Positions 1 through 64,000 of a stretch of DNA of 64,000 bases are shown in pieces. The translations under genes and the position numbers were made by a program. Source of the stretch: Pelolinea sp. (GTDB lineage Bacteria > Chloroflexota > Anaerolineae > Anaerolineales > Anaerolineaceae); the NCBI GenBank assembly GCA_012797975.1, contig JAAZOD010000010.1:62001-126000 (forward strand), written 5' to 3'. The notes beneath the pieces were generated by a model, which was not told where the DNA came from, searched no databases, and saw only the letters and a program-made list of their open reading frames with translations. Numbering within the stretch: position 1 is the first letter of the stretch; each line of letters begins with the position of its first letter.

Positions 1-959
1 TATAACGATACCTGTGCAAAAGCATCCAGGTTCACCACAAAATCGCGGCAGGCACGCGGGTCGCTTTCCACCGCCACCAGTGCGCTGGTTTGGGGCGCCA
101 GAAAACGGGAAAAAAGACCCACACCCGAGAACAGATCCAGCGCCGTGCGGGAAGCCTTCTTTTGAACAATGTCCATCAAAAGCGAAACCATCTTTTCCGT
201 CACGCCATCGTTGACCTGAAAGAAGGAACCAGCCGAAAGATGGAAAGGTACGCCCTTCACACCCATGGTCAGAGCGTCTTCCCCACTCAGCACCACATTC
301 TCATTTTTGCTGCAGTACACCAGATTCACCGGTACGTTCAGCTCAACTTCCGGAATATCCCCTTCCTCCCCTTCGAGGGTGATCAACACTTCCTCCGCCT
401 CATTCTGGCGCATTTCGACGCGCGTGATGCCAGATTGCGGTTCCAGTGCAAGAGTCTGCCAGAGCTCCTGAATGGCCTGACCCGGCAGCAGACACCGGGA
501 GAGCTCAAAGCCCGCATTGGAATTGCGTTTCATGAACCCCAGTTTTCCGCTAGCAAGCGGATGAAACTGCAGTACATTGCGATATCCATAAGGCAGGTCA
601 GAGGGGAGTACCTGCATGGGTTGGATCAGGTCCACATGCCCCAGCCGCAGGAGCTGTTCGCGCAGGATGTGCTCTTTATATTCAATCTGGGCAGGATAAT
701 CGATATGCTGATACTGGCAGCCGCCGCACACTCCAAAATGCGGGCAGGGTGCCGCCACACGCTGCGGCGAGGGAGACAGCAACTCCACCATTTCACCGCG
801 CGCATACTTTTGCTTGTCATCCACAATACGGATGGCTACCTTTTCACCGGGAATGACATAGGGGATGAAAACCGCTCTGCCGTCAGACAGGCGTGCCAGC
901 CCGTCTCCGCCATACGCAAGCCGGTCAATAATCACTTGCTGGATATTTGTTTTTTCCAT
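1..959 (-). CDS. 23S rRNA (uracil-5)-methyltransferase, RlmD/RumA class (3' end cut by window edge)
   Basis: Translating the complement from the ATG at 959 gives a protein beginning MEKTNIQQVIIDRLAYGGDG, a TRAM-type RNA-binding domain (about residues 1-60). It is followed by a cysteine cluster of the CxxxxxCGGC type (CPHFGVCGGC, about residues 72-81) that binds a 4Fe-4S cluster in this family. The start of the SAM-binding domain (ALDLFSGVGLFS) follows near the edge. The family methylates a uridine of 23S rRNA to m5U using SAM. The C-terminal catalytic Cys/Glu region lies outside the window. There is no Shine-Dalgarno. A TATGAT hexamer (967-972) ends 7 nt before the ATG, so the mRNA may be leaderless. 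RlmD versus RlmCD/TrmA-like specificity cannot be told from this fragment. Confidence 0.85.
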   Translation of the reverse strand, partial: MEKTNIQQVIIDRLAYGGDGLARLSDGRAVFIPYVIPGEKVAIRIVDDKQKYARGEMVELLSPSPQRVAAPCPHFGVCGGCQYQHIDYPAQIEYKEHILREQLLRLGHVDLIQPMQVLPSDLPYGYRNVLQFHPLASGKLGFMKRNSNAGFELSRCLLPGQAIQELWQTLALEPQSGITRVEMRQNEAEEVLITLEGEEGDIPEVELNVPVNLVYCSKNENVVLSGEDALTMGVKGVPFHLSAGSFFQVNDGVTEKMVSLLMDIVQKKASRTALDLFSGVGLFSRFLAPQTSALVAVESDPRACRDFVVNLDAFAQVSL

Positions 960-1175
960 TGGAGAAATCATACCCGAAGAAACCAAAAAATGCTGTGAGA
1001 ACTTATCCCTGCTGGTCTTTGGGGGATTTTAGGTTAAAACAGTCTTTTTACTTATACCATAATTAATTTTATAAATTTTTATATCAATATTATTCAAATG
1101 TACTATTGCAATATTTTAATTATCTGCTATTATTTCTGCATTATTAACAACTTCGCTTTAATGTTTGGAGGAAGC

Positions 1176-2417
1176 ATGCTGGCATCGATCAAAAAAACCT
1201 ACCAAGAATTTCCCAAAGCATTCTGGAATGTCATTTTGGGGATGTTCATCGACAACATCGGCGGCTCCCTTCTTTTCCCTTTCCTTACCCTGTACGTCAC
1301 CCAGAAATTTGGCGTCTCCCTGATCGACATTGGCTGGATCCAGGTGGTCAGCACAATGGTGAACGTGGTAGGCACCAGCATTGGTGGCGCGTTAGCAGAC
1401 CGTTATGGGCGCAAGACGATCGCTCTCATCGGTTTGTTCGGCAGCGCCCTGATCACCCTGCCATTAGGGCTCACCAACCGGTGGGAGCTTTTCATCCTCT
1501 TTCGCCTGCTGACCTCTTTCATGGGCAATTTTGCCGGCCCCGCGTTCAATGCACTAATGGCCGACCTGCTGCCATCCGCAAAACGTTCCCAGGGCTATGC
1601 CATCCTGCGCATTATCGGAAACCTCTCCGCCGCCATCGGCCCATTCCTGGCAGGTTTTCTGGTAGGCCGTTCCTTCCTGCCGCTGTTCATCGTGGATGTC
1701 GTGTTGAGCGTGGCAACCGGTATTTTCCTCCTCTTCAAAATGCCGGAAACCAAACCGGAAGAGGCCAGCCATGCCTCCCAACAGAGTCTCAAGGAAACCT
1801 TCGGCGGTTATGGCGCAGTTTTGCGCGACCGCCTGTTTGTAACATTGGTCTTCCTGATCGTCCTGACCATGATGGTTTATATGAATTACAACACCACCCT
1901 TTCCGTCTACCTGAACCGCATGCACGGCATCAGCGCCAGGCAATTCGGCTATCTGCTCACCCTCAACGCTGTGATGGTGGTGGTGCTCCAATTCAGCGTC
2001 AGCCGTCTCACCGCCAAATACAAGTTGGCGCACATGATGTTCCTGGGAACCTTGCTTTACGCGGTGGGATTTGGCATGATCGGCCTGGGCAGCACCTTCT
2101 CTTTCTTCGTGCTTGCCATAGTGATCGTAACGGTTGGAGAAATGATCAGCGCCCCGCTCTACCAATCGATGGCTGCCGAATTTGCACCGATCGATATGCG
2201 CGGAAGGTACATGGCCTTTCTCAACATCAGCTACAGCTTTTCCGCAGCGTTCGGCCCATTAATCGCCGGATACGGATTGGAATCTTCCCATCCACAGTGG
2301 GTCTGGTTTGCAGGCGGCCTGCTGTGCCTGATCGCTGCCATCGGTTTTCTCGGAACCAAAATGAAGACCATGCAGCCGGAAGCTTCACCAGCCCCCAAAA
2401 ATGCCGGCTCCTTATAA
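1176..2417 (+). CDS. MFS transporter, DHA1-type drug exporter (MdtH/MdtG-like)
   Basis: A 413-residue, 12-TM major facilitator. The loop 2-3 signature GGALADRYGRKT (about residues 70-81) and the second-half motif FAPIDMRGRYM are typical of proton-coupled drug:H+ antiporters. I chose the ATG at 1176 because a GGAGG lies 4-5 nt upstream at 1167-1171; an in-frame ATG at 1098 has no ribosome-binding site. The sequence is a clear paralogue of the MFS protein at 22271-23560: both carry an ESLKETF/QSLKETF cytoplasmic linker and the MRGRYMA motif. It stands alone, convergent with the ABC exporter pair downstream. The substrate cannot be predicted, and export of a toxic compound is only the family default. 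Confidence 0.9.
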   Translation: MLASIKKTYQEFPKAFWNVILGMFIDNIGGSLLFPFLTLYVTQKFGVSLIDIGWIQVVSTMVNVVGTSIGGALADRYGRKTIALIGLFGSALITLPLGLTNRWELFILFRLLTSFMGNFAGPAFNALMADLLPSAKRSQGYAILRIIGNLSAAIGPFLAGFLVGRSFLPLFIVDVVLSVATGIFLLFKMPETKPEEASHASQQSLKETFGGYGAVLRDRLFVTLVFLIVLTMMVYMNYNTTLSVYLNRMHGISARQFGYLLTLNAVMVVVLQFSVSRLTAKYKLAHMMFLGTLLYAVGFGMIGLGSTFSFFVLAIVIVTVGEMISAPLYQSMAAEFAPIDMRGRYMAFLNISYSFSAAFGPLIAGYGLESSHPQWVWFAGGLLCLIAAIGFLGTKMKTMQPEASPAPKNAGSL

Positions 2418-2448
2418 ATCGATTATTGTCCGCCAACCCCTTTACTGA

Positions 2449-2477
2449 GGAAGCCCCTTGTTATCGAAGGGGCTTCC
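2449..2477. terminator. Hairpin between convergent genes, likely bidirectional terminator
   Basis: An 11-bp perfect stem (GGAAGCCCCTT / AAGGGGCTTCC, arms 2449-2459 and 2467-2477) with a 7-nt loop lies between the convergent MFS gene and the ABC gene at 2513. The T-tract is poor on both sides, so efficiency is uncertain. Confidence 0.55.
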
Positions 2478-2512
2478 GAGTTTAAAACCAACCCTGTGGT
2501 TGCAGGAAAGTT

Positions 2513-4330
2513 CTAGATCGCAATCCCCTTGAACTGGCTGAGAACCAGGTGATGATAAAAGCCCTTCTTTTCCAACAGCTCCTGATGGGTGCCCTGTTCC
2601 ACGATCTCCCCATGGTCGATCACCACCACTTTGTCGGCATCCCGAATGGTGCTCAAGCGGTGGGCGATCACAAAACTGGTGCGTCCTTTCATCAACCGCA
2701 GCAACGACTTTTGGATGCGCGCTTCCGTGCGGGTATCCACACTGCTGGTGGCTTCATCCAGGATCAGAATGCCTGGATCAGCCAGAATGGCCCGGGCAAT
2801 GGCAATCAACTGGCGCTGCCCCTGGCTGAGATTGCCGGCCCGTTCAGACAGACTGGTTTGAAAACCTTGCGGAAGCTGGCGGATAAAATGATCGGCATCA
2901 GCCAATTCGGCAGCTTTCATGCACTCTTCATCCGTGGCTTCCAGGCGGCCGTAACGGATATTTTCCAAAATGGTGTCGGAAAAGAGAAAAGTATCCTGCA
3001 GCACCATGCCCAAATTCCTGCGCAGATCATCCTTATACAGCGTGCGGATATCGTGGCCATCGATGCTGATGCTGCCGCCTTGAATCTCATAGAACCGGTT
3101 CAACAGGTTGATGATCGTGGTCTTGCCCGCGCCCGTCGGGCCCACCAGGGCGACCGTCTGTCCGGCTTTGGCTTCAATCGTAAGGTGTTTGATGACCGGC
3201 TTTCCCGGAAGATAACTGAAATCCACGTCTTTAAAAAGCACATCGCCGTGGATCTTTTCAAGATGGAGCGCATCGGGTGCATCTGGGATTTCCGGCGGAT
3301 TATCGATGATCTCAAAAACGCGTTCCGCTCCCGCCAACGCAGCTTGAATGGAGTTGTACAGATTTGCGATCTGCCGCAGCGGCGAGACAAAATTTTGGCC
3401 ATAACTGATAAAAGTGGCGATCATTCCCACGCTGACCAAACCCTGCAAAGCCAGCCATCCGCCCAATGCGGCTAAAACAATGACAAAAATGTTTCCCAAC
3501 ACATTGGTAAGCGGCATGAGGAGCAGTGCATAAGAATTGGCATACACCCCGGCTGCATACACCTCTTCATTTTTCTTGCGAAAGGCATCGATCACGCTAT
3601 CATTCTTTTGGAATGCCTTGATGACCTTCTGACCACTGATGGATTCCTCTGCAATGGCATTCAACTCCCCCAGGTTTTTCTGCAACGAGCGGAAGCCCTT
3701 GCGGGTGTATTTCGCCACAAAACGGGCGAACCAGGCCATGATCGGCACCACCAGTAAACTGCCCAAAGCCAGCCAGCGATTCAACACAAACATGGCGACG
3801 AGGATCCCCCCCATTGAAAGAGTGCTGGCGATCAATGAGGTAATATTTTGTGAAATGGCTTGATTAATGGCATCAATATCATTGGTCAAACGACTCATCA
3901 AACCACCAGCCGGATGAGTGTCAAAGAAACCCATCGATTGGGTTTGCAGATGGGTAAAAAGATCTCGCCGCAAATTGCGCAAGGCGAGCTGAGAAACGCG
4001 CGCCATGATCCAGTTGGCAGCCACATTCAATCCATTGCTGAGAAGATAGGCCGCCAACATAAAAAGGGCCGTGTGCGCCAACCCAGCCACATCCTTTCCG
4101 CCGATGAATTGATCGATCGCCACACCCATCAAGTAAGGCCCCAGCAATCCCATCAGGGTGTACAGGATGATCAATACGATCACCAAGCCGATCTGGGGTT
4201 TATATTCCTTCAGGTACAGGAAAAGCCGGCCCAGAGACCGGCGCGGATCCTGCGCCTTTTCAATGGGTATGGAATGGATGGGTCTGCGCTGCATGCTGGA
4301 ACGAACATCGGTGGAACGATTCATGCTCAT
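2513..4330 (-). CDS. ABC exporter half-transporter, canonical ATPase subunit of a heterodimer (BmrD-like)
   Basis: A 605-residue protein with a six-helix exporter membrane domain (about residues 40-330) and a C-terminal ATPase domain. Visible motifs are Walker A GPTGAGKTT, signature LSQGQRQ and Walker B ILILDEATSSVD, which retains the catalytic Glu. The neighbour at 4340 has Asp at that position, so the two form the classic asymmetric heterodimer (BmrC/BmrD, TM287/288) with one degenerate and one active ATP site. The gene starts 9 nt after the partner's stop, in the order marR-exporter1-exporter2. Two Met codons (4330 and 4324) could serve as start. The likely job is multidrug or lipid-like substrate export. 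Confidence 0.92.
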   Translation of the reverse strand: MSMNRSTDVRSSMQRRPIHSIPIEKAQDPRRSLGRLFLYLKEYKPQIGLVIVLIILYTLMGLLGPYLMGVAIDQFIGGKDVAGLAHTALFMLAAYLLSNGLNVAANWIMARVSQLALRNLRRDLFTHLQTQSMGFFDTHPAGGLMSRLTNDIDAINQAISQNITSLIASTLSMGGILVAMFVLNRWLALGSLLVVPIMAWFARFVAKYTRKGFRSLQKNLGELNAIAEESISGQKVIKAFQKNDSVIDAFRKKNEEVYAAGVYANSYALLLMPLTNVLGNIFVIVLAALGGWLALQGLVSVGMIATFISYGQNFVSPLRQIANLYNSIQAALAGAERVFEIIDNPPEIPDAPDALHLEKIHGDVLFKDVDFSYLPGKPVIKHLTIEAKAGQTVALVGPTGAGKTTIINLLNRFYEIQGGSISIDGHDIRTLYKDDLRRNLGMVLQDTFLFSDTILENIRYGRLEATDEECMKAAELADADHFIRQLPQGFQTSLSERAGNLSQGQRQLIAIARAILADPGILILDEATSSVDTRTEARIQKSLLRLMKGRTSFVIAHRLSTIRDADKVVVIDHGEIVEQGTHQELLEKKGFYHHLVLSQFKGIAI

Positions 4331-4339
4331 TGCTCTTTT

Positions 4340-6085
4340 CTATTCCTCATGGAAACCATTTCCAAGTTGAGATTCAAAGATCTCCCGATAAACAGGACTG
4401 CTTCTCATCAGTTCTGAATGAGAGCCTTCGGCCACCAGGTGACCCTTATCCAAAACGATGATCTTATCAGCGTTCAATACCGTGCTGATGCGTTGCGCAA
4501 CCATGAAAATGGTGGAACCCTGCATGAAGCTGCGCAGGGCATCCTGGATACGGGTTTCGGTCTCCACATCCACGGAACTGGTCGCATCATCCAGGATCAA
4601 AACCCGCGGGCGGGTCAGAATGGCGCGCGCGATGGCAATGCGCTGTTTTTGCCCGCCGGAAAGGTTCGTGCCCCGTTCCTCCACATAGGCAGCATATCCT
4701 TTTGCAAAGCCCATGATGAAATCGTGTGCTTGGGCAACTTTCGCAGCTTGTTCGACCTCCTCATCGGTAGCATCGGCTTTTGCATAGCAAATATTTTCGC
4801 GCACCGTTCCCGAAAAAAGGATGGATTCCTGCGGCACGATGCCGATCTGACTTAGCAAAGTCTTTTCCTTGAGGGTTCTAATATTCAAATCTCCCATGCT
4901 GATCGCACCGCCGGTCGGATCATAGAAACGCGGAATCAGGTTGACCAGAGAGGACTTTCCCGAACCGGTAGCGCCCAACACCGCCACGATCTGTGCCGGT
5001 GCGGCGGTCAAATCGATCCCTTCCAGCACCTCCAGATCGCTATTCCCATTGTAGTGAAAGGACACGTTCTTGAAATCAATCCTGTTCGACCAGGATTCGG
5101 GCAATGGAGCATCTTCCTGCGGAAAGGAAATCTCCGGTTCGGTATCGAGAACCCGAAAAATGCGTTTGGCAGAAGCAAAGCCATTCGCCCAGGTATTGGA
5201 AAGCTGCGTCATCATGATCAGCGGGGTCATGGTGGTCAGCAAATAGTTCGTAAATGCAACCACCTGACCGATCTGCATGGCACCCCCGATGGTCTGCAAA
5301 CCGCCATACCATATCACCACCACCATGCCAATATTCACGAAGATGGTCAAGGCCGGCGACATGACGGACATGAACTGCATCACATGCACTGTCCGCTGCG
5401 TCAGGTCATCATTGACCTCATGGAAACGTTGCGATTCATGCTCGGCCCGCACGAAAGCTTTTACCAAGCGGGCACCCGCAATATTTTCCTGCAGCACCGT
5501 ATTTAGAACATCCAATTTTTCCTGCACCACTCGAAACAGCGGCTCCATCTTTACGCTGAACCAAACAATGATGGCGGTTGTGATCAGCAGGATCGGGATG
5601 ATCGTCGCAGCCAGATGAGGATTGGTCAGAAACATGAGAATGATGCTGCCGATCATCAATAGGGGAGCACGGCCACCGATGCGCAGGCTTATTCTCACAA
5701 AAAGCTGTACCGCGCTCACATCGCTGGTCAAACGCACCATCAATTTCCCAGTGCTGAAGCGATCCAGATTGCCATACGAAAAGTGCTGTATCTTGACGAA
5801 AATCGTTTCGCGCAGGTCGCGCGCCACCTTTTCACCCACCCGAACGGAGAAAATGTTGTTCATGATGGCTGCCACGGTATCCAAAACAGCAACCCCCAGC
5901 ATGACAGCGGATGTGTGCAGAACCACATCCATACGATTTTGTTTAATGCCATCATCAATGATCGTTCCGATCAGCCGTGGAATTGCCAATTCACACAACA
6001 CCATCAAGACCAGCATCACGATAGAAAGTAGCGTCAGTTTCCAGTACGGTTTTACGAAGTTATAAATGCGATGAACAATGCTCAT
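4340..6085 (-). CDS. ABC exporter half-transporter, degenerate-site subunit of a heterodimer (BmrC-like)
   Basis: A 581-residue exporter-type half transporter: six TM helices (about residues 10-310), then an ATPase domain with Walker A GATGSGKSS, signature LSGGQKQ and Walker B VLILDDATSSVD. The second acidic residue after the Walker B Asp is Asp instead of Glu. This substitution marks the non-hydrolysing site of heterodimeric exporters such as TM287/288 and BmrCD, and supports pairing with the product of the downstream gene. It follows the MarR gene by about 20 nt and should be cotranscribed with it. It is probably controlled by the operator repeat at 6571-6606. Confidence 0.92.
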   Translation of the reverse strand: MSIVHRIYNFVKPYWKLTLLSIVMLVLMVLCELAIPRLIGTIIDDGIKQNRMDVVLHTSAVMLGVAVLDTVAAIMNNIFSVRVGEKVARDLRETIFVKIQHFSYGNLDRFSTGKLMVRLTSDVSAVQLFVRISLRIGGRAPLLMIGSIILMFLTNPHLAATIIPILLITTAIIVWFSVKMEPLFRVVQEKLDVLNTVLQENIAGARLVKAFVRAEHESQRFHEVNDDLTQRTVHVMQFMSVMSPALTIFVNIGMVVVIWYGGLQTIGGAMQIGQVVAFTNYLLTTMTPLIMMTQLSNTWANGFASAKRIFRVLDTEPEISFPQEDAPLPESWSNRIDFKNVSFHYNGNSDLEVLEGIDLTAAPAQIVAVLGATGSGKSSLVNLIPRFYDPTGGAISMGDLNIRTLKEKTLLSQIGIVPQESILFSGTVRENICYAKADATDEEVEQAAKVAQAHDFIMGFAKGYAAYVEERGTNLSGGQKQRIAIARAILTRPRVLILDDATSSVDVETETRIQDALRSFMQGSTIFMVAQRISTVLNADKIIVLDKGHLVAEGSHSELMRSSPVYREIFESQLGNGFHEE

Positions 6086-6106
6086 GCTTGGATGTAATCC
6101 TCGATT

Positions 6107-6559
6107 CTAGTCAGCAGCAGGATCGAAAGTCTTTTTTAACATTTCCATGGCAGCCTGGATGGTCTTCAATTGCTCTTCATTTAGGGAAGCCATTTTTTCA
6201 GCCATCCAGCGGCGGTTCTTCCCATAAACTGCTTCAAGCAATTCGGCGGCGCTTTGCGTGATCTCCAGGTGCACATAGCGCCGGTCATGGGCATCCGTCT
6301 GACGGATCACCAACCCTTTTTCCACCAAAATTTGCACGATCTGGCTCACTGCGGGCCGGCTGATCTGCTGTTCCTCAGCCAATTCACCCACCGAACGAAC
6401 ACCGTGCCAGATATGGCGCAAAATATGAAATTGAATGAGGGTCAGGTTAAAATCATGCGTAGCATTGCAACGCACATTCCCCCGCACCCGTCCCCACACC
6501 GGCGGAATGGTATCCCAGAACTTTTCGATCGTTTGCCGCAGGAGATCATCATTTGCCAT
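6107..6559 (-). CDS. MarR-family transcriptional regulator
   Basis: A 150-residue winged-helix protein. The central segment (about residues 55-105: VGELAEEQQISRPAVSQIVQ then a DRRYVHLEIT wing) is the MarR DNA-binding domain, with the family's D-x-R-x wing tip. I placed the start at the ATG at 6559, six bases after AAGGA; a TTG two codons earlier touches the ribosome-binding site. It is the first gene of the exporter operon and the only candidate ligand sensor nearby. It probably represses its own operon by binding the TAGTTAA repeats immediately upstream. The ligand is unknown. Confidence 0.9.
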   Translation of the reverse strand: MANDDLLRQTIEKFWDTIPPVWGRVRGNVRCNATHDFNLTLIQFHILRHIWHGVRSVGELAEEQQISRPAVSQIVQILVEKGLVIRQTDAHDRRYVHLEITQSAAELLEAVYGKNRRWMAEKMASLNEEQLKTIQAAMEMLKKTFDPAAD

Positions 6560-6570
6560 GGCCAATCCTT

Positions 6571-6606
6571 TAGTTAATTTACTTAATAGTTAATTTACTT
6601 AACTAT
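6571..6606. promoter_or_regulatory. Tandem operator for the MarR repressor
   Basis: The 15-mer AGTTAATTTACTTAA occurs twice with a 16-nt period (6572-6586 and 6588-6602). The second copy is the core of a perfect inverted repeat with 8-bp arms (ATAGTTAA at 6586-6593, TTAACTAT at 6599-6606) around a 5-nt spacer. This size and AT-rich dyad shape fit a MarR dimer site, and it lies directly upstream of the marR start codon. The assignment to this MarR protein is inferred from position. Confidence 0.75.
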
Positions 6607-6740
6607 AAGCTTCCATGGAAAAATCGTCAATGATCATGCTTGACCCATTCGGGGAAATAGCCCGAAAGCTGCAAGAAAGATGATTTTCGTGAAACGTGGA
6701 AGCTCTTTTTTCGTATGTACGATGAAAGGAATAATAGATT

Positions 6741-7151
6741 ATGGACAAACAAGCTTCTGGCGGCAAAAAATTCGGTTATGTGTTATCCATGCTCATCAAC
6801 GCTGCCCTCCTGTACGTATTCAACCATCTCTCAAACTGGAATATCCCTTATCTTCTCCCCACCTTCCAGGGATGCCTATGGGCAATTCGATTATCGCTCA
6901 GCGCAACCATTTTCGTGAACTTCATCTACATTTTCTTTGATGAAACCTGGTTCCATCATCTCATGCAGGCCATTTTGAATTGTTTTAGCTGGCTCTCCAT
7001 TTATTTTCTGTACAGCATTTTCCCGTTTGCATTTCCAGCGGCTTTGTGGGGTCAGATCGTCAAAATTGCATTCATCTTCCTGCTGGTGGTCATCCCCATC
7101 GGAACCCTGGTGGAATTAATCCAGTTCCTGCGCAAAGTAAACCACAAGTGA
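6741..7151 (+). CDS. Small four-helix membrane protein, function unknown
   Basis: A 136-residue, very hydrophobic protein with about four predicted TM helices (roughly residues 10-28, 45-68, 76-96 and 104-126) and short Lys-rich ends (MDKQASGGKKF, RKVNHK). No motif is recognised. The ATG at 6741 has a GAAAGGA sequence about ten bases upstream. The gene is divergent from the marR operon and followed by its own hairpin. It may be an accessory membrane protein linked to the efflux system, but only its position suggests that. Confidence 0.7.
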   Translation: MDKQASGGKKFGYVLSMLINAALLYVFNHLSNWNIPYLLPTFQGCLWAIRLSLSATIFVNFIYIFFDETWFHHLMQAILNCFSWLSIYFLYSIFPFAFPAALWGQIVKIAFIFLLVVIPIGTLVELIQFLRKVNHK

Positions 7152-7169
7152 GAAAAAGCAAACCTGACA

Positions 7170-7204
7170 GAAAAGCGGGTGCGAGGATTTCGTATCCGCT
7201 TTTC
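7170..7204 (+). terminator. Putative terminator hairpin
   Basis: A 9-bp stem GAAAAGCGG / CCGCTTTTC (7170-7178, 7196-7204), extended by partly paired inner bases, follows the small membrane-protein gene by 18 nt. The following T-run is short (ATTTAAAT). Confidence 0.5.
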
Positions 7205-7333
7205 ATTTAAATGTTAAGAATCAATAATCTTTTTCCTAAATCATTTTTAAAAGAGGATATGTTTCACCAAATCCGATATATGATTAATGAATCATAGGAT
7301 TCATGCTGAGATATGAAAAAGGAGAAAACTGGG

Positions 7334-8641
7334 ATGGAAGACAAAACAAAGAAAAAAGCAATATGGGCATGGACCATGTATGATTGGGGCAATTCCGCCT
7401 TTGCCACCACCATCATGGCAGCCGTCTTGCCGGTTTATTATTCCTCGGTGGCCGGCTCAACGCTGGCGCCGAACGTCGCCACTGCACGCTGGGGATTCAC
7501 CACCTCGTTCTCCGCATTGCTGGTGGCCGTGCTGGCACCCATCCTTGGATCGGTAGCGGATTTCAAGGGGAACAAGAAAAAATTCCTGGGTTTTTTCATG
7601 GGGATTGGAGTGACCGCCACGGCTTTCCTGTATTTCGTAAAAACCGGCGACTGGCTGCTCGCATCGATCTTATATATCTTCGGGAACATGGGTTTTTCGG
7701 GTTCGCTGGTTTTTTACGACGCACTGCTGCCGCATGTGGCCTCTGAAGATGAAATCGACCAGGTTTCATCCAAAGGTTTTGCCATGGGGTATATCGGCGG
7801 TGGTTTGCTGCTGGCCATCAATGTGGTCATGATCATGTTCGGTGAAAAGATCTTCCCCGGAATTGATCCCACCCTCATGTCACGTCTGTCTTTCGTGAGC
7901 GTTGCCATCTGGTGGCTGGTATTTTCTCTGCCGTTATTCCGCCACATCAAAGAACCCACCCGGCGTATCGAGAAAGACGAAGAGGGGCTGAACCCGATCA
8001 AGGTCAGTCTCCAGCGGCTCGGAAAAACTTTCAAAGAGATCCGGAATTATCGCGATCTGTTCACCTTCCTGGTCGCTTTCTTTTTGTATGCCAATGGCAT
8101 CGGCACCATCATCACCATGTCCACCATTTATGGCAAGGAGATTGGCATTGGAACCACCACCCTCATCGGTACCTTATTGATGGTACAGTTCGTAGCCGCA
8201 CCCTTTGCAATCGCTTTCGGCGCACTGGCCAAGAAGATCGGCACGAAGAAATCCATTTACCTGAGTTTGGTGATCTATACCCTCATCGCCATTGGCGGGT
8301 ACTTCTTGAGCGAGGCCTGGCATTTCTGGGCGCTCGGTTTTGCGGTCGCCATGGTTCAAGGCGGCAGCCAGGCGCTCAGCCGTTCTTTGATCGGCCGCAT
8401 GATGCCCAAGAGCAAAAGTGCAGAATTCTATGGATTCTTCAGCGTTTTTGAAAAATTCTCCTCCATCGCCGGACCATTCCTTTTTGGCCTGGTTTCCACG
8501 CTGATGGGCGAGAGCCGCCTGAGCATTGTTTCATTGATCATTTTCTTCATTCTTGGAATGATCGTTCTGTCAAAAGTGAATGTGGAACGCGGCATTCAGA
8601 CCGCAAAAGAAGAAGACGAACGCATGATCACGGTTTCATAA
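7334..8641 (+). CDS. UMF1/Atg22-type MFS transporter
   Basis: A 435-residue 12-TM carrier starting MEDKTKKKAIWAWTMYDWGNSAFATTI. The WTMYDWGNSAF segment at the first helix is the hallmark of the UMF1 (Atg22-like) MFS family, whose fungal members export amino acids from the vacuole. The start at 7334 is chosen because AAAGGAG lies 8-9 nt upstream; an ATG at 7313 would place that sequence inside the gene. Substrate in bacteria is not established. The gene stands alone with a strong hairpin after the stop. Confidence 0.88.
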   Translation: MEDKTKKKAIWAWTMYDWGNSAFATTIMAAVLPVYYSSVAGSTLAPNVATARWGFTTSFSALLVAVLAPILGSVADFKGNKKKFLGFFMGIGVTATAFLYFVKTGDWLLASILYIFGNMGFSGSLVFYDALLPHVASEDEIDQVSSKGFAMGYIGGGLLLAINVVMIMFGEKIFPGIDPTLMSRLSFVSVAIWWLVFSLPLFRHIKEPTRRIEKDEEGLNPIKVSLQRLGKTFKEIRNYRDLFTFLVAFFLYANGIGTIITMSTIYGKEIGIGTTTLIGTLLMVQFVAAPFAIAFGALAKKIGTKKSIYLSLVIYTLIAIGGYFLSEAWHFWALGFAVAMVQGGSQALSRSLIGRMMPKSKSAEFYGFFSVFEKFSSIAGPFLFGLVSTLMGESRLSIVSLIIFFILGMIVLSKVNVERGIQTAKEEDERMITVS

Positions 8642-8645
8642 GAAA

Positions 8646-8678
8646 AAGAGGGTTCGTTTGCAAGACGAACCCTCTTTT
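8646..8678. terminator. Bidirectional rho-independent terminator
   Basis: A 12-bp perfect stem (AAGAGGGTTCGT / ACGAACCCTCTT, 8646-8657 and 8665-8676) with a 7-nt loop. It is followed by TTTTGTTTT on the plus strand and preceded by an A-run that gives a U-tract on the minus strand. It serves both the UMF1 gene and the convergent epimerase gene. Confidence 0.85.
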
Positions 8679-8681
8679 GTT

Positions 8682-9083
8682 TTAAAGAAGCTGATATAGC
8701 TCGATCAACACTCCCCCGCTGCTTTTCGGATGGACGAAAGCCATCTTGCGCCCTTCCATGACCACCGCAGTCTCATTGATCAAACGCACGTCCCTGGCTT
8801 TCAGTTCCTCCAGCGCCTGGTCGATATCCTCCACTTCCAGGCAAAGATGGTGAATGCCCGGTCCCCTGGTTTGAATGAAACGCGCCGTACCACTTTCGGC
8901 ATCGGTAGGTTCCACCAATTCCACTTCACTGTCACCGCAGGGGAAGAAGGCCACTTTTGCATGCTGGCTTTCCACCTCTTCGATGTGGTCCAGTTTCAAA
9001 CCCAAAATCGATTCCCAAAACACCTTCGCCTGGCTGATATCTTCTACCGCCACGGCCACATGATTGATCTTTGTTACCTTCAT
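8682..9083 (-). CDS. mce: Methylmalonyl-CoA epimerase
   Basis: A 133-residue protein of the glyoxalase/VOC fold with two beta-alpha-beta-beta-beta modules. It begins MKVTKINHVAVAVEDI, where the His is the first metal ligand. The GPGIHHLCLEVEDI segment (about residues 75-88) carries the second, and a Glu near the end (VLIELYQ) completes the site. It interconverts the 2R and 2S epimers of methylmalonyl-CoA. I used the ATG at 9083 (AAAGGGTAAAG just upstream); a longer reading frame to 9191 would overlap the mutase gene. It starts 22 nt after the mutase stop, so the two form one operon of the propionate/succinate interconversion pathway. Confidence 0.93.
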   Translation of the reverse strand: MKVTKINHVAVAVEDISQAKVFWESILGLKLDHIEEVESQHAKVAFFPCGDSEVELVEPTDAESGTARFIQTRGPGIHHLCLEVEDIDQALEELKARDVRLINETAVVMEGRKMAFVHPKSSGGVLIELYQLL

Positions 9084-9105
9084 CTCTTTACCCTTTATTT
9101 CAAAT

Positions 9106-10773
9106 TCATGCCCAGACCGGGGGCTGATATTCACCCCAAACCTGGCGCAATACACCACAGATCTCACCCAGGGTGATGTTCTGCTCGACACAATGGACCA
9201 TCAGCGGCAGCAGGTTTTCATCCGACCTGGCCGCATTCTCCAAAGTTTGCAGCAGTTCATGAACACGTGAACCGTCCCGTTTTTCCTTGAACTCTTTCAG
9301 GCGTCTGATCTGCCCCAGTTCCACCGCCGGATCCACTTTCAGCGGTTCGATATCCACCGTTTCATCGATCTGATAATCGTTCACGCCCACCAGAGTTTGA
9401 TCGTGATTTTCGATGCTCTTCTGGTAGGCATAGGCCGAATCCTGGATCTCGCGCTGGATGAAGCCATTTTCGATGGCAGCCAATGCGCCGCCCATGTGAT
9501 CGATATGATCGATATAGTGGCGGGCGCGCGATTCAATCTCATTGGTCAAATACTCGACCAGGTAGGAACCTGCCAGCGGATCCACCGAATCCGCCACGCC
9601 CGATTCATGCGCAATGATCTGCTGGGTGCGCAACGCAATACGCACCGATTTCTCCGTGGGCAGCCATAACGCCTCATCCATGGAATTGGTATGCAAGGAT
9701 TGTGTGCCCCCCAGAACGGCCGCCAGCGCCTGAATGGTAGTGCGCACAATATTGTTCTCCGGCTGTTGGGCGGTCAGCGTGGAACCGCCGGTTTGTGTAT
9801 GAAAACGCAGCCGCATGCTGTTGGAATTCTGCGAACCAAAGCGCTCTTTCATGATCACCGCCCACAAACGCCGGGCAGCGCGAAACTTGGCAATCTCCTC
9901 CAGAAAATCGTTATGGCAGGCAAAGAAAAAGGAAAGCTGCGGTGCAAAATCATCCACCTGCAAGCCGGCCTTGATGGCCGTTTCCACATACGCAATGGCA
10001 TTCGCCAGCGTAAAGGCCACTTCCTGCACCGCGGTGGAACCCGCTTCACGAATATGGTAACCGGAAATGCTGATGGTATTCCAGCGCGGGATGCTTTGCT
10101 GGCAGTATTGGAAGGTATCGGTGATCAGGCGCATGGAGGGCTTGGGTGGGAAAATGTATGTGCCGCGCGCCACATATTCTTTCAGGATGTCATTCTGGAT
10201 GGTGCCGCGCAGCTTTTCGGGTTCCACGCCCTGCTTCTTCGCCACCGCCACATACATGGCCAGCAGCACGGACGCCGGGGCATTGATGGTCATGCTGGTG
10301 GATACTTTATCCAAGGGGATCTCGTGGAACAACAGCGCCATATCCTCCAAAGAAGAAACGGCCACCCCCACCTTGCCCACTTCTCCGGCTGCGATCGACT
10401 CATCGCTGTCATATCCGATCTGGGTGGGCAGGTCAAACGCCACGGAAAGCCCGGTCTGCCCTTGCTGCAGCAAATAACGATAGCGCTCGTTCGATTCCTG
10501 CGCTGTCGCATATCCGGCATACTGGCGCATCGTCCAGAATTTCCCGCGATACATGGAGGGCTGAACACCGCGCGTAAAGGGATATTCTCCCGGAAATCCC
10601 AGCGCCTGCATATACGCCTCCTCTCCCACAGCCGCATCACCCGCTGTAGCCACAGGGGGAACAGGAATTCCCGAAGGTGTTAAAAATTCCTTGCGGCGTT
10701 CCGGATACTTTCCAACAACCGGCCGGTAGGTTTCGGCCTCCCAGCGTTCTCTTTCATCATTCATTTTGTTCAT
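9106..10773 (-). CDS. Methylmalonyl-CoA mutase large (catalytic) subunit without B12 domain
   Basis: A 555-residue protein covering only the substrate-binding TIM-barrel of acyl-CoA mutases. Recognisable blocks are [66 protein letters not shown] and [15 protein letters not shown]. The usual C-terminal cobalamin-binding domain (DxHxxG) is absent, so a separate small subunit must be encoded elsewhere, as in archaeal and Bacillus-type enzymes. The pocket reads MYRGKFWT, as in the archaeal-type mutases; isobutyryl-CoA mutases are close relatives. The adjacent epimerase gene favours methylmalonyl-CoA as substrate. The enzyme isomerises it to succinyl-CoA by a radical mechanism. Confidence 0.9.
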
Positions 10774-10868
10774 AGCATCCCATCACACATTTTCGGTCAG
10801 TATAACCAGTCCTGCAAGCCATGCAAAGTGATGAATCCAACACAAATTACAGAAAAACAACCATTTCC

Positions 10869-12473
10869 CTAGATCTTTTTCAGCAAAAAGATGGCAGCTT
10901 CATTGCCCTGCAAAAGGTACTTTCCATCCATCAGCCTGGTTTCCGTCAGCGGATGGCTTGAGAGCAACAATTCGCAACCATCCGCACACAGGGCATTCAA
11001 ATCGATTTGCTTCCGCCGGCTGCCAAAGTTCAGAGCGACCATGATCTGCTCGTCCGCCGTACAGCGGAAATATACGAGAGTGTTCGCGGGATATTTCGTG
11101 CCCACCTCAAAATCACCCCGCATCAAGGCAATATGCTCTTTTCTGATCCTTAACATCTTTTTATAGAGGGAAAGGAGCGACCGGTCATCCTTTTCCTGCG
11201 CCTGCACATTGCGTACTCCATAATCGGGGTTGACCGGCAGCCAGGGCCTGGCGGTACTGAAGCCCGCATTAAGGGAATCATCCCACTGCATGGGGGCACG
11301 GCATCCATCGCGGCCCTTATATAGCGGCCAGTAATGATGCCCCACCGGATCGAGGATCTCGCTTTTCTTCAGTTTTATATCCCGCAACCCAATCTCTTCC
11401 CCATCGTAAAGGAAGGGTGTTCCACGCAGCGTTAAAAGCATCACCAGAGCAACCTTCAGCCGATCGTCGTTCTCTCCCCGCCCATAACGCGAAGCAGAAC
11501 GGATCACATCGTGATTATTCAAGACATAGTTGGGCCAGCATTTACCAGCAGTCGCTTTTTCCCATCTTTTAATGATCTTGAGGAAGCTTTTGGCTCTCCA
11601 TCTGCACTCAAGAAATTCAAAGGAAAAAGCAGCGTGCAAAAGATCATCTCCACAATACTGCGCTGCTTTTTCGATGGTGGGAAGATATGTTTCCCCAACC
11701 GCATATCGTTGCGGGTAGCGGTCAAGCAGTGCACGAATTTCTTTCAGCAGCGGAAACATCTCGGGGCGGTCGGTATCGTAGATATGCTCCAGCCGGTCAT
11801 AAGGACGAATTCCGAACCATTTTTTCGGATTATCGGTAAAATTCGCATCCTTGAAGTAAGCAGAAAAAACATCCAACCGGAAACCGTCCACGCCTTTATC
11901 CAGCCAGAACTTGAAAACATTCAGCATTTCTTTGCGCACGGCCGGGTTGCGCCAATTCAAATCGGGCTGTTCCTTGAAATAATGGTGAAAATAATACTGG
12001 CCTGTCTGAGGATCCAATTGCCAGCAGGAACCGCCCACAATCGCGAGCCAGTTGTTGGGAAAAGACCCATCCTGCTTGGGATCCTTCCAGATGTAGTAAT
12101 CGCGGTATGGATTGTCTTTCGACTTCCTGGATTCCTGGAACCAGGGATGCTGGTCGGAAGTGTGGTTCAATACCAGGTCCAGGATAAGACGAAGGTTGCG
12201 TTTATGTGCCTGATCGAGCAGCTCCTCAAAATCTTGCATATTCCCGAATTTCGGGTCGATCGCGCAGTAATCGCTGACGTCATATCCGAAATCCACATCA
12301 GGGGAAGGATAAATGGGAGACAGCCAGATCGCATCGACACCCAAACTCTGCACATAATCCAGTTGATGAATGATACCGGGCAGATCCCCGATCCCATCCG
12401 CGTTGGAATCCATGAACGAACGGGGGTAAATTTGATAGATCACACCGTCGCGCCACCACAAGAAGTTGTCCAT
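10869..12473 (-). CDS. GH13 alpha-glucosidase (oligo-1,6-glucosidase type)
   Basis: A 534-residue cytoplasmic glycoside hydrolase with no signal peptide. It has the GH13 barrel: calcium loop DSNADGIGD (22-30), DLVLNHTS (99-106), nucleophile Asp201 in GFRLDVFS, acid/base Glu261 in AVGETYL and Asp322 in NNHDVIRS. It ends in a short beta-domain. Its length and the VLNHTSDQHPWF pattern fit the MalL/oligo-1,6-glucosidase subfamily, which releases glucose from the non-reducing ends of short malto- or isomalto-oligosaccharides. An AGAGGGTAAA ribosome-binding site precedes the ATG. It is monocistronic; exact linkage specificity cannot be read from sequence. Confidence 0.93.
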   Translation of the reverse strand: MDNFLWWRDGVIYQIYPRSFMDSNADGIGDLPGIIHQLDYVQSLGVDAIWLSPIYPSPDVDFGYDVSDYCAIDPKFGNMQDFEELLDQAHKRNLRLILDLVLNHTSDQHPWFQESRKSKDNPYRDYYIWKDPKQDGSFPNNWLAIVGGSCWQLDPQTGQYYFHHYFKEQPDLNWRNPAVRKEMLNVFKFWLDKGVDGFRLDVFSAYFKDANFTDNPKKWFGIRPYDRLEHIYDTDRPEMFPLLKEIRALLDRYPQRYAVGETYLPTIEKAAQYCGDDLLHAAFSFEFLECRWRAKSFLKIIKRWEKATAGKCWPNYVLNNHDVIRSASRYGRGENDDRLKVALVMLLTLRGTPFLYDGEEIGLRDIKLKKSEILDPVGHHYWPLYKGRDGCRAPMQWDDSLNAGFSTARPWLPVNPDYGVRNVQAQEKDDRSLLSLYKKMLRIRKEHIALMRGDFEVGTKYPANTLVYFRCTADEQIMVALNFGSRRKQIDLNALCADGCELLLSSHPLTETRLMDGKYLLQGNEAAIFLLKKI

Positions 12474-12542
12474 TTTACCCTCTGGTTTTTTCTTGATTAT
12501 AAATCAGGCGGCAATTTTCTTCGAAAAAAACCCATCAATTGC

Positions 12543-12571
12543 TTGACCTGTGGAAAATCAAATGTTAAAAT
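12543..12571 (+). promoter_or_regulatory. Promoter of tRNA-Glu
   Basis: TTGACC (12543-12548) and TAAAAT (12566-12571) are separated by 17 nt. The tRNA 5' end lies 10 nt further on. Confidence 0.75.
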
Positions 12572-12581
12572 ACACCTCTCT

Positions 12582-12657
12582 GCCCCCATCGTCTAGAGGC
12601 CTAGGACACAGCCCCTTCAAGGCTAAAACTGGAGTTCGAATCTCCATGGGGGCACCA
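12582..12657 (+). tRNA. tRNA-Glu (anticodon TTC)
   Basis: A complete cloverleaf: acceptor GCCCCCA / TGGGGGC, D-arm GTCT/GGAC, anticodon loop CCTTCAA with anticodon TTC at 12616-12618, T-arm TGGAG-TTCGAAT-CTCCA, discriminator A at 12654 and an encoded CCA (12655-12657). The first anticodon-stem pair is a C-A mismatch. Confidence 0.95.
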
Positions 12658-12661
12658 AATA

Positions 12662-12690
12662 AGAAAGCCCAAATTGGGCTTTCTTTATTT
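12662..12690 (+). terminator. Rho-independent terminator after tRNA-Glu
   Basis: A hairpin with AAGCCC/GGGCTT core (12662-12684) and a following TTTATTT tract, immediately after the tRNA. Confidence 0.85.
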
Positions 12691-12762
12691 AACAGAATCC
12701 ATCCCTCACTCCAATTTGTACACACTCATCTGATAAAATGAATGCATAGCAAAGGGGACTAA

Positions 12763-13758
12763 ATGAAGAATTATTCGGTCACCGAGCAAATCGCAATTTT
12801 CATGGACGGCACCGAGTATGGGGATGAAAACCTGAAGAACTCCATGCAATTTGAATTGGAAAAGAGACTGCGCCAACGGGAAAAGGAGGGACAACCTTTA
12901 CGTGTCTACTGCGGTTATGATGTAACCGGTCCTGATCTTCACTTGGGTCATACCGTCACCATGCGAAAACTGCGCAAATTCCAAGATCTTGGGCACGAGG
13001 TTGTCTTTGTCATTGGAACTTTTACATCCCTGATCGGAGATCCAAGCGATCGCGAGACCGCCAGAAAACCGCGCAGTATGGAAATGATCCTAAAAGAATC
13101 CAAACTCTATGCAGAACAAGCCTTCAAGATCCTGGACCGGCAAAAAACAAAACTTCGCTTCAACCATGAATGGTTGAACAGATTGAGTTTGATGGATTTC
13201 GTCAATCTGGCATCCCAATTTACGCTGCAGCAATTGCTCACCCGTGAGAACTTTAGAAAAAGGATGGAAAAAGAGGATACGATCCGTTTTCAAGAAATCC
13301 TCTATCCACTGGCGCAGGCCTATGATGCGGTAGAATTACGCGCGGACGTGCAACTGGGAGCCACCGAACAACTCTTCAACCTCATGACCGGTCGCAAGTT
13401 GCAGGAATTCTTTGGCATGGAACCGCAGATCTGCCTTACCTTTCCCATTCTGGTCGGAATCGACGGTGAAAAAAGGATGTCAAAAAGCGCCGGCAATTAC
13501 ATCGGCATCTGCGAGAGCCCCCTGGAAAAATATCAAAAGCTCATGCAACTGCCTGCCGGAGCCATCCCATCCTATATTCGCTTGTTGACGCGGTGGTCGC
13601 TGAGGGAAAAGGAAGAAATGATCCATGCGCTGCAAAATGCGGCAGGGAACGATCGGGAAATCCTGAAAAGCGTGGCGCTGGAAATCATCGCGGGCATTGA
13701 TGGAGAGCAGGCAGCACATGCAATTCCCAATGATCTCACCGATCCGTCGAAAAGTTAG
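12763..13758 (+). CDS. tyrS: Tyrosyl-tRNA synthetase lacking the C-terminal S4 domain
   Basis: A 331-residue class I synthetase. The catalytic domain shows YCGYDVTGPDLHLGH (HIGH-type motif at 60-63), GTFTSLIGDPSDRETAR, the QAYDAVEL and ADVQLGATEQ tyrosine-site strands, and the RMSKS loop at 238-242. The helical anticodon-binding domain follows, but the protein stops at about the point where the linker to the S4-like RNA-binding domain should begin. Bacterial TyrRS proteins are usually 400-430 residues and use that domain to grip the long variable arm of tRNA-Tyr. The next gene begins 37 nt after the stop, so the domain has no room downstream. AAAGGGG precedes the ATG. The enzyme may still be functional. 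Confidence 0.88.
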   Translation: MKNYSVTEQIAIFMDGTEYGDENLKNSMQFELEKRLRQREKEGQPLRVYCGYDVTGPDLHLGHTVTMRKLRKFQDLGHEVVFVIGTFTSLIGDPSDRETARKPRSMEMILKESKLYAEQAFKILDRQKTKLRFNHEWLNRLSLMDFVNLASQFTLQQLLTRENFRKRMEKEDTIRFQEILYPLAQAYDAVELRADVQLGATEQLFNLMTGRKLQEFFGMEPQICLTFPILVGIDGEKRMSKSAGNYIGICESPLEKYQKLMQLPAGAIPSYIRLLTRWSLREKEEMIHALQNAAGNDREILKSVALEIIAGIDGEQAAHAIPNDLTDPSKS

Positions 13759-13795
13759 GTTAAAATCAACCTCTACCTTACACACAGAGGGTGCC

Positions 13796-15031
13796 ATGCA
13801 AAAAGAGATGCTGAACCAGAAAGCGCAGGAGTATCTTCAATTCTTGTGCAACCAGCTACCCACCCGGCGGGTCGGATCGGGCGGCAACCAACAAGCCACA
13901 GCCTACATTGCCGATCAGTTTCGATCGCTGGGTCTTCGAACAGACCTGCAGAAATTTTTCTGCATTGACTGGGAAAATAACGGGGCAAGCTTAACGATCA
14001 ACGGATCCGACTTTTCGATCCAGACCAGCCCCTACAGTCTGGCTTGTGCCGTCACCGCTCCACTGGTATGTGCCTCCACCCTTGCCGAATTGGAGAAGGC
14101 GGACAGCAAGGAGAAAATCCTGCTTTTGCAGGGAGAACTCTGCGTTGAGCAATTGATGCCGAAAAATTTCACCTTTTACAATCCGGAACCGCACAAACAG
14201 CTCATTGCATTATTAGAGAAGAAACAACCGGCAGCCATCCTGACCGCCACCGGACGCAACCCGGAACTGGCAGGTGGAATGTATCCGTTCCCGCTGATCG
14301 AGGATGGGGATTTTGGCATTCCCAATGCTTATCTAAAAGATGTGGACGGGGAGAAACTGGCAAACTTTACCGGCAGCCAGGCAGCCCTGACCATTCGTTC
14401 AAGACGCATTCCCTCTTGTGGTGAAAATGTGATCGGGCTAGCAGGGGATCCGGCCGGGAAGCACATCGTGATCAGCGCGCATGTGGATGCTAAAAATGAC
14501 ACACCCGGAGCGCTCGACAACGGCAGCGGGGTGGCAATCCTGCTTCTCCTGGCTGAAATCCTCCGTGACTATCACGGTCCATCCCTGATCGAACTGGTGG
14601 TGCTCAACGGCGAGGATCATTACAGCGCTCAGGGTGAAAAAGAGTATTTGCGTTCAAAGAATGGAAAATTCGAGCATATCCTTCTTAACATCAATATCGA
14701 TGCCGCTGGATACAAAGATGGGAGGAGCGCCTACTCGTTCTATAACTGTCCGGATTCCATTCGGCAGGCAGTTCATTCTTCGCTCCCCAACGATCGCGAT
14801 TTTCTGGAAGGTGATGCCTGGTACCAGAGTGATCATTCCATTTTCCTGCAGGTTGGCGTGCCGGCCATCGCCATCACTTCAGAAAAATTCATGTACCTAA
14901 CTTCATTCGTTACCCACACGGCGGAAGACACTGTGGATATGGTGGATATCGATAAGGTCGTTGAAACTTCGTGCTTCATAGGAAAAATCCTGCACAATTT
15001 GAACCCGCAGCCAGCCAATATCACTTTCTAA
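13796..15031 (+). CDS. M28-family zinc aminopeptidase-like peptidase
   Basis: A 411-residue protein with the di-zinc M28 ligand set in order: His in SAHVDAK, bridging Asp in GALDNGSG, catalytic Glu-Asp in NGEDHYS, Asp in NIDAAG, and the final His in VTHTAEDT. Between the N-terminal helix region and the catalytic core is an inserted PA-like segment (about residues 95-200). No signal peptide or TM segment is seen, so a cytoplasmic peptidase is likely. The ATG at 13796 is preceded by GAGGG; the longer frame overlaps tyrS. It lies 37 nt after tyrS and may be cotranscribed. Confidence 0.87.
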   Translation: MQKEMLNQKAQEYLQFLCNQLPTRRVGSGGNQQATAYIADQFRSLGLRTDLQKFFCIDWENNGASLTINGSDFSIQTSPYSLACAVTAPLVCASTLAELEKADSKEKILLLQGELCVEQLMPKNFTFYNPEPHKQLIALLEKKQPAAILTATGRNPELAGGMYPFPLIEDGDFGIPNAYLKDVDGEKLANFTGSQAALTIRSRRIPSCGENVIGLAGDPAGKHIVISAHVDAKNDTPGALDNGSGVAILLLLAEILRDYHGPSLIELVVLNGEDHYSAQGEKEYLRSKNGKFEHILLNINIDAAGYKDGRSAYSFYNCPDSIRQAVHSSLPNDRDFLEGDAWYQSDHSIFLQVGVPAIAITSEKFMYLTSFVTHTAEDTVDMVDIDKVVETSCFIGKILHNLNPQPANITF

Positions 15032-15053
15032 CTGCAAAAGGAAAGCGGAAAAA

Positions 15054-15683
15054 TCACCTCAAGATCTGGAATGTGCTGAAGGCCTGAGAAAATTCAGGCA
15101 TGTGAGCAGGAAAATCGGCAACATCCGTCCCGAAGGTCACCGCGTACACGTCCACTCCCTCTTTGATCAAATACTGCACCATGCGGATGGTCTTTCCCTG
15201 GGCAGTGATGGTTACATACACTTCGTAACAATCAAGCTCTCCATAGGTACAGGTTCCGGATTCAATATCGGTTCCGCCGATCTGCTCATAATAATCGGTC
15301 AAGGAAGGAACCTGGCTTTCCAGAGTCACATCGGAAGAAATTTGCAGCGTGGTGACGTTAAAATTAGTGAGCGAACCGCTTGAAGCGGGTTGTGTATCAT
15401 AACCGAAGAGCAGGTACATATCCGGATTCTCCTCGATCACCTGGGCAGCTTGCTCAAAATTGCCGCCCATATCTTTCAGCGTTTGCAGAATCAACGTCAT
15501 ATCTTCTTCGCTACCGCCGATATAGGTATCCGGCACCGTGATCGCAACACCATTCCCTGCGATCACAATGACGGAAGCTGGAGTGCTGGTAGGCGGAATG
15601 GGGGTTGGAGTGGGTTGCGGTGCGGGAGAACAGGCGGTCAAAAAGGCACCCATTAAAAGAACAAGCATAAAATGTTTCATCAT
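15054..15683 (-). CDS. Lipoprotein, function unknown
   Basis: About 209 residues. A short signal peptide ends in the lipobox LTAC, followed by a Pro/Thr-rich linker (PAPQPTPTPIPPTSTP) and a soluble domain of about 170 residues. The domain (VAITVPDTYIGG..., EVYVTITAQGKTIRMVQYLI) resembles the PsbP/LpqN-like folds that many lipoproteins use, but I cannot assign a family with confidence. Two ATG codons (15683 and 15680) follow GAGGAGG; the second has better spacing. A TATAAT (15713-15718, minus strand) lies about 30 nt upstream, abutting a perfect dyad. Confidence 0.8.
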   Translation of the reverse strand: MMKHFMLVLLMGAFLTACSPAPQPTPTPIPPTSTPASVIVIAGNGVAITVPDTYIGGSEEDMTLILQTLKDMGGNFEQAAQVIEENPDMYLLFGYDTQPASSGSLTNFNVTTLQISSDVTLESQVPSLTDYYEQIGGTDIESGTCTYGELDCYEVYVTITAQGKTIRMVQYLIKEGVDVYAVTFGTDVADFPAHMPEFSQAFSTFQILR

Positions 15684-15712
15684 CAACCTCCTCTGGCTAA
15701 TCCTCTGACTCC

Positions 15713-15747
15713 ATTATACAAGAGCTGACCTGACGGTCAGCTCTTGT
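15713..15747 (-). promoter_or_regulatory. -10 box with adjoining perfect dyad (operator or terminator hairpin)
   Basis: A 13-bp perfect inverted repeat with a 4-nt loop (arms 15718-15730 and 15735-15747; ACAAGAGCTGACC and its complement) runs straight into a TATAAT on the minus strand (15713-15718). The dyad occupies the -35/spacer region of the lipoprotein promoter. It could be an operator, or the terminator of the upstream peptide-transport operon, although no U-tract follows the stem. Confidence 0.5.
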
Positions 15748-15907
15748 CGTTCATTCCAGGATGGCAGTCTTCGCCTCGATGGCTGCTTGGTGCAACAAAG
15801 AGCAGTCCCCTCCTTTTTCCCCGGCCAATCGTTTTTGTTTTCATTAGGAAATGAATATAAACAACCACGCTTTCGCTATGTAAAAATACAGAACTTCTTT
15901 AATGATT

Positions 15908-16930
15908 TCAACCCAATTTCGCGTGATGGCAGGCAACAAAATGCCCCGGCTCCAATTCCTTTAATTTCGGTTCAGTCAGTGAGCACTCCGCACTCGCAAT
16001 CAGGCAGCGCGGATGAAAACGGCAGCCAGAGGGGGGATCGATCGGGTTAGGGATTTCACCTTCGGGCATGGGTTCGGTTCGCCGTTTGCGGGGATTAGGA
16101 ACTGGAACAGCTGCCAGAAGTGCTTTCGTATACGGATGGAGCGGTTTTTGATAAACCTCCTGCACGGTAGCCACCTCGGCTAATTTTCCTAAATATAAAA
16201 TCCCAATTCGGTCGCAAATATACTTGGCAGTTGCCAGATCATGCGTGATGAACAAATATGTCAGATTGAATTCCTTCTTCAATTGCACCATTAGGTCCAG
16301 CAATAAGGCACGTACGCTCACATCCGCCATCGCTACCGGTTCATCTGCCAGCACCAAATCAGGGCGGGTTATCAAGGCACGCGCAATGACCACTCTTTGT
16401 CGCTGCCCACCCGATATTTGATGCGGGTATTTGTTGAAATAATAATTGGCAGGGGTCAATCCAACTTTTTCAAAGATGGATACAACCATGTCGCGATGCT
16501 GATCGGCTATTTCGGGATAGTGAATGAGCAATCCCTGCATCACGGATGTCCCTAACGTCATGCGTGGATTGAGGGAGGCCATTGGATCCTGGAAGATGAC
16601 CTGCATTTTTTGGCGCAGTTTTCGCAATTCTTCCTTTTTTAAAGCAGAGAGATCCATTCCATTAAAAATTACTTTCCCTTCGGTTAACGGTTCGAGGCCG
16701 ATCGACAATCGGCCAATTGTGGTTTTTCCGCTCCCGCTTTCTCCGGCTAATCCAAACGCCTCTCCTCTTTTTACGTTAATCGATACATCGTCTACTGCGC
16801 GGACATAATCAATCCGCCCGGCAAAGATTTGATCGAGCAAGGTCTTTTGAACCGGAAAATATTTTTTCACATTATGCAATTCAAGGATGAAATCATCGCT
16901 CTCTTTGCGGGTTTCCATTGCATTCATCAT
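15908..16930 (-). CDS. Peptide ABC transporter ATPase, OppF/DppF type
   Basis: About 340 residues. Walker A GESGSGKTT, Q-loop FQDPMASLNPR, signature SGGQRQR, Walker B LVLADEP and H-loop FITHDL are all present. The C-terminal OppF-type tail has the Cys-containing motif GCRFHPRC with later Cys residues. The D-loop reads AMADVSV where the family normally has SALDVSV, which is unusual. I set the start at the ATG at 16930; a GTG at 16939 is the alternative. It is the last gene of the five-gene importer operon and pairs with the OppD-type ATPase to power peptide uptake. Confidence 0.92.
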   Translation of the reverse strand: MMNAMETRKESDDFILELHNVKKYFPVQKTLLDQIFAGRIDYVRAVDDVSINVKRGEAFGLAGESGSGKTTIGRLSIGLEPLTEGKVIFNGMDLSALKKEELRKLRQKMQVIFQDPMASLNPRMTLGTSVMQGLLIHYPEIADQHRDMVVSIFEKVGLTPANYYFNKYPHQISGGQRQRVVIARALITRPDLVLADEPVAMADVSVRALLLDLMVQLKKEFNLTYLFITHDLATAKYICDRIGILYLGKLAEVATVQEVYQKPLHPYTKALLAAVPVPNPRKRRTEPMPEGEIPNPIDPPSGCRFHPRCLIASAECSLTEPKLKELEPGHFVACHHAKLG

Positions 16931-16945
16931 ATGATCCACTTTTCT

Positions 16946-17926
16946 TTAACTAGACTGTTCCTGATACAACCAGCAATGCACAGACCAGCCCTCTTCGATT
17001 TCCACCAATAAAGGTTCCCGTTGTGAACAGATGGGCATAGCATGCGGGCAGCGGGGGTGAAACCGACATCCCAAGGGTGGATGTGTAAGGTTGGGCGGTT
17101 CGCCTGGCATTTTATATAAATGTTCATTTGTATCAAAACGAATATTCGGGACAGAAGCCAACAAGCCCTGGGTATAAGGGTGTTTTGGTTCTTCGAAAAT
17201 CTTATAGATATCGCCGATCTCAACCAGATGCCCGGCATACATCACTGCAATGCGATCAGCCATTTCTGCGACAAGGGCGATATTGTGGGTGATCAGCAGT
17301 AAACTCACCCCGAATTCATCTCTAATTTCTCGCAATTGGTCAGCCAGTTTTGCTTCTACAATCACGTCCAGAGAAGTCGTTGCCTCATCTGCTATGATCA
17401 AATCAGCATTCAGGATCAAACCAATCCCGGTCATCACGCGTTGCCGCATTCCTCCAGATAACTGATGTGGATAGCTGTATAACCGCTCTATTCCAATACC
17501 CAATCTTTCGATCATGACCTTCGAACGTTGCAGGGCGGAATCCTCTTTCGTTTGAGGTTCGTGCACCTGGATCGTTTCAATCAGATGTTCATCGACTCGT
17601 TGAACCGGGTTCAGAGAGGTCATGGGGTCTTGGAAGATCATGCTGACATGTCTGCCACGAAAATCGCGCAAATGGTTATAGTCATACTCCATGATATTCT
17701 CACCACGGAAAACAATTTTCCCATTGGATATCTCTCCGGGTGGATCGATCATACGCAGCAGGGCTTTTCCAAGCGTACTTTTTCCACAACCACTTTCACC
17801 GACCAATCCAAGGATTTCACCCTTGTAAATATTGAAATTCACATGATCCACGGCGCTCACCGAACCTATGCGAGTCGGATAGGTCACGGATAAATCCTTG
17901 ATCTCTGCTAAAATTTCTTTTTCCAT
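16946..17926 (-). CDS. Peptide ABC transporter ATPase, OppD/DppD type
   Basis: A 326-residue ATPase with Walker A GESGCGKST, FQDPMTSLNPV, signature LSGGMRQR, Walker B LIIADEATTSLDV and H-loop LITHN. It ends in the OppD C-terminal region with GCRFHPRCPHAMPIC. The LSGGMRQR signature is characteristic of the D-type subunit. The ATG directly abuts the stop of the permease gene (17927), with GGAG inside the end of that gene. This suggests translational coupling. It acts on the cytoplasmic face with the OppF-type partner. Confidence 0.93.
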   Translation of the reverse strand: MEKEILAEIKDLSVTYPTRIGSVSAVDHVNFNIYKGEILGLVGESGCGKSTLGKALLRMIDPPGEISNGKIVFRGENIMEYDYNHLRDFRGRHVSMIFQDPMTSLNPVQRVDEHLIETIQVHEPQTKEDSALQRSKVMIERLGIGIERLYSYPHQLSGGMRQRVMTGIGLILNADLIIADEATTSLDVIVEAKLADQLREIRDEFGVSLLLITHNIALVAEMADRIAVMYAGHLVEIGDIYKIFEEPKHPYTQGLLASVPNIRFDTNEHLYKMPGEPPNLTHPPLGCRFHPRCPHAMPICSQREPLLVEIEEGWSVHCWLYQEQSS

Positions 17927-19183
17927 TTATAACTCCGATAAGCGTGGATTAAGGATCTCCGAAAGACTTTCACCCAGCATACTGAACGCCAGGGTGACCA
18001 AACTGACCATGCCACCGGGGAAGGTGATCAACCACCAGGCACTGCGCAGATAATCTTGCCCACGTGCCAGATCGATGCCCCAATCCGGTGTATCTGGAGG
18101 GAGTCCCAACCCGATAAAACTCAAGCCCGCTTCAGTCAGAATCGCATCGGCAACATTTACAGAAAAAATAATCACAACCGATGGCAACACATTGGGAAAT
18201 ATATATTTGGTCAAAATGGTCATCATGTTTGTTCCAAGACTGCGAGCCGCTTCTACATACAACTCATTCTTCACGGTCAAGGTCTGACCACGAACCACGC
18301 GAAAATAGGTTGGCACATAAATTACAGCGATAGCCACAATAATATTTCCCATGCCAGCACCAAGCACAGAGGCGATGGCAATAGCCAGGATCAAACCCGG
18401 GAATGCATACAAACTATCCATGATCATCGTTAAAAAACGATCGATCTTGCCACCGATAAATCCACTGAAAAGGCCCAGTGGCACACCAATCACAAACGAG
18501 ATAAGCGCCGAACTGAGACCGACGATCAGTGCAATCCTGGTACCCCAAATGATACGACTGAGAATATCTTGTCCAAGCTGGTTGGTTCCCAAAATAAATG
18601 ATTCGGCTTTGCTGCTGCGAATTTCCTCCAGAAATTGGATGCCTGGATAATCTGCCAGAAGATCACCCAGTTCCGATTCGGCCACGATGAATCCATCAAT
18701 CTCTCCCGCTTGCAGAGCGTCCAGCCCTTGCTGGGCAGTTTCATATCGATATCCTCTAGGTTGATACATTAATCCAGCACCCTCTTGCTGGGATTGGGCA
18801 TTTAAAATATCCAGACTGTCGCGAAATGCTTGTGTCGCCTGGCTGCCCATAATGTATCCGATTTTGTTCGAGGCGCCCGCAATATCCTGAAACGAACCCA
18901 CGTTATCGGCAATATTGGTCAACAACATGAATCCCGGGGTTTTTTCACCAGGTTTCAATAATGACGGACCCACTTCTTCTCGCGGGTCATAGGGAGCAAA
19001 CCATTGCGGAAAGATGCCAACCAGGATAATAAATATCAAAAGAATGGCGCTGATCAGAACAAACCACCAATCGCCTTTATACCATTTCCTGGCCAGGAAC
19101 AGCCGTCTTACAAATCCCACTTTGTCCAGTTCAAGCTGCCATTCCGGTACCGAATCATTTTGCTTTTCTTTTTGACTATTCAT
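17927..19183 (-). CDS. Peptide ABC permease, OppC/DppC type, with a large SBP-like insert in the first extracellular loop
   Basis: A 418-residue protein, about 120 longer than typical OppC/DppC. TM1 (about residues 40-58) is followed by WFAPYDPREEVGPSLL, the usual lead-in to the GTDxLGRDxLSR motif. That motif (GTNQLGQDILSR) appears only at about residue 200. The roughly 115 residues between look like one lobe of a family 3 solute-binding protein: DIAGASNKIGYIMGS, then GLDALQAGEIDGFIVAESELGDLLADYPG-type text. The remaining five TM helices and the EAA loop (EAARSLGTNMMTILTKYIFPN) are normal. An AGGA seven bases before the ATG at 19183 supports that start. See the findings. Confidence 0.9.
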   Translation of the reverse strand: MNSQKEKQNDSVPEWQLELDKVGFVRRLFLARKWYKGDWWFVLISAILLIFIILVGIFPQWFAPYDPREEVGPSLLKPGEKTPGFMLLTNIADNVGSFQDIAGASNKIGYIMGSQATQAFRDSLDILNAQSQQEGAGLMYQPRGYRYETAQQGLDALQAGEIDGFIVAESELGDLLADYPGIQFLEEIRSSKAESFILGTNQLGQDILSRIIWGTRIALIVGLSSALISFVIGVPLGLFSGFIGGKIDRFLTMIMDSLYAFPGLILAIAIASVLGAGMGNIIVAIAVIYVPTYFRVVRGQTLTVKNELYVEAARSLGTNMMTILTKYIFPNVLPSVVIIFSVNVADAILTEAGLSFIGLGLPPDTPDWGIDLARGQDYLRSAWWLITFPGGMVSLVTLAFSMLGESLSEILNPRLSEL

Positions 19184-19211
19184 TTCCAAATCCTAATTTT
19201 CTATTTTGAAA

Positions 19212-20234
19212 TCAGTAACGAATTCTCGGATCCACGAGTGCATATAAAATATCCATCACCAATGAAATGATTGCCACAAAAAAAGCAAAAACACCAATGG
19301 TGGATTGAACGGCAGTGTAATCGCGAAGGGCGATCCGATCGACCAGATAGCGCCCCATTCCCGGCCATGAAAATGTCGTTTCGGTTAAAACTGCACCGGC
19401 AATCAATAATGCCATCTGCAAACCGATCATGGTTAATATGGGAATGAATGTGTTGCGTAAAGAATGCTTGTAAATCAACTGTGTTTCGGAAATGCCGCGT
19501 GCCCTACCAGCCGTAATAAAATCTGACTTGATCATCTCGATCATATTCACGCGGGTTAACCGGATGAAAACACCCGTGAGGGATAATCCTAAAGTGAGAG
19601 ATGGCAAGATCAAATGAAGCAAGGTTGACTTTAGCGCTGCCCAATTCTGAGACAGGATTGAATCAATGATATAAAAATTTGTTTTTGACTCAAAGGTTGT
19701 CAATAAAATCGGATCCATTCTTCCCGAAAGTGGCAATAGATTCAGACGTACTCCAAAAATTATTTGAAAAATAAGTCCTAAAAAGAATATTGGAATGGAA
19801 TAAATAAATATACTGAACAAACGGATCCCGTAATCGACCGGTTTTTTCCTATTTTTCGCTGAGAATGCACCCAAACCAATACCCAGCGCAACCGCGATAA
19901 GCATTGCGGGAATGCTAAGTTCCAATGTTGCCGGAAGTTTTTCCCCTAATTCCTCACGGATCGGTCTTTCGCCCCTGGTCAACGCATTTCCGAAATTGAA
20001 AGTGAGCATATCTTTTAAATAATTCCCATATTGAACAAGAATTGGGTCATTCAAACCAAGGCGTTCCCGGAGACGATCTGCCTGTTCTTCGCTAACCCGC
20101 GGTCCAAGCTGCGAACGAATTGGATCGCCCGGCAGCACTCGCATGATGAAAAAAACGAGTGTAATCATGATGAGGACCATGGGGATGGTCAAAAGGATGC
20201 GGGTGACCAGAAATTTTTTCAATGATGACGACAT
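19212..20234 (-). CDS. Peptide ABC permease, OppB/DppB type
   Basis: A 340-residue inner-membrane permease with six TM helices. The N-terminus (RILLTIPMVLIMITLVFFIMRVLPGDP) is typical of OppB/DppB. So are the loop segment SEEQADRLRERLGLNDPILVQYGNYL, the EAA motif GRARGISETQLIYKHSLRNTFIP and the PGMGRYL segment near the end. No unusual insert is seen here, in contrast to the partner permease. The start at 20234 has a GGAG sequence at suitable distance. A hairpin at 20304-20327 lies between this gene and the binding-protein gene. Confidence 0.94.
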   Translation of the reverse strand: MSSSLKKFLVTRILLTIPMVLIMITLVFFIMRVLPGDPIRSQLGPRVSEEQADRLRERLGLNDPILVQYGNYLKDMLTFNFGNALTRGERPIREELGEKLPATLELSIPAMLIAVALGIGLGAFSAKNRKKPVDYGIRLFSIFIYSIPIFFLGLIFQIIFGVRLNLLPLSGRMDPILLTTFESKTNFYIIDSILSQNWAALKSTLLHLILPSLTLGLSLTGVFIRLTRVNMIEMIKSDFITAGRARGISETQLIYKHSLRNTFIPILTMIGLQMALLIAGAVLTETTFSWPGMGRYLVDRIALRDYTAVQSTIGVFAFFVAIISLVMDILYALVDPRIRY

Positions 20235-20303
20235 TCTACTAACTCCGATTCAAGAAGACGTGAAACAGTTATTTCCTACCAGAATTTGAAAAGGGTAAAT
20301 TTT

Positions 20304-20327
20304 GGTGAGGGCATTTCTACCCTCACC
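20304..20327 (-). terminator. Intercistronic hairpin between binding-protein and permease genes
   Basis: A perfect 8-bp stem GGTGAGGG / CCCTCACC with an 8-nt loop, located 22 nt after the binding-protein stop codon. Such hairpins commonly stabilise the binding-protein mRNA or partly terminate transcription, so that the binding protein is made in excess. The following AAAATTT is a weak U-tract. Confidence 0.55.
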
Positions 20328-20348
20328 AATTCAATTCAGAGAGTATTT

Positions 20349-22019
20349 CTACTCAGCAGTATCCAGTACATAGGTGTGATTGAAAACCATGTACCGAAGC
20401 GAAGGTGCATCTACCTTCATTACCGTCAAACCTTCAATGCTCGAAAGACGTGTGGATTCAACCGGACCTAGAGTGCGCCAAGCGATGTCAATTTCGCCTT
20501 TTTCGACAGCATTGCCCAGGGTGGTGGGATCTGCGAAATACTTGATGATGACATTCTTGATCTTTGGAGCATCTTCTCCAGTGTAGTAAGGATTGGCTTC
20601 CAAAACGAGCTGTTCACCAGGTACATTCGACACCATCCGATAGGCGCCGATCCCATCTAATGTTTCCGGATAGGCATTGATCGCATCCATCGTGAACGTA
20701 TTGGGATTGACCGGAACAAATGGTGCAGTAGCCGCAAGTGCATTGAAGAAGCCGATCGGACTGTTCAGATGATAGACAACGGTTAAATCATCCGGTGCTT
20801 CGACGCTTTGTACATAAACCTGAACCAAGCCCGAAACCTGACCTTCCAACGCGTTCAAACGTTCCCATGAATATACATAATCTTGGGCAGTGAGAGGAGT
20901 TCCATCTGCGAACTTCAATCCTTCTTTGAGTGTGAAGGTATACGTTAATCCACCATCACTGATCACAGGGAAATCTGCTGCCGCACCAGGGACAAGTTCA
21001 GTCGTTCCGGGTGTATAGCTCATTAAAGCGGTTCCTGTGTTTTTAATGATTTCCCAGTCATGGGTTGCATAAGCATCATTGGCATCCAGACTGTTTACCT
21101 CATCCGTAGTTCCAATGATGATGGTATCAGGGCTGCCCGAAGCCGGGACAGCTTCATCGGTGAAGCTCAGAACGTTGTAATTGAACTCGAATGATCCACC
21201 GATCGCGACCCCTTCAATTCCTTTCCGGAACGTAATGAATTCAGGTTCCCAGAATAAAGGAATGGTCGGAACATCTTCGGCATACAATTCACCGATTTGT
21301 TGATACAAATCTTCACGATCTGCAGGATCGGTAGCGGTAGCAGCCGAAGTCAACAGTGCATCCATTTCAGGATTGCAGTAGTTCACACCATTATCAGGTG
21401 ACTGCAAGCAAGAAGCAAACGGGGTCAACCAGTTGTCAGGATCCGTGAAATCCGGGAACCAACCCAACATAAAGAAGGGCGCTTCACCGGCTACGAAACC
21501 ATCAACATATTCTGCCCAGTTTTCGGATTTTAAATTAACTACAATCATTCCGGTTTCTTCAAGCTGTTCCTTAATAACCTGCATTACATCAGCTGTCGTG
21601 GTTCCATAATGTTCTGGCGGATACCAGAGATCGAATACAAAGGGATTCTCTTCCGAATAACCGGCGTCTTGAAGCAACTGTTTAGAAAGCTCCAAATCCC
21701 GCGTGCCATATTTATCGAGAAATGGTTCCGTTGCATACGGATAGCTTGGGGGAACCATTCCATAGGCAGGTGTATTACGACCTTCAAATACACGATCAAC
21801 AATAACCTCCCGGTCGATCGCGGCTGCAATGGCCTGTCGTAATTCTTTCGTCCACAAAGGACCAGCTGAAGTCTCTGCGGTTGTTTCTTCCGAAGTTCCT
21901 TCAGTAGATGGCGCTGCTTCTGTGGGGGTTTCAGTAGTGGCTGCAGGAGCACATGCCACTGCAAGCAAAGCTACCAGTAAAAGCAGTGCCATCATTTTTA
22001 ATGTTTTTGGTACACTCAT
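20349..22019 (-). CDS. Circularly permuted family 5 peptide-binding lipoprotein
   Basis: A 556-residue lipoprotein (lipobox Cys at about residue 23; linker rich in Thr/Glu/Ala). Every block of the OppA/DppA fold (SBP family 5) is present, but in rotated order. ELRQAIAAAIDRE (59-71), WYPPEHYGTTTADVMQ, LGWFPDFTDPDNW and the closing FEFNYNVLSF (about 280) form the family's C-terminal half and come first. A short linker leads to IIIGTTDEVNSLDANDAY (300-317), then FTLKEG...FADGTPLTAQDY (362-381) and finally LRYMVFNH (540-547), which normally sits just before the ELRQA block. I chose the ATG at 22019 because GGAAGGAG precedes it. It is the first gene of the importer operon. Confidence 0.9.
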   Translation of the reverse strand: MSVPKTLKMMALLLLVALLAVACAPAATTETPTEAAPSTEGTSEETTAETSAGPLWTKELRQAIAAAIDREVIVDRVFEGRNTPAYGMVPPSYPYATEPFLDKYGTRDLELSKQLLQDAGYSEENPFVFDLWYPPEHYGTTTADVMQVIKEQLEETGMIVVNLKSENWAEYVDGFVAGEAPFFMLGWFPDFTDPDNWLTPFASCLQSPDNGVNYCNPEMDALLTSAATATDPADREDLYQQIGELYAEDVPTIPLFWEPEFITFRKGIEGVAIGGSFEFNYNVLSFTDEAVPASGSPDTIIIGTTDEVNSLDANDAYATHDWEIIKNTGTALMSYTPGTTELVPGAAADFPVISDGGLTYTFTLKEGLKFADGTPLTAQDYVYSWERLNALEGQVSGLVQVYVQSVEAPDDLTVVYHLNSPIGFFNALAATAPFVPVNPNTFTMDAINAYPETLDGIGAYRMVSNVPGEQLVLEANPYYTGEDAPKIKNVIIKYFADPTTLGNAVEKGEIDIAWRTLGPVESTRLSSIEGLTVMKVDAPSLRYMVFNHTYVLDTAE

Positions 22020-22236
22020 TCTTTCTCCTTCCTTTTTTTCATTCAATTTTGTTGGTCAACAGTTTCTATCAATACTTTGGCAAAACACCTCCTCTGTCAA
22101 AATTTAAACGTTAATTTTATCATATTTAATGATGACATTTATCCATTATGATTTCCTTTATTTATTATGCAATTGGACAGCAGACGGAATTTGGAATACG
22201 CCTACTGTTAAATTCACATTTCTTTCTCTTAAAACT
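22020..22236. other. Upstream region of the peptide-transport operon
   Basis: About 215 nt, AT-rich. A possible minus-strand promoter is TTGCAT with CATAAT about 16 nt downstream (near 22140-22175), but the match is weak. I see no riboswitch or dyad in it. Confidence 0.3.
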
Positions 22237-22267
22237 AGAAGGGTTTGAGTACTCCTCAAACCCTTCT
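22237..22267 (-). terminator. Terminator of the MFS gene
   Basis: A 13-bp perfect stem (AGAAGGGTTTGAG and complement; arms 22237-22249 and 22255-22267) with a 5-nt loop, beginning 3 nt after the stop codon of the minus-strand MFS gene. A modest T-rich tract (AGTTTTAAG) follows. Confidence 0.8.
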
Positions 22268-22270
22268 TCT

Positions 22271-23560
22271 CTATTCAGTGATAAGCGGTTCTGTTTCACC
22301 CTGCGCCGACTGCTCTGCTAACCGTTTCTTATACCCATTTTGCTTCTCCTCGAACTTCTTTCCGGCTTTAAAATGCAGCAGTAAAAATCCAGCCACATCC
22401 AGCAGGCCAATGCCACCGGCCACGAACCACAGAATGCGCGGATCGAAATTATCCATGATGAACCCCGCCCCCAATGGGCCGATGGAGACCGGTATGATCC
22501 ATGCCAGGGCATTGACCGCCATATAGCGGCCGCGCATATCTTCGGGTGCGAAATGCGCCACCAACGACTGCGCCACCGGTGCAATGATCATTTCTCCGAC
22601 GGTGATGATCACCATGGCTACCAGGAACATGCCGTACGAGTTAACGTAACCGTACATGCTGAACCCGATGACATACAAAATATTGCCCAAGGCCATGGTC
22701 AGCATCGGTTTCCAAGCGGAGACCAGTCGCGAGAAGAAGACCTGCAGCACCACCACCATGACGGCATTCAAACTGAGGATATAGCCCCATTGGGTGGTAT
22801 TGATCCCGCGATAATTGACCAGGAACACGGAAAGCGTGCTGTTCATATTGAAATACATCAAGGTCTCCAGAATACCCACCACCACAAAGGCGATAAACAA
22901 TTTATCCTTGAAGACCTTGCGGTAACCCCGGAAGGTTTCCTTCAGGCTTTCCTCTGGCTGGTGTTCCGCAACCTGCGGTTTTGATTCTGGTAGGAACAGC
23001 AGCACAAATCCTGCGGCCGCCAGACTAATGAAGAAGTCAATGATGAACAGCAGCGAGAAGGATTTTGCCGCCACCAAACCACCGATGGCAGGTCCAATGG
23101 TCACAGCCAGGTTAAAAACTATGCGCATTACACCATAGGCATCCGTGCGGATATTCTCCGGCACAAGGTCAGCGATCATGGCCTGCCTGGCCGGACCAGC
23201 AATATCTTCAAAAATACCGATCACGCCGATCACGATATAGAACAGAACGATATCCTTGATAAAGACCATGGCAAGTGCGCTGGTCGCACTGGCAATAAGT
23301 CCGAAGATGATGCTCTTCTTGCGGCCAAATTTATCGGTGATCGCTCCACCAAGTGTGTTGCCGAGCAGCCCCGACCCCAATCCCCAGACCAGAAACATGG
23401 TACCGACTTCCGTCATACCCACATTGAACTTCCGGGTCATATACAGAGTCAGAAATGGGAAGATCAGCGCTCCCCCCACGCTATCAATAAAAGATGCTGC
23501 AACCAGGATCCAAAAATTCCTGTTGAATTTTTGGTATGTATTGCGAATGTTTGTGAACAA
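22271..23560 (-). CDS. MFS transporter, DHA1-type drug exporter (paralogue of the 1176-2417 gene)
   Basis: A 429-residue 12-TM carrier with loop 2-3 motif GGAITDKFGRKKS and MRGRYMAVNALAW in the second half. Similarity to the protein at 1176-2417 is evident along the length (FPFLTLYMTRKFNVG versus FPFLTLYVTQKFGVS; ESLKETFRGY versus QSLKETFGGY). The start is a TTG at 23560 with AAGGAG seven bases upstream. About 170 nt upstream ends a small transcription unit with a leader peptide and a rho-independent terminator. I predict that unit attenuates expression of this gene, as is known for several drug exporters. Confidence 0.88.
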   Translation of the reverse strand: MFTNIRNTYQKFNRNFWILVAASFIDSVGGALIFPFLTLYMTRKFNVGMTEVGTMFLVWGLGSGLLGNTLGGAITDKFGRKKSIIFGLIASATSALAMVFIKDIVLFYIVIGVIGIFEDIAGPARQAMIADLVPENIRTDAYGVMRIVFNLAVTIGPAIGGLVAAKSFSLLFIIDFFISLAAAGFVLLFLPESKPQVAEHQPEESLKETFRGYRKVFKDKLFIAFVVVGILETLMYFNMNSTLSVFLVNYRGINTTQWGYILSLNAVMVVVLQVFFSRLVSAWKPMLTMALGNILYVIGFSMYGYVNSYGMFLVAMVIITVGEMIIAPVAQSLVAHFAPEDMRGRYMAVNALAWIIPVSIGPLGAGFIMDNFDPRILWFVAGGIGLLDVAGFLLLHFKAGKKFEEKQNGYKKRLAEQSAQGETEPLITE

Positions 23561-23732
23561 TGCTATTCTCCTTGTCTTATAAATCCAAAAATGCCCAGCC
23601 CTAATCGGCCATACTTTCCTGCAAATAATCTGTGCACATGATCCTTCCTTCCACCTCTCCTTCTGCTTGAAGCGAGCTCCAAATCAAGAGACATCAAAGA
23701 TAAGGCCCCATCCTGGTGGCGAAACGTGCAGG
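23561..23732. other. Leader stretch between attenuator and MFS start
   Basis: About 170 nt without a convincing gene. A minus-strand frame (23563-23748) exists but has no family features and overlaps the terminator. The region holds the ribosome-binding site for the TTG start at 23560. Confidence 0.4.
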
Positions 23733-23769
23733 GGAAAATAAAAACCACAGGATAGGATCACACCTGTGG
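23733..23769 (-). terminator. Attenuator-type terminator upstream of the MFS gene
   Basis: On the minus strand a 7-bp stem CCACAGG/CCTGTGG (arms 23763-23769 and 23745-23751) is followed by TTTTTATTTT. It lies 31 nt after the 19-codon leader frame and about 170 nt before the MFS start. The left arm plus adjacent bases (AGGTGTG) can alternatively pair with CACACCT inside the leader frame. Confidence 0.7.
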
Positions 23770-23800
23770 CTGTGTCATTTTTTATCGAAACGGGAATTTC

Positions 23801-23860
23801 TCAGGAATACAACACAGGAGGTGTGTCTTCAACATCGCGTTTAAGCTCATAGTCGCTCAT
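23801..23860 (-). CDS. Putative 19-residue leader peptide
   Basis: The frame ATG (23858-23860) to TGA (23801-23803) encodes MSDYELKRDVEDTPPVLYS. A GGAGG (23874-23878) lies upstream, with a long spacing of 13 nt. The nonamer around it (ACAGGAGGT) is perfectly complementary to ACCTCCTGT inside the frame, so the ribosome-binding site can be masked. The PPV motif could slow ribosomes. The frame sits between a strong promoter and a terminator, upstream of a drug-exporter gene. No database match is claimed. A non-coding RNA is the alternative. Confidence 0.5.
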   Translation of the reverse strand: MSDYELKRDVEDTPPVLYS

Positions 23861-23895
23861 AAATTGTTCTCAACCTCCTGTTTTAGTTTATACGT

Positions 23896-23930
23896 AACTA
23901 AATTCTAGCCAGAATTTAGTTGGCTGTCAA
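23896..23930 (-). promoter_or_regulatory. Strong promoter with overlapping palindromic operator
   Basis: On the minus strand TTGACA (23925-23930) and TAGAAT (23902-23907) are separated by exactly 17 nt. A perfect inverted repeat with 11-bp arms (AACTAAATTCT at 23896-23906, AGAATTTAGTT at 23911-23921) and a 4-nt spacer covers the -10 box and much of the spacer. This is the position expected for a repressor that blocks RNA polymerase. Confidence 0.75.
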
Positions 23931-24059
23931 GTAACCTGTTCCTCTCCACGGTGAAAATTGGACAGTTGTACAAGCAATCAGGCCCGGATATTGAAAAAAA
24001 AGAGAATTTAGTGATATGCTTGAGCAACTTAATTTTCTCTTTCCCAGAAAGACGATATC

Positions 24060-25271
24060 ATGCTCAAGATCGACACCGTAAAAACCCGCAACGCCATTAA
24101 GACGCACCCTCTCTGGCAAACCGCAATCCTGGCCTCAACGCACCTGCTGAACGATTTCTATACAAACTTCCTTTCACCCGTTCTGCCGATCTTGATCACC
24201 AACTTTGGATTGACCAAATTCGAGGCAGGCACATTGAATGCTTTCTTGCAATGGCCTTCCGTCATCCAACCTTTCGTCGGACGATGGGCCGATAAGACCA
24301 ATCTGCAAAAATATATCTTCATCCTGCCGTTGATAACCGGTATATTCATCAGTCTGATCGGCGTGGCACCCAACACCACGCTCATCGCCATCATGCTGTT
24401 CATTGGGGGGTTAAGCTCTGCCACCTTTCATGCCGTTGCCTCACCGGTAGCCGGAAAAGTATCCGGAAAGCATACCGGCAAGGGACTGAGCTTGTGGATG
24501 GTCGGCGGAGAAGTGGGCTGGATGTTGAGCCCCATTCTGATCATTGCATTTATCAATACTTTCTCGTTCAAGAAAATCCCCTACCTGATCATCCCCACCG
24601 CCCTCATCACTGCGTTGCTCTATTTCCGTTTGAAGAAGATCGACGGCGTCCGCAACCACGTCAAGATCACCAACGGCTCAGCGAGCGCATCACTGAAAGC
24701 CACGCTTCCCATTCTGGTCCCCATGATCGCCCTCGCCATCACCCGATCCATGATCCAATCCACCACCAGCGTTTACGTGCCCACCTATCTGACTGAAATG
24801 GGAGCGAATCTATGGCTGGCCGGCGCCACCCTTTCCCTGACGACCGGCGGCGGAGTGTTGGGAGCGATCGCGGGTGGCATTTATAAAGACAAAGTGGGAG
24901 GGAAACCCGTTCTATTCGCATCCATGGTCGGTTCTGTGATCTTCTTCTTTCTATTCCTCTATTCGACGCAGTTCCTGCAGATCGCAGCATTATTTTTTAC
25001 GGGTTTCTTTTCCGGGTTGTATTTGCCCGTGGCTCTGGCCATGGTTCAGGAATATTCTCCCGAAAATCGTTCTTTTGCGACCGGTATCTACCAGGCCTTC
25101 TTATTCACCATTGGGTCCGTGGCCAGCATGACCATCGGTTATCTGTATGACCGGCTGGGCGCCCAGCCAACCTTCACCATTTGTGGAATTGTGGGATTGA
25201 TCGGGGTCATCTTCGTCCTGTTCATTCCCGGCAAAAAGAAACCGGAAGCCAAAGCGATGCAGGAGGCATAA
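24060..25271 (+). CDS. MFS transporter, Fsr (fosmidomycin-resistance) family
   Basis: A 403-residue 12-TM carrier. ASTHLLNDFYTNFLSPVLPIL in the first helix, FVGRWADK after helix 2 and the ATFHAVASPVAGKVSG segment match the Fsr family, whose Escherichia coli member exports fosmidomycin. A possible promoter is TTGTAC-17 nt-TATTGA (23966-23994). The ribosome-binding site before the ATG at 24060 is weak (AGAAAGACG). The gene is divergent from the leader/MFS unit and directly followed (0 nt) by an AlaX-type gene, so the two are cotranscribed. Confidence 0.87.
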   Translation: MLKIDTVKTRNAIKTHPLWQTAILASTHLLNDFYTNFLSPVLPILITNFGLTKFEAGTLNAFLQWPSVIQPFVGRWADKTNLQKYIFILPLITGIFISLIGVAPNTTLIAIMLFIGGLSSATFHAVASPVAGKVSGKHTGKGLSLWMVGGEVGWMLSPILIIAFINTFSFKKIPYLIIPTALITALLYFRLKKIDGVRNHVKITNGSASASLKATLPILVPMIALAITRSMIQSTTSVYVPTYLTEMGANLWLAGATLSLTTGGGVLGAIAGGIYKDKVGGKPVLFASMVGSVIFFFLFLYSTQFLQIAALFFTGFFSGLYLPVALAMVQEYSPENRSFATGIYQAFLFTIGSVASMTIGYLYDRLGAQPTFTICGIVGLIGVIFVLFIPGKKKPEAKAMQEA

Positions 25272-25994
25272 ATGACCAAACTGTTGTATCAACTGGATAG
25301 TTACCAAAAGGAATTCGATGCCGAGGTCATTCAACGAAATGACGAACTGCATGCCGTCCAACTGGACAAAACCTGTTTTTACCCGGGTGGGGGCGGCCAG
25401 CCCTGGGACACCGGCAAACTGCTGTGCAACGACGCTGAGCTGGGCTTCACCCGCGCGCGCATGGCCAATGGTGAACACTGGCATTGCCTGACTGCCGAAC
25501 AGCCGCTGCCCGAAACCGGCAGCAGCGTACATGGCATGATCGATTGGGAGAACCGCTACCGCTTAATGCGCACCCACACCGCCATGCATATCCTGTGCGG
25601 GGTCATTTTTCGAGATTATGGAGCGCTGGTCACCGGCGGGGATATGCAGCCGTTGGAAGCGCGCATGGATTTCGAATTTGAGTCCATGACCAAAGAGCTG
25701 GTGGCGGTGATCGAAGAAGCGGTGAATCGAGAAGTGCAGCTCGGGCATCCCATTCAGGTCAAGATCCTGCCGCGCGCCGAAGCTTTCCAGATCCCCGACC
25801 TGATCCGCACCAAGATCAACCTGCTCCCGGAGCATATCAGCGAGATCAGAACGGTGCAGATCGTAGGGTTGGACCTGCAGGCGGACGGAGGAACCCATGT
25901 TGCCAACACGCATGAAGTGGGAAAAATCCGCATCGTCGATTACAAGAGCAAGGGCAAGATCAACAAACGCGTCTATGTGAAGATCGAAGACTAA
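25272..25994 (+). CDS. AlaX-type alanyl-tRNA editing protein
   Basis: A 240-residue free-standing editing domain related to the second half of AlaRS. FYPGGGGQPWDTG (36-48) is the glycine-rich substrate motif. THTAMHIL supplies the first two zinc ligands, His102 and His106. ADGGTHVANT supplies His209. The usual Cys four residues before that His is Asp (Asp205). The family hydrolyses Ser or Gly wrongly attached to tRNA-Ala. The start codon follows the Fsr stop codon without a gap, and an AGGAGG within the end of that gene serves as ribosome-binding site. The functional link with a drug exporter is unclear. Confidence 0.9.
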   Translation: MTKLLYQLDSYQKEFDAEVIQRNDELHAVQLDKTCFYPGGGGQPWDTGKLLCNDAELGFTRARMANGEHWHCLTAEQPLPETGSSVHGMIDWENRYRLMRTHTAMHILCGVIFRDYGALVTGGDMQPLEARMDFEFESMTKELVAVIEEAVNREVQLGHPIQVKILPRAEAFQIPDLIRTKINLLPEHISEIRTVQIVGLDLQADGGTHVANTHEVGKIRIVDYKSKGKINKRVYVKIED

Positions 25995-26016
25995 AAGAAA
26001 TTCCTTTGATCCCTAT

Positions 26017-26055
26017 GATCCATCGAGAAGCTTTTCTCGATGGATCTTTTTATTT
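26017..26055 (+). terminator. Strong rho-independent terminator
   Basis: A 13-bp perfect stem (GATCCATCGAGAA and complement; 26017-26029 and 26034-26046), a 4-nt loop, and then TTTTTATTTT. Confidence 0.92.
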
Positions 26056-26141
26056 TCGAACATTTTCCCGACTGCAGCACGAGATTTTTCCAAAAAAGTT
26101 CCTCCCTGCGCCCGAATGCCAATCCGTGAGGGGATGATATA

Positions 26142-27275
26142 GTGGATCATCCCATGACCAGAGCCTCGCAACCACCCATTCGCGTCCGTCACCTTCCCTC
26201 TTCGCCTCGCTGGCGTGAAAAAATCATCTATATCTCCAAACTGACCGAAGAGCTGGAAAATCAAGGCATCCAGGTTGATTATGCCGCGGATAAAAATGGC
26301 GATTACCTGACCCGCGATTTATTGAACATCTCCATAAATCGCAGACCCGATATCCTTCATTTCCATTGGACCGCCTATCAATATGAAGGCGGTTCCACTA
26401 TCAGCACCTTTCTATCTTTGATGAAATTCATGGCAAAAGTAGGCCGGGCAAAGGCAAAAGGGTTCAAGATCGTATGGACCATGCACAACTACCTTCCCCA
26501 CGAAGGCCACGCCGTTTGGGTCCATTATCTGGAAAGATTTTGGATGGCACACCAGGCGGATGCCATTATTGTGCACGCCAGCCAGGGCCAGGAACTGCTC
26601 GCAAAGCGGTTTTTCCGTACAAAAGACGTGGATGTCATCCCTCACGGCAACTATATTCCATTCTTCACCAGAACGCCGCCATTAGCAGCTAAACAATTGT
26701 TAGGAATTGAGAATCACAGACCCCTGCTGTTGTATTTCGGATTCATCAGACCTTACAAAGGTGTTCCCGAACTGCTGCGGGCATTCAAAGAGCTGCCTGA
26801 TCTGAACATGGATGTGCATGTGGTCGGGAATGCCGGAGAAGCCGCAAGCCAGGAAATCAACGCCCTTGCCACACATGATCCACGCATCCATGCCAAATTA
26901 AAATATGTGCCTGACGAAGAACTGGCACTCTATCTTTGCGCCGCCGATGCAGTCATCCTGCCCTATCGCGACATCCTGGGGTCCGGTGCACTGATGACCG
27001 CCCTTTCCCTGGGTTGCCCGGTCATCGCGCCCTCCATTGGGGCTTTCGCTGAATTGCTGGATGAAAGCTGTGGGTACCTCTATAAACCCGGCACGGAGGG
27101 ATTGAAGAAAGCGCTCCTGCAAATTCCAAACCTTGACCTTGCGCGCATGTCGGTCCATGCGCTGGAACACGCCAAGCGCTATCCCTGGCAGGGGATGGTA
27201 CGACAGATCGCAAACATCTACAACAATATCGCCTGTGAGCATGATTTTGATACATGGGTGAACAACATCGATTAG
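26142..27275 (+). CDS. GT4-family glycosyltransferase
   Basis: A 377-residue GT-B fold protein. The N-terminal domain contains DILHFHWTAYQ and VWTMHNYLPHEG. The C-terminal domain opens with LLLYFGFIRPYKGVPELLRAF and carries ADAVILPYRDILGSGALMTALSLGCPVIAP, which holds the EX7E-like donor-binding loop in relaxed form (the first Glu is not obvious). No TM helices. The GTG at 26142 has AGGGG upstream; an ATG at 26154 is an alternative. It is monocistronic, with no other polysaccharide genes nearby, so the acceptor and sugar are unknown. Confidence 0.85.
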   Translation: MDHPMTRASQPPIRVRHLPSSPRWREKIIYISKLTEELENQGIQVDYAADKNGDYLTRDLLNISINRRPDILHFHWTAYQYEGGSTISTFLSLMKFMAKVGRAKAKGFKIVWTMHNYLPHEGHAVWVHYLERFWMAHQADAIIVHASQGQELLAKRFFRTKDVDVIPHGNYIPFFTRTPPLAAKQLLGIENHRPLLLYFGFIRPYKGVPELLRAFKELPDLNMDVHVVGNAGEAASQEINALATHDPRIHAKLKYVPDEELALYLCAADAVILPYRDILGSGALMTALSLGCPVIAPSIGAFAELLDESCGYLYKPGTEGLKKALLQIPNLDLARMSVHALEHAKRYPWQGMVRQIANIYNNIACEHDFDTWVNNID

Positions 27276-27445
27276 AACCCTTTTGCTTGCCAGACCACGG
27301 CCGCATCCCCATTTGGGAGCTTTCCCCGATTACTTTTGACAGCAATTTGTGAAAAAACGGTGAGAGAAGTCATCACCCCGGTCACAGAACACGTCTTTTT
27401 TCATTCGAAGGGGGTTATAGTATTCAAAACTTATAAGGGTGACTT

Positions 27446-28285
27446 ATGTTAAAAATCGCTATGGATTCAGCCGGTGATCTATGCGCTGGCTGGCAAAAAA
27501 AATATAGTATTGACCTGATCCCGATCAATATCATTCATGATGGAGTTTCTTATCAACAGGGGATCGATATTCATTACGATGATTTCTATGCACTGGTGGA
27601 AAAGGACCACAGCATTCCATCCACCTCTCAACCGACCCCCTATCAATTCATCGAATTCTATAAAAAGATCGCCAAACCGGGGGAGAACATTCTTTCGATC
27701 CATGTGACCGATAAACTTTCCGGAACGATGAATTCAGCCCGACAAGCAGCGGAGGAATTGAAGGGAACTTATAACATCATCCCCTTTGATTCCGCATCCG
27801 GCACCATTTGCATGGGTATGATGTGCAAAGAAGCCCGAGAGATGGATCTATATGGAAAATCCCTGAATGATATTCTTAAAAGACTGGAATCCATTCGCGA
27901 AAAAATGGAGCTGATTTTCACGGTGGATACCATGAAATATGCCAAACTAAGCGGCAGAATAAAATCGCTCCAAGCCACGCTGGCTTCCATTCTGGACATT
28001 AAACCGATCATCGAACTGGAGGATGGAGCACTTGAAATCAAAGAGAAAGTACGTTCCAGAAAAGCATCCCTGGAAAAGCTGATCGACCGGATGAAACAAA
28101 AAGTTGGCGATCAACCCGTGCAAATTGCCGTCATTCACGCGCATGACCCGGTCACCGGGCAAATGGTGATGGAAGAGGCAAAGAAGACCTTCCATTGTAC
28201 GGAAGTGGCTTTCGCTGAGATTTCCATTTCCCTGGCAGCCCATTTCGGGCCGGGGACCATCGGTCTGGCAGCGTATCCCGACTAA
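27446..28285 (+). CDS. DegV-family fatty-acid-binding protein (FakB-like)
   Basis: A 279-residue DegV protein. It begins LKIAMDSAGDLCAGW, contains SIPSTSQPTPYQFIEFYKK with the conserved S-T-S-x-P substrate loop (about residues 57-62), then NILSIHVTDKLSGTMNSARQAAEEL and a C-terminal SISLAAHFGPGTIGLA with the conserved His and Gly. FakB-type members deliver bound fatty acids to a kinase for phospholipid synthesis; no fakA is visible here. AAGGGTGACTT precedes the ATG. It is monocistronic, with a strong terminator. Confidence 0.92.
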   Translation: MLKIAMDSAGDLCAGWQKKYSIDLIPINIIHDGVSYQQGIDIHYDDFYALVEKDHSIPSTSQPTPYQFIEFYKKIAKPGENILSIHVTDKLSGTMNSARQAAEELKGTYNIIPFDSASGTICMGMMCKEAREMDLYGKSLNDILKRLESIREKMELIFTVDTMKYAKLSGRIKSLQATLASILDIKPIIELEDGALEIKEKVRSRKASLEKLIDRMKQKVGDQPVQIAVIHAHDPVTGQMVMEEAKKTFHCTEVAFAEISISLAAHFGPGTIGLAAYPD

Positions 28286-28288
28286 TAA

Positions 28289-28328
28289 AAGAAGGCCAAT
28301 CCCCAAAATGGATTGGCCTTCTTTTTTA
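28289..28328. terminator. Bidirectional rho-independent terminator
   Basis: A 14-bp perfect stem (AAGAAGGCCAATCC and complement; 28289-28302 and 28310-28323), a 7-nt loop, a T-run on the plus strand and an A-run upstream. It sits between the convergent degV and lipoprotein genes. Confidence 0.92.
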
Positions 28329-28345
28329 TTAATAATCAAGCGACC

Positions 28346-29083
28346 TCATTCATGTGCTCCCAATGAGATCACCTTCCCGATCCCGCTGATATTTTGCTGA
28401 ACGACCGCATCTCCATAATATTGCAAACTTCCCACGCCGCTCAGATTGACGTCCAACTCATCAGTGACCCACATTTGGGCACTGCCCGCGCCGGAAATAT
28501 CGATATTCGCCATCCGGCTTTGCAGGTCGGCCGCTTTATAGCTGCCGGCTCCGCTCAAGGTAATCTCCTGCTGATCAACCACACCAGTCAGGTCAAAATC
28601 GCCGGCGCCGCTCAATTCCACATCCAACGAATCAGCCGTCAGCTTATCGATCGCAATTCTTCCGCCACCGCTCACTTCCACCTCCAACCGATCGGTGGTC
28701 AGAGAAGCCATGTAGACATCGCCATATCCTGAAACCTCAATGCTGTTCAAATCTTTCACAGTCAACGTATAGGTGATGCCGCTGGTGGGAATTATGTTGA
28801 TAAAACGTTCGATGCCAATATGGAGGGTCGAACCGGAGACATAGCTTTCAATCTTTCCAATGATGTTATCCTCCGCCTCGATCGTCAGGGATTCCACATC
28901 GCCCTGAACGATTTCCAGATCGCCGACCCCCTCCAATGCAATACGGTTGAAGTCAGAAACCTCGCGCTGCTCGCTGACCACTTGCCCGGATCCTTGAATA
29001 TTGGTATTGCGGATCGGTAAATTGCAGGCAGCCAGCACGGCCGTCAGCAAAATGACCATTCCCAGTTTTAATATCTTGTCCAT
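28346..29083 (-). CDS. DUF2807 (GIN-domain) lipoprotein
   Basis: A 245-residue lipoprotein. The lipobox LAAC ends a standard signal peptide. The rest is a right-handed beta-helix-type domain built of repeated VSGxGDVxM, LSGAGDFDL, LSGAGSYKA, ISGAGSAQM and LSGVGSLQY turns, typical of DUF2807 head/GIN domains. The family is found at cell surfaces and has no assigned activity. AAAGGAG lies five bases before the ATG at 29083. The small membrane-protein gene upstream ends 15 nt earlier, so the two are probably one operon. Confidence 0.9.
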   Translation of the reverse strand: MDKILKLGMVILLTAVLAACNLPIRNTNIQGSGQVVSEQREVSDFNRIALEGVGDLEIVQGDVESLTIEAEDNIIGKIESYVSGSTLHIGIERFINIIPTSGITYTLTVKDLNSIEVSGYGDVYMASLTTDRLEVEVSGGGRIAIDKLTADSLDVELSGAGDFDLTGVVDQQEITLSGAGSYKAADLQSRMANIDISGAGSAQMWVTDELDVNLSGVGSLQYYGDAVVQQNISGIGKVISLGAHE

Positions 29084-29098
29084 TTTTTCTCCTTTCAT

Positions 29099-29302
29099 TT
29101 AAAAGCCCACATGCAGCCAATCTGTGCCAAAGACAATCCTTACAAAAAAATACACAAAAACGATAAACAATAGCGTGCCGCAACCACAACCACAGCACCC
29201 GCCGCTGCGATAGCCAAAATGACGCTGCGACCAATCGTAGATGCGATCAAGGAAAAACAATTTCATCAATCCAGATAAACAGCCAGGTCGTTCCGTGTTC
29301 AT
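29099..29302 (-). CDS. Small Gly/Cys-rich membrane protein
   Basis: A 67-residue protein with a basic, soluble N-terminal half, a striking SGGCCGCGCG segment (about residues 34-43) and one TM helix (LLFIVFVYFFVRIVF). The ATG at 29302 is preceded by GAAAGGA. It ends 15 nt before the DUF2807 lipoprotein gene and probably shares its mRNA. The Cys cluster at the membrane border could be a palmitoylation-like or metal site, but nothing supports a specific function. Confidence 0.65.
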   Translation of the reverse strand: MNTERPGCLSGLMKLFFLDRIYDWSQRHFGYRSGGCCGCGCGTLLFIVFVYFFVRIVFGTDWLHVGF

Positions 29303-29388
29303 GATATCCTTTCTGCTATCTTTTACGAAAAAAGAGCCGGCAGGTTTCTATGACACGGAAATAAATTCGCCCGGAAAAACTATCTCAG

Positions 29389-30429
29389 CTATCCACCTGA
29401 GCCGTTCGGAGTTTCTCCGATCCCTTTCAGTACACGCAGCGCCCTGAGCGTCACCCAGGGATTGGGCTGGTTCTTCTCTCCAAAATCGCACCACACTTTT
29501 CCGGTATAGGAAAATTCCAGGTTCCAGGCACCCTGCACACTTTGCTTCGCGTGAATGATGTCAATGGCAGGAACAAGGCGTTCATCCTTCCCGTAACCCA
29601 GGTTCACCAGCGCCTCCACCAACTGTAAAAGATCCGTGATGTAGAAAATTGGGAACCCGAACTTCCACCAATCGCGGCTGGGTTGAGCAGCGTATCCACA
29701 GGGGTATTGGGCAGTAGCCGGATCAACACTGAAGAAAAAGTTCACACCTCGTTCGATGGCTTGCTTCATCAGCGGCGTACGCTTTTCAAGCGGAGTTTTA
29801 CTGAGCGCCAGCATGACCTTTACCGCGCCCCAGGCGCAGGGTGAACCAGCGTTCGCACCACAACGAAAATCCGGCCCGACCTTTCCGGCGTAATAGCGCA
29901 GAGCCGCGTCCTTCGTGCCGGCCGGCGCCACTCCCTCCCCGGTCACACTGCGCGCCATCCAATCAAAGCATTTTTCCAATCGTTCATCCTCAAAACCCAG
30001 ATCGAGCAACGCTGCGCACATATTCCCCTGCAAGCAATCGATGGTGGAAGACGGAGTGCCGCTGGCGGTGATCTGACCATGTTCGGTGAGCGCTTGAGAA
30101 AGATAATATGTGCATGCCAGCCCAATGCGCGCGTCTTCCTGAACATGCGCACCCAATTGCGCCAGTGTGATCAGCGACCAGACGCTGGAAAAATATTTTT
30201 TCAGATACCCGGCGCCGGGCGCATCCCAGTAACCTTCCGGCTGTATATGGGAAAGGACCTCCGGGATCTTTCCATTGGCATGCGCTTCCGCACGCGCTTC
30301 CAACAGTTCAGGATCACCGGCATCCAGACCCATGAGATCGCGCAGTGCCAGATAACGCACGGCAGCATCGGAATTCTGCAAAAGCCAATCCTGGACATAG
30401 GGTGAAACTTGTGCATTCCAAAATTCCAT
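29389..30429 (-). CDS. Alpha/alpha-toroid protein related to prenyltransferase/terpene-cyclase folds, function unknown
   Basis: A 346-residue soluble protein. Helical pairs with GYWDAPGAGYLKKYFSSVWSLITLAQLGAH, CLQGNMCAALLDLGF, SPCAWGAVKVMLALS, RDWWKFGFPIFYITDLLQLVEALVNLG and GAWNLEFSY recall the repeats of alpha/alpha-toroid enzymes. The catalytic motif of squalene cyclases (DxDD) is not seen. AGAGAGGACAAT precedes the ATG. It lies 30 nt downstream of the sortase-like gene on the same strand and may be cotranscribed with it. A structural call only. Confidence 0.6.
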   Translation of the reverse strand: MEFWNAQVSPYVQDWLLQNSDAAVRYLALRDLMGLDAGDPELLEARAEAHANGKIPEVLSHIQPEGYWDAPGAGYLKKYFSSVWSLITLAQLGAHVQEDARIGLACTYYLSQALTEHGQITASGTPSSTIDCLQGNMCAALLDLGFEDERLEKCFDWMARSVTGEGVAPAGTKDAALRYYAGKVGPDFRCGANAGSPCAWGAVKVMLALSKTPLEKRTPLMKQAIERGVNFFFSVDPATAQYPCGYAAQPSRDWWKFGFPIFYITDLLQLVEALVNLGYGKDERLVPAIDIIHAKQSVQGAWNLEFSYTGKVWCDFGEKNQPNPWVTLRALRVLKGIGETPNGSGG

Positions 30430-30459
30430 ATTGTCCTCTCTTCTACGGGCACCGTTCGA

Positions 30460-31011
30460 TCATGCATGGGCAGAATCGACCATCCGTTCACCCCTTTCAA
30501 CAGATTCTGCAAAAACGAACAACCTGCCCCACGCTAAAATATCCCCTTTTTCGATGCAGGTCTGCAGCACCACATGTTCATCGCCCATATAAACCTGGCG
30601 AAACACATCGCCTGCACTGCACAGTTGGTTGGTCTGCAAGTTAATGAAATTACTGCGCGGATTGCGCGGTTGCAGCGCCCGGTATCGATAAATGGAGGTC
30701 ACACGAAACCGCAGGTACTCTCCCTGCTCCGGGAGCAGGATGACCTCATCCCCCACCGACATGGCTGCAAAATAACTGCCCGCCAGACTGCTATGCGCCA
30801 GATACCCCAGATTGCCATAGCGCTTGGGAAGCAGAAAGCTGGTCACCACATTCTTCTGTTCGCTGACATACGTTGGTTCCCCGTCCGGCTGCTGTTCCAC
30901 GCGCAAATATTTCTTACCCACCAGATATAGCCCTGCTTCGCTCTGCGGAAGGCGCTTCTGCAGTTCTTTCAATCGTTTGGCTGACGAACCGGTTGAGTGA
31001 TCGTGTTCCAT
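30460..31011 (-). CDS. Sortase-like domain protein without membrane anchor
   Basis: A 183-residue protein. The core has the sortase catalytic triad in order: His73 in GYLAHSSLAG, Cys152 in VVLQTC (the TLxTC motif) and Arg163 in WGRLFVFA. The strand YFAAMSVGDEVILLPEQGEYLRFRVTSIYRY matches the sortase barrel. Sortases cleave sorting signals and link proteins to the cell wall or pilins, and normally have an N-terminal TM anchor. None is present here, so the protein may be cytoplasmic, secreted by another route, or have a changed role. The assignment rests on motifs only. Confidence 0.65.
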   Translation of the reverse strand: MEHDHSTGSSAKRLKELQKRLPQSEAGLYLVGKKYLRVEQQPDGEPTYVSEQKNVVTSFLLPKRYGNLGYLAHSSLAGSYFAAMSVGDEVILLPEQGEYLRFRVTSIYRYRALQPRNPRSNFINLQTNQLCSAGDVFRQVYMGDEHVVLQTCIEKGDILAWGRLFVFAESVERGERMVDSAHA

Positions 31012-31030
31012 AATGGAATCCCAGATTAAG

Positions 31031-31067
31031 TATACAAAAAAGAGATGCCCATTTCAGCATCTCTTTT
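31031..31067 (-). terminator. Terminator of rsmI
   Basis: An 11-bp perfect stem (GCATCTCTTTT / AAAAGAGATGC, arms 31057-31067 and 31038-31048) followed on the minus strand by TTTGTATAC. Confidence 0.8.
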
Positions 31068-31089
31068 CACCATTATTTTTATTCCTTCC

Positions 31090-31758
31090 CTAATGAACGA
31101 TCAGGATAAATTCCGATTTCTGGCCCTTCAACTGTCTAATGATCTCGCCGACCGGTTGATGGAGAATCTTTTCATTCGGCAGGGTCAGATTCAATCCCAG
31201 GGTGATCATGCGCCCTTTACCGAACGCGGATTGAACATCCTGCAGCATTCTTTCCAGCCGGTAGGGTGTATCCATCAATACCACCGGAACCCTCAGCTTG
31301 CGCAATTGATCCAACCTTCTTCTTCGTTCATCCTCTTTGCGGGGCAAAAAACCGGCAAAATAGAATTCTTTCAGCGGTGCAGGAGAAACGGAAAGCAGCG
31401 TCATCAGCGAAGAGGCACCCGGAACCGGCACGATTTTGATCTCATAATCCAGCGCAAGCTGCACCAGCAGCGCCCCGGGATCCGCAAAAGCCGGTGTGCC
31501 ACAATCGGAGATCAATGCCATCGTTTCTCCGTTCAACAGCGCCATGGCAAGTTCCTGAGCCTGCTGCTCTTCATTGTGCTCGTTTAGCTCGACGAGTGGC
31601 TTCTCCCCGATCTTCAACTGGCGCAGGATGGTGCTGCCAATGCGCCGTTCTTCGCAGATGATGCGATCGGCACTCTTCAAGATTTCCAAAGCGCGCAGGG
31701 TGATATCCTGCGGGTTCCCGATCGGCGTGGCTACGATATACAGAATTCCAGATTGCAT
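31090..31758 (-). CDS. rsmI: 16S rRNA 2'-O-methyltransferase RsmI
   Basis: A 222-residue tetrapyrrole-methylase-fold protein. It begins GILYIVATPIGNPQDITLRAL and contains CEERRIGSTILRQL, LISDCGTPAFADPG and VPVPGASSLMTLLSVSP, all RsmI signatures. It methylates the ribose of C1402 of 16S rRNA (E. coli numbering) with SAM. At 222 residues it lacks the short C-terminal helical domain of the roughly 280-residue E. coli protein, as in several other phyla. GAGGATGAAAC precedes the ATG and a TATAAT lies about 35 nt upstream. It is monocistronic. Confidence 0.93.
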   Translation of the reverse strand: MQSGILYIVATPIGNPQDITLRALEILKSADRIICEERRIGSTILRQLKIGEKPLVELNEHNEEQQAQELAMALLNGETMALISDCGTPAFADPGALLVQLALDYEIKIVPVPGASSLMTLLSVSPAPLKEFYFAGFLPRKEDERRRRLDQLRKLRVPVVLMDTPYRLERMLQDVQSAFGKGRMITLGLNLTLPNEKILHQPVGEIIRQLKGQKSEFILIVH

Positions 31759-31901
31759 GTTTCATCCTCTTCTTGCGCTGATTGTATTATAAGTTCGAAG
31801 AACTGCGAGAAAGAACGGCTACAAAGTCTTGCAGCCGTTTTCGATCGGTTTTTTACAGGGTTGAAGGATACGAATCAGCAGCGCCGATCAATTTCCGTTA
31901 C

Positions 31902-33629
31902 CTACCAGCGTTCGATCTCCTGCTGCAGTTCGCCGATCTCCACACGCGCTTTGTTCAACCCTTCCTGAACTGTGTCGATGTGCTTCGTTTCAGCCCGAAT
32001 GAAACGGGTATAGGGAGAAATCGCGTCTTCAATGTGTTGCTGGCTCTGTTTGATCTCTTTCTCAAATTCAGTGGTCAAGGAAGTGACCAGTTTGATACGG
32101 AGTGCAGCCAGTTTCTCGTGCAATTCATTCTTTGCCTTACGCCGTTTGGCGGGAACGATGAATAAACCCAGAGCTGCGATCACCCCTGCCGTGATGACAC
32201 CGGTGGCATCCGCTGCGGCAGTGGTGGCCAGTGTGGTGATCAATGCTCCCAGCCCGATTGCGCCAATCTCCACCGCCATCGAAGCGGTCACGGCATTCTT
32301 CGCATTTTCGGCAATCTGGTTTGCCTCGGCATGTTTGTCATAACTTTGCACCACATGTTCCGCTTCCCGGCCGATCGCATCCAGCAAGCGCTGGCGATTG
32401 TACACGAAATCGGTATTGATCCCTTCGCCCAGGATATGTTCTTTATGCTCCTTCTCTCTGTCGGCCAGGCAACGGGTGATCGTTTTCCACTGCTGCAGAT
32501 CGGAATCCACCAGCCAGTCGATCAGCGCATTGACCTTCTTTTCCACCTGCTGGGGAACATCCGCAATGACCTCTTCGGTAAACTCTGCCTGAACCTTTTC
32601 TTTCTTCAGCAATTTCAACACTTTTTCCAGGCGGAAACGATCTTCAAAGAATTCATCTCCGCGCTGTTCCAGCTCAAAGAAGATCTTTTCCACATCGGTC
32701 ATACGATAATTGAAATTCTTGTGCATATCTTCCAGATAGATCGTCTGCTGGCGTTCGATATTCTGCAGCAAGTGGATATCTGCTGCCAGGATCTGACGCT
32801 GTGTCTCTGCCAATTGCAGATACTTATCGATGAGATGTGAAGCCACCCCCAAGGGATTCAGGAATTTCAGGCGGATCTGGCTGGTCTGATCAAGACTGTT
32901 GTGAATATAGGTTTCCAGCGCTTCAAACCGGCTGGCATTCCACAGAGCTACTTCGCCATTTTTCGCCTTGATCGCCAAGCGCGCGCTGACCGGGAAAATC
33001 TCCGGGGTTCTGCCCATCAACGCCTGCGCATTTTCCTGCACAAAGTGAACAACCTGTGCCAGTTCTTCATCGCTGGTCAGGATATCGATCTTATTCAAAA
33101 TGATGACCACCTTTTTTCCCCAATCACGAATGCTCTGCATGAAATTACGTTCGCTTTCGGTGAACGGCCGATCCACGGATGTCACAAAAAGAACCAGATC
33201 AGCCCGCGGCACAAAATGGTTGGTCAACTCTTCGTGCTGTCGCATAATGGCATTGGTACCGGGTGTATCCACAATGCTCAGTTCCGAGAGGAGGTCCACC
33301 GGAAAGAGCAGCACCGTCTGGTCCTTTTCCACCAGATGCTGTTCGCTTTTTTCACCATAGCGCAAGATGTTGATCTGCGATGTGGTCGGGGTCACCCCTT
33401 CTTTCAGCAGGGCCTGGCCAATCAGCGCATTGATGAAGGCGCTTTTCCCTGAATTGAACTCACCCACGATGACCAGCAGAAAGAGATCATCCAACTGGCG
33501 GATGGATTGTTTCAGAGAATCCAGGTCGTCTTTCGAGACGTTATTCTCGACAAAACCGAGCTGCAGGTCATTTAAAAAATTGCGCTCGCGCTGTAAAATG
33601 GCTTCTTGTGGTTTAGTTAAAATCTTCAT
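31902..33629 (-). CDS. Bacterial dynamin-like GTPase
   Basis: A 575-residue large GTPase. G1 is GEFNSGKS (56-63), G2 the PTTSQ segment, G3 DTPG (121-124) and G4 NKID (179-182). Long helical regions (about 215-440) form neck and trunk. A hydrophobic hairpin (about 445-490, IGLGALITTLATTAAA...GVITAGVIAALGLFIVP) resembles the membrane-inserting paddle of bacterial dynamin-like proteins. The C-terminal coiled coil is followed by EIGELQQEIERW. These proteins remodel or repair membranes and some protect against phage or membrane stress. AGGGAG lies eight bases before the ATG. It is a single gene; many dynamin-like proteins come in pairs, but no partner is seen here. Confidence 0.88.
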   Translation of the reverse strand: MKILTKPQEAILQRERNFLNDLQLGFVENNVSKDDLDSLKQSIRQLDDLFLLVIVGEFNSGKSAFINALIGQALLKEGVTPTTSQINILRYGEKSEQHLVEKDQTVLLFPVDLLSELSIVDTPGTNAIMRQHEELTNHFVPRADLVLFVTSVDRPFTESERNFMQSIRDWGKKVVIILNKIDILTSDEELAQVVHFVQENAQALMGRTPEIFPVSARLAIKAKNGEVALWNASRFEALETYIHNSLDQTSQIRLKFLNPLGVASHLIDKYLQLAETQRQILAADIHLLQNIERQQTIYLEDMHKNFNYRMTDVEKIFFELEQRGDEFFEDRFRLEKVLKLLKKEKVQAEFTEEVIADVPQQVEKKVNALIDWLVDSDLQQWKTITRCLADREKEHKEHILGEGINTDFVYNRQRLLDAIGREAEHVVQSYDKHAEANQIAENAKNAVTASMAVEIGAIGLGALITTLATTAAADATGVITAGVIAALGLFIVPAKRRKAKNELHEKLAALRIKLVTSLTTEFEKEIKQSQQHIEDAISPYTRFIRAETKHIDTVQEGLNKARVEIGELQQEIERW

Positions 33630-33731
33630 CCAGCAATCTCCCTCTGTCGATTATAGCACTGCATGGTTTTTTCTCTTTTGCATGATGATCGGTACAGTTT
33701 CTTAACTTTTTTTTATAGATTCTTCTCCTAG

Positions 33732-33759
33732 TTGCCATCCGGCTTACATCGCATACAAT
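33732..33759 (+). promoter_or_regulatory. Promoter of the ZIP transporter gene
   Basis: TTGCCA (33732-33737), 16 nt, TACAAT (33754-33759). The start codon is 40 nt downstream, with GGAGG in between. Confidence 0.55.
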
Positions 33760-33799
33760 AATAACGGAACAGTAAAAAATAGCACTGGAGGTAAATCGA

Positions 33800-34612
33800 A
33801 TGGCTGCCTTTTTCAATCATTTCAGTCCTGTGATGCAGGCATTATTTGCCACCCTGTATACGTGGGGGATGACCGCGGTAGGTGCAGCGGGGGTATTTTT
33901 ATCCAAAGAGGTCAACAAGAAAGTACTAAATGCCATGCTCGGGTTCGCCGCAGGGGTGATGATCGCAGCCAGCTACTGGTCGCTGCTTGCACCGGCCATC
34001 GAGGTGGCGGGAAAGCTCAGCTCCAACGCCTGGCTGGCACCGGCCATCGGCTTTTTGATGGGCGGACTGATACTGTGGATCATCGACAAGATCCTGCCGC
34101 ACCTGCATTTGAACATGCCCATGGAATCGGCGGAAGGCATCAAGACCTCCTGGCAGCGCTCCGTTTTGCTGGTGCTTGCCATCACCCTGCACAACTTTCC
34201 TGAAGGGCTGGCGGTGGGAGTCGCTTTCGGAGCGGCCGCAGCCGGCGTGCAGGGAGCCACACTCTCCGGCGCCATCGCCCTGGCCATCGGCATTGGCATC
34301 CAAAATTTTCCGGAAGGGCTGGCAGTTTCCGCTCCACTGCGCAGAGAAAACTTCTCACCGTTCAAGAGTTTCTTCTTCGGGCAATTATCCGCCATTGTGG
34401 AACCGATGGGCGCCGTTCTGGGGGCGGCAGCCGTGGTGAGCATGCAGCATCTTCTGCCATACGCACTTTCCTTTGCAGCTGGGGCCATGATCTACGTGGT
34501 GATCGAAGAGTTGATCCCCGAAGCGCAGCAGGGTGAAAGCACGGATATTTCCACCTGGGGTGCCATGCTCGGATTTGCGGTCATGATGATCCTGGATGTG
34601 GCTTTAGGATAA
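33800..34612 (+). CDS. ZIP-family metal transporter (GufA/ZupT type)
   Basis: A 270-residue, eight-helix protein. The metal-binding helices read [19 protein letters not shown] (about 129-147) and [18 protein letters not shown] (about 163-180). An EP motif follows ([13 protein letters not shown]), then [16 protein letters not shown]. This is the ZIP core that carries Zn2+, Fe2+ or Mn2+ into the cytoplasm. GGAGG lies eight bases before the ATG. murJ begins 23 nt after the stop, so cotranscription is possible, although the intergenic GGATAAAATC may also hold a -10 box. Confidence 0.93.
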
Positions 34613-34635
34613 AATCAAAGAAAAAAGGATTGACA

Positions 34636-36207
34636 TTGAGCAAATTATCGCGTGCAACCATTCTTATTTCTTTGAGCTTTGCGGTCAACAAAGTGCTGGC
34701 AATCGTCAGGCAGTTGATCATCGCCCGGCAGTTCGGGCTTTCCGCAGAATTGGATGTATTCAATGTGGCCAATAACGTGCCGGATATGCTCTATTCGCTC
34801 ATATCCGGCGGGGCATTGGCGATGGCGATCATCCCGGTGCTCTCGGAAGTATTGACCAAAGAGGGCCGCAGAGATGCCTGGAAGGTATTCAGCAAAGTGG
34901 CCAATATCGCTTTTCTGGCAACCGCGATCATCTCGCTGCTGGTAGGTATTTTCGCCGAACCATTGGTGAAGAGCCCATTCGGCATTGCACCCGGTTTTTC
35001 GGTTGAACAACAAGCGCTGGTGGTCAGGATCATGCGCCTGGATCTGGTGGCAACGCTGATCTTCTCCATGGCAGGGCTGCTGGTGGCCGGCTTGCAGGCC
35101 AACCAGCACTTTTTACTGCCAGCCATCGCCCCCATCATGTATAACGTGGGACAAATCTTTGGCGCCCTGATCCTTGCCCCCACGGAAGGCATCACCATCG
35201 GATCGATCACCCTGCCGGCGTATGGCATGGGAGTGTATGGCATCGTTTATGGTGTTTTGATCGGTTCTCTGCTCTACCTCATCACACTCATCCCCGGCCT
35301 TTTCCAATACCAATTCACATGGTTCCCCGGCTTCGGGCAGAAAGACAGCTACGTAAAAAGAATCCTGGCCATGCTGGCTCCGCGCGTCGGCAGCATGCTG
35401 TGTTACCAGCTCACCTTTATCGCCCGCGATAACATCGCTTCGTATCTCAGCGAAGGTGCACCAACCGCTTTAACCTACGGCTGGATGATCCAGCAGGTGC
35501 CTGAAACGTTGATCGGTACCGCCTTTGGAACCGCCCTGCTGCCAACCATTTCCGAGCTTTTCGCCCGCCATGATCAGGCAGGTTACCAAACCACCATCGA
35601 AAAGGTGGAACGGGTCATTGTGGCGCTCGCCATTCCCATCACCGTGGTGCTTTCGTTGACCCTGCGTCCATTCCTCGAAACCGCTTTTGGGTTTGACTCA
35701 GCCGCCACCAATCAACTTTTGTGGGTAACGCGCGGTTTTCTGATCGGATTGCTGGGGCACTGCCTGTTGGAATTGGGATCGCGCATCTTCTTCTCGCAGC
35801 AAAATGCGGTCATTCCATTCATCGCATCGGCAGTGAACCTGGGAATCTATATCGCCGCCGGCAAGCTGCTTTCTGCCCGTCTGGATGTGACAGGGGTGGC
35901 GCTGGCAGACTCCATCGCATTTACAAGCCAGGCAGCCCTGCTGCTGATCATGTTCGCCCTGCGCAATAAGAAACAGACGCAGGCAGAAGGTCCCATCCCT
36001 GCAAAACGCCCACGGAATGGGGAGCTGCATGAAACCATCCTGCGCACCCTGATCGGCAGCGCCGTCGCCGGGGTGGTGGCCTGGGTGGTACTGCAACGCA
36101 GTGCAGGATATCCTTCACTCATTCAAGGATTAGCCAGTTTTCTTTTCGGCATCGTCCTTGTTCTGCCTTTTATCCGGAAAGAACTCAAGGTATTTCTCAA
36201 ACTATAA
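34636..36207 (+). CDS. murJ: Lipid II flippase MurJ
   Basis: A 523-residue MOP-superfamily protein with 13-14 TM helices. SKLSRATILISLSFAVNKVLAIVRQLIIARQFGLSAELDVFNVANNVPDMLYSLISGGALA is the typical MurJ N-terminus with its conserved Arg. FGTALLPTISELFARHD and the RIFFSQQNAVIPF segment also match. It moves lipid-linked peptidoglycan precursor across the membrane, so this cell builds peptidoglycan. The start is a TTG at 34636, six bases after AAGGA; a TTG at 34630 touches that site. Confidence 0.92.
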   Translation: MSKLSRATILISLSFAVNKVLAIVRQLIIARQFGLSAELDVFNVANNVPDMLYSLISGGALAMAIIPVLSEVLTKEGRRDAWKVFSKVANIAFLATAIISLLVGIFAEPLVKSPFGIAPGFSVEQQALVVRIMRLDLVATLIFSMAGLLVAGLQANQHFLLPAIAPIMYNVGQIFGALILAPTEGITIGSITLPAYGMGVYGIVYGVLIGSLLYLITLIPGLFQYQFTWFPGFGQKDSYVKRILAMLAPRVGSMLCYQLTFIARDNIASYLSEGAPTALTYGWMIQQVPETLIGTAFGTALLPTISELFARHDQAGYQTTIEKVERVIVALAIPITVVLSLTLRPFLETAFGFDSAATNQLLWVTRGFLIGLLGHCLLELGSRIFFSQQNAVIPFIASAVNLGIYIAAGKLLSARLDVTGVALADSIAFTSQAALLLIMFALRNKKQTQAEGPIPAKRPRNGELHETILRTLIGSAVAGVVAWVVLQRSAGYPSLIQGLASFLFGIVLVLPFIRKELKVFLKL

Positions 36208-36233
36208 AGGACAGCTTGAGCGAAAAAGGACGG

Positions 36234-36239
36234 TATAAT
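36234..36239 (+). promoter_or_regulatory. -10 box seven bases before the start codon (leaderless mRNA)
   Basis: TATAAT ends 7 nt before the ATG at 36247, and no Shine-Dalgarno is present. No clear -35 element is seen. Confidence 0.5.
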
Positions 36240-36246
36240 AACGCCC

Positions 36247-37293
36247 ATGGCTAAGAAAAACAAAGAAAAAACCGCTGAAGCAAAAGTCGATCAGCAATTG
36301 AACAAAGAAGATACCCAATCGGTAGCAAAAACCGCCAAACCGAAGGGCAAACGACCGCATTACGTGCGCGCCGTGCTGCTGGGTCTTCTGATGGTGCTGG
36401 TGGCTGCGCTGATCAGCGGCTCGCTGGGATATTATTCCGGCATCCGGCAGCGCAAAACGGAAGAAGAAAATCAGCGCCTCACCCTGGCTACCACGCATTA
36501 CAAATATGGCATGGAAGCCATGGCAAGCGGCAATTATGAAGTGGCGCGCATCCAGTTTGAATACGTGATCCAGATCTACCCCAGCTTCCCGGACATTACC
36601 GAAAAATACAGTGAAGTGATCATTAACCTGACCAAAACACAGCAAGCCACCGTCATGCCCACCCAGACCCCCACCCTGGATGTTCAGGGGGCACAGGCTT
36701 TGTTTCAGCAGGCACAAACCGATATGGCAAATCAGGATTGGTGCAAAGCAGTCGATACGCTGAACGGCTTGCGCGATGAAGACCATACCTATCAAACCCT
36801 CACCGTGGACGGCATGGTATGGACCTCCCTGCGCAACTGCGCCATCAAGAAGATATCCAGCGATGGTGATCTGGAGGGAGGGCTGTATTACCTCTCGCTG
36901 GCAGAAAAATTCGCACCGCTCGATCACGATGCGGTGAACTACTCCACCTGGGCACGGCTTTATGTCACCGGCGCCAGCTATTGGGATGTGGATTGGGCAC
37001 AGGTGGTGGCCTATTTCAGCCAGACCTATGCCGCATTCCCTTACCTGCACGACACCTCCGGCTGGACAGCAATAGACCGCTACCGTGTTGGGCTGCGCGA
37101 GTATGGAAAATACCTGATGAGCATTGAAGAATACTGCAAGGCCCAGGAAAATCTGCAGTTATCCTACAATATTCAAGCGGATGAAGAAGTGGGTAACCTG
37201 TTAAATGAAGCGGCCAGTTACTGCCAGGGACCCACCGCACAACCGCTGGCGCCCACGCCGACCAGCGAAGTGACCGTTGAACCCACCGAATGA
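36247..37293 (+). CDS. Membrane-anchored TPR protein
   Basis: A 348-residue protein: a charged Lys-rich cytoplasmic N-terminus (1-40), one TM helix (about 43-62), then a TPR-like helical region. YKYGMEAMASGNYEVARIQFEYVIQIYPSF is one recognisable repeat; QALFQQAQTDMANQDWCKAVDTLNGL and YLMSIEEYCKAQENLQLSYNI are others. A Thr/Pro linker (TPTLD) separates two repeat blocks and a similar Pro/Thr tail closes the protein. It probably works outside the membrane as a scaffold. No Shine-Dalgarno is seen. It resembles in architecture the pair at 59092-61756. Confidence 0.75.
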   Translation: MAKKNKEKTAEAKVDQQLNKEDTQSVAKTAKPKGKRPHYVRAVLLGLLMVLVAALISGSLGYYSGIRQRKTEEENQRLTLATTHYKYGMEAMASGNYEVARIQFEYVIQIYPSFPDITEKYSEVIINLTKTQQATVMPTQTPTLDVQGAQALFQQAQTDMANQDWCKAVDTLNGLRDEDHTYQTLTVDGMVWTSLRNCAIKKISSDGDLEGGLYYLSLAEKFAPLDHDAVNYSTWARLYVTGASYWDVDWAQVVAYFSQTYAAFPYLHDTSGWTAIDRYRVGLREYGKYLMSIEEYCKAQENLQLSYNIQADEEVGNLLNEAASYCQGPTAQPLAPTPTSEVTVEPTE

Positions 37294-37332
37294 CCCTTCT
37301 TGATCGTAGAACACAGGGATGACAGGGGCTGG

Positions 37333-38655
37333 TCAACCCAAAGGATCAGCCACCAGATCATGAACCAATGCAGCGGTGATCTTCACCGCTGTTATTTTTC
37401 CCACCGCCAGTTCACCATTGACCATCACCATGCCGTCAATCTCGGGTGCATCGCGGTAAGAGCGGCAAATGGAGATGCCATCCCCCACCCCATCCACGAT
37501 CACCTGCATTTCTTTTCCAATATAGGTGCGGTTCTTCTGCAGTGAGATTTCCTCCTGGGTGGCGGCCAATCGTTGAACCCGCTTTTCTTTTTCCTGCGGC
37601 GCCACATCATTCGCATATTGGAAAGCGGCAGTGCCCGCTTCATGTGAATAGGGGAAAATGCCCACGCGATCAAACGTCATGGTGCGGATGAAAGTGAGCA
37701 GAGTCTGAAAATCCTGTTCCGTTTCTCCAGGAAAACCCACGATGAAGGTGGAGCGGATGGCAAGAGCCGGTATTTGGCTGCGCATGGCCTGAATGGATGC
37801 CGTCACTTTTCCCATATCCGCAGGGCGGTGCATGCGGTGCAGCACCTGCGGGGCAGCATGCTGCAGGGGGATATCCAAATAGGGAAGGATGTGCGCATAC
37901 TCCGCCATCAGGTCGATCAGATCCTGGCTGATCTCACCCGGATAGGTATAGAGAAGACGCACCCAGGGAATATCAGGAGCGGAACGGACGATTTCCCTGA
38001 GAAGGACAGGCAAGCCATCCTTCATTCCCAGGTCACGCCCATATGCGGTCACATCCTGGGCGATCAGGATCAGTTCCTGAACCCCCTGTTCCTGTAGAAA
38101 ACGTACATCGTTCACAATATCGTCCATCTTCCGGCTAACCTGGGCGCCTTTGATCAACGGGATAGCGCAAAATGCGCAGCCGCGGTCACAGCCATCGGCG
38201 ATCTTCAAATATGCGTAGCCCCCCAGGTGCGAAGCGCGTACGATATTTCCCTCTTCCATTGCCAGCGCCGTCTCGGCAATGCTGGTGATGGGTCGCTCAC
38301 CCGCCGACTCAAGCTGGCGTACCACCGGCAGGATGTCCATCCAGCGCCGCGTACCGATCAGCGCATCCAACCCCGGGATCTCTGCCATCACCATTTTTCG
38401 TTCTCGCTGCGTCAGGCAGCCGGCAGCGATCACCTGCTGCGAGGATCTTTTTTCATGCATGATCTCTCTCAATAAATCCAGCGCTTCCTGGCGGGCTGGT
38501 TGGATGAAACCACAGGTATTGACAACGATGATATCCGCCTGCTGCTGGTCCTCTGCCAGCCGATAACCCTGTTTCATCAACAGTTCCGCCATCGATTGAG
38601 AGTCCACCGTATTCTTGGGGCAGCCAAGGGAATGGATGAAAAATGATCGTTTCAT
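37333..38655 (-). CDS. rimO: Ribosomal protein S12 methylthiotransferase RimO
   Basis: A 440-residue radical-SAM methylthiotransferase. The N-terminal MTTase domain has Cys at SLGCPKNTVDS, VVNTCGFI and AAGCLTQ, which bind the auxiliary cluster. The radical-SAM motif is CDRGCAFC. A C-terminal TRAM-like domain (about 375-440) ends the protein. The opening SLGCPKNTVDSQ distinguishes RimO from MiaB. It adds a methylthio group to an Asp of ribosomal protein S12. A TATAAT (minus strand, 38665-38670) ends 9 nt before the ATG, suggesting a very short or absent leader. Confidence 0.95.
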   Translation of the reverse strand: MKRSFFIHSLGCPKNTVDSQSMAELLMKQGYRLAEDQQQADIIVVNTCGFIQPARQEALDLLREIMHEKRSSQQVIAAGCLTQRERKMVMAEIPGLDALIGTRRWMDILPVVRQLESAGERPITSIAETALAMEEGNIVRASHLGGYAYLKIADGCDRGCAFCAIPLIKGAQVSRKMDDIVNDVRFLQEQGVQELILIAQDVTAYGRDLGMKDGLPVLLREIVRSAPDIPWVRLLYTYPGEISQDLIDLMAEYAHILPYLDIPLQHAAPQVLHRMHRPADMGKVTASIQAMRSQIPALAIRSTFIVGFPGETEQDFQTLLTFIRTMTFDRVGIFPYSHEAGTAAFQYANDVAPQEKEKRVQRLAATQEEISLQKNRTYIGKEMQVIVDGVGDGISICRSYRDAPEIDGMVMVNGELAVGKITAVKITAALVHDLVADPLG

Positions 38656-38741
38656 AGGAACCCCATTATAAAATATCTTTCTTCAAATGAACGTTGCAGG
38701 TCCGGCGATCAAAACACTTGCATGCGGCCTTCTTTCATGGT

Positions 38742-38775
38742 ATTCTATTATAGAAAATATTTTCTATAATAGAAT
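38742..38775. promoter_or_regulatory. Perfect 34-bp palindrome with back-to-back -10 boxes
   Basis: The 17 bases at 38742-38758 (ATTCTATTATAGAAAAT) are followed without spacer by their exact reverse complement (38759-38775). Each arm contains a TATAAT (plus strand 38765-38770; minus strand at 38747-38752). The LuxR-type start codon is 10 nt downstream, after GGGGA. It may be an autoregulatory operator. Confidence 0.7.
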
Positions 38776-38784
38776 GGGGAAATC

Positions 38785-39039
38785 ATGACCAGCATACAGC
38801 CCATGACAACACGCAAAAAGGCAATAAAAAATGGTCCGCCAAGAACCACCCTTACCAGACGGCAAAACGAATGCCTGCGTCTGACAGCCAGCGGTTTGAC
38901 CGCGCGCGCCATTGCCCGCCAATTGGGCATTACCGAACGGATGGTGCGCGTCCATTTGAGCGCAGTCCGCGACCGGCTAGGAGCACATTCAACGGCGGAA
39001 GCAGTCTATACGGCGCTCAAGCAGGATATTCTGGATTAA
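38785..39039 (+). CDS. Solitary LuxR/GerE-type HTH protein
   Basis: An 84-residue protein consisting almost only of a LuxR-type helix-turn-helix: LTRRQNECLRLTASGLTARAIARQLGITERMVRVHLSAVRDRLG (about 23-66). The family's conserved E (usual T-x-R-E) is replaced by Q-N. No receiver or sensor domain is present, so it may act by itself or with a partner. GGGGA lies just upstream of the ATG. The perfect 34-bp palindrome directly in front suggests that it, or another dimeric regulator, controls this promoter. Confidence 0.85.
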   Translation: MTSIQPMTTRKKAIKNGPPRTTLTRRQNECLRLTASGLTARAIARQLGITERMVRVHLSAVRDRLGAHSTAEAVYTALKQDILD

Positions 39040-39045
39040 CCCGTC

Positions 39046-40566
39046 CTATTTTTCAACCGTGGGAGCAGCTGACGGTTTTGGCGTGGCCGTTGGCGTAAGT
39101 GTGGGTGTTGAGGTTGGCAGCAAGGTCGGTGTGATGGTGGGCGTTGGCCTGCTCAATCCTTCGGCACTGAAATCAAGGTTCACCACCTCACCAAAATCAC
39201 CCAGCAAGCCCAGATATTTCTGGTTGAAATACACTTCCAACGCGGCACCGTTCCCGGTGATCAACTGGATGTTTCCTTCTCCCGAGAAAGTGTAGGCATT
39301 GCCGGGGACAATCCGTCCCTCGAATTCCACTTCGCCATCCACCGTCACCCGCATCCAGGCGCGCTGCTGCGCCACGATATACAGTTGGAGCGGTGCGGCA
39401 TTGGCGGTTGCCACCGGCGTGGCAGGCAGGGCTGCAGGCTGTGTTGCCGCTGAAGTGGCCGTCACCTGTTCGCTCTGCACAGTCAGCGTGCCGGCCGTTT
39501 CCTGCATCTCCAGCGTGGGGGTAAGCGTGCTTTGCAGCATTTCCGAGATCGAAGGAGCGCCGGTGGGAGTGGCTTTGCTATCCTGACCAAAAATTCTGGA
39601 AGCACCCCAGAAAATGAAGACGAACAGCGCGATCACGACCAATGACCCGAACAGCAGATCGGGGGAAAGAATGCGGCGCAATTTCTCCGGCAAATGGATG
39701 CTGACGCGAACCGCCGGCTCATGGGTGGTCCATTTTTCCTGCATTTTTTCTTTGCGTTGCGCTTCGAGACCTTCGGCATACAGCGTCAACACAGCGTCCT
39801 GATCCATCTCCAGGAAATGGGCATAGTTCGACACCATGCCCCGACCCTGCACCGAGGAGGGCAGGTCTTCAAAGTTGCCATCTTCAATAGCCTGCACATA
39901 CATGCGGCGCAAGCGGGTAAACTGTTCCACATCGGAAAGCGACAGTCCCAGTTTTTCACGGCGCTGGCGCATCTGCTGCCCAACCTCTTTGAAAATATCG
40001 GCGGAGGAACGCAGCGGGGCATTTTCTTTGGGCGCTGTTTTTCCTTTTTCTTTTTGCCCAGTTTTTTCTTTATGGGTTTTTCCTTTGCGGGTGCTCTCCT
40101 GCGCCGGTTTCTGCGTTTGCAATTCCTGTGCGGTTTCGGAACCCTCGGGCATTGCTGAGGTTTCCTCCGTCGCCTTTTCCTTCTTGTTCAATTTTGGCAA
40201 TCGACCAAACAGCGCATGCAATTTATCCATGACCCTGCCACTTTTTTTGGGGGGCTTCACGGATTTTTCTTCCTCCCCTGCAGAAACCTCGCGCAGCGCT
40301 GATTCGCTGGGGATCTCAATTTCTTTTTCTTCTGAAGCCGGTTTTTCCAGAAGTTCCAACAATGGTTGCGCGTCAATCCCAAGGAAAGCAGCATATAAAC
40401 GTAAAAAACCGCGCGCCTGCGCCCGCGAGGGCAGCAATTCGGGGCGGTCATTTTCCAACTCCTGCAAATATTGCAGCTTGATATGGGTAGCCCTGGCTGC
40501 CTCTTGCAGCGATAACTCTTTCAGAGTGCGGGTATCTTTTAAGATCTGACCAACAGTTTTGCTCAT
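39046..40566 (-). CDS. RodZ-like protein with two Cro/HTH_25 domains
   Basis: A 506-residue single-pass membrane protein. The first HTH_25 domain is at residues 3-72 (GQILKDTRTLKELSLQEAARATHI). A second is at about 190-268 (GQQMRQRREKLGLSLSDVEQFTRL), after a charged Lys/Glu/Pro linker. One TM helix (about 304-322) is followed by a low-complexity stretch, a DUF4115-like beta domain (about 405-470, QRAWMRVTVDGEVEFEGRIVPGNAYTF) and a Pro/Thr tail. RodZ links MreB to the envelope in rod-shaped cells; one HTH is the norm. TATAAT ends 8 nt before the ATG with no Shine-Dalgarno. Confidence 0.85.
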   Translation of the reverse strand: MSKTVGQILKDTRTLKELSLQEAARATHIKLQYLQELENDRPELLPSRAQARGFLRLYAAFLGIDAQPLLELLEKPASEEKEIEIPSESALREVSAGEEEKSVKPPKKSGRVMDKLHALFGRLPKLNKKEKATEETSAMPEGSETAQELQTQKPAQESTRKGKTHKEKTGQKEKGKTAPKENAPLRSSADIFKEVGQQMRQRREKLGLSLSDVEQFTRLRRMYVQAIEDGNFEDLPSSVQGRGMVSNYAHFLEMDQDAVLTLYAEGLEAQRKEKMQEKWTTHEPAVRVSIHLPEKLRRILSPDLLFGSLVVIALFVFIFWGASRIFGQDSKATPTGAPSISEMLQSTLTPTLEMQETAGTLTVQSEQVTATSAATQPAALPATPVATANAAPLQLYIVAQQRAWMRVTVDGEVEFEGRIVPGNAYTFSGEGNIQLITGNGAALEVYFNQKYLGLLGDFGEVVNLDFSAEGLSRPTPTITPTLLPTSTPTLTPTATPKPSAAPTVEK

Positions 40567-40588
40567 TGTGTTTGATTATAACCAGAAA

Positions 40589-40630
40589 TAAAAAAAAGAA
40601 CCGGCCTGTGATCCCTCGCAGACCGGTTTC
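40589..40630 (-). terminator. Terminator of rplI
   Basis: On the minus strand the arms GAAACCGGTCTG (40619-40630) and CAGGCCGGTTC (40598-40608) pair with one G-U, and TTTTTTT follows. Confidence 0.85.
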
Positions 40631-40644
40631 TCATTTTGATGATC

Positions 40645-41235
40645 TTATTCCTGGTCGACCTTTTGTTCAGGTTCGGTGAAGGAAGGAATTTCATCAATTG
40701 TGGGAAGTTTCTTTTCCTTTTCTTTTTCTTTCTGCTCTTTCTTTTCTTCCTTTTCCTTCTCTTTCAACGCCTTGGCGGCTTTCTCTACCTCTTCTTCACT
40801 GACCACGGTGACATTCACCTCAGGGATCAGATCGAAGGTCAGGCGCACCTTGACATGATGAAGACCCACTTCACGCAATGGCTGCGATTCGATCCAGTGG
40901 CGATCAACCTTGACACCACTCTTCGCTTCAATGGCATCGGCGATCATTTGCTGGGTGATGGAACCATACAAATGACCGGTTTCGCCGACCTTGGCAGTGA
41001 AAGAAAGTTCCAGCCCTTTGATCTTTTCGGCAACGCCTGACATTTCTTCATTGAGAGCGAGGCGGCGCTTTTCGGCAGCCAGCTGGATCTTTTCGACCTG
41101 CTTTAATGCTCCGGGGGTCGCCATGACCGCCAGTTTTTGGGGGATCAGGAAATTTCTTCCGTAACCGTTGGCAACCTTTTTAATTTCCCCTGCCCTGCCT
41201 AAATTATAGACATCTCGAATCAATAATACTTTCAT
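40645..41235 (-). CDS. rplI: Ribosomal protein L9 with charged C-terminal extension
   Basis: A 196-residue protein. The N-terminal L9 domain MKVLLIRDVYNLGRAGEIKKVANGYGRNFLIPQKLA is unmistakable. The central helix and the C-terminal domain (GETGHLYGSITQQMIADAI) follow to about residue 148. The last 48 residues are almost only Lys and Glu (KEKEKEEKKEQKEKEKEKK) with an acidic end, absent from most L9 proteins. It binds 23S rRNA at the base of the L1 stalk. It lies apart from other ribosomal genes and is monocistronic. Confidence 0.95.
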   Translation of the reverse strand: MKVLLIRDVYNLGRAGEIKKVANGYGRNFLIPQKLAVMATPGALKQVEKIQLAAEKRRLALNEEMSGVAEKIKGLELSFTAKVGETGHLYGSITQQMIADAIEAKSGVKVDRHWIESQPLREVGLHHVKVRLTFDLIPEVNVTVVSEEEVEKAAKALKEKEKEEKKEQKEKEKEKKLPTIDEIPSFTEPEQKVDQE

Positions 41236-41437
41236 GTGTACAAGCCCTTTCTGTTTGTGAATGTACGCGAAGGGTACAACGCGTCAAACGGGCCTATTCT
41301 ATCAGACGCCCTGCCATCCGTCAATCGCGTAAATCTTCCCGAGAAAGAGAATTCTTGCCCCATGCACGATCCTTCTGAGCAATTTTTCATCTTTTTCCCC
41401 CTTGCAAAAAAAAACAAATATCCTTATAAAAACCAGT
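41236..41437. other. Intergenic region between rplI and the NBR1-Ig lipoprotein gene
   Basis: About 200 nt with divergent promoters expected. Its right end is A/T-rich and holds a TATAAT at 41438-41443, which ends six bases before the ATG of the lipoprotein gene. No gene is seen. Confidence 0.4.
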
Positions 41438-41449
41438 TATAATAAAAAA

Positions 41450-42412
41450 ATGCGTACACAAACTATGAAAAAAATCACATGTATCTTCATTTTTGCCATG
41501 TTCTTGCTGACTGCCTGCAGCGGTGGTGCCAAAGAAGAACCCACCCCCACGGTGGATAACGCCAGCATTATCGCCACCTCCATTGCACAGACCATGCAAG
41601 TCATGGCAGAAACTCAAACCGCCCAGGTGACACCCACCCTGGCCGGCACCGCAACTTCTGCGGTCGTTCCCACCATCACCCCCGCCACCACCTCGGCCGG
41701 TCTGCCGACCGCCACGGTGCAAACCGTATCGCTGCCCACTAACTGCCTGATCGCAGGCCTGGCCAGCGAAACCATCCCGGATGGCACCATCGTTGCCAAA
41801 GGCGCTACTTTCACCAAGACCTGGTCCATCACCAACGGCGGGACCTGTACCTGGAACACCGGCTACAAGATGGTATTCCAGAGCGGCGATCTGCTGGGCG
41901 CCACCAGCGAAAGCGTGGCCCTCACCCAGAATGTGGCTCCGGGCACCATGACCAATGTCAGCATCAAGATGACCGCCCCCAGCACCGATGGCTGGTACAC
42001 CGGCAACTGGCAGTTGCAGACCGATGGCGGCGTGAACGTGGGCAACTTTACCGTGAGCATTTATGTCGGTGTTGCCACTGCCGCGCCTTTTTCCGTGACA
42101 AGTGTTACCTATCCAAGCAGCATTAGCAATTTAACTTGTGATGGTTCCACCTCAAATCCAATTCCAATTTATATTACGACTGACGCCGCAGGAACAGTAA
42201 CATACAACTTATACGATATTAATGGGTACAGTGCTGGTAAGTTGAATGGTGAAAAACCGTTCACAAGTGCTGGTTCACAAACAATTTACTACAATATGGT
42301 ATTTCCCGTACCGGGAGCTGATAAATTGGTAGACGTAGATATTCAGGTATATATTGATACACCTAATCATCAAGATTTCTACCTTAAAGAGCTGGATGGC
42401 AAATGTAAATAA
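41450..42412 (+). CDS. Lipoprotein with NBR1-type Ig domain and unrelated C-terminal domain
   Basis: About 320 residues. A signal peptide ends in lipobox LTAC. A Thr/Ala/Pro linker leads to an Ig-like domain of the NBR1 type: GATFTKTWSITNGGTCTWNTGYKMVF, ALTQNVAPGTMTNVSIKMTAPSTDGWYTGNWQL, with the conserved Trp residues. After about residue 210 a second beta-rich domain follows (SVTSVTYPSSISNLTC...). Base composition changes sharply at about 42085: the first part is GC-rich and the C-terminal part is AT-rich with different codon choice. TATAAT lies six bases before the ATG, so the mRNA is probably leaderless. Confidence 0.85.
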   Translation: MRTQTMKKITCIFIFAMFLLTACSGGAKEEPTPTVDNASIIATSIAQTMQVMAETQTAQVTPTLAGTATSAVVPTITPATTSAGLPTATVQTVSLPTNCLIAGLASETIPDGTIVAKGATFTKTWSITNGGTCTWNTGYKMVFQSGDLLGATSESVALTQNVAPGTMTNVSIKMTAPSTDGWYTGNWQLQTDGGVNVGNFTVSIYVGVATAAPFSVTSVTYPSSISNLTCDGSTSNPIPIYITTDAAGTVTYNLYDINGYSAGKLNGEKPFTSAGSQTIYYNMVFPVPGADKLVDVDIQVYIDTPNHQDFYLKELDGKCK

Positions 42413-42422
42413 ATAAGTAGTT

Positions 42423-42452
42423 AAAGGCAGCCCTAATGTGGCTGCCTTTTTT
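42423..42452. terminator. Rho-independent terminator
   Basis: A perfect 10-bp stem (AAAGGCAGCC / GGCTGCCTTT; 42423-42432 and 42440-42449) with a 7-nt loop and a T-run. It sits between convergent genes and may act in both directions. Confidence 0.9.
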
Positions 42453-42474
42453 ATGTTTTCTCTGATTTAAAAAT

Positions 42475-43734
42475 CTACTCCAATACAATGTGATTCAACT
42501 CCTTGGACCTCTGCACAAAACAGAATGCCAACAGAAAAACGCCGATCACAAATCCCTCCGCCAGCAGAAAATTTTTATTGGCTAAAGCGCCACAGATGAA
42601 CATGCCGATCGGAGAAGCCATCAAAATGATAAAATCGATCACCCCCATCATACTACCCCGTACGGCACTATCAATGCGTTTAACGGTATAGCTATACAAG
42701 GGTTGCGTGATCGAATCAAAAAGCCCAAACAAAAAGAAGAAAATTCCTGAACCTATTGAACTTTCGGCAAAATGGAAAATGAAAACCACGCTGATCAGCG
42801 ATCCCAACAACCCAACTTGAAAGCTACGGGTAACTTGTCTGGCTATTTTCGGAACAAAAAGCATCCCAAGAATTCCCCCCACTGCGGTCAAAGCTTTTAC
42901 CGTACCGATATAAATGGATGATTCATCCCTTATTCCAGCAAGAGAATAAGGAAAAACAGATGCAAGATATCCATAGACCAAATTCAGTGTGAAAATAACA
43001 AGACAAAAGCTTCGATAATAAGGATCCCGCAGCACTTTCGCTTTTGCGGTACCGACAAGGTTCTTTATCGAAGCGCCAGCACTTTCTGTGAAGTCTGCCT
43101 TGCCTTGTTTGGATTCCTGTTCGGCAGATTGAGCAGGATTTTTATATGGTAAAAACAGCAGAAGAACAGCCGTGAATGCAAGAAGCAAAATGATGAAGGC
43201 AATAATCTGAACGTCCTCCAAAACCACCAACACAAAACCCATGACTGCCTGCCCCAGCACGTAGATACTCTGATTCAACACACTGACAGCAGAACGGAAG
43301 GTGACATATCTGGCTCCATCAAACATTTCGGTGGATAAGGTAAGAAATGCTTTTGAAAACAGCACATTGAAAATGTCATTCGACAGAATGATAACCAGGT
43401 AAAGCCATACGCTATCTGGAAAATAAGTTAATACAAAGAAAGAACTGAAAATGATCAGTATGCCTGCCAAAATCGAAAGAATTAAAATGTACTTCTTATT
43501 TGCAAGGTCAGAGACGATGCCGGTGATTAATGAGAGCAACGCCTTGAAAAATACAGAACCTCCCAGCACGGCCACCAGATTCATGATGTCCCCTGTAACG
43601 GAATAGACATGCCAGGAAAGAAAAAAATCGAAGGCAATATCTGCCAAAGAATATGCTGCATGTGAACCAATCAGCAGTATACAGTTGCGTTCAAGAAGGA
43701 TTGTATATTCCTTGAAGAATTTTCCTTTTCCCAT
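42475..43734 (-). CDS. MFS transporter (MFS_3/enterobactin-exporter-like)
   Basis: About 419 residues with 12 TM helices. SLITGIVSDLANKKYILI after helix 2, FRSAVSVLNQSIYVLGQAVMGFVL in helix 5 and the VRGSMMGVIDFIILMASPIGMFICG segment fit the MFS_3 group, which exports siderophores or drugs. I set the start at the ATG at 43734; a GGAGG lies about 12 nt upstream. A longer frame to a GTG at 43785 is possible but has no ribosome-binding site. The gene is a little more AT-rich than its left neighbours. It ends at a shared terminator. Confidence 0.8.
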   Translation of the reverse strand: MGKGKFFKEYTILLERNCILLIGSHAAYSLADIAFDFFLSWHVYSVTGDIMNLVAVLGGSVFFKALLSLITGIVSDLANKKYILILSILAGILIIFSSFFVLTYFPDSVWLYLVIILSNDIFNVLFSKAFLTLSTEMFDGARYVTFRSAVSVLNQSIYVLGQAVMGFVLVVLEDVQIIAFIILLLAFTAVLLLFLPYKNPAQSAEQESKQGKADFTESAGASIKNLVGTAKAKVLRDPYYRSFCLVIFTLNLVYGYLASVFPYSLAGIRDESSIYIGTVKALTAVGGILGMLFVPKIARQVTRSFQVGLLGSLISVVFIFHFAESSIGSGIFFFLFGLFDSITQPLYSYTVKRIDSAVRGSMMGVIDFIILMASPIGMFICGALANKNFLLAEGFVIGVFLLAFCFVQRSKELNHIVLE

Positions 43735-43855
43735 TCCAGAATCATCCCTCCTGTTTCTAAGGGAATGGTTTGTTTGAAAGAACACCCCTCACTTTATTCT
43801 AAATCAAATAACTTCAATTCAGTTTATCAAAAACATCCTGTGATTAAAACAAGAG

Positions 43856-43942
43856 CGGAGAGAGTGGGATTCGAACCCACGCTGCCTTGCGGTACACACG
43901 CTCTCCAGGCGTGCGCGTTAGGCCGGACTACGCAACCTCTCC
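43856..43942 (-). tRNA. tRNA-Ser (anticodon GGA), variable arm weakened
   Basis: An 87-nt class II tRNA: acceptor GGAGAGG against TCTCTCC (last pair G-T), anticodon loop CTGGAGA with GGA at 43904-43906, T-arm GTGGG-TTCGAAT-CCCAC, no encoded CCA. Compared with the copy at 45110 it differs at three positions. Two lie in the variable arm, where GTACC-GCAA-GGTAC becomes GTACC-GCAA-GGCAG and loses two pairs. No good promoter is seen upstream. It may be a decaying duplicate. Confidence 0.85.
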
Positions 43943-44054
43943 TTAAGACCGGCCATCTCAATACCAATCTTTCGTGTTTGAATGAACTGTCGTGGGGATA
44001 AAATAATTGGTATTATATATTTCGTAAAACAATGCATCCGATTTATTACTAAAG

Positions 44055-44060
44055 TATAAT
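44055..44060 (+). promoter_or_regulatory. -10 box six bases before start codon (leaderless mRNA)
   Basis: TATAAT ends six bases before the ATG at 44067. No Shine-Dalgarno is present. Confidence 0.55.
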
Positions 44061-44066
44061 TTGTAC

Positions 44067-44417
44067 ATGGGTGGCTATAACTCTTCGACAAATGTATTTG
44101 AAGTTACTGATTGTAGGGGAATTAAAATTAGTTGTTCCGAAGAAACGTGGTTTGGTAAAATATTAGGCTCTCGTCCCTACATGAAGAATTGGTTGCCTTT
44201 GGTAAAAAAAGCAATTGAGAAGCCCCATTTCATTTGCAGAGATGTTGAAAAAGAGAACCGTGAAATCTACTATTATTTTCACCAATACAAAGAGAATAAA
44301 TATATAAAAATTGTAATAAAATTAGGTTCAAATAATAAAGGATACCTTATTGCTGCTTTTCCTACAGACTCAGGAAAGGATGGCGAAAAAATAATATGGA
44401 CAAGATCAAACAATTAA
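44067..44417 (+). CDS. BECR/PBECR-like nuclease-fold protein (putative toxin)
   Basis: A 116-residue protein. The pattern FEVTDCRGIKISCSEETWFGKIL..., then AIEKPHFICRD..., REIYYYFHQY, YIKIVIKLGSNNKGYLIAAFPTD resembles the Barnase-EndoU-ColicinD-RelE-like nuclease families. Those read roughly 'ltee.w.hI...hp.m......i..ai.nPd.i..d', then a YY/VVK/TAY-T block. The family His in the first helix is not conserved here. The next gene overlaps by 22 nt and resembles DUF2283, a common partner of such toxins. Both are distinctly AT-rich. The toxin assignment is an inference from pattern and context. Confidence 0.55.
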   Translation: MGGYNSSTNVFEVTDCRGIKISCSEETWFGKILGSRPYMKNWLPLVKKAIEKPHFICRDVEKENREIYYYFHQYKENKYIKIVIKLGSNNKGYLIAAFPTDSGKDGEKIIWTRSNN

Positions 44418-44830
44418 TTGATACAAATCAATTAAAAACGTCTTATCTATCTACTCTAGAACAACAAAGCAAATTGTTTTTTCATTATGATAATCTGTCA
44501 GATACATTAATGATTTTATTTATTTCTCCAGAAAATGAAACCATAGTCCATTACCTTGATCGGTACGTTGCAATATTATATACTCCTGAAGATCATGAAA
44601 TTGTAGGCTTACAGATAGAGGACTTTCAATCCGATTTCATTCCAATGTATTCGGAATTACAAAGAGCATGGTGCTTACGCGATTTTGTAGTGGATAATGA
44701 AAACATCTGGGATTTAACCATCAAAATTGAAGAACAACAACATATCATTGCACTAGAAATCATCAAAGCAACACAAACAGTCATTGGAAAATCAGCAGAA
44801 GAATTTGAGAGAGTACTAGAATACGCTTAA
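44396..44830 (+). CDS. DUF2283-like protein (putative antitoxin)
   Basis: A 144-residue acidic protein. LFFHYDNLSDTLMILFISP...VHYLDRYVAILYTPEDHEIVGLQIEDF follows the DUF2283 layout, in which a short strand pair precedes a 'yd...D.l.i' block and an 'iVGieI' strand. The C-terminal half (about 80-144) is not recognised. It begins inside the last codons of the upstream gene, so the two are translationally coupled. Together they look like a toxin-antitoxin module on an AT-rich islet. Confidence 0.5.
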   Translation: MDKIKQLIDTNQLKTSYLSTLEQQSKLFFHYDNLSDTLMILFISPENETIVHYLDRYVAILYTPEDHEIVGLQIEDFQSDFIPMYSELQRAWCLRDFVVDNENIWDLTIKIEEQQHIIALEIIKATQTVIGKSAEEFERVLEYA

Positions 44831-44858
44831 AAAACACGCTTTCACAATAGGAGATAGG

Positions 44859-44893
44859 AAAGCCTGGCTTTTTTCGCTAGGCTTTTTGTTTTC
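44859..44893 (+). terminator. Terminator after the DUF2283-like gene
   Basis: Arms AAAGCCTGGC (44859-44868) and GCTAGGCTTT (44876-44885) pair with one G-U, and TTGTTTTC follows. Confidence 0.8.
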
Positions 44894-45196
<303 letters not shown>

Positions 45197-45303
45197 TTGC
45201 AAAAACGATATGAAATTGTGCCGCGAAATTATATCATGAGTTATTTAAAACCAGAAAACAAACATTCATTTTGCGGATCAATACAGGATAGAAAGGGCAA
45301 ACG

Positions 45304-45723
45304 ATGACAGTCACCATCAGAGAAATGCAGATCGACGATTACGAACAGGCGCTCGACCTGTGGAAGCGCACGCCCGGCATGGGATTGAGCGCGGCGGATG
45401 AAAAGGAGGAGATCAAACATTTCCTAGCAAAAAACAGCTCGCTGTGTTTTGCTGCGTTCGATGAGGGCAGTCTGGTCGGGACCATTCTCTGCGGCGAAGA
45501 TGGCAGGCGCGGCTACCTGTATCATCTGGCAGTGGATCTGGAATATCGCAAGCATGGCATCGGGAAAGCGCTGGTGGAAAAAAGCCTGCAAGCACTGCGG
45601 GAGAAGGACATTCAAAAATGTCATCTTTTTGTCATCTCCGACAATACTTCGGGCATCGCTTTCTGGAAGCATACCGGATGGAACCTGCGCGACGACATTG
45701 AGATCATGTCAAGCGACCTTTAA
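45304..45723 (+). CDS. GNAT-family N-acetyltransferase
   Basis: A 139-residue single-domain GNAT. The acetyl-CoA-binding motif A is LYHLAVDLEYRKHGIGKALVEKSL (about 72-95), in which R-x-x-G-I-G is the pyrophosphate-binding loop. FVISDNTSGIAFWKHTGW (about 110-127) is motif B. The closest known type is YpeA-like. The acceptor, small molecule or protein, is unknown. AAAGGG precedes the ATG. It ends 84 nt before the orphan permease pair, with no sign of a functional link. Confidence 0.9.
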   Translation: MTVTIREMQIDDYEQALDLWKRTPGMGLSAADEKEEIKHFLAKNSSLCFAAFDEGSLVGTILCGEDGRRGYLYHLAVDLEYRKHGIGKALVEKSLQALREKDIQKCHLFVISDNTSGIAFWKHTGWNLRDDIEIMSSDL

Positions 45724-45807
45724 TGGTATATTTGTCTAATTGCCCTTCCGGGCAGAATCCATTATCGTTGAACTAACTTTTTCATTCCGGACGATTGCGG
45801 AGGATCA

Positions 45808-46875
45808 TTGGGAAAATTCTTGGTGCGACGAATTCTCGCCATTCCCATAACATTCATCTTGATCACCATGGTGCTGTATGGCGTCATCATGCTGGCACCG
45901 GTTGAATCGCGCATCGACCTGTACATGCCCAACTCGCCCAAAATATCCTCCGACCCCGTCCTCATGGAACGCATAAAGCAGCAGATCATCAAACGCTATC
46001 ATCTGGATGAACCCTACCTGAACCAGTATGTCTTCTGGCTCAGCAACCTGCTGAAAGGCAACTGGGGTTACAGCCCGGTCTTGAATAACAATGTGCTCCC
46101 GGAATTGCTGAACCGCACCCCGGCCACTCTGGAATTGCTGTTCTACTGCATGCTGCTCTACATACCTCTGGGCTTGATCGCCGGAGTGCAAGCGGCTTAC
46201 AAGAGGGAAAAAGGACCCGATTATCTATTCCGCTTTTCCGCTTTCATCGGGGCAGCCATCCCTGATTTCATCCTTTCCATCATCCTGTTGGCAATTCTGT
46301 ATGTGAACAAAGGGTGGTTCGCACCGGAACGGTTGAACGTGCAGAACAATCTGATCGTGCATTCGGCAGATTTCATCAATTACACCGGCTTTCTGACCAT
46401 CGATGGCTTTCTCAACCAGCGAGCAGATATTTCGCTGGATGCTTTCCGCCACCTGGTCATGCCAGTGTTCACCCTGGGTATTGCACAGTGGGCCACGCTG
46501 GGCAGGATCACGCGCAATTCCACCATCGAAGAGATGAACAAGGATTATGCCAACGCGGCGCGCGCACGCGGCCTTTCGGAGAAACAGATCGTTTGGAAAC
46601 ATGCCTTCCGTAATGCGCTAGGGCCAGCACTCAACAGCAGCGCACTTTCCACCGCCATGCTCATCACCAACGTATTCGTGGTGGAACGCATCTTCAACAT
46701 CAACGGCATTTCAGAAATGATCAGCATGTTCGGCCCGATGGTCCCGGATGCGGCTGCCGTGCTGGGGTTCGGGGTCTACTGCATCATCCTTGTTCTGCTG
46801 CTCATGTTCATCCTCGATCTGCTGCAGGCCCTGCTGCTGCCACGGGTCAGAGAGGGGACGATCGAGAATGGTTGA
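45808..46875 (+). CDS. Peptide-type ABC permease (DppB/OppB-like), divergent
   Basis: A 355-residue inner-membrane permease. The N-terminus GKFLVRRILAIPITFILITMVLYGVIMLAP, the loop IKQQIIKRYHLDEPYLNQYVFWLSNLLKGNWG and the EAA motif ARARGLSEKQIVWKHAFRNALGP are those of the DppB/OppB family. The start is a TTG at 45808 with GGAGGA four bases upstream. The partner permease overlaps its end by 8 nt. No binding protein or ATPase gene is next to the pair. These permeases must borrow such subunits from elsewhere. Confidence 0.88.
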   Translation: MGKFLVRRILAIPITFILITMVLYGVIMLAPVESRIDLYMPNSPKISSDPVLMERIKQQIIKRYHLDEPYLNQYVFWLSNLLKGNWGYSPVLNNNVLPELLNRTPATLELLFYCMLLYIPLGLIAGVQAAYKREKGPDYLFRFSAFIGAAIPDFILSIILLAILYVNKGWFAPERLNVQNNLIVHSADFINYTGFLTIDGFLNQRADISLDAFRHLVMPVFTLGIAQWATLGRITRNSTIEEMNKDYANAARARGLSEKQIVWKHAFRNALGPALNSSALSTAMLITNVFVVERIFNINGISEMISMFGPMVPDAAAVLGFGVYCIILVLLLMFILDLLQALLLPRVREGTIENG

Positions 46876-47854
46876 TCGATTGGAAGCAACCCTACCCAAA
46901 CGGAAGATGCGCAGGATGCGCTGGCAACGCATCCTGGCGATCTCGATCTGCGCTTTCTTTATTGTCGTTGCCATTGCAGCGCCTTGGCTGGCCCCTGCAG
47001 AGGATGCAAAGAATCCATCGTATTACAAACAGATCAGCACCAGTGTCTCCCGTCTTCCCCAACCACCCAGCCCGGAAGCCCGGCTGGGCACCGTGGGACG
47101 TTCGTTCGATATTTACTATTCCCTGATCTGGGGCACCCGCCAGTCCTTGATCTTCGGGTTATCCACCGCCCTGCTCACCGCGCTGCTCGGCACGCTCATC
47201 GGCACGCTCAGCGCCTATATGGGCGGGAAAGTTGATAACATCATCATGCGCATCACCGACGCATTCCTTGCCTTTCCCACCATCTGCGCGATAGCCCTCT
47301 TCACCCAGCTACAATCGCTTCTGGCACCCGAACAATTCACCATGACTCCTTCGGTATGGGGAATCGTTGTGGTAGCCGAACCCACCCTGCTCCAGCAAAT
47401 CGTCATTAATGCCAACCCGATCGTTTTAGCGTTGGTGCTTTTCTCCTGGATGCCCTATGCGCGCATCGCCCACACCCAAGTATTGGAGATCAAGAAAACG
47501 CAGTACATCGATGCTGCCCAAGTGGTGGGCGCGAAAAAAGGACGCATCATCTGGCGGCATATCATCCCGAATGCCATCACCCCCATCATCGTCCTGGCCA
47601 CCCGCGATATCGGGCGCATGGTCACCCTTCAGGCCACCTTCACCTATATCGGATTGGGCGGCGATTCCGCATGGGCCACCATCCTGCAACTGGGCAGCAA
47701 ATGGATCATCGGGCCGGGAGGGTCACTGTTTGGCCACTGGTGGGTCTATTTGCCGATCACACTCATGCTGGTATTCTTCAACTTTGGCTGGAACTTTTTG
47801 GGAGATGAGATCAATGTATCTATGAATCCACAGGCAAATGGTGTTAAATATTAA
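46868..47854 (+). CDS. Peptide-type ABC permease (DppC/OppC-like), divergent
   Basis: A 328-residue permease. TM1 is followed by a loop (PPSPEARLGTVGRSFDIYYSLIWGTRQSLIFG) in which the usual GTDxLGRDxLSR motif has become GTVGRSFDIYYS. The EAA motif is AAQVVGAKKGRIIWRHIIPNAITP. Between helices 3 and 4 there is an extra segment of about 30 residues (about 155-190, LQSLLAPEQFTMTPSVW...). It starts at the ATG at 46868, overlapping the upstream gene by 8 nt. It ends 20 nt before a membrane-protein gene, which may be part of the same operon. Confidence 0.87.
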   Translation: MVDRLEATLPKRKMRRMRWQRILAISICAFFIVVAIAAPWLAPAEDAKNPSYYKQISTSVSRLPQPPSPEARLGTVGRSFDIYYSLIWGTRQSLIFGLSTALLTALLGTLIGTLSAYMGGKVDNIIMRITDAFLAFPTICAIALFTQLQSLLAPEQFTMTPSVWGIVVVAEPTLLQQIVINANPIVLALVLFSWMPYARIAHTQVLEIKKTQYIDAAQVVGAKKGRIIWRHIIPNAITPIIVLATRDIGRMVTLQATFTYIGLGGDSAWATILQLGSKWIIGPGGSLFGHWWVYLPITLMLVFFNFGWNFLGDEINVSMNPQANGVKY

Positions 47855-47874
47855 AATAGAGAGTGGAGCTTTCG

Positions 47875-48672
47875 ATGAAAAATCAATATAAACAGGAAAC
47901 CTGGATGGGCGTTTTGTGCGGAGTGGTCTTTGCCGCAGTGGCCTGGGGTTATGATGGATTTTTACTGGCCCATGCCAATGCCGCCCTGCCCTGGTTAAAG
48001 CTGGCACTCGGGCTGCCCATCTGTGCCGCCGTGGGAGGGTTGGCCGGCTGGTTGACCATGAAGATCAACAATATGTTTGCGCGCATGGCGTTATGGATCG
48101 CCGTGGCCATCCTCTTCAGTTATCTGACCAGTCTCATTCCCTTTAATATCTCGCCCGTTTTCTTGCGCTGGTCCTTTCCTGAGTTGAGCGAGCGCATCCT
48201 GTATAACGCGCCGGCGGCGATCAACGCCCGCCGCTTCATCACCATCGTCATGACCATCATTTTCCTTTTCATCGCAGGACTCATTTTCGAGAACGTGAAC
48301 GATTCCATCCGCAACTCGCGCGGCATCGTGGGCATGCTCTTTTCCGCAATTTTCCTTTTGCTCTTCTTTGGCGGGGCCGGCTACACCGCTGACAGCAATT
48401 TCAACGCCGACCTGCGCGCCCCGCTGATAGCGCTGGACGAAAAACTGGACTATGTGGCCACGGTGAACCAGGCAACACTGAGCGAAACGGAACAGCGGGC
48501 GATCAAACGCTTCACGAAGCTGGATGTCAATTTTCAGGGTCCCCACCGCCTGGTGATCACTACGTTTGATGAATTCATCTCGCAGATCACAGTGGCGGTC
48601 GATTTCGATGGAACGTTCGCCGAATGTTCGGTCATGAACGGACGGGTTTCTTCCTGCAAGATGGTAGAATAG
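47875..48672 (+). CDS. Membrane protein of unknown function
   Basis: A 265-residue protein with about five TM helices: roughly residues 10-30, 42-60, 70-90, 122-142 and 150-170. A soluble C-terminal domain of about 90 residues follows (EKLDYVATVNQATLSETEQRAIKRFTKLDVNFQGPHRLVITTFDEF...), where a TFDEFISQITVAVDFDG strand ends in a Cys pair (CSVMNGRVSSC). GGAG lies eight bases before the ATG at 47875. It follows the permease pair by 20 nt and could be an accessory subunit. No family is recognised. Confidence 0.75.
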   Translation: MKNQYKQETWMGVLCGVVFAAVAWGYDGFLLAHANAALPWLKLALGLPICAAVGGLAGWLTMKINNMFARMALWIAVAILFSYLTSLIPFNISPVFLRWSFPELSERILYNAPAAINARRFITIVMTIIFLFIAGLIFENVNDSIRNSRGIVGMLFSAIFLLLFFGGAGYTADSNFNADLRAPLIALDEKLDYVATVNQATLSETEQRAIKRFTKLDVNFQGPHRLVITTFDEFISQITVAVDFDGTFAECSVMNGRVSSCKMVE

Positions 48673-48700
48673 AAAAATTCAAAATTCCCCGCCGGATTTA

Positions 48701-48729
48701 TTGCGCTTTTTTCATCCATCCTGTATAAT
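48701..48729 (+). promoter_or_regulatory. Promoter of tRNA-Val
   Basis: TTGCGC (48701-48706), 17 nt, TATAAT (48724-48729). The tRNA begins 11 nt downstream. Confidence 0.8.
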
Positions 48730-48740
48730 TGCTTGCACTT

Positions 48741-48814
48741 GGGCGGTTAGCTCAGTTGGTTAGAGCGTTGCGTTGACATCGCAAAGGTCGTAGGTTCGAG
48801 TCCTATACCGCCCA
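48741..48814 (+). tRNA. tRNA-Val (anticodon GAC)
   Basis: A 74-nt cloverleaf: acceptor GGGCGGT / ACCGCCC, anticodon loop TTGACAT with GAC at 48775-48777, T-arm GTAGG-TTCGAGT-CCTAT (with wobble), discriminator A, no encoded CCA. A T-run follows directly. Confidence 0.95.
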
Positions 48815-48975
48815 TTTTTTTGTTGCGTTCCTGCATGATCTTTCAGCAAAAATCTTTTGCAGTTCTCCTTTTTCCCTTTCCGATCCATCATTTCAACACA
48901 TTTTATTCAAGGGAAGATATCCACTTCTCCACCTGGGGATTATAATCAGTTCAATTTCATAAATTGGAGCCCGAA

Positions 48976-49785
48976 ATGAGAATTTCAAAACGATTGGATG
49001 AGGCGAGAGATGCTTATGCACAAAAGAATCTCAGCGCCAGCAGAAAGGCGCATGAGGAGAAAACGATCGAAGCTGCCACCGAGGAGCACGGATCCGAATC
49101 ATCCCAATTCATTGGAAACATGGTCTACGGTGGGTTAGACGGCATCATCTCCGTCTTTGCAGTGGTAAGCGGAGTGGCAGGGGCCAATCTGACATCAGGC
49201 ATACTGCTCATTTTGGGCGCAGCGAATCTGCTTGGGGATGGCATCTCCATGGGCATCGGCGCATATCTTTCCATGAAAAGCGAAAAGGAATATTACAAAA
49301 AAGAGCGAGAGCGTGAAAGCTGGGAAACGGAAAACTATCTGGAAGGCGAGAAAAATGAAATGATCGCCATCTACAAAAAGCGTGGTTACTCAGAACAAGA
49401 TGCTGAAAAATTGGTTGAAATCCATGCGCGCGATCAGGAGCGTTTCGTAGACGAAATGATGGTCAACGAACTGGGGATGATGCAAGATGACCGCAAACCC
49501 AGCAATGCGGCTCTCATGACTTTTGGATCCTTCGTTCTGTTTGGATTGCTTCCACTGCTGGTGTATATGGTGGATTCCATTTTCCATACCAATCTATCCA
49601 TGTCCAGCATGTTCCTGTATTCCATACTCCTTTCGGGACTGTCGCTCTTTGGATTGGGAGCGGCCAAATATTTCATCACAAAACGGAATCCGTTCATGAG
49701 CGGTTTGGAAATGCTGGTGGTAGGAGGATTGGCGGCGGCCGTATCTTATTTCATTGGCGTTCTGCTCAAACCGCTGGCTGGCTGA
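48976..49785 (+). CDS. VIT1/CCC1-family iron or manganese transporter
   Basis: A 269-residue protein. GNMVYGGLDGIISVFAVVSGVAGANLTSGILLILGAANLLGDGISMGIGAYLS (about 44-98) is the VIT family core, with its conserved Gly and Asp metal-site residues and the MGIGAYLS motif. The charged cytoplasmic region KSEKEYYKKERERESWETENY to ERFVDEMMVNELGM carries the Glu-rich metal-binding domain. Three further TM helices follow. The family moves Fe2+ or Mn2+ out of the cytoplasm against H+. GGAG lies six bases before the ATG at 48976. Monocistronic. Confidence 0.9.
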   Translation: MRISKRLDEARDAYAQKNLSASRKAHEEKTIEAATEEHGSESSQFIGNMVYGGLDGIISVFAVVSGVAGANLTSGILLILGAANLLGDGISMGIGAYLSMKSEKEYYKKERERESWETENYLEGEKNEMIAIYKKRGYSEQDAEKLVEIHARDQERFVDEMMVNELGMMQDDRKPSNAALMTFGSFVLFGLLPLLVYMVDSIFHTNLSMSSMFLYSILLSGLSLFGLGAAKYFITKRNPFMSGLEMLVVGGLAAAVSYFIGVLLKPLAG

Positions 49786-49900
49786 TAAACACTACGCTTG
49801 ATGGCTTGCTATAACTAAAATCACCCCAATAACCCCCGCGGACACTCCATTTTTGAATATCGATTAGTTAGGAAAAATGGAATATGGTTGGTTTGTCTCC
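49786..49900. other. Spacer between the VIT gene and the thrS promoter
   Basis: About 115 nt without gene or repeat that I can recognise. Confidence 0.5.
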
Positions 49901-49929
49901 TTGCAGGAAAGAAAGAAAAAAGGTATAAA
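49901..49929 (+). promoter_or_regulatory. Promoter of the thrS T-box leader
   Basis: TTGCAG (49901-49906), 17 nt, TATAAA (49924-49929). The T-box RNA would start around 49936. Confidence 0.7.
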
Positions 49930-49935
49930 TAGGAG

Positions 49936-50178
49936 AAAGCGTTGACCAGGACAAGTAACTGAAAAGAAATCGACAGGAAAAGGGACCCAACGGCTGAGAG
50001 GTCTCTGCGAGGGAATTCAGCGAAAACCATCTGCGAGCTTGACCCTGAACAGCACCGCCCAGTATGGGAAACGGCAGGCACCGTTATCGGCCACCAGAGA
50101 TGACAGAAAAGAACCTGTCAAACTGGGTGGAACCGCGTGAGAAACTCCCGCCCCAGCAATGGAGCGGGTTTTTATTTA
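49936..50178 (+). promoter_or_regulatory. T-box riboswitch for threonyl-tRNA synthetase
   Basis: The T-box core AACTGGGTGGAACCGCG (50121-50137) is unmistakable; its TGGA bulge pairs with the tRNA acceptor end. A stem I with AGGACAAGTAA at its base lies at about 49941-50045. The likely specifier is ACC (Thr) in GAAAACCATC near 50026. The terminator follows: CCCGC (50147-50151) and GCGGG (50164-50168) with an inner CCA/TGG, then TTTTTATTT. Uncharged tRNA-Thr stabilises the antiterminator and turns thrS on. Confidence 0.93.
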
Positions 50179-50199
50179 ACTTGAAACCTGGAGGTTCAT

Positions 50200-51987
50200 A
50201 TGGAAAACGAGAAAAAAGAACGTTACGAAGATTCACACCTGTACAAGGTGCGCCATTCGACTGCCCACATCATGGCATCTGCCGTGCTGGAAAGATTCCC
50301 CAACGCCAAGATCGCCATCGGTCCTGCCATCGACACCGGCTTTTACTATGATTTTGATCTGCCCCGCCCGCTCACCCCGGAAGACCTGGATGAGATTGAA
50401 GCGCGCATGCGCAAGCTGATCAAGGAACACATCCGTTTTGACAAAAAGGTCATCACGGCTGAAGAAGGCAAGCAGATCTTCCATGATCAGCCCTATAAAC
50501 TGGAGCTGATCGAGGACCTTGAAAAGGGCCAGTTCGACGAGCATGGCAACCCGGTAAGCGAGAAATTGGAACTTTCCACCTACACCAGCGGAGCTTTCAC
50601 CGACCTGTGCCGCGGGCCGCACGTGGCGGATACCTCGGAGATCAACCCTTCCGCCGTCAAGCTGCTCAATGTGGCCGGGGCTTACTGGCGCGGCGACGAG
50701 AAGCGCGCTATGCTGCAGCGCATCTACGGAACCGCGTGGGAAAACCCCGAGGACCTGAAAGCGTACCTTGACCTGCTGGAAGAGGCCAAGAAACGCGATC
50801 ACCGCAAACTGGGCAAGGAACTGGAACTCTTCAGCTCGGTTGATGAAGTTGGAGCCGGCCTCATCCTGTGGCACCCGAACGGCGCCAAGATCCGCAAGAT
50901 CATCGAAGACTACTGGCGTGACGAGCATGAAAAAGCCGATTACGACTTCGTTTACACCCCACATATCGGCAAAGCGCAGCTTTGGCAGACCTCAGAACAT
51001 TTGGGGTTCTACAAAGAGAACATGTACTCCCCCATCGACATCGAAGGACAGGAATATTATCTCAAACCGATGAACTGCCCCTTTCACCTGCACATCTACA
51101 AAAGCAAGATCCGCTCGTACAAAGAACTGCCGGTGCGCTATGCCGAAACCGGAACGGTCTACCGCTACGAACGCAGCGGTGTGCTGCACGGCCTGCTGCG
51201 CGTGCGCGGCTTCACCCAGGACGATGCCCATCATTTCTGCTCACCCGAACAGATGCCGCAGGAGATCGATTTTGTGCTGAACTTCTGCTTGAAGATGCTG
51301 CGCGCATTCGGGTTCAATGAATTCACCGCATATCTCAGCACCCGCCCGGCAAAAGCCGTGGGCGATCCCGCACGCTGGAAAGACGCGGAGGCCGCCCTGG
51401 AAGCATCCTTGAAGCGCGCCGGCATTGCTTATGACATCGACGAAGGCGGCGGTGCGTTCTACGGTCCAAAGATCGACTTGAAGATCAAAGACGCCCTGCA
51501 ACGCGAATGGCAGCTTTCAACCATCCAGTTCGATTTCAACGAACCTGAAAAGTTCGATCTCACCTACATTGGAGAGGATGGCGAACCGCACCGTCCCTAT
51601 ATGGTCCATCGTGCTCTGCTGGGCAGTCTGGAACGTTTCTTTGGCGTACTGATCGAACACTATGCCGGTGCTTTTCCGGTGTGGTTGATGCCCGTACAAG
51701 CCATGATCATCCCCATCGCCGACCGGCACATGGACTATGCACTGGAATTGAAGAAAACCATCCGCGAAGCCGGAATCCATGTGAAAGTGGATGACCGCAG
51801 CGAACGCATGAACGCCAAGATCCGTGATGCGCAGAATCAGAAGATACCCTACATGCTGATCGTTGGTGATCAGGAAATGGAGAACAAACAGGTATCGCTG
51901 CGCTTGCGCAACGGGGAGAACCCGGGCGCCATTGAACTGGCCGCCTTTCTCGAACGGGCGCACATGGAGATCGACGCAAAGATATAG
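50200..51987 (+). CDS. thrS: Threonyl-tRNA synthetase (without N-terminal TGS domain)
   Basis: A 595-residue class II synthetase. It begins directly with the editing domain: RHSTAHIMASAVLERFPNAKIAIGPAIDTGFYYDF, then TDLCRGPHVADTSEI. The catalytic domain contains LKPMNCPFHLHIYKSKIRSYKELPVRYAETGTVYRYERSG (zinc Cys, motif 2), QDDAHHFC and PYMVHRALLGSLERFFGVLIEHYAGAFP (last zinc His, motif 3). The anticodon domain ends the protein. The TGS domain of about 60 residues found in E. coli ThrRS is missing. GGAGG lies seven bases before the ATG. Regulated by the T-box in front. First gene of the thrS-infC-rpmI-rplT cluster. Confidence 0.97.
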   Translation: MENEKKERYEDSHLYKVRHSTAHIMASAVLERFPNAKIAIGPAIDTGFYYDFDLPRPLTPEDLDEIEARMRKLIKEHIRFDKKVITAEEGKQIFHDQPYKLELIEDLEKGQFDEHGNPVSEKLELSTYTSGAFTDLCRGPHVADTSEINPSAVKLLNVAGAYWRGDEKRAMLQRIYGTAWENPEDLKAYLDLLEEAKKRDHRKLGKELELFSSVDEVGAGLILWHPNGAKIRKIIEDYWRDEHEKADYDFVYTPHIGKAQLWQTSEHLGFYKENMYSPIDIEGQEYYLKPMNCPFHLHIYKSKIRSYKELPVRYAETGTVYRYERSGVLHGLLRVRGFTQDDAHHFCSPEQMPQEIDFVLNFCLKMLRAFGFNEFTAYLSTRPAKAVGDPARWKDAEAALEASLKRAGIAYDIDEGGGAFYGPKIDLKIKDALQREWQLSTIQFDFNEPEKFDLTYIGEDGEPHRPYMVHRALLGSLERFFGVLIEHYAGAFPVWLMPVQAMIIPIADRHMDYALELKKTIREAGIHVKVDDRSERMNAKIRDAQNQKIPYMLIVGDQEMENKQVSLRLRNGENPGAIELAAFLERAHMEIDAKI

Positions 51988-51999
51988 AAAGGGATACAC

Positions 52000-52033
52000 G
52001 CCAGCAGCAGGAGGAAGAATTTCTGCTGCTGGC
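52000..52033 (+). other. Stem-loop between thrS and infC
   Basis: An 11-bp perfect stem (GCCAGCAGCAG / CTGCTGCTGGC; 52000-52010 and 52023-52033) with a 12-nt purine-rich loop, not followed by a T-run. It may be an mRNA-processing or stabilising element; a weak terminator is also possible. Confidence 0.5.
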
Positions 52034-52143
52034 AATGTCTGCCTGTCATTAATGAAACCACCACAGATAGCTTTTTGCTGTTGACTTGTGTTTTCAATGT
52101 ATGGTAATATCAAACCATTGAAAGGAAGAAAGGAGTTTTTCAT

Positions 52144-52665
52144 ATAGCTACTTCAGACGTTCGAGCAAATGAGGACATTCGGTCAGCGACCCTTCGCTTG
52201 ATCGACCAAAACGGGGAAAATGTTGGTGTCGTTCCCAGAGAAAAAGCGCTGCAAATGGCACGCGAAGCCAATCTTGACCTGGTGGAAGTCGCACCCAATG
52301 CCGAGCCGCCAGTTTGCAAGATTCTCGATCTGGGAAAATATCTGTACGAGCAAAATAAAAAGGAACGCCAGGCACGCAAAGCCCAAACCAAAATTGAGAT
52401 CAAAGAGATCCGTCTGCGACCAAAGACCAACGAGCACCATCGCAGCTTCAAAGTGGATGATGCGCGCGGTTGGTTGGAACACGGCATGAAAGTGCTGGTG
52501 ACCATCCGCTTCCGCGGTCGCGAAGTCACCTACCCTGAAATCGCTCTGGAAGATCTGAAAGAGATCGCCAAAGATCTGATGGATGTGGCAGTGATCGAGA
52601 AAGCGCCTGCCATGGAAGGCCGTTCCATGAACATGCTGCTCGCTCCGCAAAAACAATCCAAATAA
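52144..52665 (+). CDS. infC: Translation initiation factor IF-3, AUA start codon
   Basis: A 173-residue IF-3. The N-domain is VRANEDIRSATLRLIDQNGENVGVVP...ALQMAREANLDLVEVAPNAEPPVCKILD. The linker KYLYEQNKKERQARKAQ leads to the C-domain, with KEIRLRPKTNEHH and VTIRFRGREVTYPEIA. Family homology runs upstream of the first TTG (52198) to an in-frame ATA at 52144, eight bases after AGGAG. No ATG, GTG or TTG lies between. infC starts with rare AUU-type codons in several bacteria, because IF-3 rejects such starts and so limits its own synthesis. Confidence 0.92.
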   Translation: MATSDVRANEDIRSATLRLIDQNGENVGVVPREKALQMAREANLDLVEVAPNAEPPVCKILDLGKYLYEQNKKERQARKAQTKIEIKEIRLRPKTNEHHRSFKVDDARGWLEHGMKVLVTIRFRGREVTYPEIALEDLKEIAKDLMDVAVIEKAPAMEGRSMNMLLAPQKQSK

Positions 52666-52766
52666 CCGAAAATCTTTTCCTGCCTTTATTGGCAAATTGA
52701 GGTTTTTCCAGTATAATGGACGCTTGCCTTACTTAAGGAGTATTTAATTTTTTAAGGAGAAAAGCT

Positions 52767-53003
52767 GTGCCGCGAAAAGCTAAAACCACAAAATATAAGA
52801 TGAAGACGCACAAAGCAACAGCCAAGAGATTCCGTGCAACGGGTTCTGGCAAGCTTTTGCGCACCAAAGGCGGAAAAAGCCATCTTCGCTTCAACACTTC
52901 CAAGCGCACCAAAGCGCAATTCACCGAGATGATCCCGGTGGAAGGGAAGAGTTATCAGAAACGCGTGAAGAGACTTGCGCCCTATATTGACAAGAACAAT
53001 TAA
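52767..53003 (+). CDS. rpmI: Ribosomal protein L35
   Basis: A 78-residue basic protein: PRKAKTTKYKMKTHKATAKRFRATGSGKLLR is the L35 signature. The start is GTG at 52767 after AAGGAG. The C-terminus (FTEMIPVEGKSYQKRVKRLAPYIDKNN) is slightly longer than usual. It lies between infC and rplT in the conserved order. Confidence 0.96.
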   Translation: MPRKAKTTKYKMKTHKATAKRFRATGSGKLLRTKGGKSHLRFNTSKRTKAQFTEMIPVEGKSYQKRVKRLAPYIDKNN

Positions 53004-53013
53004 TCCATCGTAG

Positions 53014-53070
53014 TTTGCGGCTGCTGGGTGTTCACAACTGGTGTAAAACCGACGCCCAGGGGTTTGCAAA
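53014..53070 (+). promoter_or_regulatory. Candidate L20-responsive leader in front of rplT
   Basis: An outer helix TTTGC (53014-53018) / GCAAA (53066-53070) encloses CTGGGTG (53024-53030) / CGCCCAG (53053-53059). The outer strand overlaps the rplT Shine-Dalgarno (AAAGGAG, 53068-53074), so folding would mask it. L20 represses its own operon by binding an rRNA-like fold in other bacteria; that this is such a site is an inference. Confidence 0.4.
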
Positions 53071-53079
53071 GGAGAGAAA

Positions 53080-53433
53080 ATGACCCGTGTAAAAAATGGT
53101 CCAAGCCGGACCATGCATCATAAAAAAGTATTAAAGATAACCAAAGGTCAGTTTGGCACTCGCTCGCGACTGTACAGGCGTGCGAATGAAGCCATGCTGA
53201 AAAGTTTATGGTATGCCACCCGCGATCGTCGCGTGCGCAAGCGCGATTTGCGGAAACTTTGGATCACCCGTATCAACGCAGCTTCCCGCCAAAACGGGAT
53301 CAGCTACAGCCGTTTGATCAGCGCCATGAAGAAAGCCAATATCACCTTGAATCGCAAGATGCTGGCAGATCTGGCAGTTCGTGATCCACAAGCGTTCGCG
53401 GCTGTTGTCGAAAAGGCAAAAGCAGCCATCTAG
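53080..53433 (+). CDS. rplT: Ribosomal protein L20
   Basis: A 117-residue basic protein: [70 protein letters not shown] is the L20 signature. It binds 23S rRNA early in large-subunit assembly and represses its operon in several bacteria. AAAGGAG precedes the ATG. Confidence 0.97.
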
Positions 53434-53527
53434 TCAGAAAGTCTTCCTTTAAGTAAGCAAATGATGGAGTGGATTCGATCCATTCCATTTTTGTTTTCAT
53501 TTCCAATTTATCCATTAAAATGAATGC

Positions 53528-54097
53528 ATGGATACCTCCGCTCAAGTTTTCTATGAATCGCTGTTCCACGAAGGCAATACCCTGCAGCTTGTGCAGGGCG
53601 ACCTTACGCTGGAACATGTGGATGCCATCGTGAACGCCGCCAACCGCCATCTGCAGCATGGGGGCGGAGTGGCAGGTGCCATTGCGCGTGCGGGCGGAAA
53701 AACCATCCAGCAGGAGAGCGACGAATGGGTGCGCAAGCATGGTCCCATCACACATGCCAGGCCGGCCTATACGCATGCCGGCACGCTCGATTGCCGTTAC
53801 GTCATTCATGCGGTCGGACCTATCTGGGGGGAAGGTGACGAGGAATTCAAACTGCGCGAGACCATCCGCGGCTGTTTCCTTCTGGCAGAAGAACTGGCCG
53901 TGCAATCCATTGCCTTTCCAGCCATCTCCACCGGCATCTACGGTTTTCCCATTCGAAAAGCCGCTCCTGTTTTTAAAGAAGAGCTTTTCCGCTTTCTTGA
54001 AAAAAATCCGCAAACCAGGGTGCATGTGGTGCGCATGGTTCTGCACGACACGGAAGCATTGCTCACCTTCCTGGATGAATTCCGAAGAACGGATTGA
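53528..54097 (+). CDS. Macrodomain protein (MacroD-type ADP-ribose hydrolase)
   Basis: A 189-residue macrodomain. LVQGDLTLEHVDAIVNAANRHLQHGGGVAGAIARAGG (about 21-57) holds the NAAN and GGGVAGAI motifs that bind ADP-ribose. YVIHAVGPIW and AFPAISTGIYGFPIRKAA give the second loop. The Asn and Asp/Gly catalytic arrangement fits MacroD-type enzymes, which remove ADP-ribose from proteins or hydrolyse O-acetyl-ADP-ribose. There is no Shine-Dalgarno. A TAAAAT (53516-53521) ends six bases before the ATG, suggesting a leaderless mRNA. The next gene overlaps or abuts the stop. Confidence 0.92.
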   Translation: MDTSAQVFYESLFHEGNTLQLVQGDLTLEHVDAIVNAANRHLQHGGGVAGAIARAGGKTIQQESDEWVRKHGPITHARPAYTHAGTLDCRYVIHAVGPIWGEGDEEFKLRETIRGCFLLAEELAVQSIAFPAISTGIYGFPIRKAAPVFKEELFRFLEKNPQTRVHVVRMVLHDTEALLTFLDEFRRTD

Positions 54098-54105
54098 GCC
54101 AGATC

Positions 54106-54867
54106 ATGCTTACTTCCATGCAGAATTCCAAGATCCAGTGGGTGCGCACCCTGCTTGCCCACAAGAAAGAACGCCATCAGGAAAAAGCATTCGTCTGTGA
54201 GGGGATCCGGCTGGCAGAAGAAGCCATCCGGCATCAGCAGCGGCCGCTCCTGGCTTTTTACAGCTCCGCTTTGACCGAGCGCGGGAAAGCGCTGCTGGAA
54301 CAATGTGATTGTGAAAAACTGGAAGTGGCGGCTGAACTGCTGGACAGGATCTCAGCCACAGAAACCTCCCAGGGCTTGCTCCTCGTGATCCCCTTTCCTG
54401 AAATTTCCTTTCCAGAGCAAATCAATTGCTGCATGGTGCTGGATGGGATCCAGGACCCCGGAAATTTTGGAACCATCCTGCGCGCCGCAGCGGCTTTCGG
54501 GCTGCAGAGTCTTCTGTATACTTCCGGCTGCGTGGACCCTTATTCGCCCAAGGTGGTGCGCTCAGCCATGGGGGCACATTTTCAACTCCCCCTTCGCCAA
54601 ACCAACCCCGCAGAGATCGAGGTGCTAGCACAGAACACCCACCTGTACCTTGCCGAAGCGCAATCTGGAATTCCCTGCTGGCAGGCAGATCTGCGCCAGC
54701 CCATCACCGTTGTGATCGGTAGCGAGGCATTTGGCATCGCGCAATCCATCCGGCAGCTTCCCCATCAAAATCTACTCATCCCCATGCCGGGAGCGATGGA
54801 AAGTTTGAACGCGGCCATGTCAGCCAATATTCTGCTGTATGAGATCGCGCGCCAGAGGTCGGCATGA
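54106..54867 (+). CDS. TrmH/SpoU-family RNA 2'-O-methyltransferase
   Basis: A 253-residue SPOUT methyltransferase. LTSMQNSKIQWVRTLLAHKKERHQEKAFVCEGIRLAEEAI is the substrate-binding N-domain. The knotted domain carries VLDGIQDPGNFGTILRAAAAFGLQSLLY (motif 1), TVVIGSEAFGIAQ (motif 2) and IPMPGAMESLNAAMSANILLYEI (motif 3). It methylates a ribose in rRNA or tRNA. The start may be the ATG at 54106 or the TTG at 54094 that overlaps the stop of the macrodomain gene. Its end overlaps the next ATG by 4 nt, so the three genes form one unit. Confidence 0.92.
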   Translation: MLTSMQNSKIQWVRTLLAHKKERHQEKAFVCEGIRLAEEAIRHQQRPLLAFYSSALTERGKALLEQCDCEKLEVAAELLDRISATETSQGLLLVIPFPEISFPEQINCCMVLDGIQDPGNFGTILRAAAAFGLQSLLYTSGCVDPYSPKVVRSAMGAHFQLPLRQTNPAEIEVLAQNTHLYLAEAQSGIPCWQADLRQPITVVIGSEAFGIAQSIRQLPHQNLLIPMPGAMESLNAAMSANILLYEIARQRSA

Positions 54868-56081
54868 GAATCCGCTCCATCACCTATTTCTTTGACCCGG
54901 CCCGGCTTTCACCCAAAACTGCGTTGCACTCGATCGACATCCACCGCGATGCCCTGCAAGAGAATCTCTCTTCCGCCGGTTATGCGGTGCAAAGTGTGCG
55001 GCTGGCAACCACCCCTTTTCCGCGCTGGCTGGACGTGCAGAATGAGCAAAAAGTTTGTGAGAACATCCGCGATCTGTGCAGTCTTGTGCAGGGTGCAAGT
55101 TTCGATTACCTTTCGCTGGGCCCCTGCCGCATGCACGATGGAGCGATGGAATCGCTCATCCCTTCCCTGCTATCTTTGTCGGATATCCTCTTTGTCAGTA
55201 TGCAACTTTCCGATCTGCAGGATGGAGTTTCCCTGCCCGATATCCGTGCCTGTGCCAGGGTGATCAAGCAGAATGCAGGTATCCAAGCCGATGGTTTTGC
55301 CAATTTGCGGTTTGCGGGGCTGGCAAACTGCAAACCTTTTACCCCCTTCTTTCCGGCGGCTTACGGTGAAGACGGAGCGTTCGCCTTTTCCCTGGCCATG
55401 GAATGTGCGGATTGCGCGTTGCAAGCTTTTACACAGGCCGCGCACATTCCCGGCGGCTGCCAATCACTGATCGCCACCCTGGAAGAACAGGCGCGCACGA
55501 TCGAAGCGATCATCGAGAAATCCTCCCTCCGCTCTGCTCCTGTCTTTCAGGGTTTCGATTTCTCCCTGGCGCCTTATCCTGAAGAATGGTGTTCTTTCGG
55601 AAAAGCGCTGGAAGCCATGGGGGTATCGCGCATCGGATCCGCAGGAAGTCTGGCGGCCGCCGCCATTCTGGCAGGAGCGCTGGATTCGGGCAAATGGAAG
55701 AAAGCCGGTTTCAACGGCTTGATGATGCCAATCCTGGAAGACAATACGCTGGCCGAACGCAGCGGCGCAGGATTCCTCTCCATTTATGATGTCTTGCAGT
55801 ATTCCAGTGTCTGTGGGACAGGATTGGATACCGTCCCATTAGCGGGGGATGTAGAAGAAGAGAAGCTAGAAGCTCTGCTGCTGGATGTGGCAGCATTGGC
55901 GGTGCGGTTGAACAAACCCCTCACCGCCCGGCTCATGCCCATACCGGGCAAAAAGGCCGGGGATGCCATCGAATTCAACTTCCCGTATTTCGCCAAGGGG
56001 AAAGTGCTGGATTATCCTTATTCCGGCATCAGCCGCCCACTCATCGCAGGGGAGAATATTTCAATAAAACCGCGCGGCTAG
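54864..56081 (+). CDS. DUF711 family protein
   Basis: A 405-residue protein that starts RIRSITYFFDPARLSP, with later segments FDYLSLGPCRMHDG, GFANLRFAGLANCKPFTPFFPAAYGEDG, GFDFSLAPYPEEWCSFGKALEAMGVSRIGSAGSLAAAAILAGAL and DTVPLAGDVEEEKLEALLLDVAALAVRLNKPLTARLMPIPGKKAGD. These match DUF711 (UPF0210-related) proteins, which resemble glycyl-radical-like barrels and have no agreed reaction. It overlaps the methyltransferase gene by 4 nt (ATGA) and the convergent parvulin gene by 4 nt at the stop codons. Confidence 0.85.
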   Translation: MRIRSITYFFDPARLSPKTALHSIDIHRDALQENLSSAGYAVQSVRLATTPFPRWLDVQNEQKVCENIRDLCSLVQGASFDYLSLGPCRMHDGAMESLIPSLLSLSDILFVSMQLSDLQDGVSLPDIRACARVIKQNAGIQADGFANLRFAGLANCKPFTPFFPAAYGEDGAFAFSLAMECADCALQAFTQAAHIPGGCQSLIATLEEQARTIEAIIEKSSLRSAPVFQGFDFSLAPYPEEWCSFGKALEAMGVSRIGSAGSLAAAAILAGALDSGKWKKAGFNGLMMPILEDNTLAERSGAGFLSIYDVLQYSSVCGTGLDTVPLAGDVEEEKLEALLLDVAALAVRLNKPLTARLMPIPGKKAGDAIEFNFPYFAKGKVLDYPYSGISRPLIAGENISIKPRG

Positions 56082-56947
56082 ACCAGCACCTCAATGGTTG
56101 AAGAAGCCCAGTGCGCGTCGATCCAATCCTGCACTGCTTTTTCCTGCAACACATGCAACGCATCAGCGCTGAGGGGCTGGCTTTCGTTGCGCTCGATAAC
56201 CTGAATGATGTGAAAACCATAATCGCTTTCGATGACCGTGCTGTATTGCCCGGCGCTCAAACCGAAAGCGGCATCCTCCACCGCCTGCACATACAGATAG
56301 CCACGCGGGAACCATCCCAGATCGCCACCGGTCAGGGCATCATACTGGTTCGCCAGGGTGGCGAAATCGGTGCCCGCCTGCAACTGCTGATAGATGGAAT
56401 CGGCTGTGGCGCGATCACTTACCAGGATCTGGCGGGCGTGCACCTGTGCGGCCGTGGTTGGCACACCGCTGACGATCTTATCGCGCATCCAGGCAGCCGC
56501 CAACTGTCGACGCAAGGTTTGGCGAAAACCGGTTTCATCATAATGATTGGTCTGCAACCAGCTCATGAACTGCTCCGCTCCACCGGCTTGGGCGATCAAT
56601 TCATCAATATGGGTTTGCAGGGTGGCATCATCCACAAAATACCCCTCGCTGCTGGCAGATTGCGCCAGCAGCACCTGCCCCACCAGCTCGGTAAGCACCA
56701 GGTTTACCTGTTCCTCCTCATCCAATTCCTCCCCGGTGGCCGCTTGCGCATCCTTCAGCCGCCATTGTTCATTTTGAAACTCGGCAATGGTGATGCCCGT
56801 GCCATTCACCCGCACCGCCATCGGTTCTTCGGTTGGGGTGGGTGCCGCCACCGTTTCTGTGGGCAACTGCGCTTCTTGGGGATGGCAGGCAGAGAACAGA
56901 AAGGTCAACAAGCTCAACAGGAGTAAAGGAGCAGGTATTTTTTTCAT
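56078..56947 (-). CDS. Parvulin-type peptidyl-prolyl isomerase lipoprotein (PrsA-like)
   Basis: A 289-residue lipoprotein: signal peptide with lipobox FSAC, a Pro/Thr linker, a SurA-like N-terminal helical domain (about 45-160), then a parvulin domain (about 165-270). That domain reads VHARQILVSDRATADSIYQQLQAGTDFATLANQYD, GGDLGWFPRG and ESDYGFHIIQVIE. Such proteins help secreted proteins fold outside the membrane. The stop overlaps the convergent DUF711 gene by 4 nt. Confidence 0.93.
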   Translation of the reverse strand: MKKIPAPLLLLSLLTFLFSACHPQEAQLPTETVAAPTPTEEPMAVRVNGTGITIAEFQNEQWRLKDAQAATGEELDEEEQVNLVLTELVGQVLLAQSASSEGYFVDDATLQTHIDELIAQAGGAEQFMSWLQTNHYDETGFRQTLRRQLAAAWMRDKIVSGVPTTAAQVHARQILVSDRATADSIYQQLQAGTDFATLANQYDALTGGDLGWFPRGYLYVQAVEDAAFGLSAGQYSTVIESDYGFHIIQVIERNESQPLSADALHVLQEKAVQDWIDAHWASSTIEVLV

Positions 56948-56977
56948 AATAGGGCTGATTATAAACGGAAATAAAAA

Positions 56978-57003
56978 AGCCGTAGGGATAAATCCCTACG
57001 GCT
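56978..57003 (-). terminator. Terminator of groESL
   Basis: An 11-bp perfect stem (AGCCGTAGGGA and complement; 56978-56988 and 56993-57003), 4-nt loop, and on the minus strand a TTTTTTATTT tract, 8 nt after the groEL stop. Confidence 0.92.
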
Positions 57004-57010
57004 CATCATG

Positions 57011-58645
57011 CTAATACTCAGGCATGGGTTGCTGTGGAGCTGGTGGGTTCTTCTCGGGGATATCGGTGACGAGGGCTTCGGTTGTAAGGATCATGGCTGC
57101 GATGGAGGTTGCATTCTCCAAGGCACCGCGGGTCACCTTAGCCGGGTCGATCACGCCTTCCTTGACCATATCCACGTACTTCTCAGAAAGGATGTCAAAA
57201 CCGATCTTCTTATTCTTTTCTTTTTCCTGAGATTGATGGACATTCTCGATCACAACAGGTCCGTCAAAACCGGCATTTTCAGAAATCCGTTTCATTGGGA
57301 CATACAAAGCTTTGCGGACAATATTGACACCGGTTTGTTCGTCATCATTGTTCATCTTCAATTCAGACAGCACGTCCACTGCGTTGAGCAGTGCCACACC
57401 ACCGCCAGGCACAATCCCTTCCTCAACGGCTGCACGGGTTGCAGAAAGAGCATCTTCCACACGATGTTTCTTTTCTTTCAGCTCGGTTTCGGTTGCAGCG
57501 CCAACACGGATGATGGCAACTCCGCCGGAGAGCTTGGCAAGCCGTTCTTGCAGTTTTTCACGATCATAATCGCTGGTGGTCTTGTCGATTTCAACGCGGA
57601 TCTGATCAATGCGGGCCTTGATTTCTTTGGAATCACCCTTGCCACCGATGATGGTGGTGTTGTCTTTATCCGATTGAACTTTTTCAGCAGTGCCGAGATC
57701 CTGAACGGTTGCAGTATCCAATTTGCGTCCGGTTTCTTCCGAAATGACGGAAGCGCCGGTCAGAATGGCAATATCCTGCAACATTGCCTTGCGACGGTCG
57801 CCAAAGCCAGGGGCCTTGACAGCCAGAACATTGAGGGTGCTGCGCAGTTTGTTCAAAACAAGGGTAGCCAGTGCCTCACCATCCACGTCCTCAGCAATGA
57901 TGACCAGGTCGCGTTTGCCAACCTGAACCATCTTCTCCAGCAGAGGAAGCATATCCTGTGCGGCAGAGATCTTCTTATCATAGATCAAGATATAGGGGTT
58001 TTCGATGACAGCTTCCATGTGCTCGGCATCGGTCACAAAATAAGCGGAAATGTAACCGCGATCGAACTGCATACCTTCCACATACTCCTGCTCGAATTCC
58101 AAACCCTTGGATTCCTCGACGGTGATGACGCCATCTTTGCCGACTTTATCCATCACATCCGCGATCAGGGTGCCAATCTGGCGATCTTGCGCCGAAATGG
58201 TGGCCACATTCGCGATCTCTTCCTTGGTGGAAATATCGATTGCCTGTGCTTTGATCGCATCGGCCACTTTCTTGGAAGCGGCTTCGATGCCATGTTTCAA
58301 GAGCATGGGGTTTGCCCCGGCTGCCAGAGTCTTCAAGCCTTCGGTGACCATGGCATGCGCCAGAACGGTGGAGGTGGTGGTTCCATCACCGGCGATATCG
58401 TTGGTTTTGGTCGCTGCTTCTTTCAATAATTGGGCGCCCATATTCTCAAATGGGTCTTCCAATTCAATTTCTTTTGCTACGGTCACACCATCATGGGTGA
58501 TGGTAGGGGAACCGAATTTGCGATCCAGGGCTACATTGCGGCCTTTAGGACCCAGGGTAGTGGCGACGGCTTCTGCCACGACATCAATACCATTGCGCAG
58601 TTTATTTCGCGCATCTTCTCCAAATACAAGTTGCTTTGCTGACAT
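57011..58645 (-). CDS. groEL: Chaperonin GroEL (60 kDa)
   Basis: A 544-residue chaperonin. [44 protein letters not shown] and [14 protein letters not shown] (ATP site with Asp87-type residue), the central [15 protein letters not shown] segment and [11 protein letters not shown] near the end are all standard. The C-terminus is [12 protein letters not shown] instead of the common Gly-Gly-Met repeats. It follows groES by 29 nt. Controlled by the CIRCE element at 59009-59035. Confidence 0.98.
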
Positions 58646-58674
58646 ACGTATCTCCTTCTTTCGAGATTAATTGA

Positions 58675-58971
58675 TTAGTCTTTGACGATCGCCAGAACGT
58701 CGCTCTCTTTTAGGATCAAGAGCTTCTTCTCATCGATCTTGATTTCGGTGCCGGAATATTTCGCAAAGAGAATGGTATCGCCTTCTTTGACGTCCATCTG
58801 GATGCGTTCACCTTTTTCATCGCGATCACCTGGTCCGACGGAAAGGACGATTCCTTTTTGGGGTTTTTCTTTTGCGGTTTCAGGCAGTACGATGCCCGAG
58901 GCAGTTACATCTTCCCGTTCGATCGGTTCTACAACCAATCGGCTTCCGAGGGGTTTGATATTGAGTGCCAT
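58675..58971 (-). CDS. groES: Co-chaperonin GroES (10 kDa)
   Basis: A 98-residue protein. It begins [39 protein letters not shown], the mobile loop that contacts GroEL, and ends [25 protein letters not shown]. First gene of the groESL operon. AGGAGG precedes the ATG. Confidence 0.97.
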
Positions 58972-59008
58972 ATAAGATCCTCCTGATAGTTTTTATCGAA
59001 TCATCATT

Positions 59009-59035
59009 TTAGCACTCTTTTTCCGAGAGTGCTAA
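59009..59035. promoter_or_regulatory. CIRCE element (HrcA operator)
   Basis: TTAGCACTC (59009-59017), 9 nt, GAGTGCTAA (59027-59035): a perfect match to the CIRCE consensus, between the promoter and groES. HrcA binding here represses groESL until heat shock. No hrcA gene is in the window. Confidence 0.97.
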
Positions 59036-59040
59036 TTTCA

Positions 59041-59069
59041 ATCTTATCTGGCTTTCAAGTGCAAGTCAA
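59041..59069 (-). promoter_or_regulatory. groESL promoter
   Basis: On the minus strand TTGACT (59064-59069), 17 nt, TAAGAT (59041-59046). Transcription would begin just upstream of, or within, the CIRCE element. Confidence 0.8.
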
Positions 59070-59091
59070 GTAAAATCCAGGAAAATTAATA

Positions 59092-60426
59092 TTATTTTAA
59101 TATTTGGTATCCATACGATTCGCAAATGCCTTCCGACTCATCCACCACCCCCATGATCACGGTATCTTCGGGGAAAGCTTTGCGCACCATCTCCAGGACC
59201 TGGATGGCCTTTTCGCAGTAACCGTTCGATTCGCGATGCAGGGCAGCCAGCACCGCCCCATATTCGGCATAATAATCCTTGGTATCCACGTTGAGCGGCA
59301 GTCCTTCAATGGCCACCATGGTATCCGTGGTCGAATCGCACTGGCGCGCCTCGCAGCTTTCCTCAGCGGTACAGCCCTCCAACCCGCATTGGAAGGCAAG
59401 GATCTCGCTCTCATAATTGCGGGACTTGTGATAAATATCGCCCAGGAACGCGTAGGCGTAGGCATCATCGGGTTTTAACTGCACCGCTTTGCGGGCATTC
59501 AAACTGGCGGAAAGAGGGTAACCCTGCTGCACATACGTCTTTGCGATGGATTGGTAAGGGATGGGGTCTTTCACACCCAGTTGTTCATTGATATCCGCCG
59601 CTTTCGCAAAATAATCCAGCGCGTAATCATACTGCTCCAATTCACGGTAATTCACCCCAATCGACATATACAGAAAAGTAAGGTTGGGGTTGATATCGGC
59701 TGCCTTCTTATATTCCGTGATGGCGGCACTGTAGTTGCCGATGGATTCCTGCAGGTAACCGCTGATGCGGTGCACATCCATCAGGGTATCATCCTGCTCC
59801 AGCGCCTGATCGATATACTGCCCTGCCTGCGTCCATTTCATCTGGTCCGTAAGGATCTCTGCATAGAAAGCCAGCGCCAGGGTGTTGTTTCCATCCAGTT
59901 GCAGCGCGGAGACGGCTTCCTGTTCCGCCTGGGTCAACAACGAATCTCTCTGGTCGCCAACCAGCGCCGAGCTCGCCAGCCAATCGAGCGCAAAGGCCTT
60001 CACAGCATGCGCCGTGCTGTTTTCATTTTCAATTTCCAGAGCACGGTTGGCCGAATCCAGAGCCTCATTGAGCCGGTTGTATTTATCTTCGCTCGAAACC
60101 AGCAGTGTGGATGAATAAACCTGGATTCTTGACAGCTCAACCCACAGTTCAACATTGTTCGGATCCACGCTGGCCGCGTTTTGAAACGCCTCCAGGGCCT
60201 TCGCCAGATCGCCGGCCACAAAATGAACTTCCGCTTCCTGCACAAAAGATTCCACCGTGCGCGTGGCGGTGGGGGTTGCCATAAAAAGCGGGGTGATGCG
60301 CCCCTGCTGCTGATCGCGCATGACCAGCAGAAGTGCGATGATCATGGCAAGCAAGAGCACGATACTATAAGGACTCGAACGATGTTTCTTCTTTTGAAAC
60401 AGGGAATCCCGGTGTGGTAAATTCAT
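59092..60426 (-). CDS. Membrane-anchored TPR protein
   Basis: A 444-residue protein: short basic N-terminus, one TM helix (about 20-36), a linker, then about eight TPR-like helix pairs. Examples are AEVHFVAGDLAKALEAFQNAASVDPNNVELWVELSRIQ, NYSAAITEYKKAADINPNLTFLYMSIGVNY and YDYALDYFAKAADINEQLG. A Cys-rich stretch GLEGCTAEESCEARQCDS (about 353-370) interrupts the later repeats. It lies one base after the stop of a similar gene (60428). The pair probably arose by duplication and may form one complex outside the membrane. Function unknown. Confidence 0.85.
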   Translation of the reverse strand: MNLPHRDSLFQKKKHRSSPYSIVLLLAMIIALLLVMRDQQQGRITPLFMATPTATRTVESFVQEAEVHFVAGDLAKALEAFQNAASVDPNNVELWVELSRIQVYSSTLLVSSEDKYNRLNEALDSANRALEIENENSTAHAVKAFALDWLASSALVGDQRDSLLTQAEQEAVSALQLDGNNTLALAFYAEILTDQMKWTQAGQYIDQALEQDDTLMDVHRISGYLQESIGNYSAAITEYKKAADINPNLTFLYMSIGVNYRELEQYDYALDYFAKAADINEQLGVKDPIPYQSIAKTYVQQGYPLSASLNARKAVQLKPDDAYAYAFLGDIYHKSRNYESEILAFQCGLEGCTAEESCEARQCDSTTDTMVAIEGLPLNVDTKDYYAEYGAVLAALHRESNGYCEKAIQVLEMVRKAFPEDTVIMGVVDESEGICESYGYQILK

Positions 60427-60427
60427 C

Positions 60428-61756
60428 TTAATCTCCCGAGACGGTCGGAGTGGTAATGGGATAGGGCAGCGGTGTGGGAGTCAATGTGGGTTGCGGGGTC
60501 CAGGTGGGGATCATGGTGGCGGTCGGCAGTTTGAGCAACTGCTGGTTGTTCATTTTTTCATAACAACGGTTCAGCGTGTATTCCGCGTTGTAAACAGCGG
60601 TTTCATCATCCTGCATGCTTTGAATGATCGCCTGTGCAACCGGAACGGCATCATCGCAGTACCCCAATTCCATCAAGGACATGGCATACACATAGTAAAA
60701 ATCCACCACATCATAGGAAAGCGGCAGCCCTTCCACGATCGAGCCATTGGACGTGACCCCTCCTTGAATGGCAAGCTGCAGGGAAAGAATGGCATCGCCA
60801 AACTGATAATTCTTATAATAGGCCTGTCCCAGGTAGCCCCAGTAATACGGATTCTGTGAATCATCCGAGATCGCCTGCTGAAAATACTGGATAGCTTTGC
60901 TGTACTCACCGGTGCGGGAATAGGTACGCCCGATCAACACATCCGGGATGGGGTCGGCCGGGTTAAGCGCGTTGGCCTTGGTGTATTCCTCCACCGCCAT
61001 CGTGTAATCCAGCATGCTGGCATAAGTGCGCCCCAGTGAAATGTGAAGTTCAGCCACATTGGAATTGACCGTGATGGCCGCTTCATATTCGGTGATGGCA
61101 TCTTCATAGTTGGCGGTAATCTCTAGCACCGCACCCCTTGCCCAGTGGGTCTCCAGTGCGGATGGGGAAATGGCTTCCGCTTTGCGCGATGCCTCGATGG
61201 CCAGGTCCAGGTCGCCCTGCGCTTCAGCCCCTTCCAGTATCTTTTTGGCTTTCACAATGGCGTCATAGGCATAGGCAAAATAGTTGGACGAATCATACTC
61301 AATCGCTTTACTCAAGTTCGATTCGGAATCCAGATAATCGCCCAGCAACCCATGGGAAACGCCCATGATGGCATACGCCTGGCTGTTCTCAGGATTCAGC
61401 AGCAGTGCGTTGCCGGCATCTTCCAGCGATGCCTCATAATCACCCCGATACAGGTTAATCATCGCCGAGGAAATGTAGTTGGAGGGGTTTTGGGGGTCGG
61501 CCTTGATGGCTTTGCCATACGCCTGCAGTGCCTGGGTGTATTTTCCCTCTGCCACGTAACCTTGTGCTTCTGCAATGAACGTTTCTGCCGAGATGGTTGG
61601 GGTTGGTGAAGGGAGGAAAATATAGGGAGAGAACGGCTCCACTTTGCGATCGATATACACCAGCAGACCAATGATCACAACCAAGATGAGAATCCGGAGG
61701 GGATTTGATCGGCGGGTTTTCCGCCGCATATTCCAATTTCTTCCTTTGATGTACAT
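60428..61756 (-). CDS. Membrane-anchored TPR protein (paralogue of the 59092 gene)
   Basis: A 442-residue protein with one TM helix (about 20-38), then TPR repeats: EAQGYVAEGKYTQALQAYGKAIKADPQNPSNYI, DYEASLEDAGNALLLNPENSQAYAIMGVSH and EYSKAIQYFQQAISDDSQNPYYWGYLGQAYY, among others. It ends in a Thr/Pro-rich tail (PTLTPTPLPYPITTPT). The architecture matches the neighbour at 59092. The ATG at 61756 sits six bases after TAAGAT, with TTGACG 18 nt further upstream, so the mRNA seems leaderless; an internal ATG with AAGGAAG is less likely. Divergent from trmD. Confidence 0.85.
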   Translation of the reverse strand: MYIKGRNWNMRRKTRRSNPLRILILVVIIGLLVYIDRKVEPFSPYIFLPSPTPTISAETFIAEAQGYVAEGKYTQALQAYGKAIKADPQNPSNYISSAMINLYRGDYEASLEDAGNALLLNPENSQAYAIMGVSHGLLGDYLDSESNLSKAIEYDSSNYFAYAYDAIVKAKKILEGAEAQGDLDLAIEASRKAEAISPSALETHWARGAVLEITANYEDAITEYEAAITVNSNVAELHISLGRTYASMLDYTMAVEEYTKANALNPADPIPDVLIGRTYSRTGEYSKAIQYFQQAISDDSQNPYYWGYLGQAYYKNYQFGDAILSLQLAIQGGVTSNGSIVEGLPLSYDVVDFYYVYAMSLMELGYCDDAVPVAQAIIQSMQDDETAVYNAEYTLNRCYEKMNNQQLLKLPTATMIPTWTPQPTLTPTPLPYPITTPTVSGD

Positions 61757-61762
61757 ACCGCA

Positions 61763-61792
61763 ATCTTATCATCATGCTAAAAATTGCGTCAA
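61763..61792 (-). promoter_or_regulatory. Promoter of the TPR gene pair (leaderless)
   Basis: On the minus strand TTGACG (61787-61792), 18 nt, TAAGAT (61763-61768). The start codon begins six bases after the -10 box. Confidence 0.75.
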
Positions 61793-61832
61793 GAAAGGGA
61801 AAAAGCGCTGGCCGGGAGCGGATTCCTTTTTC

Positions 61833-61861
61833 TTGCAAATCGTTTTGGTTAAAGCTAGAAT
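61833..61861 (+). promoter_or_regulatory. Promoter of trmD (leaderless)
   Basis: TTGCAA (61833-61838), 17 nt, TAGAAT (61856-61861). The ATG begins six bases after the -10 box and there is no Shine-Dalgarno. Confidence 0.75.
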
Positions 61862-61867
61862 GAAACC

Positions 61868-62650
61868 ATGCTTTTTGATGTATTTACCTTATTCCCCGAA
61901 GTATTCCCCGCTTATCTTGAAACAAGCATCTTGAAACGTGCGAAAGAAAATGATCTGCTGGAAGTCCGCCTGCACGACATCCGCGATTGGGCTACCGATA
62001 AACACCGTACCACCGATGATACCCCGTATGGGGGTGGCGGCGGAATGGTCATGAAGCCAGAACCGATCTTCAAAGCAGTGGAAGAGGTCATCGGAATTCC
62101 TCCCTCCTGCCCGCTCATCCTGCTCACCCCGCAGGGTCAAACTCTCACGCAGCAGAAAGCAGAGGAGCTCAGCGAACTCCCCCATCTGGCTGTCATTTGT
62201 GGAAGATACGAAGGATTTGACGAGCGCATCCGCCAACACCTGGTCAGCGAAGAAATATCGATCGGAGATTACGTCCTCAGCGGAGGGGAGCTGCCAGCGC
62301 TTATTCTTATCGAAGCGGTCACCCGCCTTATTCCCGGCGCGTTGGGAGATCCGGAAGGCGCGTTCGATGATTCATTCAGCTGCGGGCTTCTGGAATATCC
62401 CCAGTACACCCGCCCACCGGCCTTCCGCGGCTGGGAAGTGCCGGAAATATTGCAATCGGGCGATCACGGGGCAATCGACCGGTGGAGGCGTAATCAAGCC
62501 CTGTTGCGTACATTGCAAAAACGTCCCGATCTTCTGTTCAAAGCCGATCTTTCTGATGCAGACCTTGACTATCTGGAACAGGCAGTACAGGAATCAGAGA
62601 CAGCAGCATCTGATCCTATAATCAATCTCATCAAAAAAAGAAAGGAATAA
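61868..62650 (+). CDS. trmD: tRNA (guanine37-N1)-methyltransferase TrmD
   Basis: A 260-residue SPOUT methyltransferase. [66 protein letters not shown] and [30 protein letters not shown] (SAM-binding trefoil knot) are all diagnostic. It makes m1G37 in tRNA, which prevents frameshifting. It stands apart from the rpsP-rimM-rplS genes with which trmD is often grouped. A promoter abuts the start codon. The MFS gene follows 6 nt after the stop. Confidence 0.97.
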
Positions 62651-62656
62651 TCAATT

Positions 62657-63904
62657 ATGAAATACAACATTGGAAAAACATTTTTACTTGGCCTGGGATT
62701 CTTTGGGGTCAGCGTGATCTGGAGCGTTTACAACGCCTATGTTCCCATCTTTCTTGAATCCAGATTTGCGCTCTCCGCAGGGTTCATCGGCCTCTTCATG
62801 ACCCTCGACAATATCGCCGCGCTTTTCATCCAACCGGCGGTTGGCGCATGGTCCGACCGGCTGCGCACACCCATCGGCCGCCGCATGCCTTTCATTTTAA
62901 TCGGTGCTCCCATCGCAGCGTTGGCGTTCTTTGTGCTGCCCAAAGCCCTTTCGCTGCCGGTCTTTTTCTTCGCCGCCAGCTTGCTGCTGCTTGCCATGGC
63001 TCTCTGGCGCACGCCGGTGGTGGCATTGATGCCCGACATCACACCCTCCAAATATCGTTCACAAGCCAATGGCATCATCAATTTCATGGGCGGCATTGGC
63101 GCCATCATCGCCTTTCTGTTCGGCGCAACTTTATATGAAATGAATCCCGCCTATCCCTTCTGGCTGGGTTCCATCCTGGTCACGCTGGCCGCGATCCTGG
63201 TCTTCATCTTCATCAAGGAGCCCAAGGAATTCGAGCATTCCAAAGAGAAAGCGCCTTCGTTGATCGAATCAGTCAAAGGCATTTTTAAGGAAAAGGACCG
63301 GAACACTTTGCGCATCCTGCTGGCAATCTTCTTCTGGTTCATCGCATACAATGGCATCGAGGCCTTCTTTACCCTTTATGGAAAGAACTATCTGGGCATC
63401 AGTGAATCCGACGCATCCAGACTGCTCGGCCAACTGTCCACCTTCTTCGTTCTGTTCTCTCTACCAGCGGGTTACATTGGCGCAGCCGTGGGCCGGAAGA
63501 AGACCATCATCGCCGGCATTGTATTGATGGCCGCCTGCATCGCCTCCTTATTCTTCCTGCCGACCGGAGTCTTGACCACCCTGCTCACCACCCTGCCGCT
63601 GCTGGGTAAAGTGCCGGTCATCGGTGTCATCCTCATGATCACCGGTATTGCCTGGTCGCTCATCAATATCAATTCGCTGCCCATGGTAGTGGATATGACC
63701 GACGCAAACCGCATCGGCACATACACCGGTTTGTATTATCTGTTCTCCACGCTGGCTGCCATTCTGGGTCCCATTCTATACGGATTCATCATCCAATTCA
63801 GCCAGGGAAAATACAATTTACTGATGATCATCAGCCCGATCTTCCTGGCAGGCGCATTGATCAGCATATTTGGGGTCAAACGCGGCGAGATCAGAGAAGG
63901 CTAG
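62657..63904 (+). CDS. MFS transporter, GPH/SLC45-like (sugar:cation type)
   Basis: A 415-residue 12-TM carrier. WSVYNAYVPIFLESRFALSAGFIGLFMTLDNIAALFIQPAVGAWSDRLRTPIGRRMPFILIGAPIAALAF, with SDRxxTPxGRRxPF after helix 2, is the signature of the SLC45/GPH group, which takes up disaccharides or other solutes with H+. NINSLPMVVDMTD and GTYTGLYYLFSTLAAILGP fit the second half. AAAGGAATAAT precedes the ATG. It begins 6 nt after trmD and probably shares its mRNA; substrate unknown. Confidence 0.87.
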   Translation: MKYNIGKTFLLGLGFFGVSVIWSVYNAYVPIFLESRFALSAGFIGLFMTLDNIAALFIQPAVGAWSDRLRTPIGRRMPFILIGAPIAALAFFVLPKALSLPVFFFAASLLLLAMALWRTPVVALMPDITPSKYRSQANGIINFMGGIGAIIAFLFGATLYEMNPAYPFWLGSILVTLAAILVFIFIKEPKEFEHSKEKAPSLIESVKGIFKEKDRNTLRILLAIFFWFIAYNGIEAFFTLYGKNYLGISESDASRLLGQLSTFFVLFSLPAGYIGAAVGRKKTIIAGIVLMAACIASLFFLPTGVLTTLLTTLPLLGKVPVIGVILMITGIAWSLININSLPMVVDMTDANRIGTYTGLYYLFSTLAAILGPILYGFIIQFSQGKYNLLMIISPIFLAGALISIFGVKRGEIREG

Positions 63905-64000
63905 GGTCTTCAAAGTAAGCAAAAGAACATGATGGAAGGCACATCATCAAAAACTTGATTTTGATTTTTAAACAAGCTATACTTAAAGACCAAGAGAGAT
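63905..64000. other. Right edge, promoter-like sequence
   Basis: TATACT (near 63976) with T-rich sequence upstream resembles a -10 element for a gene beyond the window. No coding sequence is seen. Confidence 0.35.

Follow-up and report, generated by a model that had tools for sequence, protein, structure and literature searches.

On its minus strand, the 64,000-nucleotide stretch of Pelolinea sp. DNA that we analyzed (the window) encodes a family 5 solute-binding protein whose two halves stand in exchanged order. The evidence supports the view that this family 5 fold has been circularly permuted, its chain being opened where it crosses between the lobes, and that the rearrangement is real, conserved and under selection. 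The open reading frame at 20349-22046 (-) spans 565 amino acids and opens at TTG; because AAGGAG lies five bases upstream of an ATG at 22019, we favor that ATG, as did an earlier sequence-only reading, and place the gene at 20349..22019 (-). The full-length 565-aa protein scores 265.2 bits against the Pfam profile SBP_bac_5 (PF00496; curated cut-off 32.4), the sole Pfam family found in it at E 0.001, and either half passes alone: searched separately, residues 59-215 match profile positions 208-365 (108.7 bits) and residues 350-558 match positions 1-209 (160.5 bits). Together, the halves tile the profile with a single break at 208/209. An in-order match to positions 1-368 along the chain fails, the order being 208-365 and then 1-209. 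A second profile, built from nine normal-order relatives, aligned residues 66-286 to its positions 327-547 (223 bits) and residues 301-558 to positions 59-321 (249 bits). These scores exclude a chance origin of the reversed halves, and the profile search, which the sequence-only reading had proposed as a check on the rotated block order it described, places the halves in permuted rather than normal order. The exchanged segments are complete, belong to one family and have non-permuted homologs, the features by which a natural circular permutation is recognized.

Joining the two ends of the window protein gives back a normal family 5 sequence. In normal relatives, a strand of the LRYMVFN type is followed after about ten residues by VRQAI; across this joint, the normal-order relative L028 reads IRYIVFN-VKMKPFDDPK-VRQAIAYAVNR. 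At the same place in the window protein, LRYMVFNHTYVLDTAE forms the C-terminus and GPLWTKELRQAIAAAIDR the mature N-terminus, so that in type A, as we term this protein and its permuted orthologs, the cut falls inside those roughly ten residues. Both the restoration of a normal sequence and a break in the hinge connection between the lobes had been put forward from the sequence alone, and both agree with this alignment. Set against solved chains, the N-half ends at about 254-265 (8efz, 5isu) and the C-half starts at 275 (1dpp). We take the joint to be the crossover from domain I to domain III, with domain borders as in OppA, and assume that the old termini both lie in domain I, as in OppA.

The translation of the type A gene begins with a signal peptide (21951..22019 (-)) ending in a lipobox-like ...LLAVAC, whose cysteine is residue 32 of the 565-aa frame. 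A low-complexity linker rich in T, E, P and A (21864..21950 (-), residues 33-61; model pLDDT <50 at residues 28-60) would connect the lipid anchor to the fold. By their Pfam matches, the original C-terminal half now comes first (21159..21863 (-), residues 62-296) and the original N-terminal half last (20373..21128 (-), residues 307-558); between them, a new linker containing PASGSPD bridges the former C-terminus and the former mature N-terminus (21129..21158 (-), residues ~297-306). The protein closes with a new C-terminal tail past the LRYMVFN strand (20349..20372 (-) including the stop codon, residues 559-565). By regular expression, a lipobox-like cysteine occurs in 20 of the 21 full-length type A proteins, which agrees with the lipoprotein leader proposed earlier. 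The type A protein at L052:4680-6494 is without a lipobox, and its N-terminus resembles a LysM wall-binding repeat by eye; Pfam reports no LysM there at E 0.01.

The permuted order is widely conserved. With one genome taken per species, we found 23 loci, 20 of them permuted and sharing 68-91% identity; the other three are a normal-order gene (L059) and two distant partial matches (L060, L061). Four isolates carry the permuted order, namely Pelolinea submarina, whose record is titled a complete chromosome, Longilinea arvoryzae, Ornatilinea apprima and Anaerolinea thermolimosa; the idea that type A is private to the source genus is thereby rejected. The window genome is a draft in 35 contigs, as are those of many relatives, and a collapsed tandem pair or a circular mis-join could in principle mimic a permutation. 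However, the four isolates and 20 of the 23 records repeat the order, the type A sequences group in a single clade, and start, leader and stop are all clean. Since orthologs in isolate genomes keep the permuted order, the check that the sequence-only reading had suggested, misassembly is ruled out, and we give an artefact practically no probability. A type A gene is present in 16 of the 101 genomes closest to the window, a count that includes the window's own genome; contig ends cut two of these genes, and a third is divided between two frames. In UBA4781, the gene lies in two overlapping frames (L017:1498-3133 and L047:4156-5791), reflecting either a sequencing error or a decayed copy.

Both halves of the protein are under purifying selection. 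Within the halves, dN/dS is 0.025-0.051 among four close relatives; dS is saturated in every pair except L010/L011, where it is 0.39-0.42 and dN/dS is 0.047 and 0.051. Asp199 is invariant in 21 of 21 type A proteins and aligns with the aspartate of GDNGDPDNF in DppA, presumably the ligand anchor there; its invariance would fit a peptide or amine ligand. We considered whether the gene has been retained as something other than an importer subunit, a pseudogene or a sensor that has ceased to bind. The importer function of the permuted protein is predicted from sequence, and one relative (L017/L047) is broken in two frames, as decay would predict. Against this stand a dN/dS of about 0.05 in the single unsaturated pair, many invariant residues and an intact operon, and we regard decay as having a small chance of being correct.

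The type A gene heads a full importer operon, as had been read from the sequence. It is followed on the same strand by genes for a DppB-type permease (19212..20234 (-); Pfam BPD_transp_1) and a DppC-type permease (17927..19189 (-); OppC_N and BPD_transp_1), both assigned with the help of orthologs, and for DppD-type (16946..17926 (-)) and DppF-type (15908..16939 (-)) ATPases, each matching ABC_tran and oligo_HPY and named by position and likeness. The arrangement SBP-DppB-DppC-DppD-DppF in one direction recurs in 10 of 10 permuted loci examined. The same five-gene operon is headed by the normal-order proteins L025 (in locus L093), L026 (L092) and L028 (L094), and its first part is present at L059, after which the contig ends. 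L025, L026 and L028 are the nearest normal-order proteins, about 39-47% identical to type A per half, with their halves unswapped. Because the operon is equal in permuted and normal-order loci, only the binding protein was rearranged, and a rearrangement inside an orthologous operon yields natural matched pairs. The DppC-type permease carries, by eye, about 110 extra residues between OppC_N (first helix) and BPD_transp_1, a region without any Pfam family below E 0.1 (matches at E 0.1-0.15 only). In the normal-order operons, DppC measures 425 aa in L093 and 383 aa in L092 and L094.

An AlphaFold model of type A, built with 21 orthologs, reached middling confidence (mean pLDDT 77, pTM 0.75). Residues 305-550 of this model align with the N-terminal half of 1uqw (Z 20.7, rmsd 2.6, 232 residues), while the likeness of the C-half comes from sequence comparison, residues 63-283 corresponding to DppA 275-494. 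Sequential structure aligners matched one half of the model and missed the other, as expected for a permuted chain. A model of type B, another permuted protein described below, scored pLDDT 89.9 and pTM 0.84 (24 sequences), and its residues 63-445 match residues 149-536 of Yersinia DppA 5f1q (Z 33.1, rmsd 1.7, 381 residues). Among the 60 of 101 solved-chain rows listed, the best stretch of each chain lies where normal order predicts; each chain has a single stretch in this table, 8upi being the one chain for which both were observed. The Foldseek and VIA lists mostly report one contiguous part per model, so families absent from these lists may still occur.

Overall, type A resembles DppA/OppA (SBP_bac_5, PF00496, cluster C) in sequence family, in its DppBCDF-type operon, in an aligned GDxxDPDN-type aspartate motif and probably, as far as modelled, in the two-lobed fold. 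Unlike DppA/OppA, its chain is rotated at profile position 208/209 and its anchor enters the normally C-terminal half. We consider it very probable that type A is a membrane-tethered binding protein of a Dpp/Opp-type ABC importer whose family 5 (cluster C) fold was cut and rejoined.

Natural permutation of a binding protein is already known as a kind, since TpMglB-2 (Tp0684) of Treponema pallidum, a glucose-binding lipoprotein of cluster B, has been published as such (PMC4990184). Like type A, TpMglB-2 is a permuted, tethered ABC binding lipoprotein; it keeps a two-lobed fold and has homologs in treponemes and Gram-positives (PMC4990184). It differs from type A in belonging to the cluster B sugar class, in breaking elsewhere, in having a poorly conserved moved part, and in needing a fourth cross-over (PMC4990184), where type A instead has one connection cut. 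The authors propose the name 'Type Ic/Cluster Bc' and ask whether tethering favored the permutation, a question that they leave open (PMC4990184). SBP_bac_5 being its only Pfam family at the threshold given above, type A falls outside this TpMglB-2-like class. Our search of the open papers in PMC found no report of a natural permuted family 5 protein; the statement in the sequence-only reading that none had been described therefore stands within that literature, qualified by the published permutation in another class of binding protein (PMC4990184).

Going beyond that reading, we find that the permutation is one of several. Matches of about 28-32% identity that run straight across the junction revealed other permuted architectures. 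With a junction profile of 19 rows (A1), at least 150 matches cross the junction without a stop, in at least 145 of 396 genomes of the source class, Anaerolineae. All 30 loci retrieved from these matches are permuted by profile order, the window gene (L116) among them; for A1 matches beyond the 30, order is inferred from junction crossing. Of 38 class genomes that had scored in the intermediate range, re-examination added 26 to those with permuted loci (counting L246, whose second segment is weak and lies at a contig end); two others showed normal-order loci (L268, and L269 as an N-terminal part), and ten gave no clear result. The junction searches point to permuted family 5 proteins in at least 171 of the 396 genomes.

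Genome-level sampling covered Chloroflexota and Pseudomonadota. A strong junction-spanning match (E 1.2e-64 or better) was found in 40 of 301 genomes drawn from Chloroflexota, the first row below these being a single half at E 1.7e-37; a further four genomes have type D, including one gene broken at its start (L146), and one has type G. Across 299 Pseudomonadota genomes, none of the matches listed crosses the whole junction without a stop, although rare permuted cases could escape this count, which scored just the top candidates per genome. Of the matches listed there, only L136 and L137 span the junction, and both were rejected as tandem normal genes with stops between. Each pairs complete normal-order family 5 genes in head-to-tail orientation, with about 50-90 bases separating them; a duplication-fusion would need such an arrangement as its starting point.

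Junction searches of plasmids listed 20 of 1474 and 20 of 2294 matching records. Among the rows listed with at least 80% query cover, OY725879.1 (L231) is permuted and CP042358.1 (L232) normal; the lower-ranked L233 and L234 are also in normal order. Whole-protein plasmid searches (25 rows listed each) returned two-piece joined matches only, from which order is not readable. The permuted protein of OY725879.1 (L231:2538-4328 (+)), from Subdoligranulum variabile of the Bacillota, matches profile positions 180-552 and then 59-176; it is OppA-like with a Ser/Ala-rich tail, and its nearest normal relatives are about 45-47% identical. A restriction of permutation to Chloroflexota is rejected by this protein. 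Type E (852-861 aa; L094:1019-3577 (-), L096:2513-5098 (-)), with many homologs in 121 genomes of the source order, probably represents a further permuted family 5 protein that has expanded strongly; the assignment is based on two segments (prob 99.5 and 96.4), and type E was omitted from the trees. An FlgD-Ig-like domain at its C-terminus is hinted at by E 0.02-0.09.

Permuted family 5 proteins break in five clear regions and a weaker sixth, numbered here along a profile of normal proteins that is 561 positions long. The clear breaks fall at ~170-181 (type B and L231), ~206-225 (type H; L258, L259), ~302-326 (types A and C, L241, L244, L267), ~394-401 (type D, L147-L149; D2, L261, L263) and ~441-445 (type G; L239), and the weaker one, at ~260, is that of type E, from its two segments only. 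Types B-H share family and principle with type A and belong to other subfamilies; their break regions differ from that of type A except in type C, L241, L244 and L267. Types A and C thus have the same joint in different subfamilies.

For phylogenetic trees, we restored permuted chains to normal order in silico and placed them with normal ones; eight distant or partial normal rows were removed before order changes were counted. In a FastTree analysis of 122 rows, including 22 randomly drawn type B rows, types A, B, C and D each form one clade adjoining normal-order proteins, with support of only 0.712 beside type D. An IQ-TREE analysis of 75 rows (8 of 21 type A, 11 of 22 type B and 44 of 64 normal rows) contains five order changes, all forced by well-supported branches, and type A forms one clade adjoining the normal-order pair L025 and L059 (100/100). 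A 79-row tree, from which 14 further permuted rows were dropped and to which 18 of 26 later finds were added, shows ten order changes, at least seven of them forced. In these counts, gain and reversal are indistinguishable, although reverting to normal order would also be a permutation. Despite its type A joint, L267 groups with the normal-order L025 and L059 (96/79, not a strong branch). By these sequence trees, type A is nested among normal-order proteins and is one of several independent permutations in Chloroflexota.

Half-trees, cut at the type A joint, place L025 and L059 as the sister of type A in both halves (0.996, 0.936), and they also agree in placing L231 with L235, L236 and their kin. 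The C-half tree keeps type C together, whereas the N-half tree splits it (0.524), in disagreement with the 75-row tree, and the nearest normal row of type D differs between the half-trees, with weak support (0.249, 0.746). These trees bear on whether type A arose from one duplicated gene or by fusion of half-genes from different parents. No duplicate intermediate is known, as a two-parent origin would have it, and such an origin was considered by the authors of TpMglB-2 for part of their protein (PMC4990184). However, normal-order relatives share the operon, and both half-trees return the same sister pair; because they agree, the already slim chance that we had given to two parents shrinks further, to a very remote one.

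Like the sequence-only reading, we infer that a single parent gene was duplicated and fused. A tandem duplication of the gene would have been followed by fusion and by trimming to leader, C-half and N-half. The new linker, PASG-PDTIIIG, resembles the mature start of the normal-order L028, PSGTIIIG, as expected from fusing a C-terminus to the mature N-terminus of a second copy. In the resulting protein, a short loop would now bridge the old termini, only one of the two inter-lobe connections would remain, and the lipid anchor would lead through a linker of about 30 residues into domain III instead of domain I. Type A would still close round its ligand, which is probably a peptide or an amine related to one, and deliver it to the cognate DppBCDF.

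Anchoring by long linkers is common to both orders. Scored by regular expression, all 8 type C proteins have a lipobox-like cysteine, as do 51 of 57 in type B, 1 of 3 in type D and 44 of 54 normal-order proteins of Chloroflexota, against 2 of 15 from Pseudomonadota. The leader of L147 (type D) appears Tat-like by eye. Median linkers measure 36.5 residues in type A, 35.5 in type C and 56 in type B, compared with 39 in the normal-order Chloroflexota proteins; linkers being similar in both orders, permutation did not clearly lengthen them. Long, flexible linkers, present with either order, may leave the place of the anchor uncritical, which may explain the recurrence of permutation in Chloroflexota.

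Alternatively, permutation could be adaptive, a relocated anchor or a cut hinge strand altering how tethered binding proteins open, dock or capture their ligands. Five order changes on one tree and ten on the larger one, of which five and seven are forced, speak for such an advantage, as do the break of types A and C at the same crossover and the tethering idea raised for TpMglB-2 (PMC4990184). On the other hand, the differing break regions send the anchor to several domains, and normal-order lipoproteins of Chloroflexota have linkers of similar length, so we think adaptation possible but unlikely. Slightly less doubtful, though still tentative, is the broader reading that Chloroflexota family 5 lipoproteins undergo recurrent, perhaps selected permutation, with 7-10 changes in 5-6 break regions, at least two of them at the same inter-lobe joint, the anchor moving between lobes and the importer unchanged.

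Within one family and one phylum, permutation has been repeated at different joints, in one case within an otherwise unchanged operon for which normal-order sisters are available. A practical caution follows, that sequential profiles and structure aligners read permuted proteins as fragments. With the matched pairs, one can ask whether closing depends on the second hinge strand, whether delivery to the permease depends on which lobe bears the lipid anchor, and whether permutation is favored by tethering, as raised for TpMglB-2 (PMC4990184). If permutation is adaptive, anchor position and hinge connectivity would be tunable traits of ABC importers.
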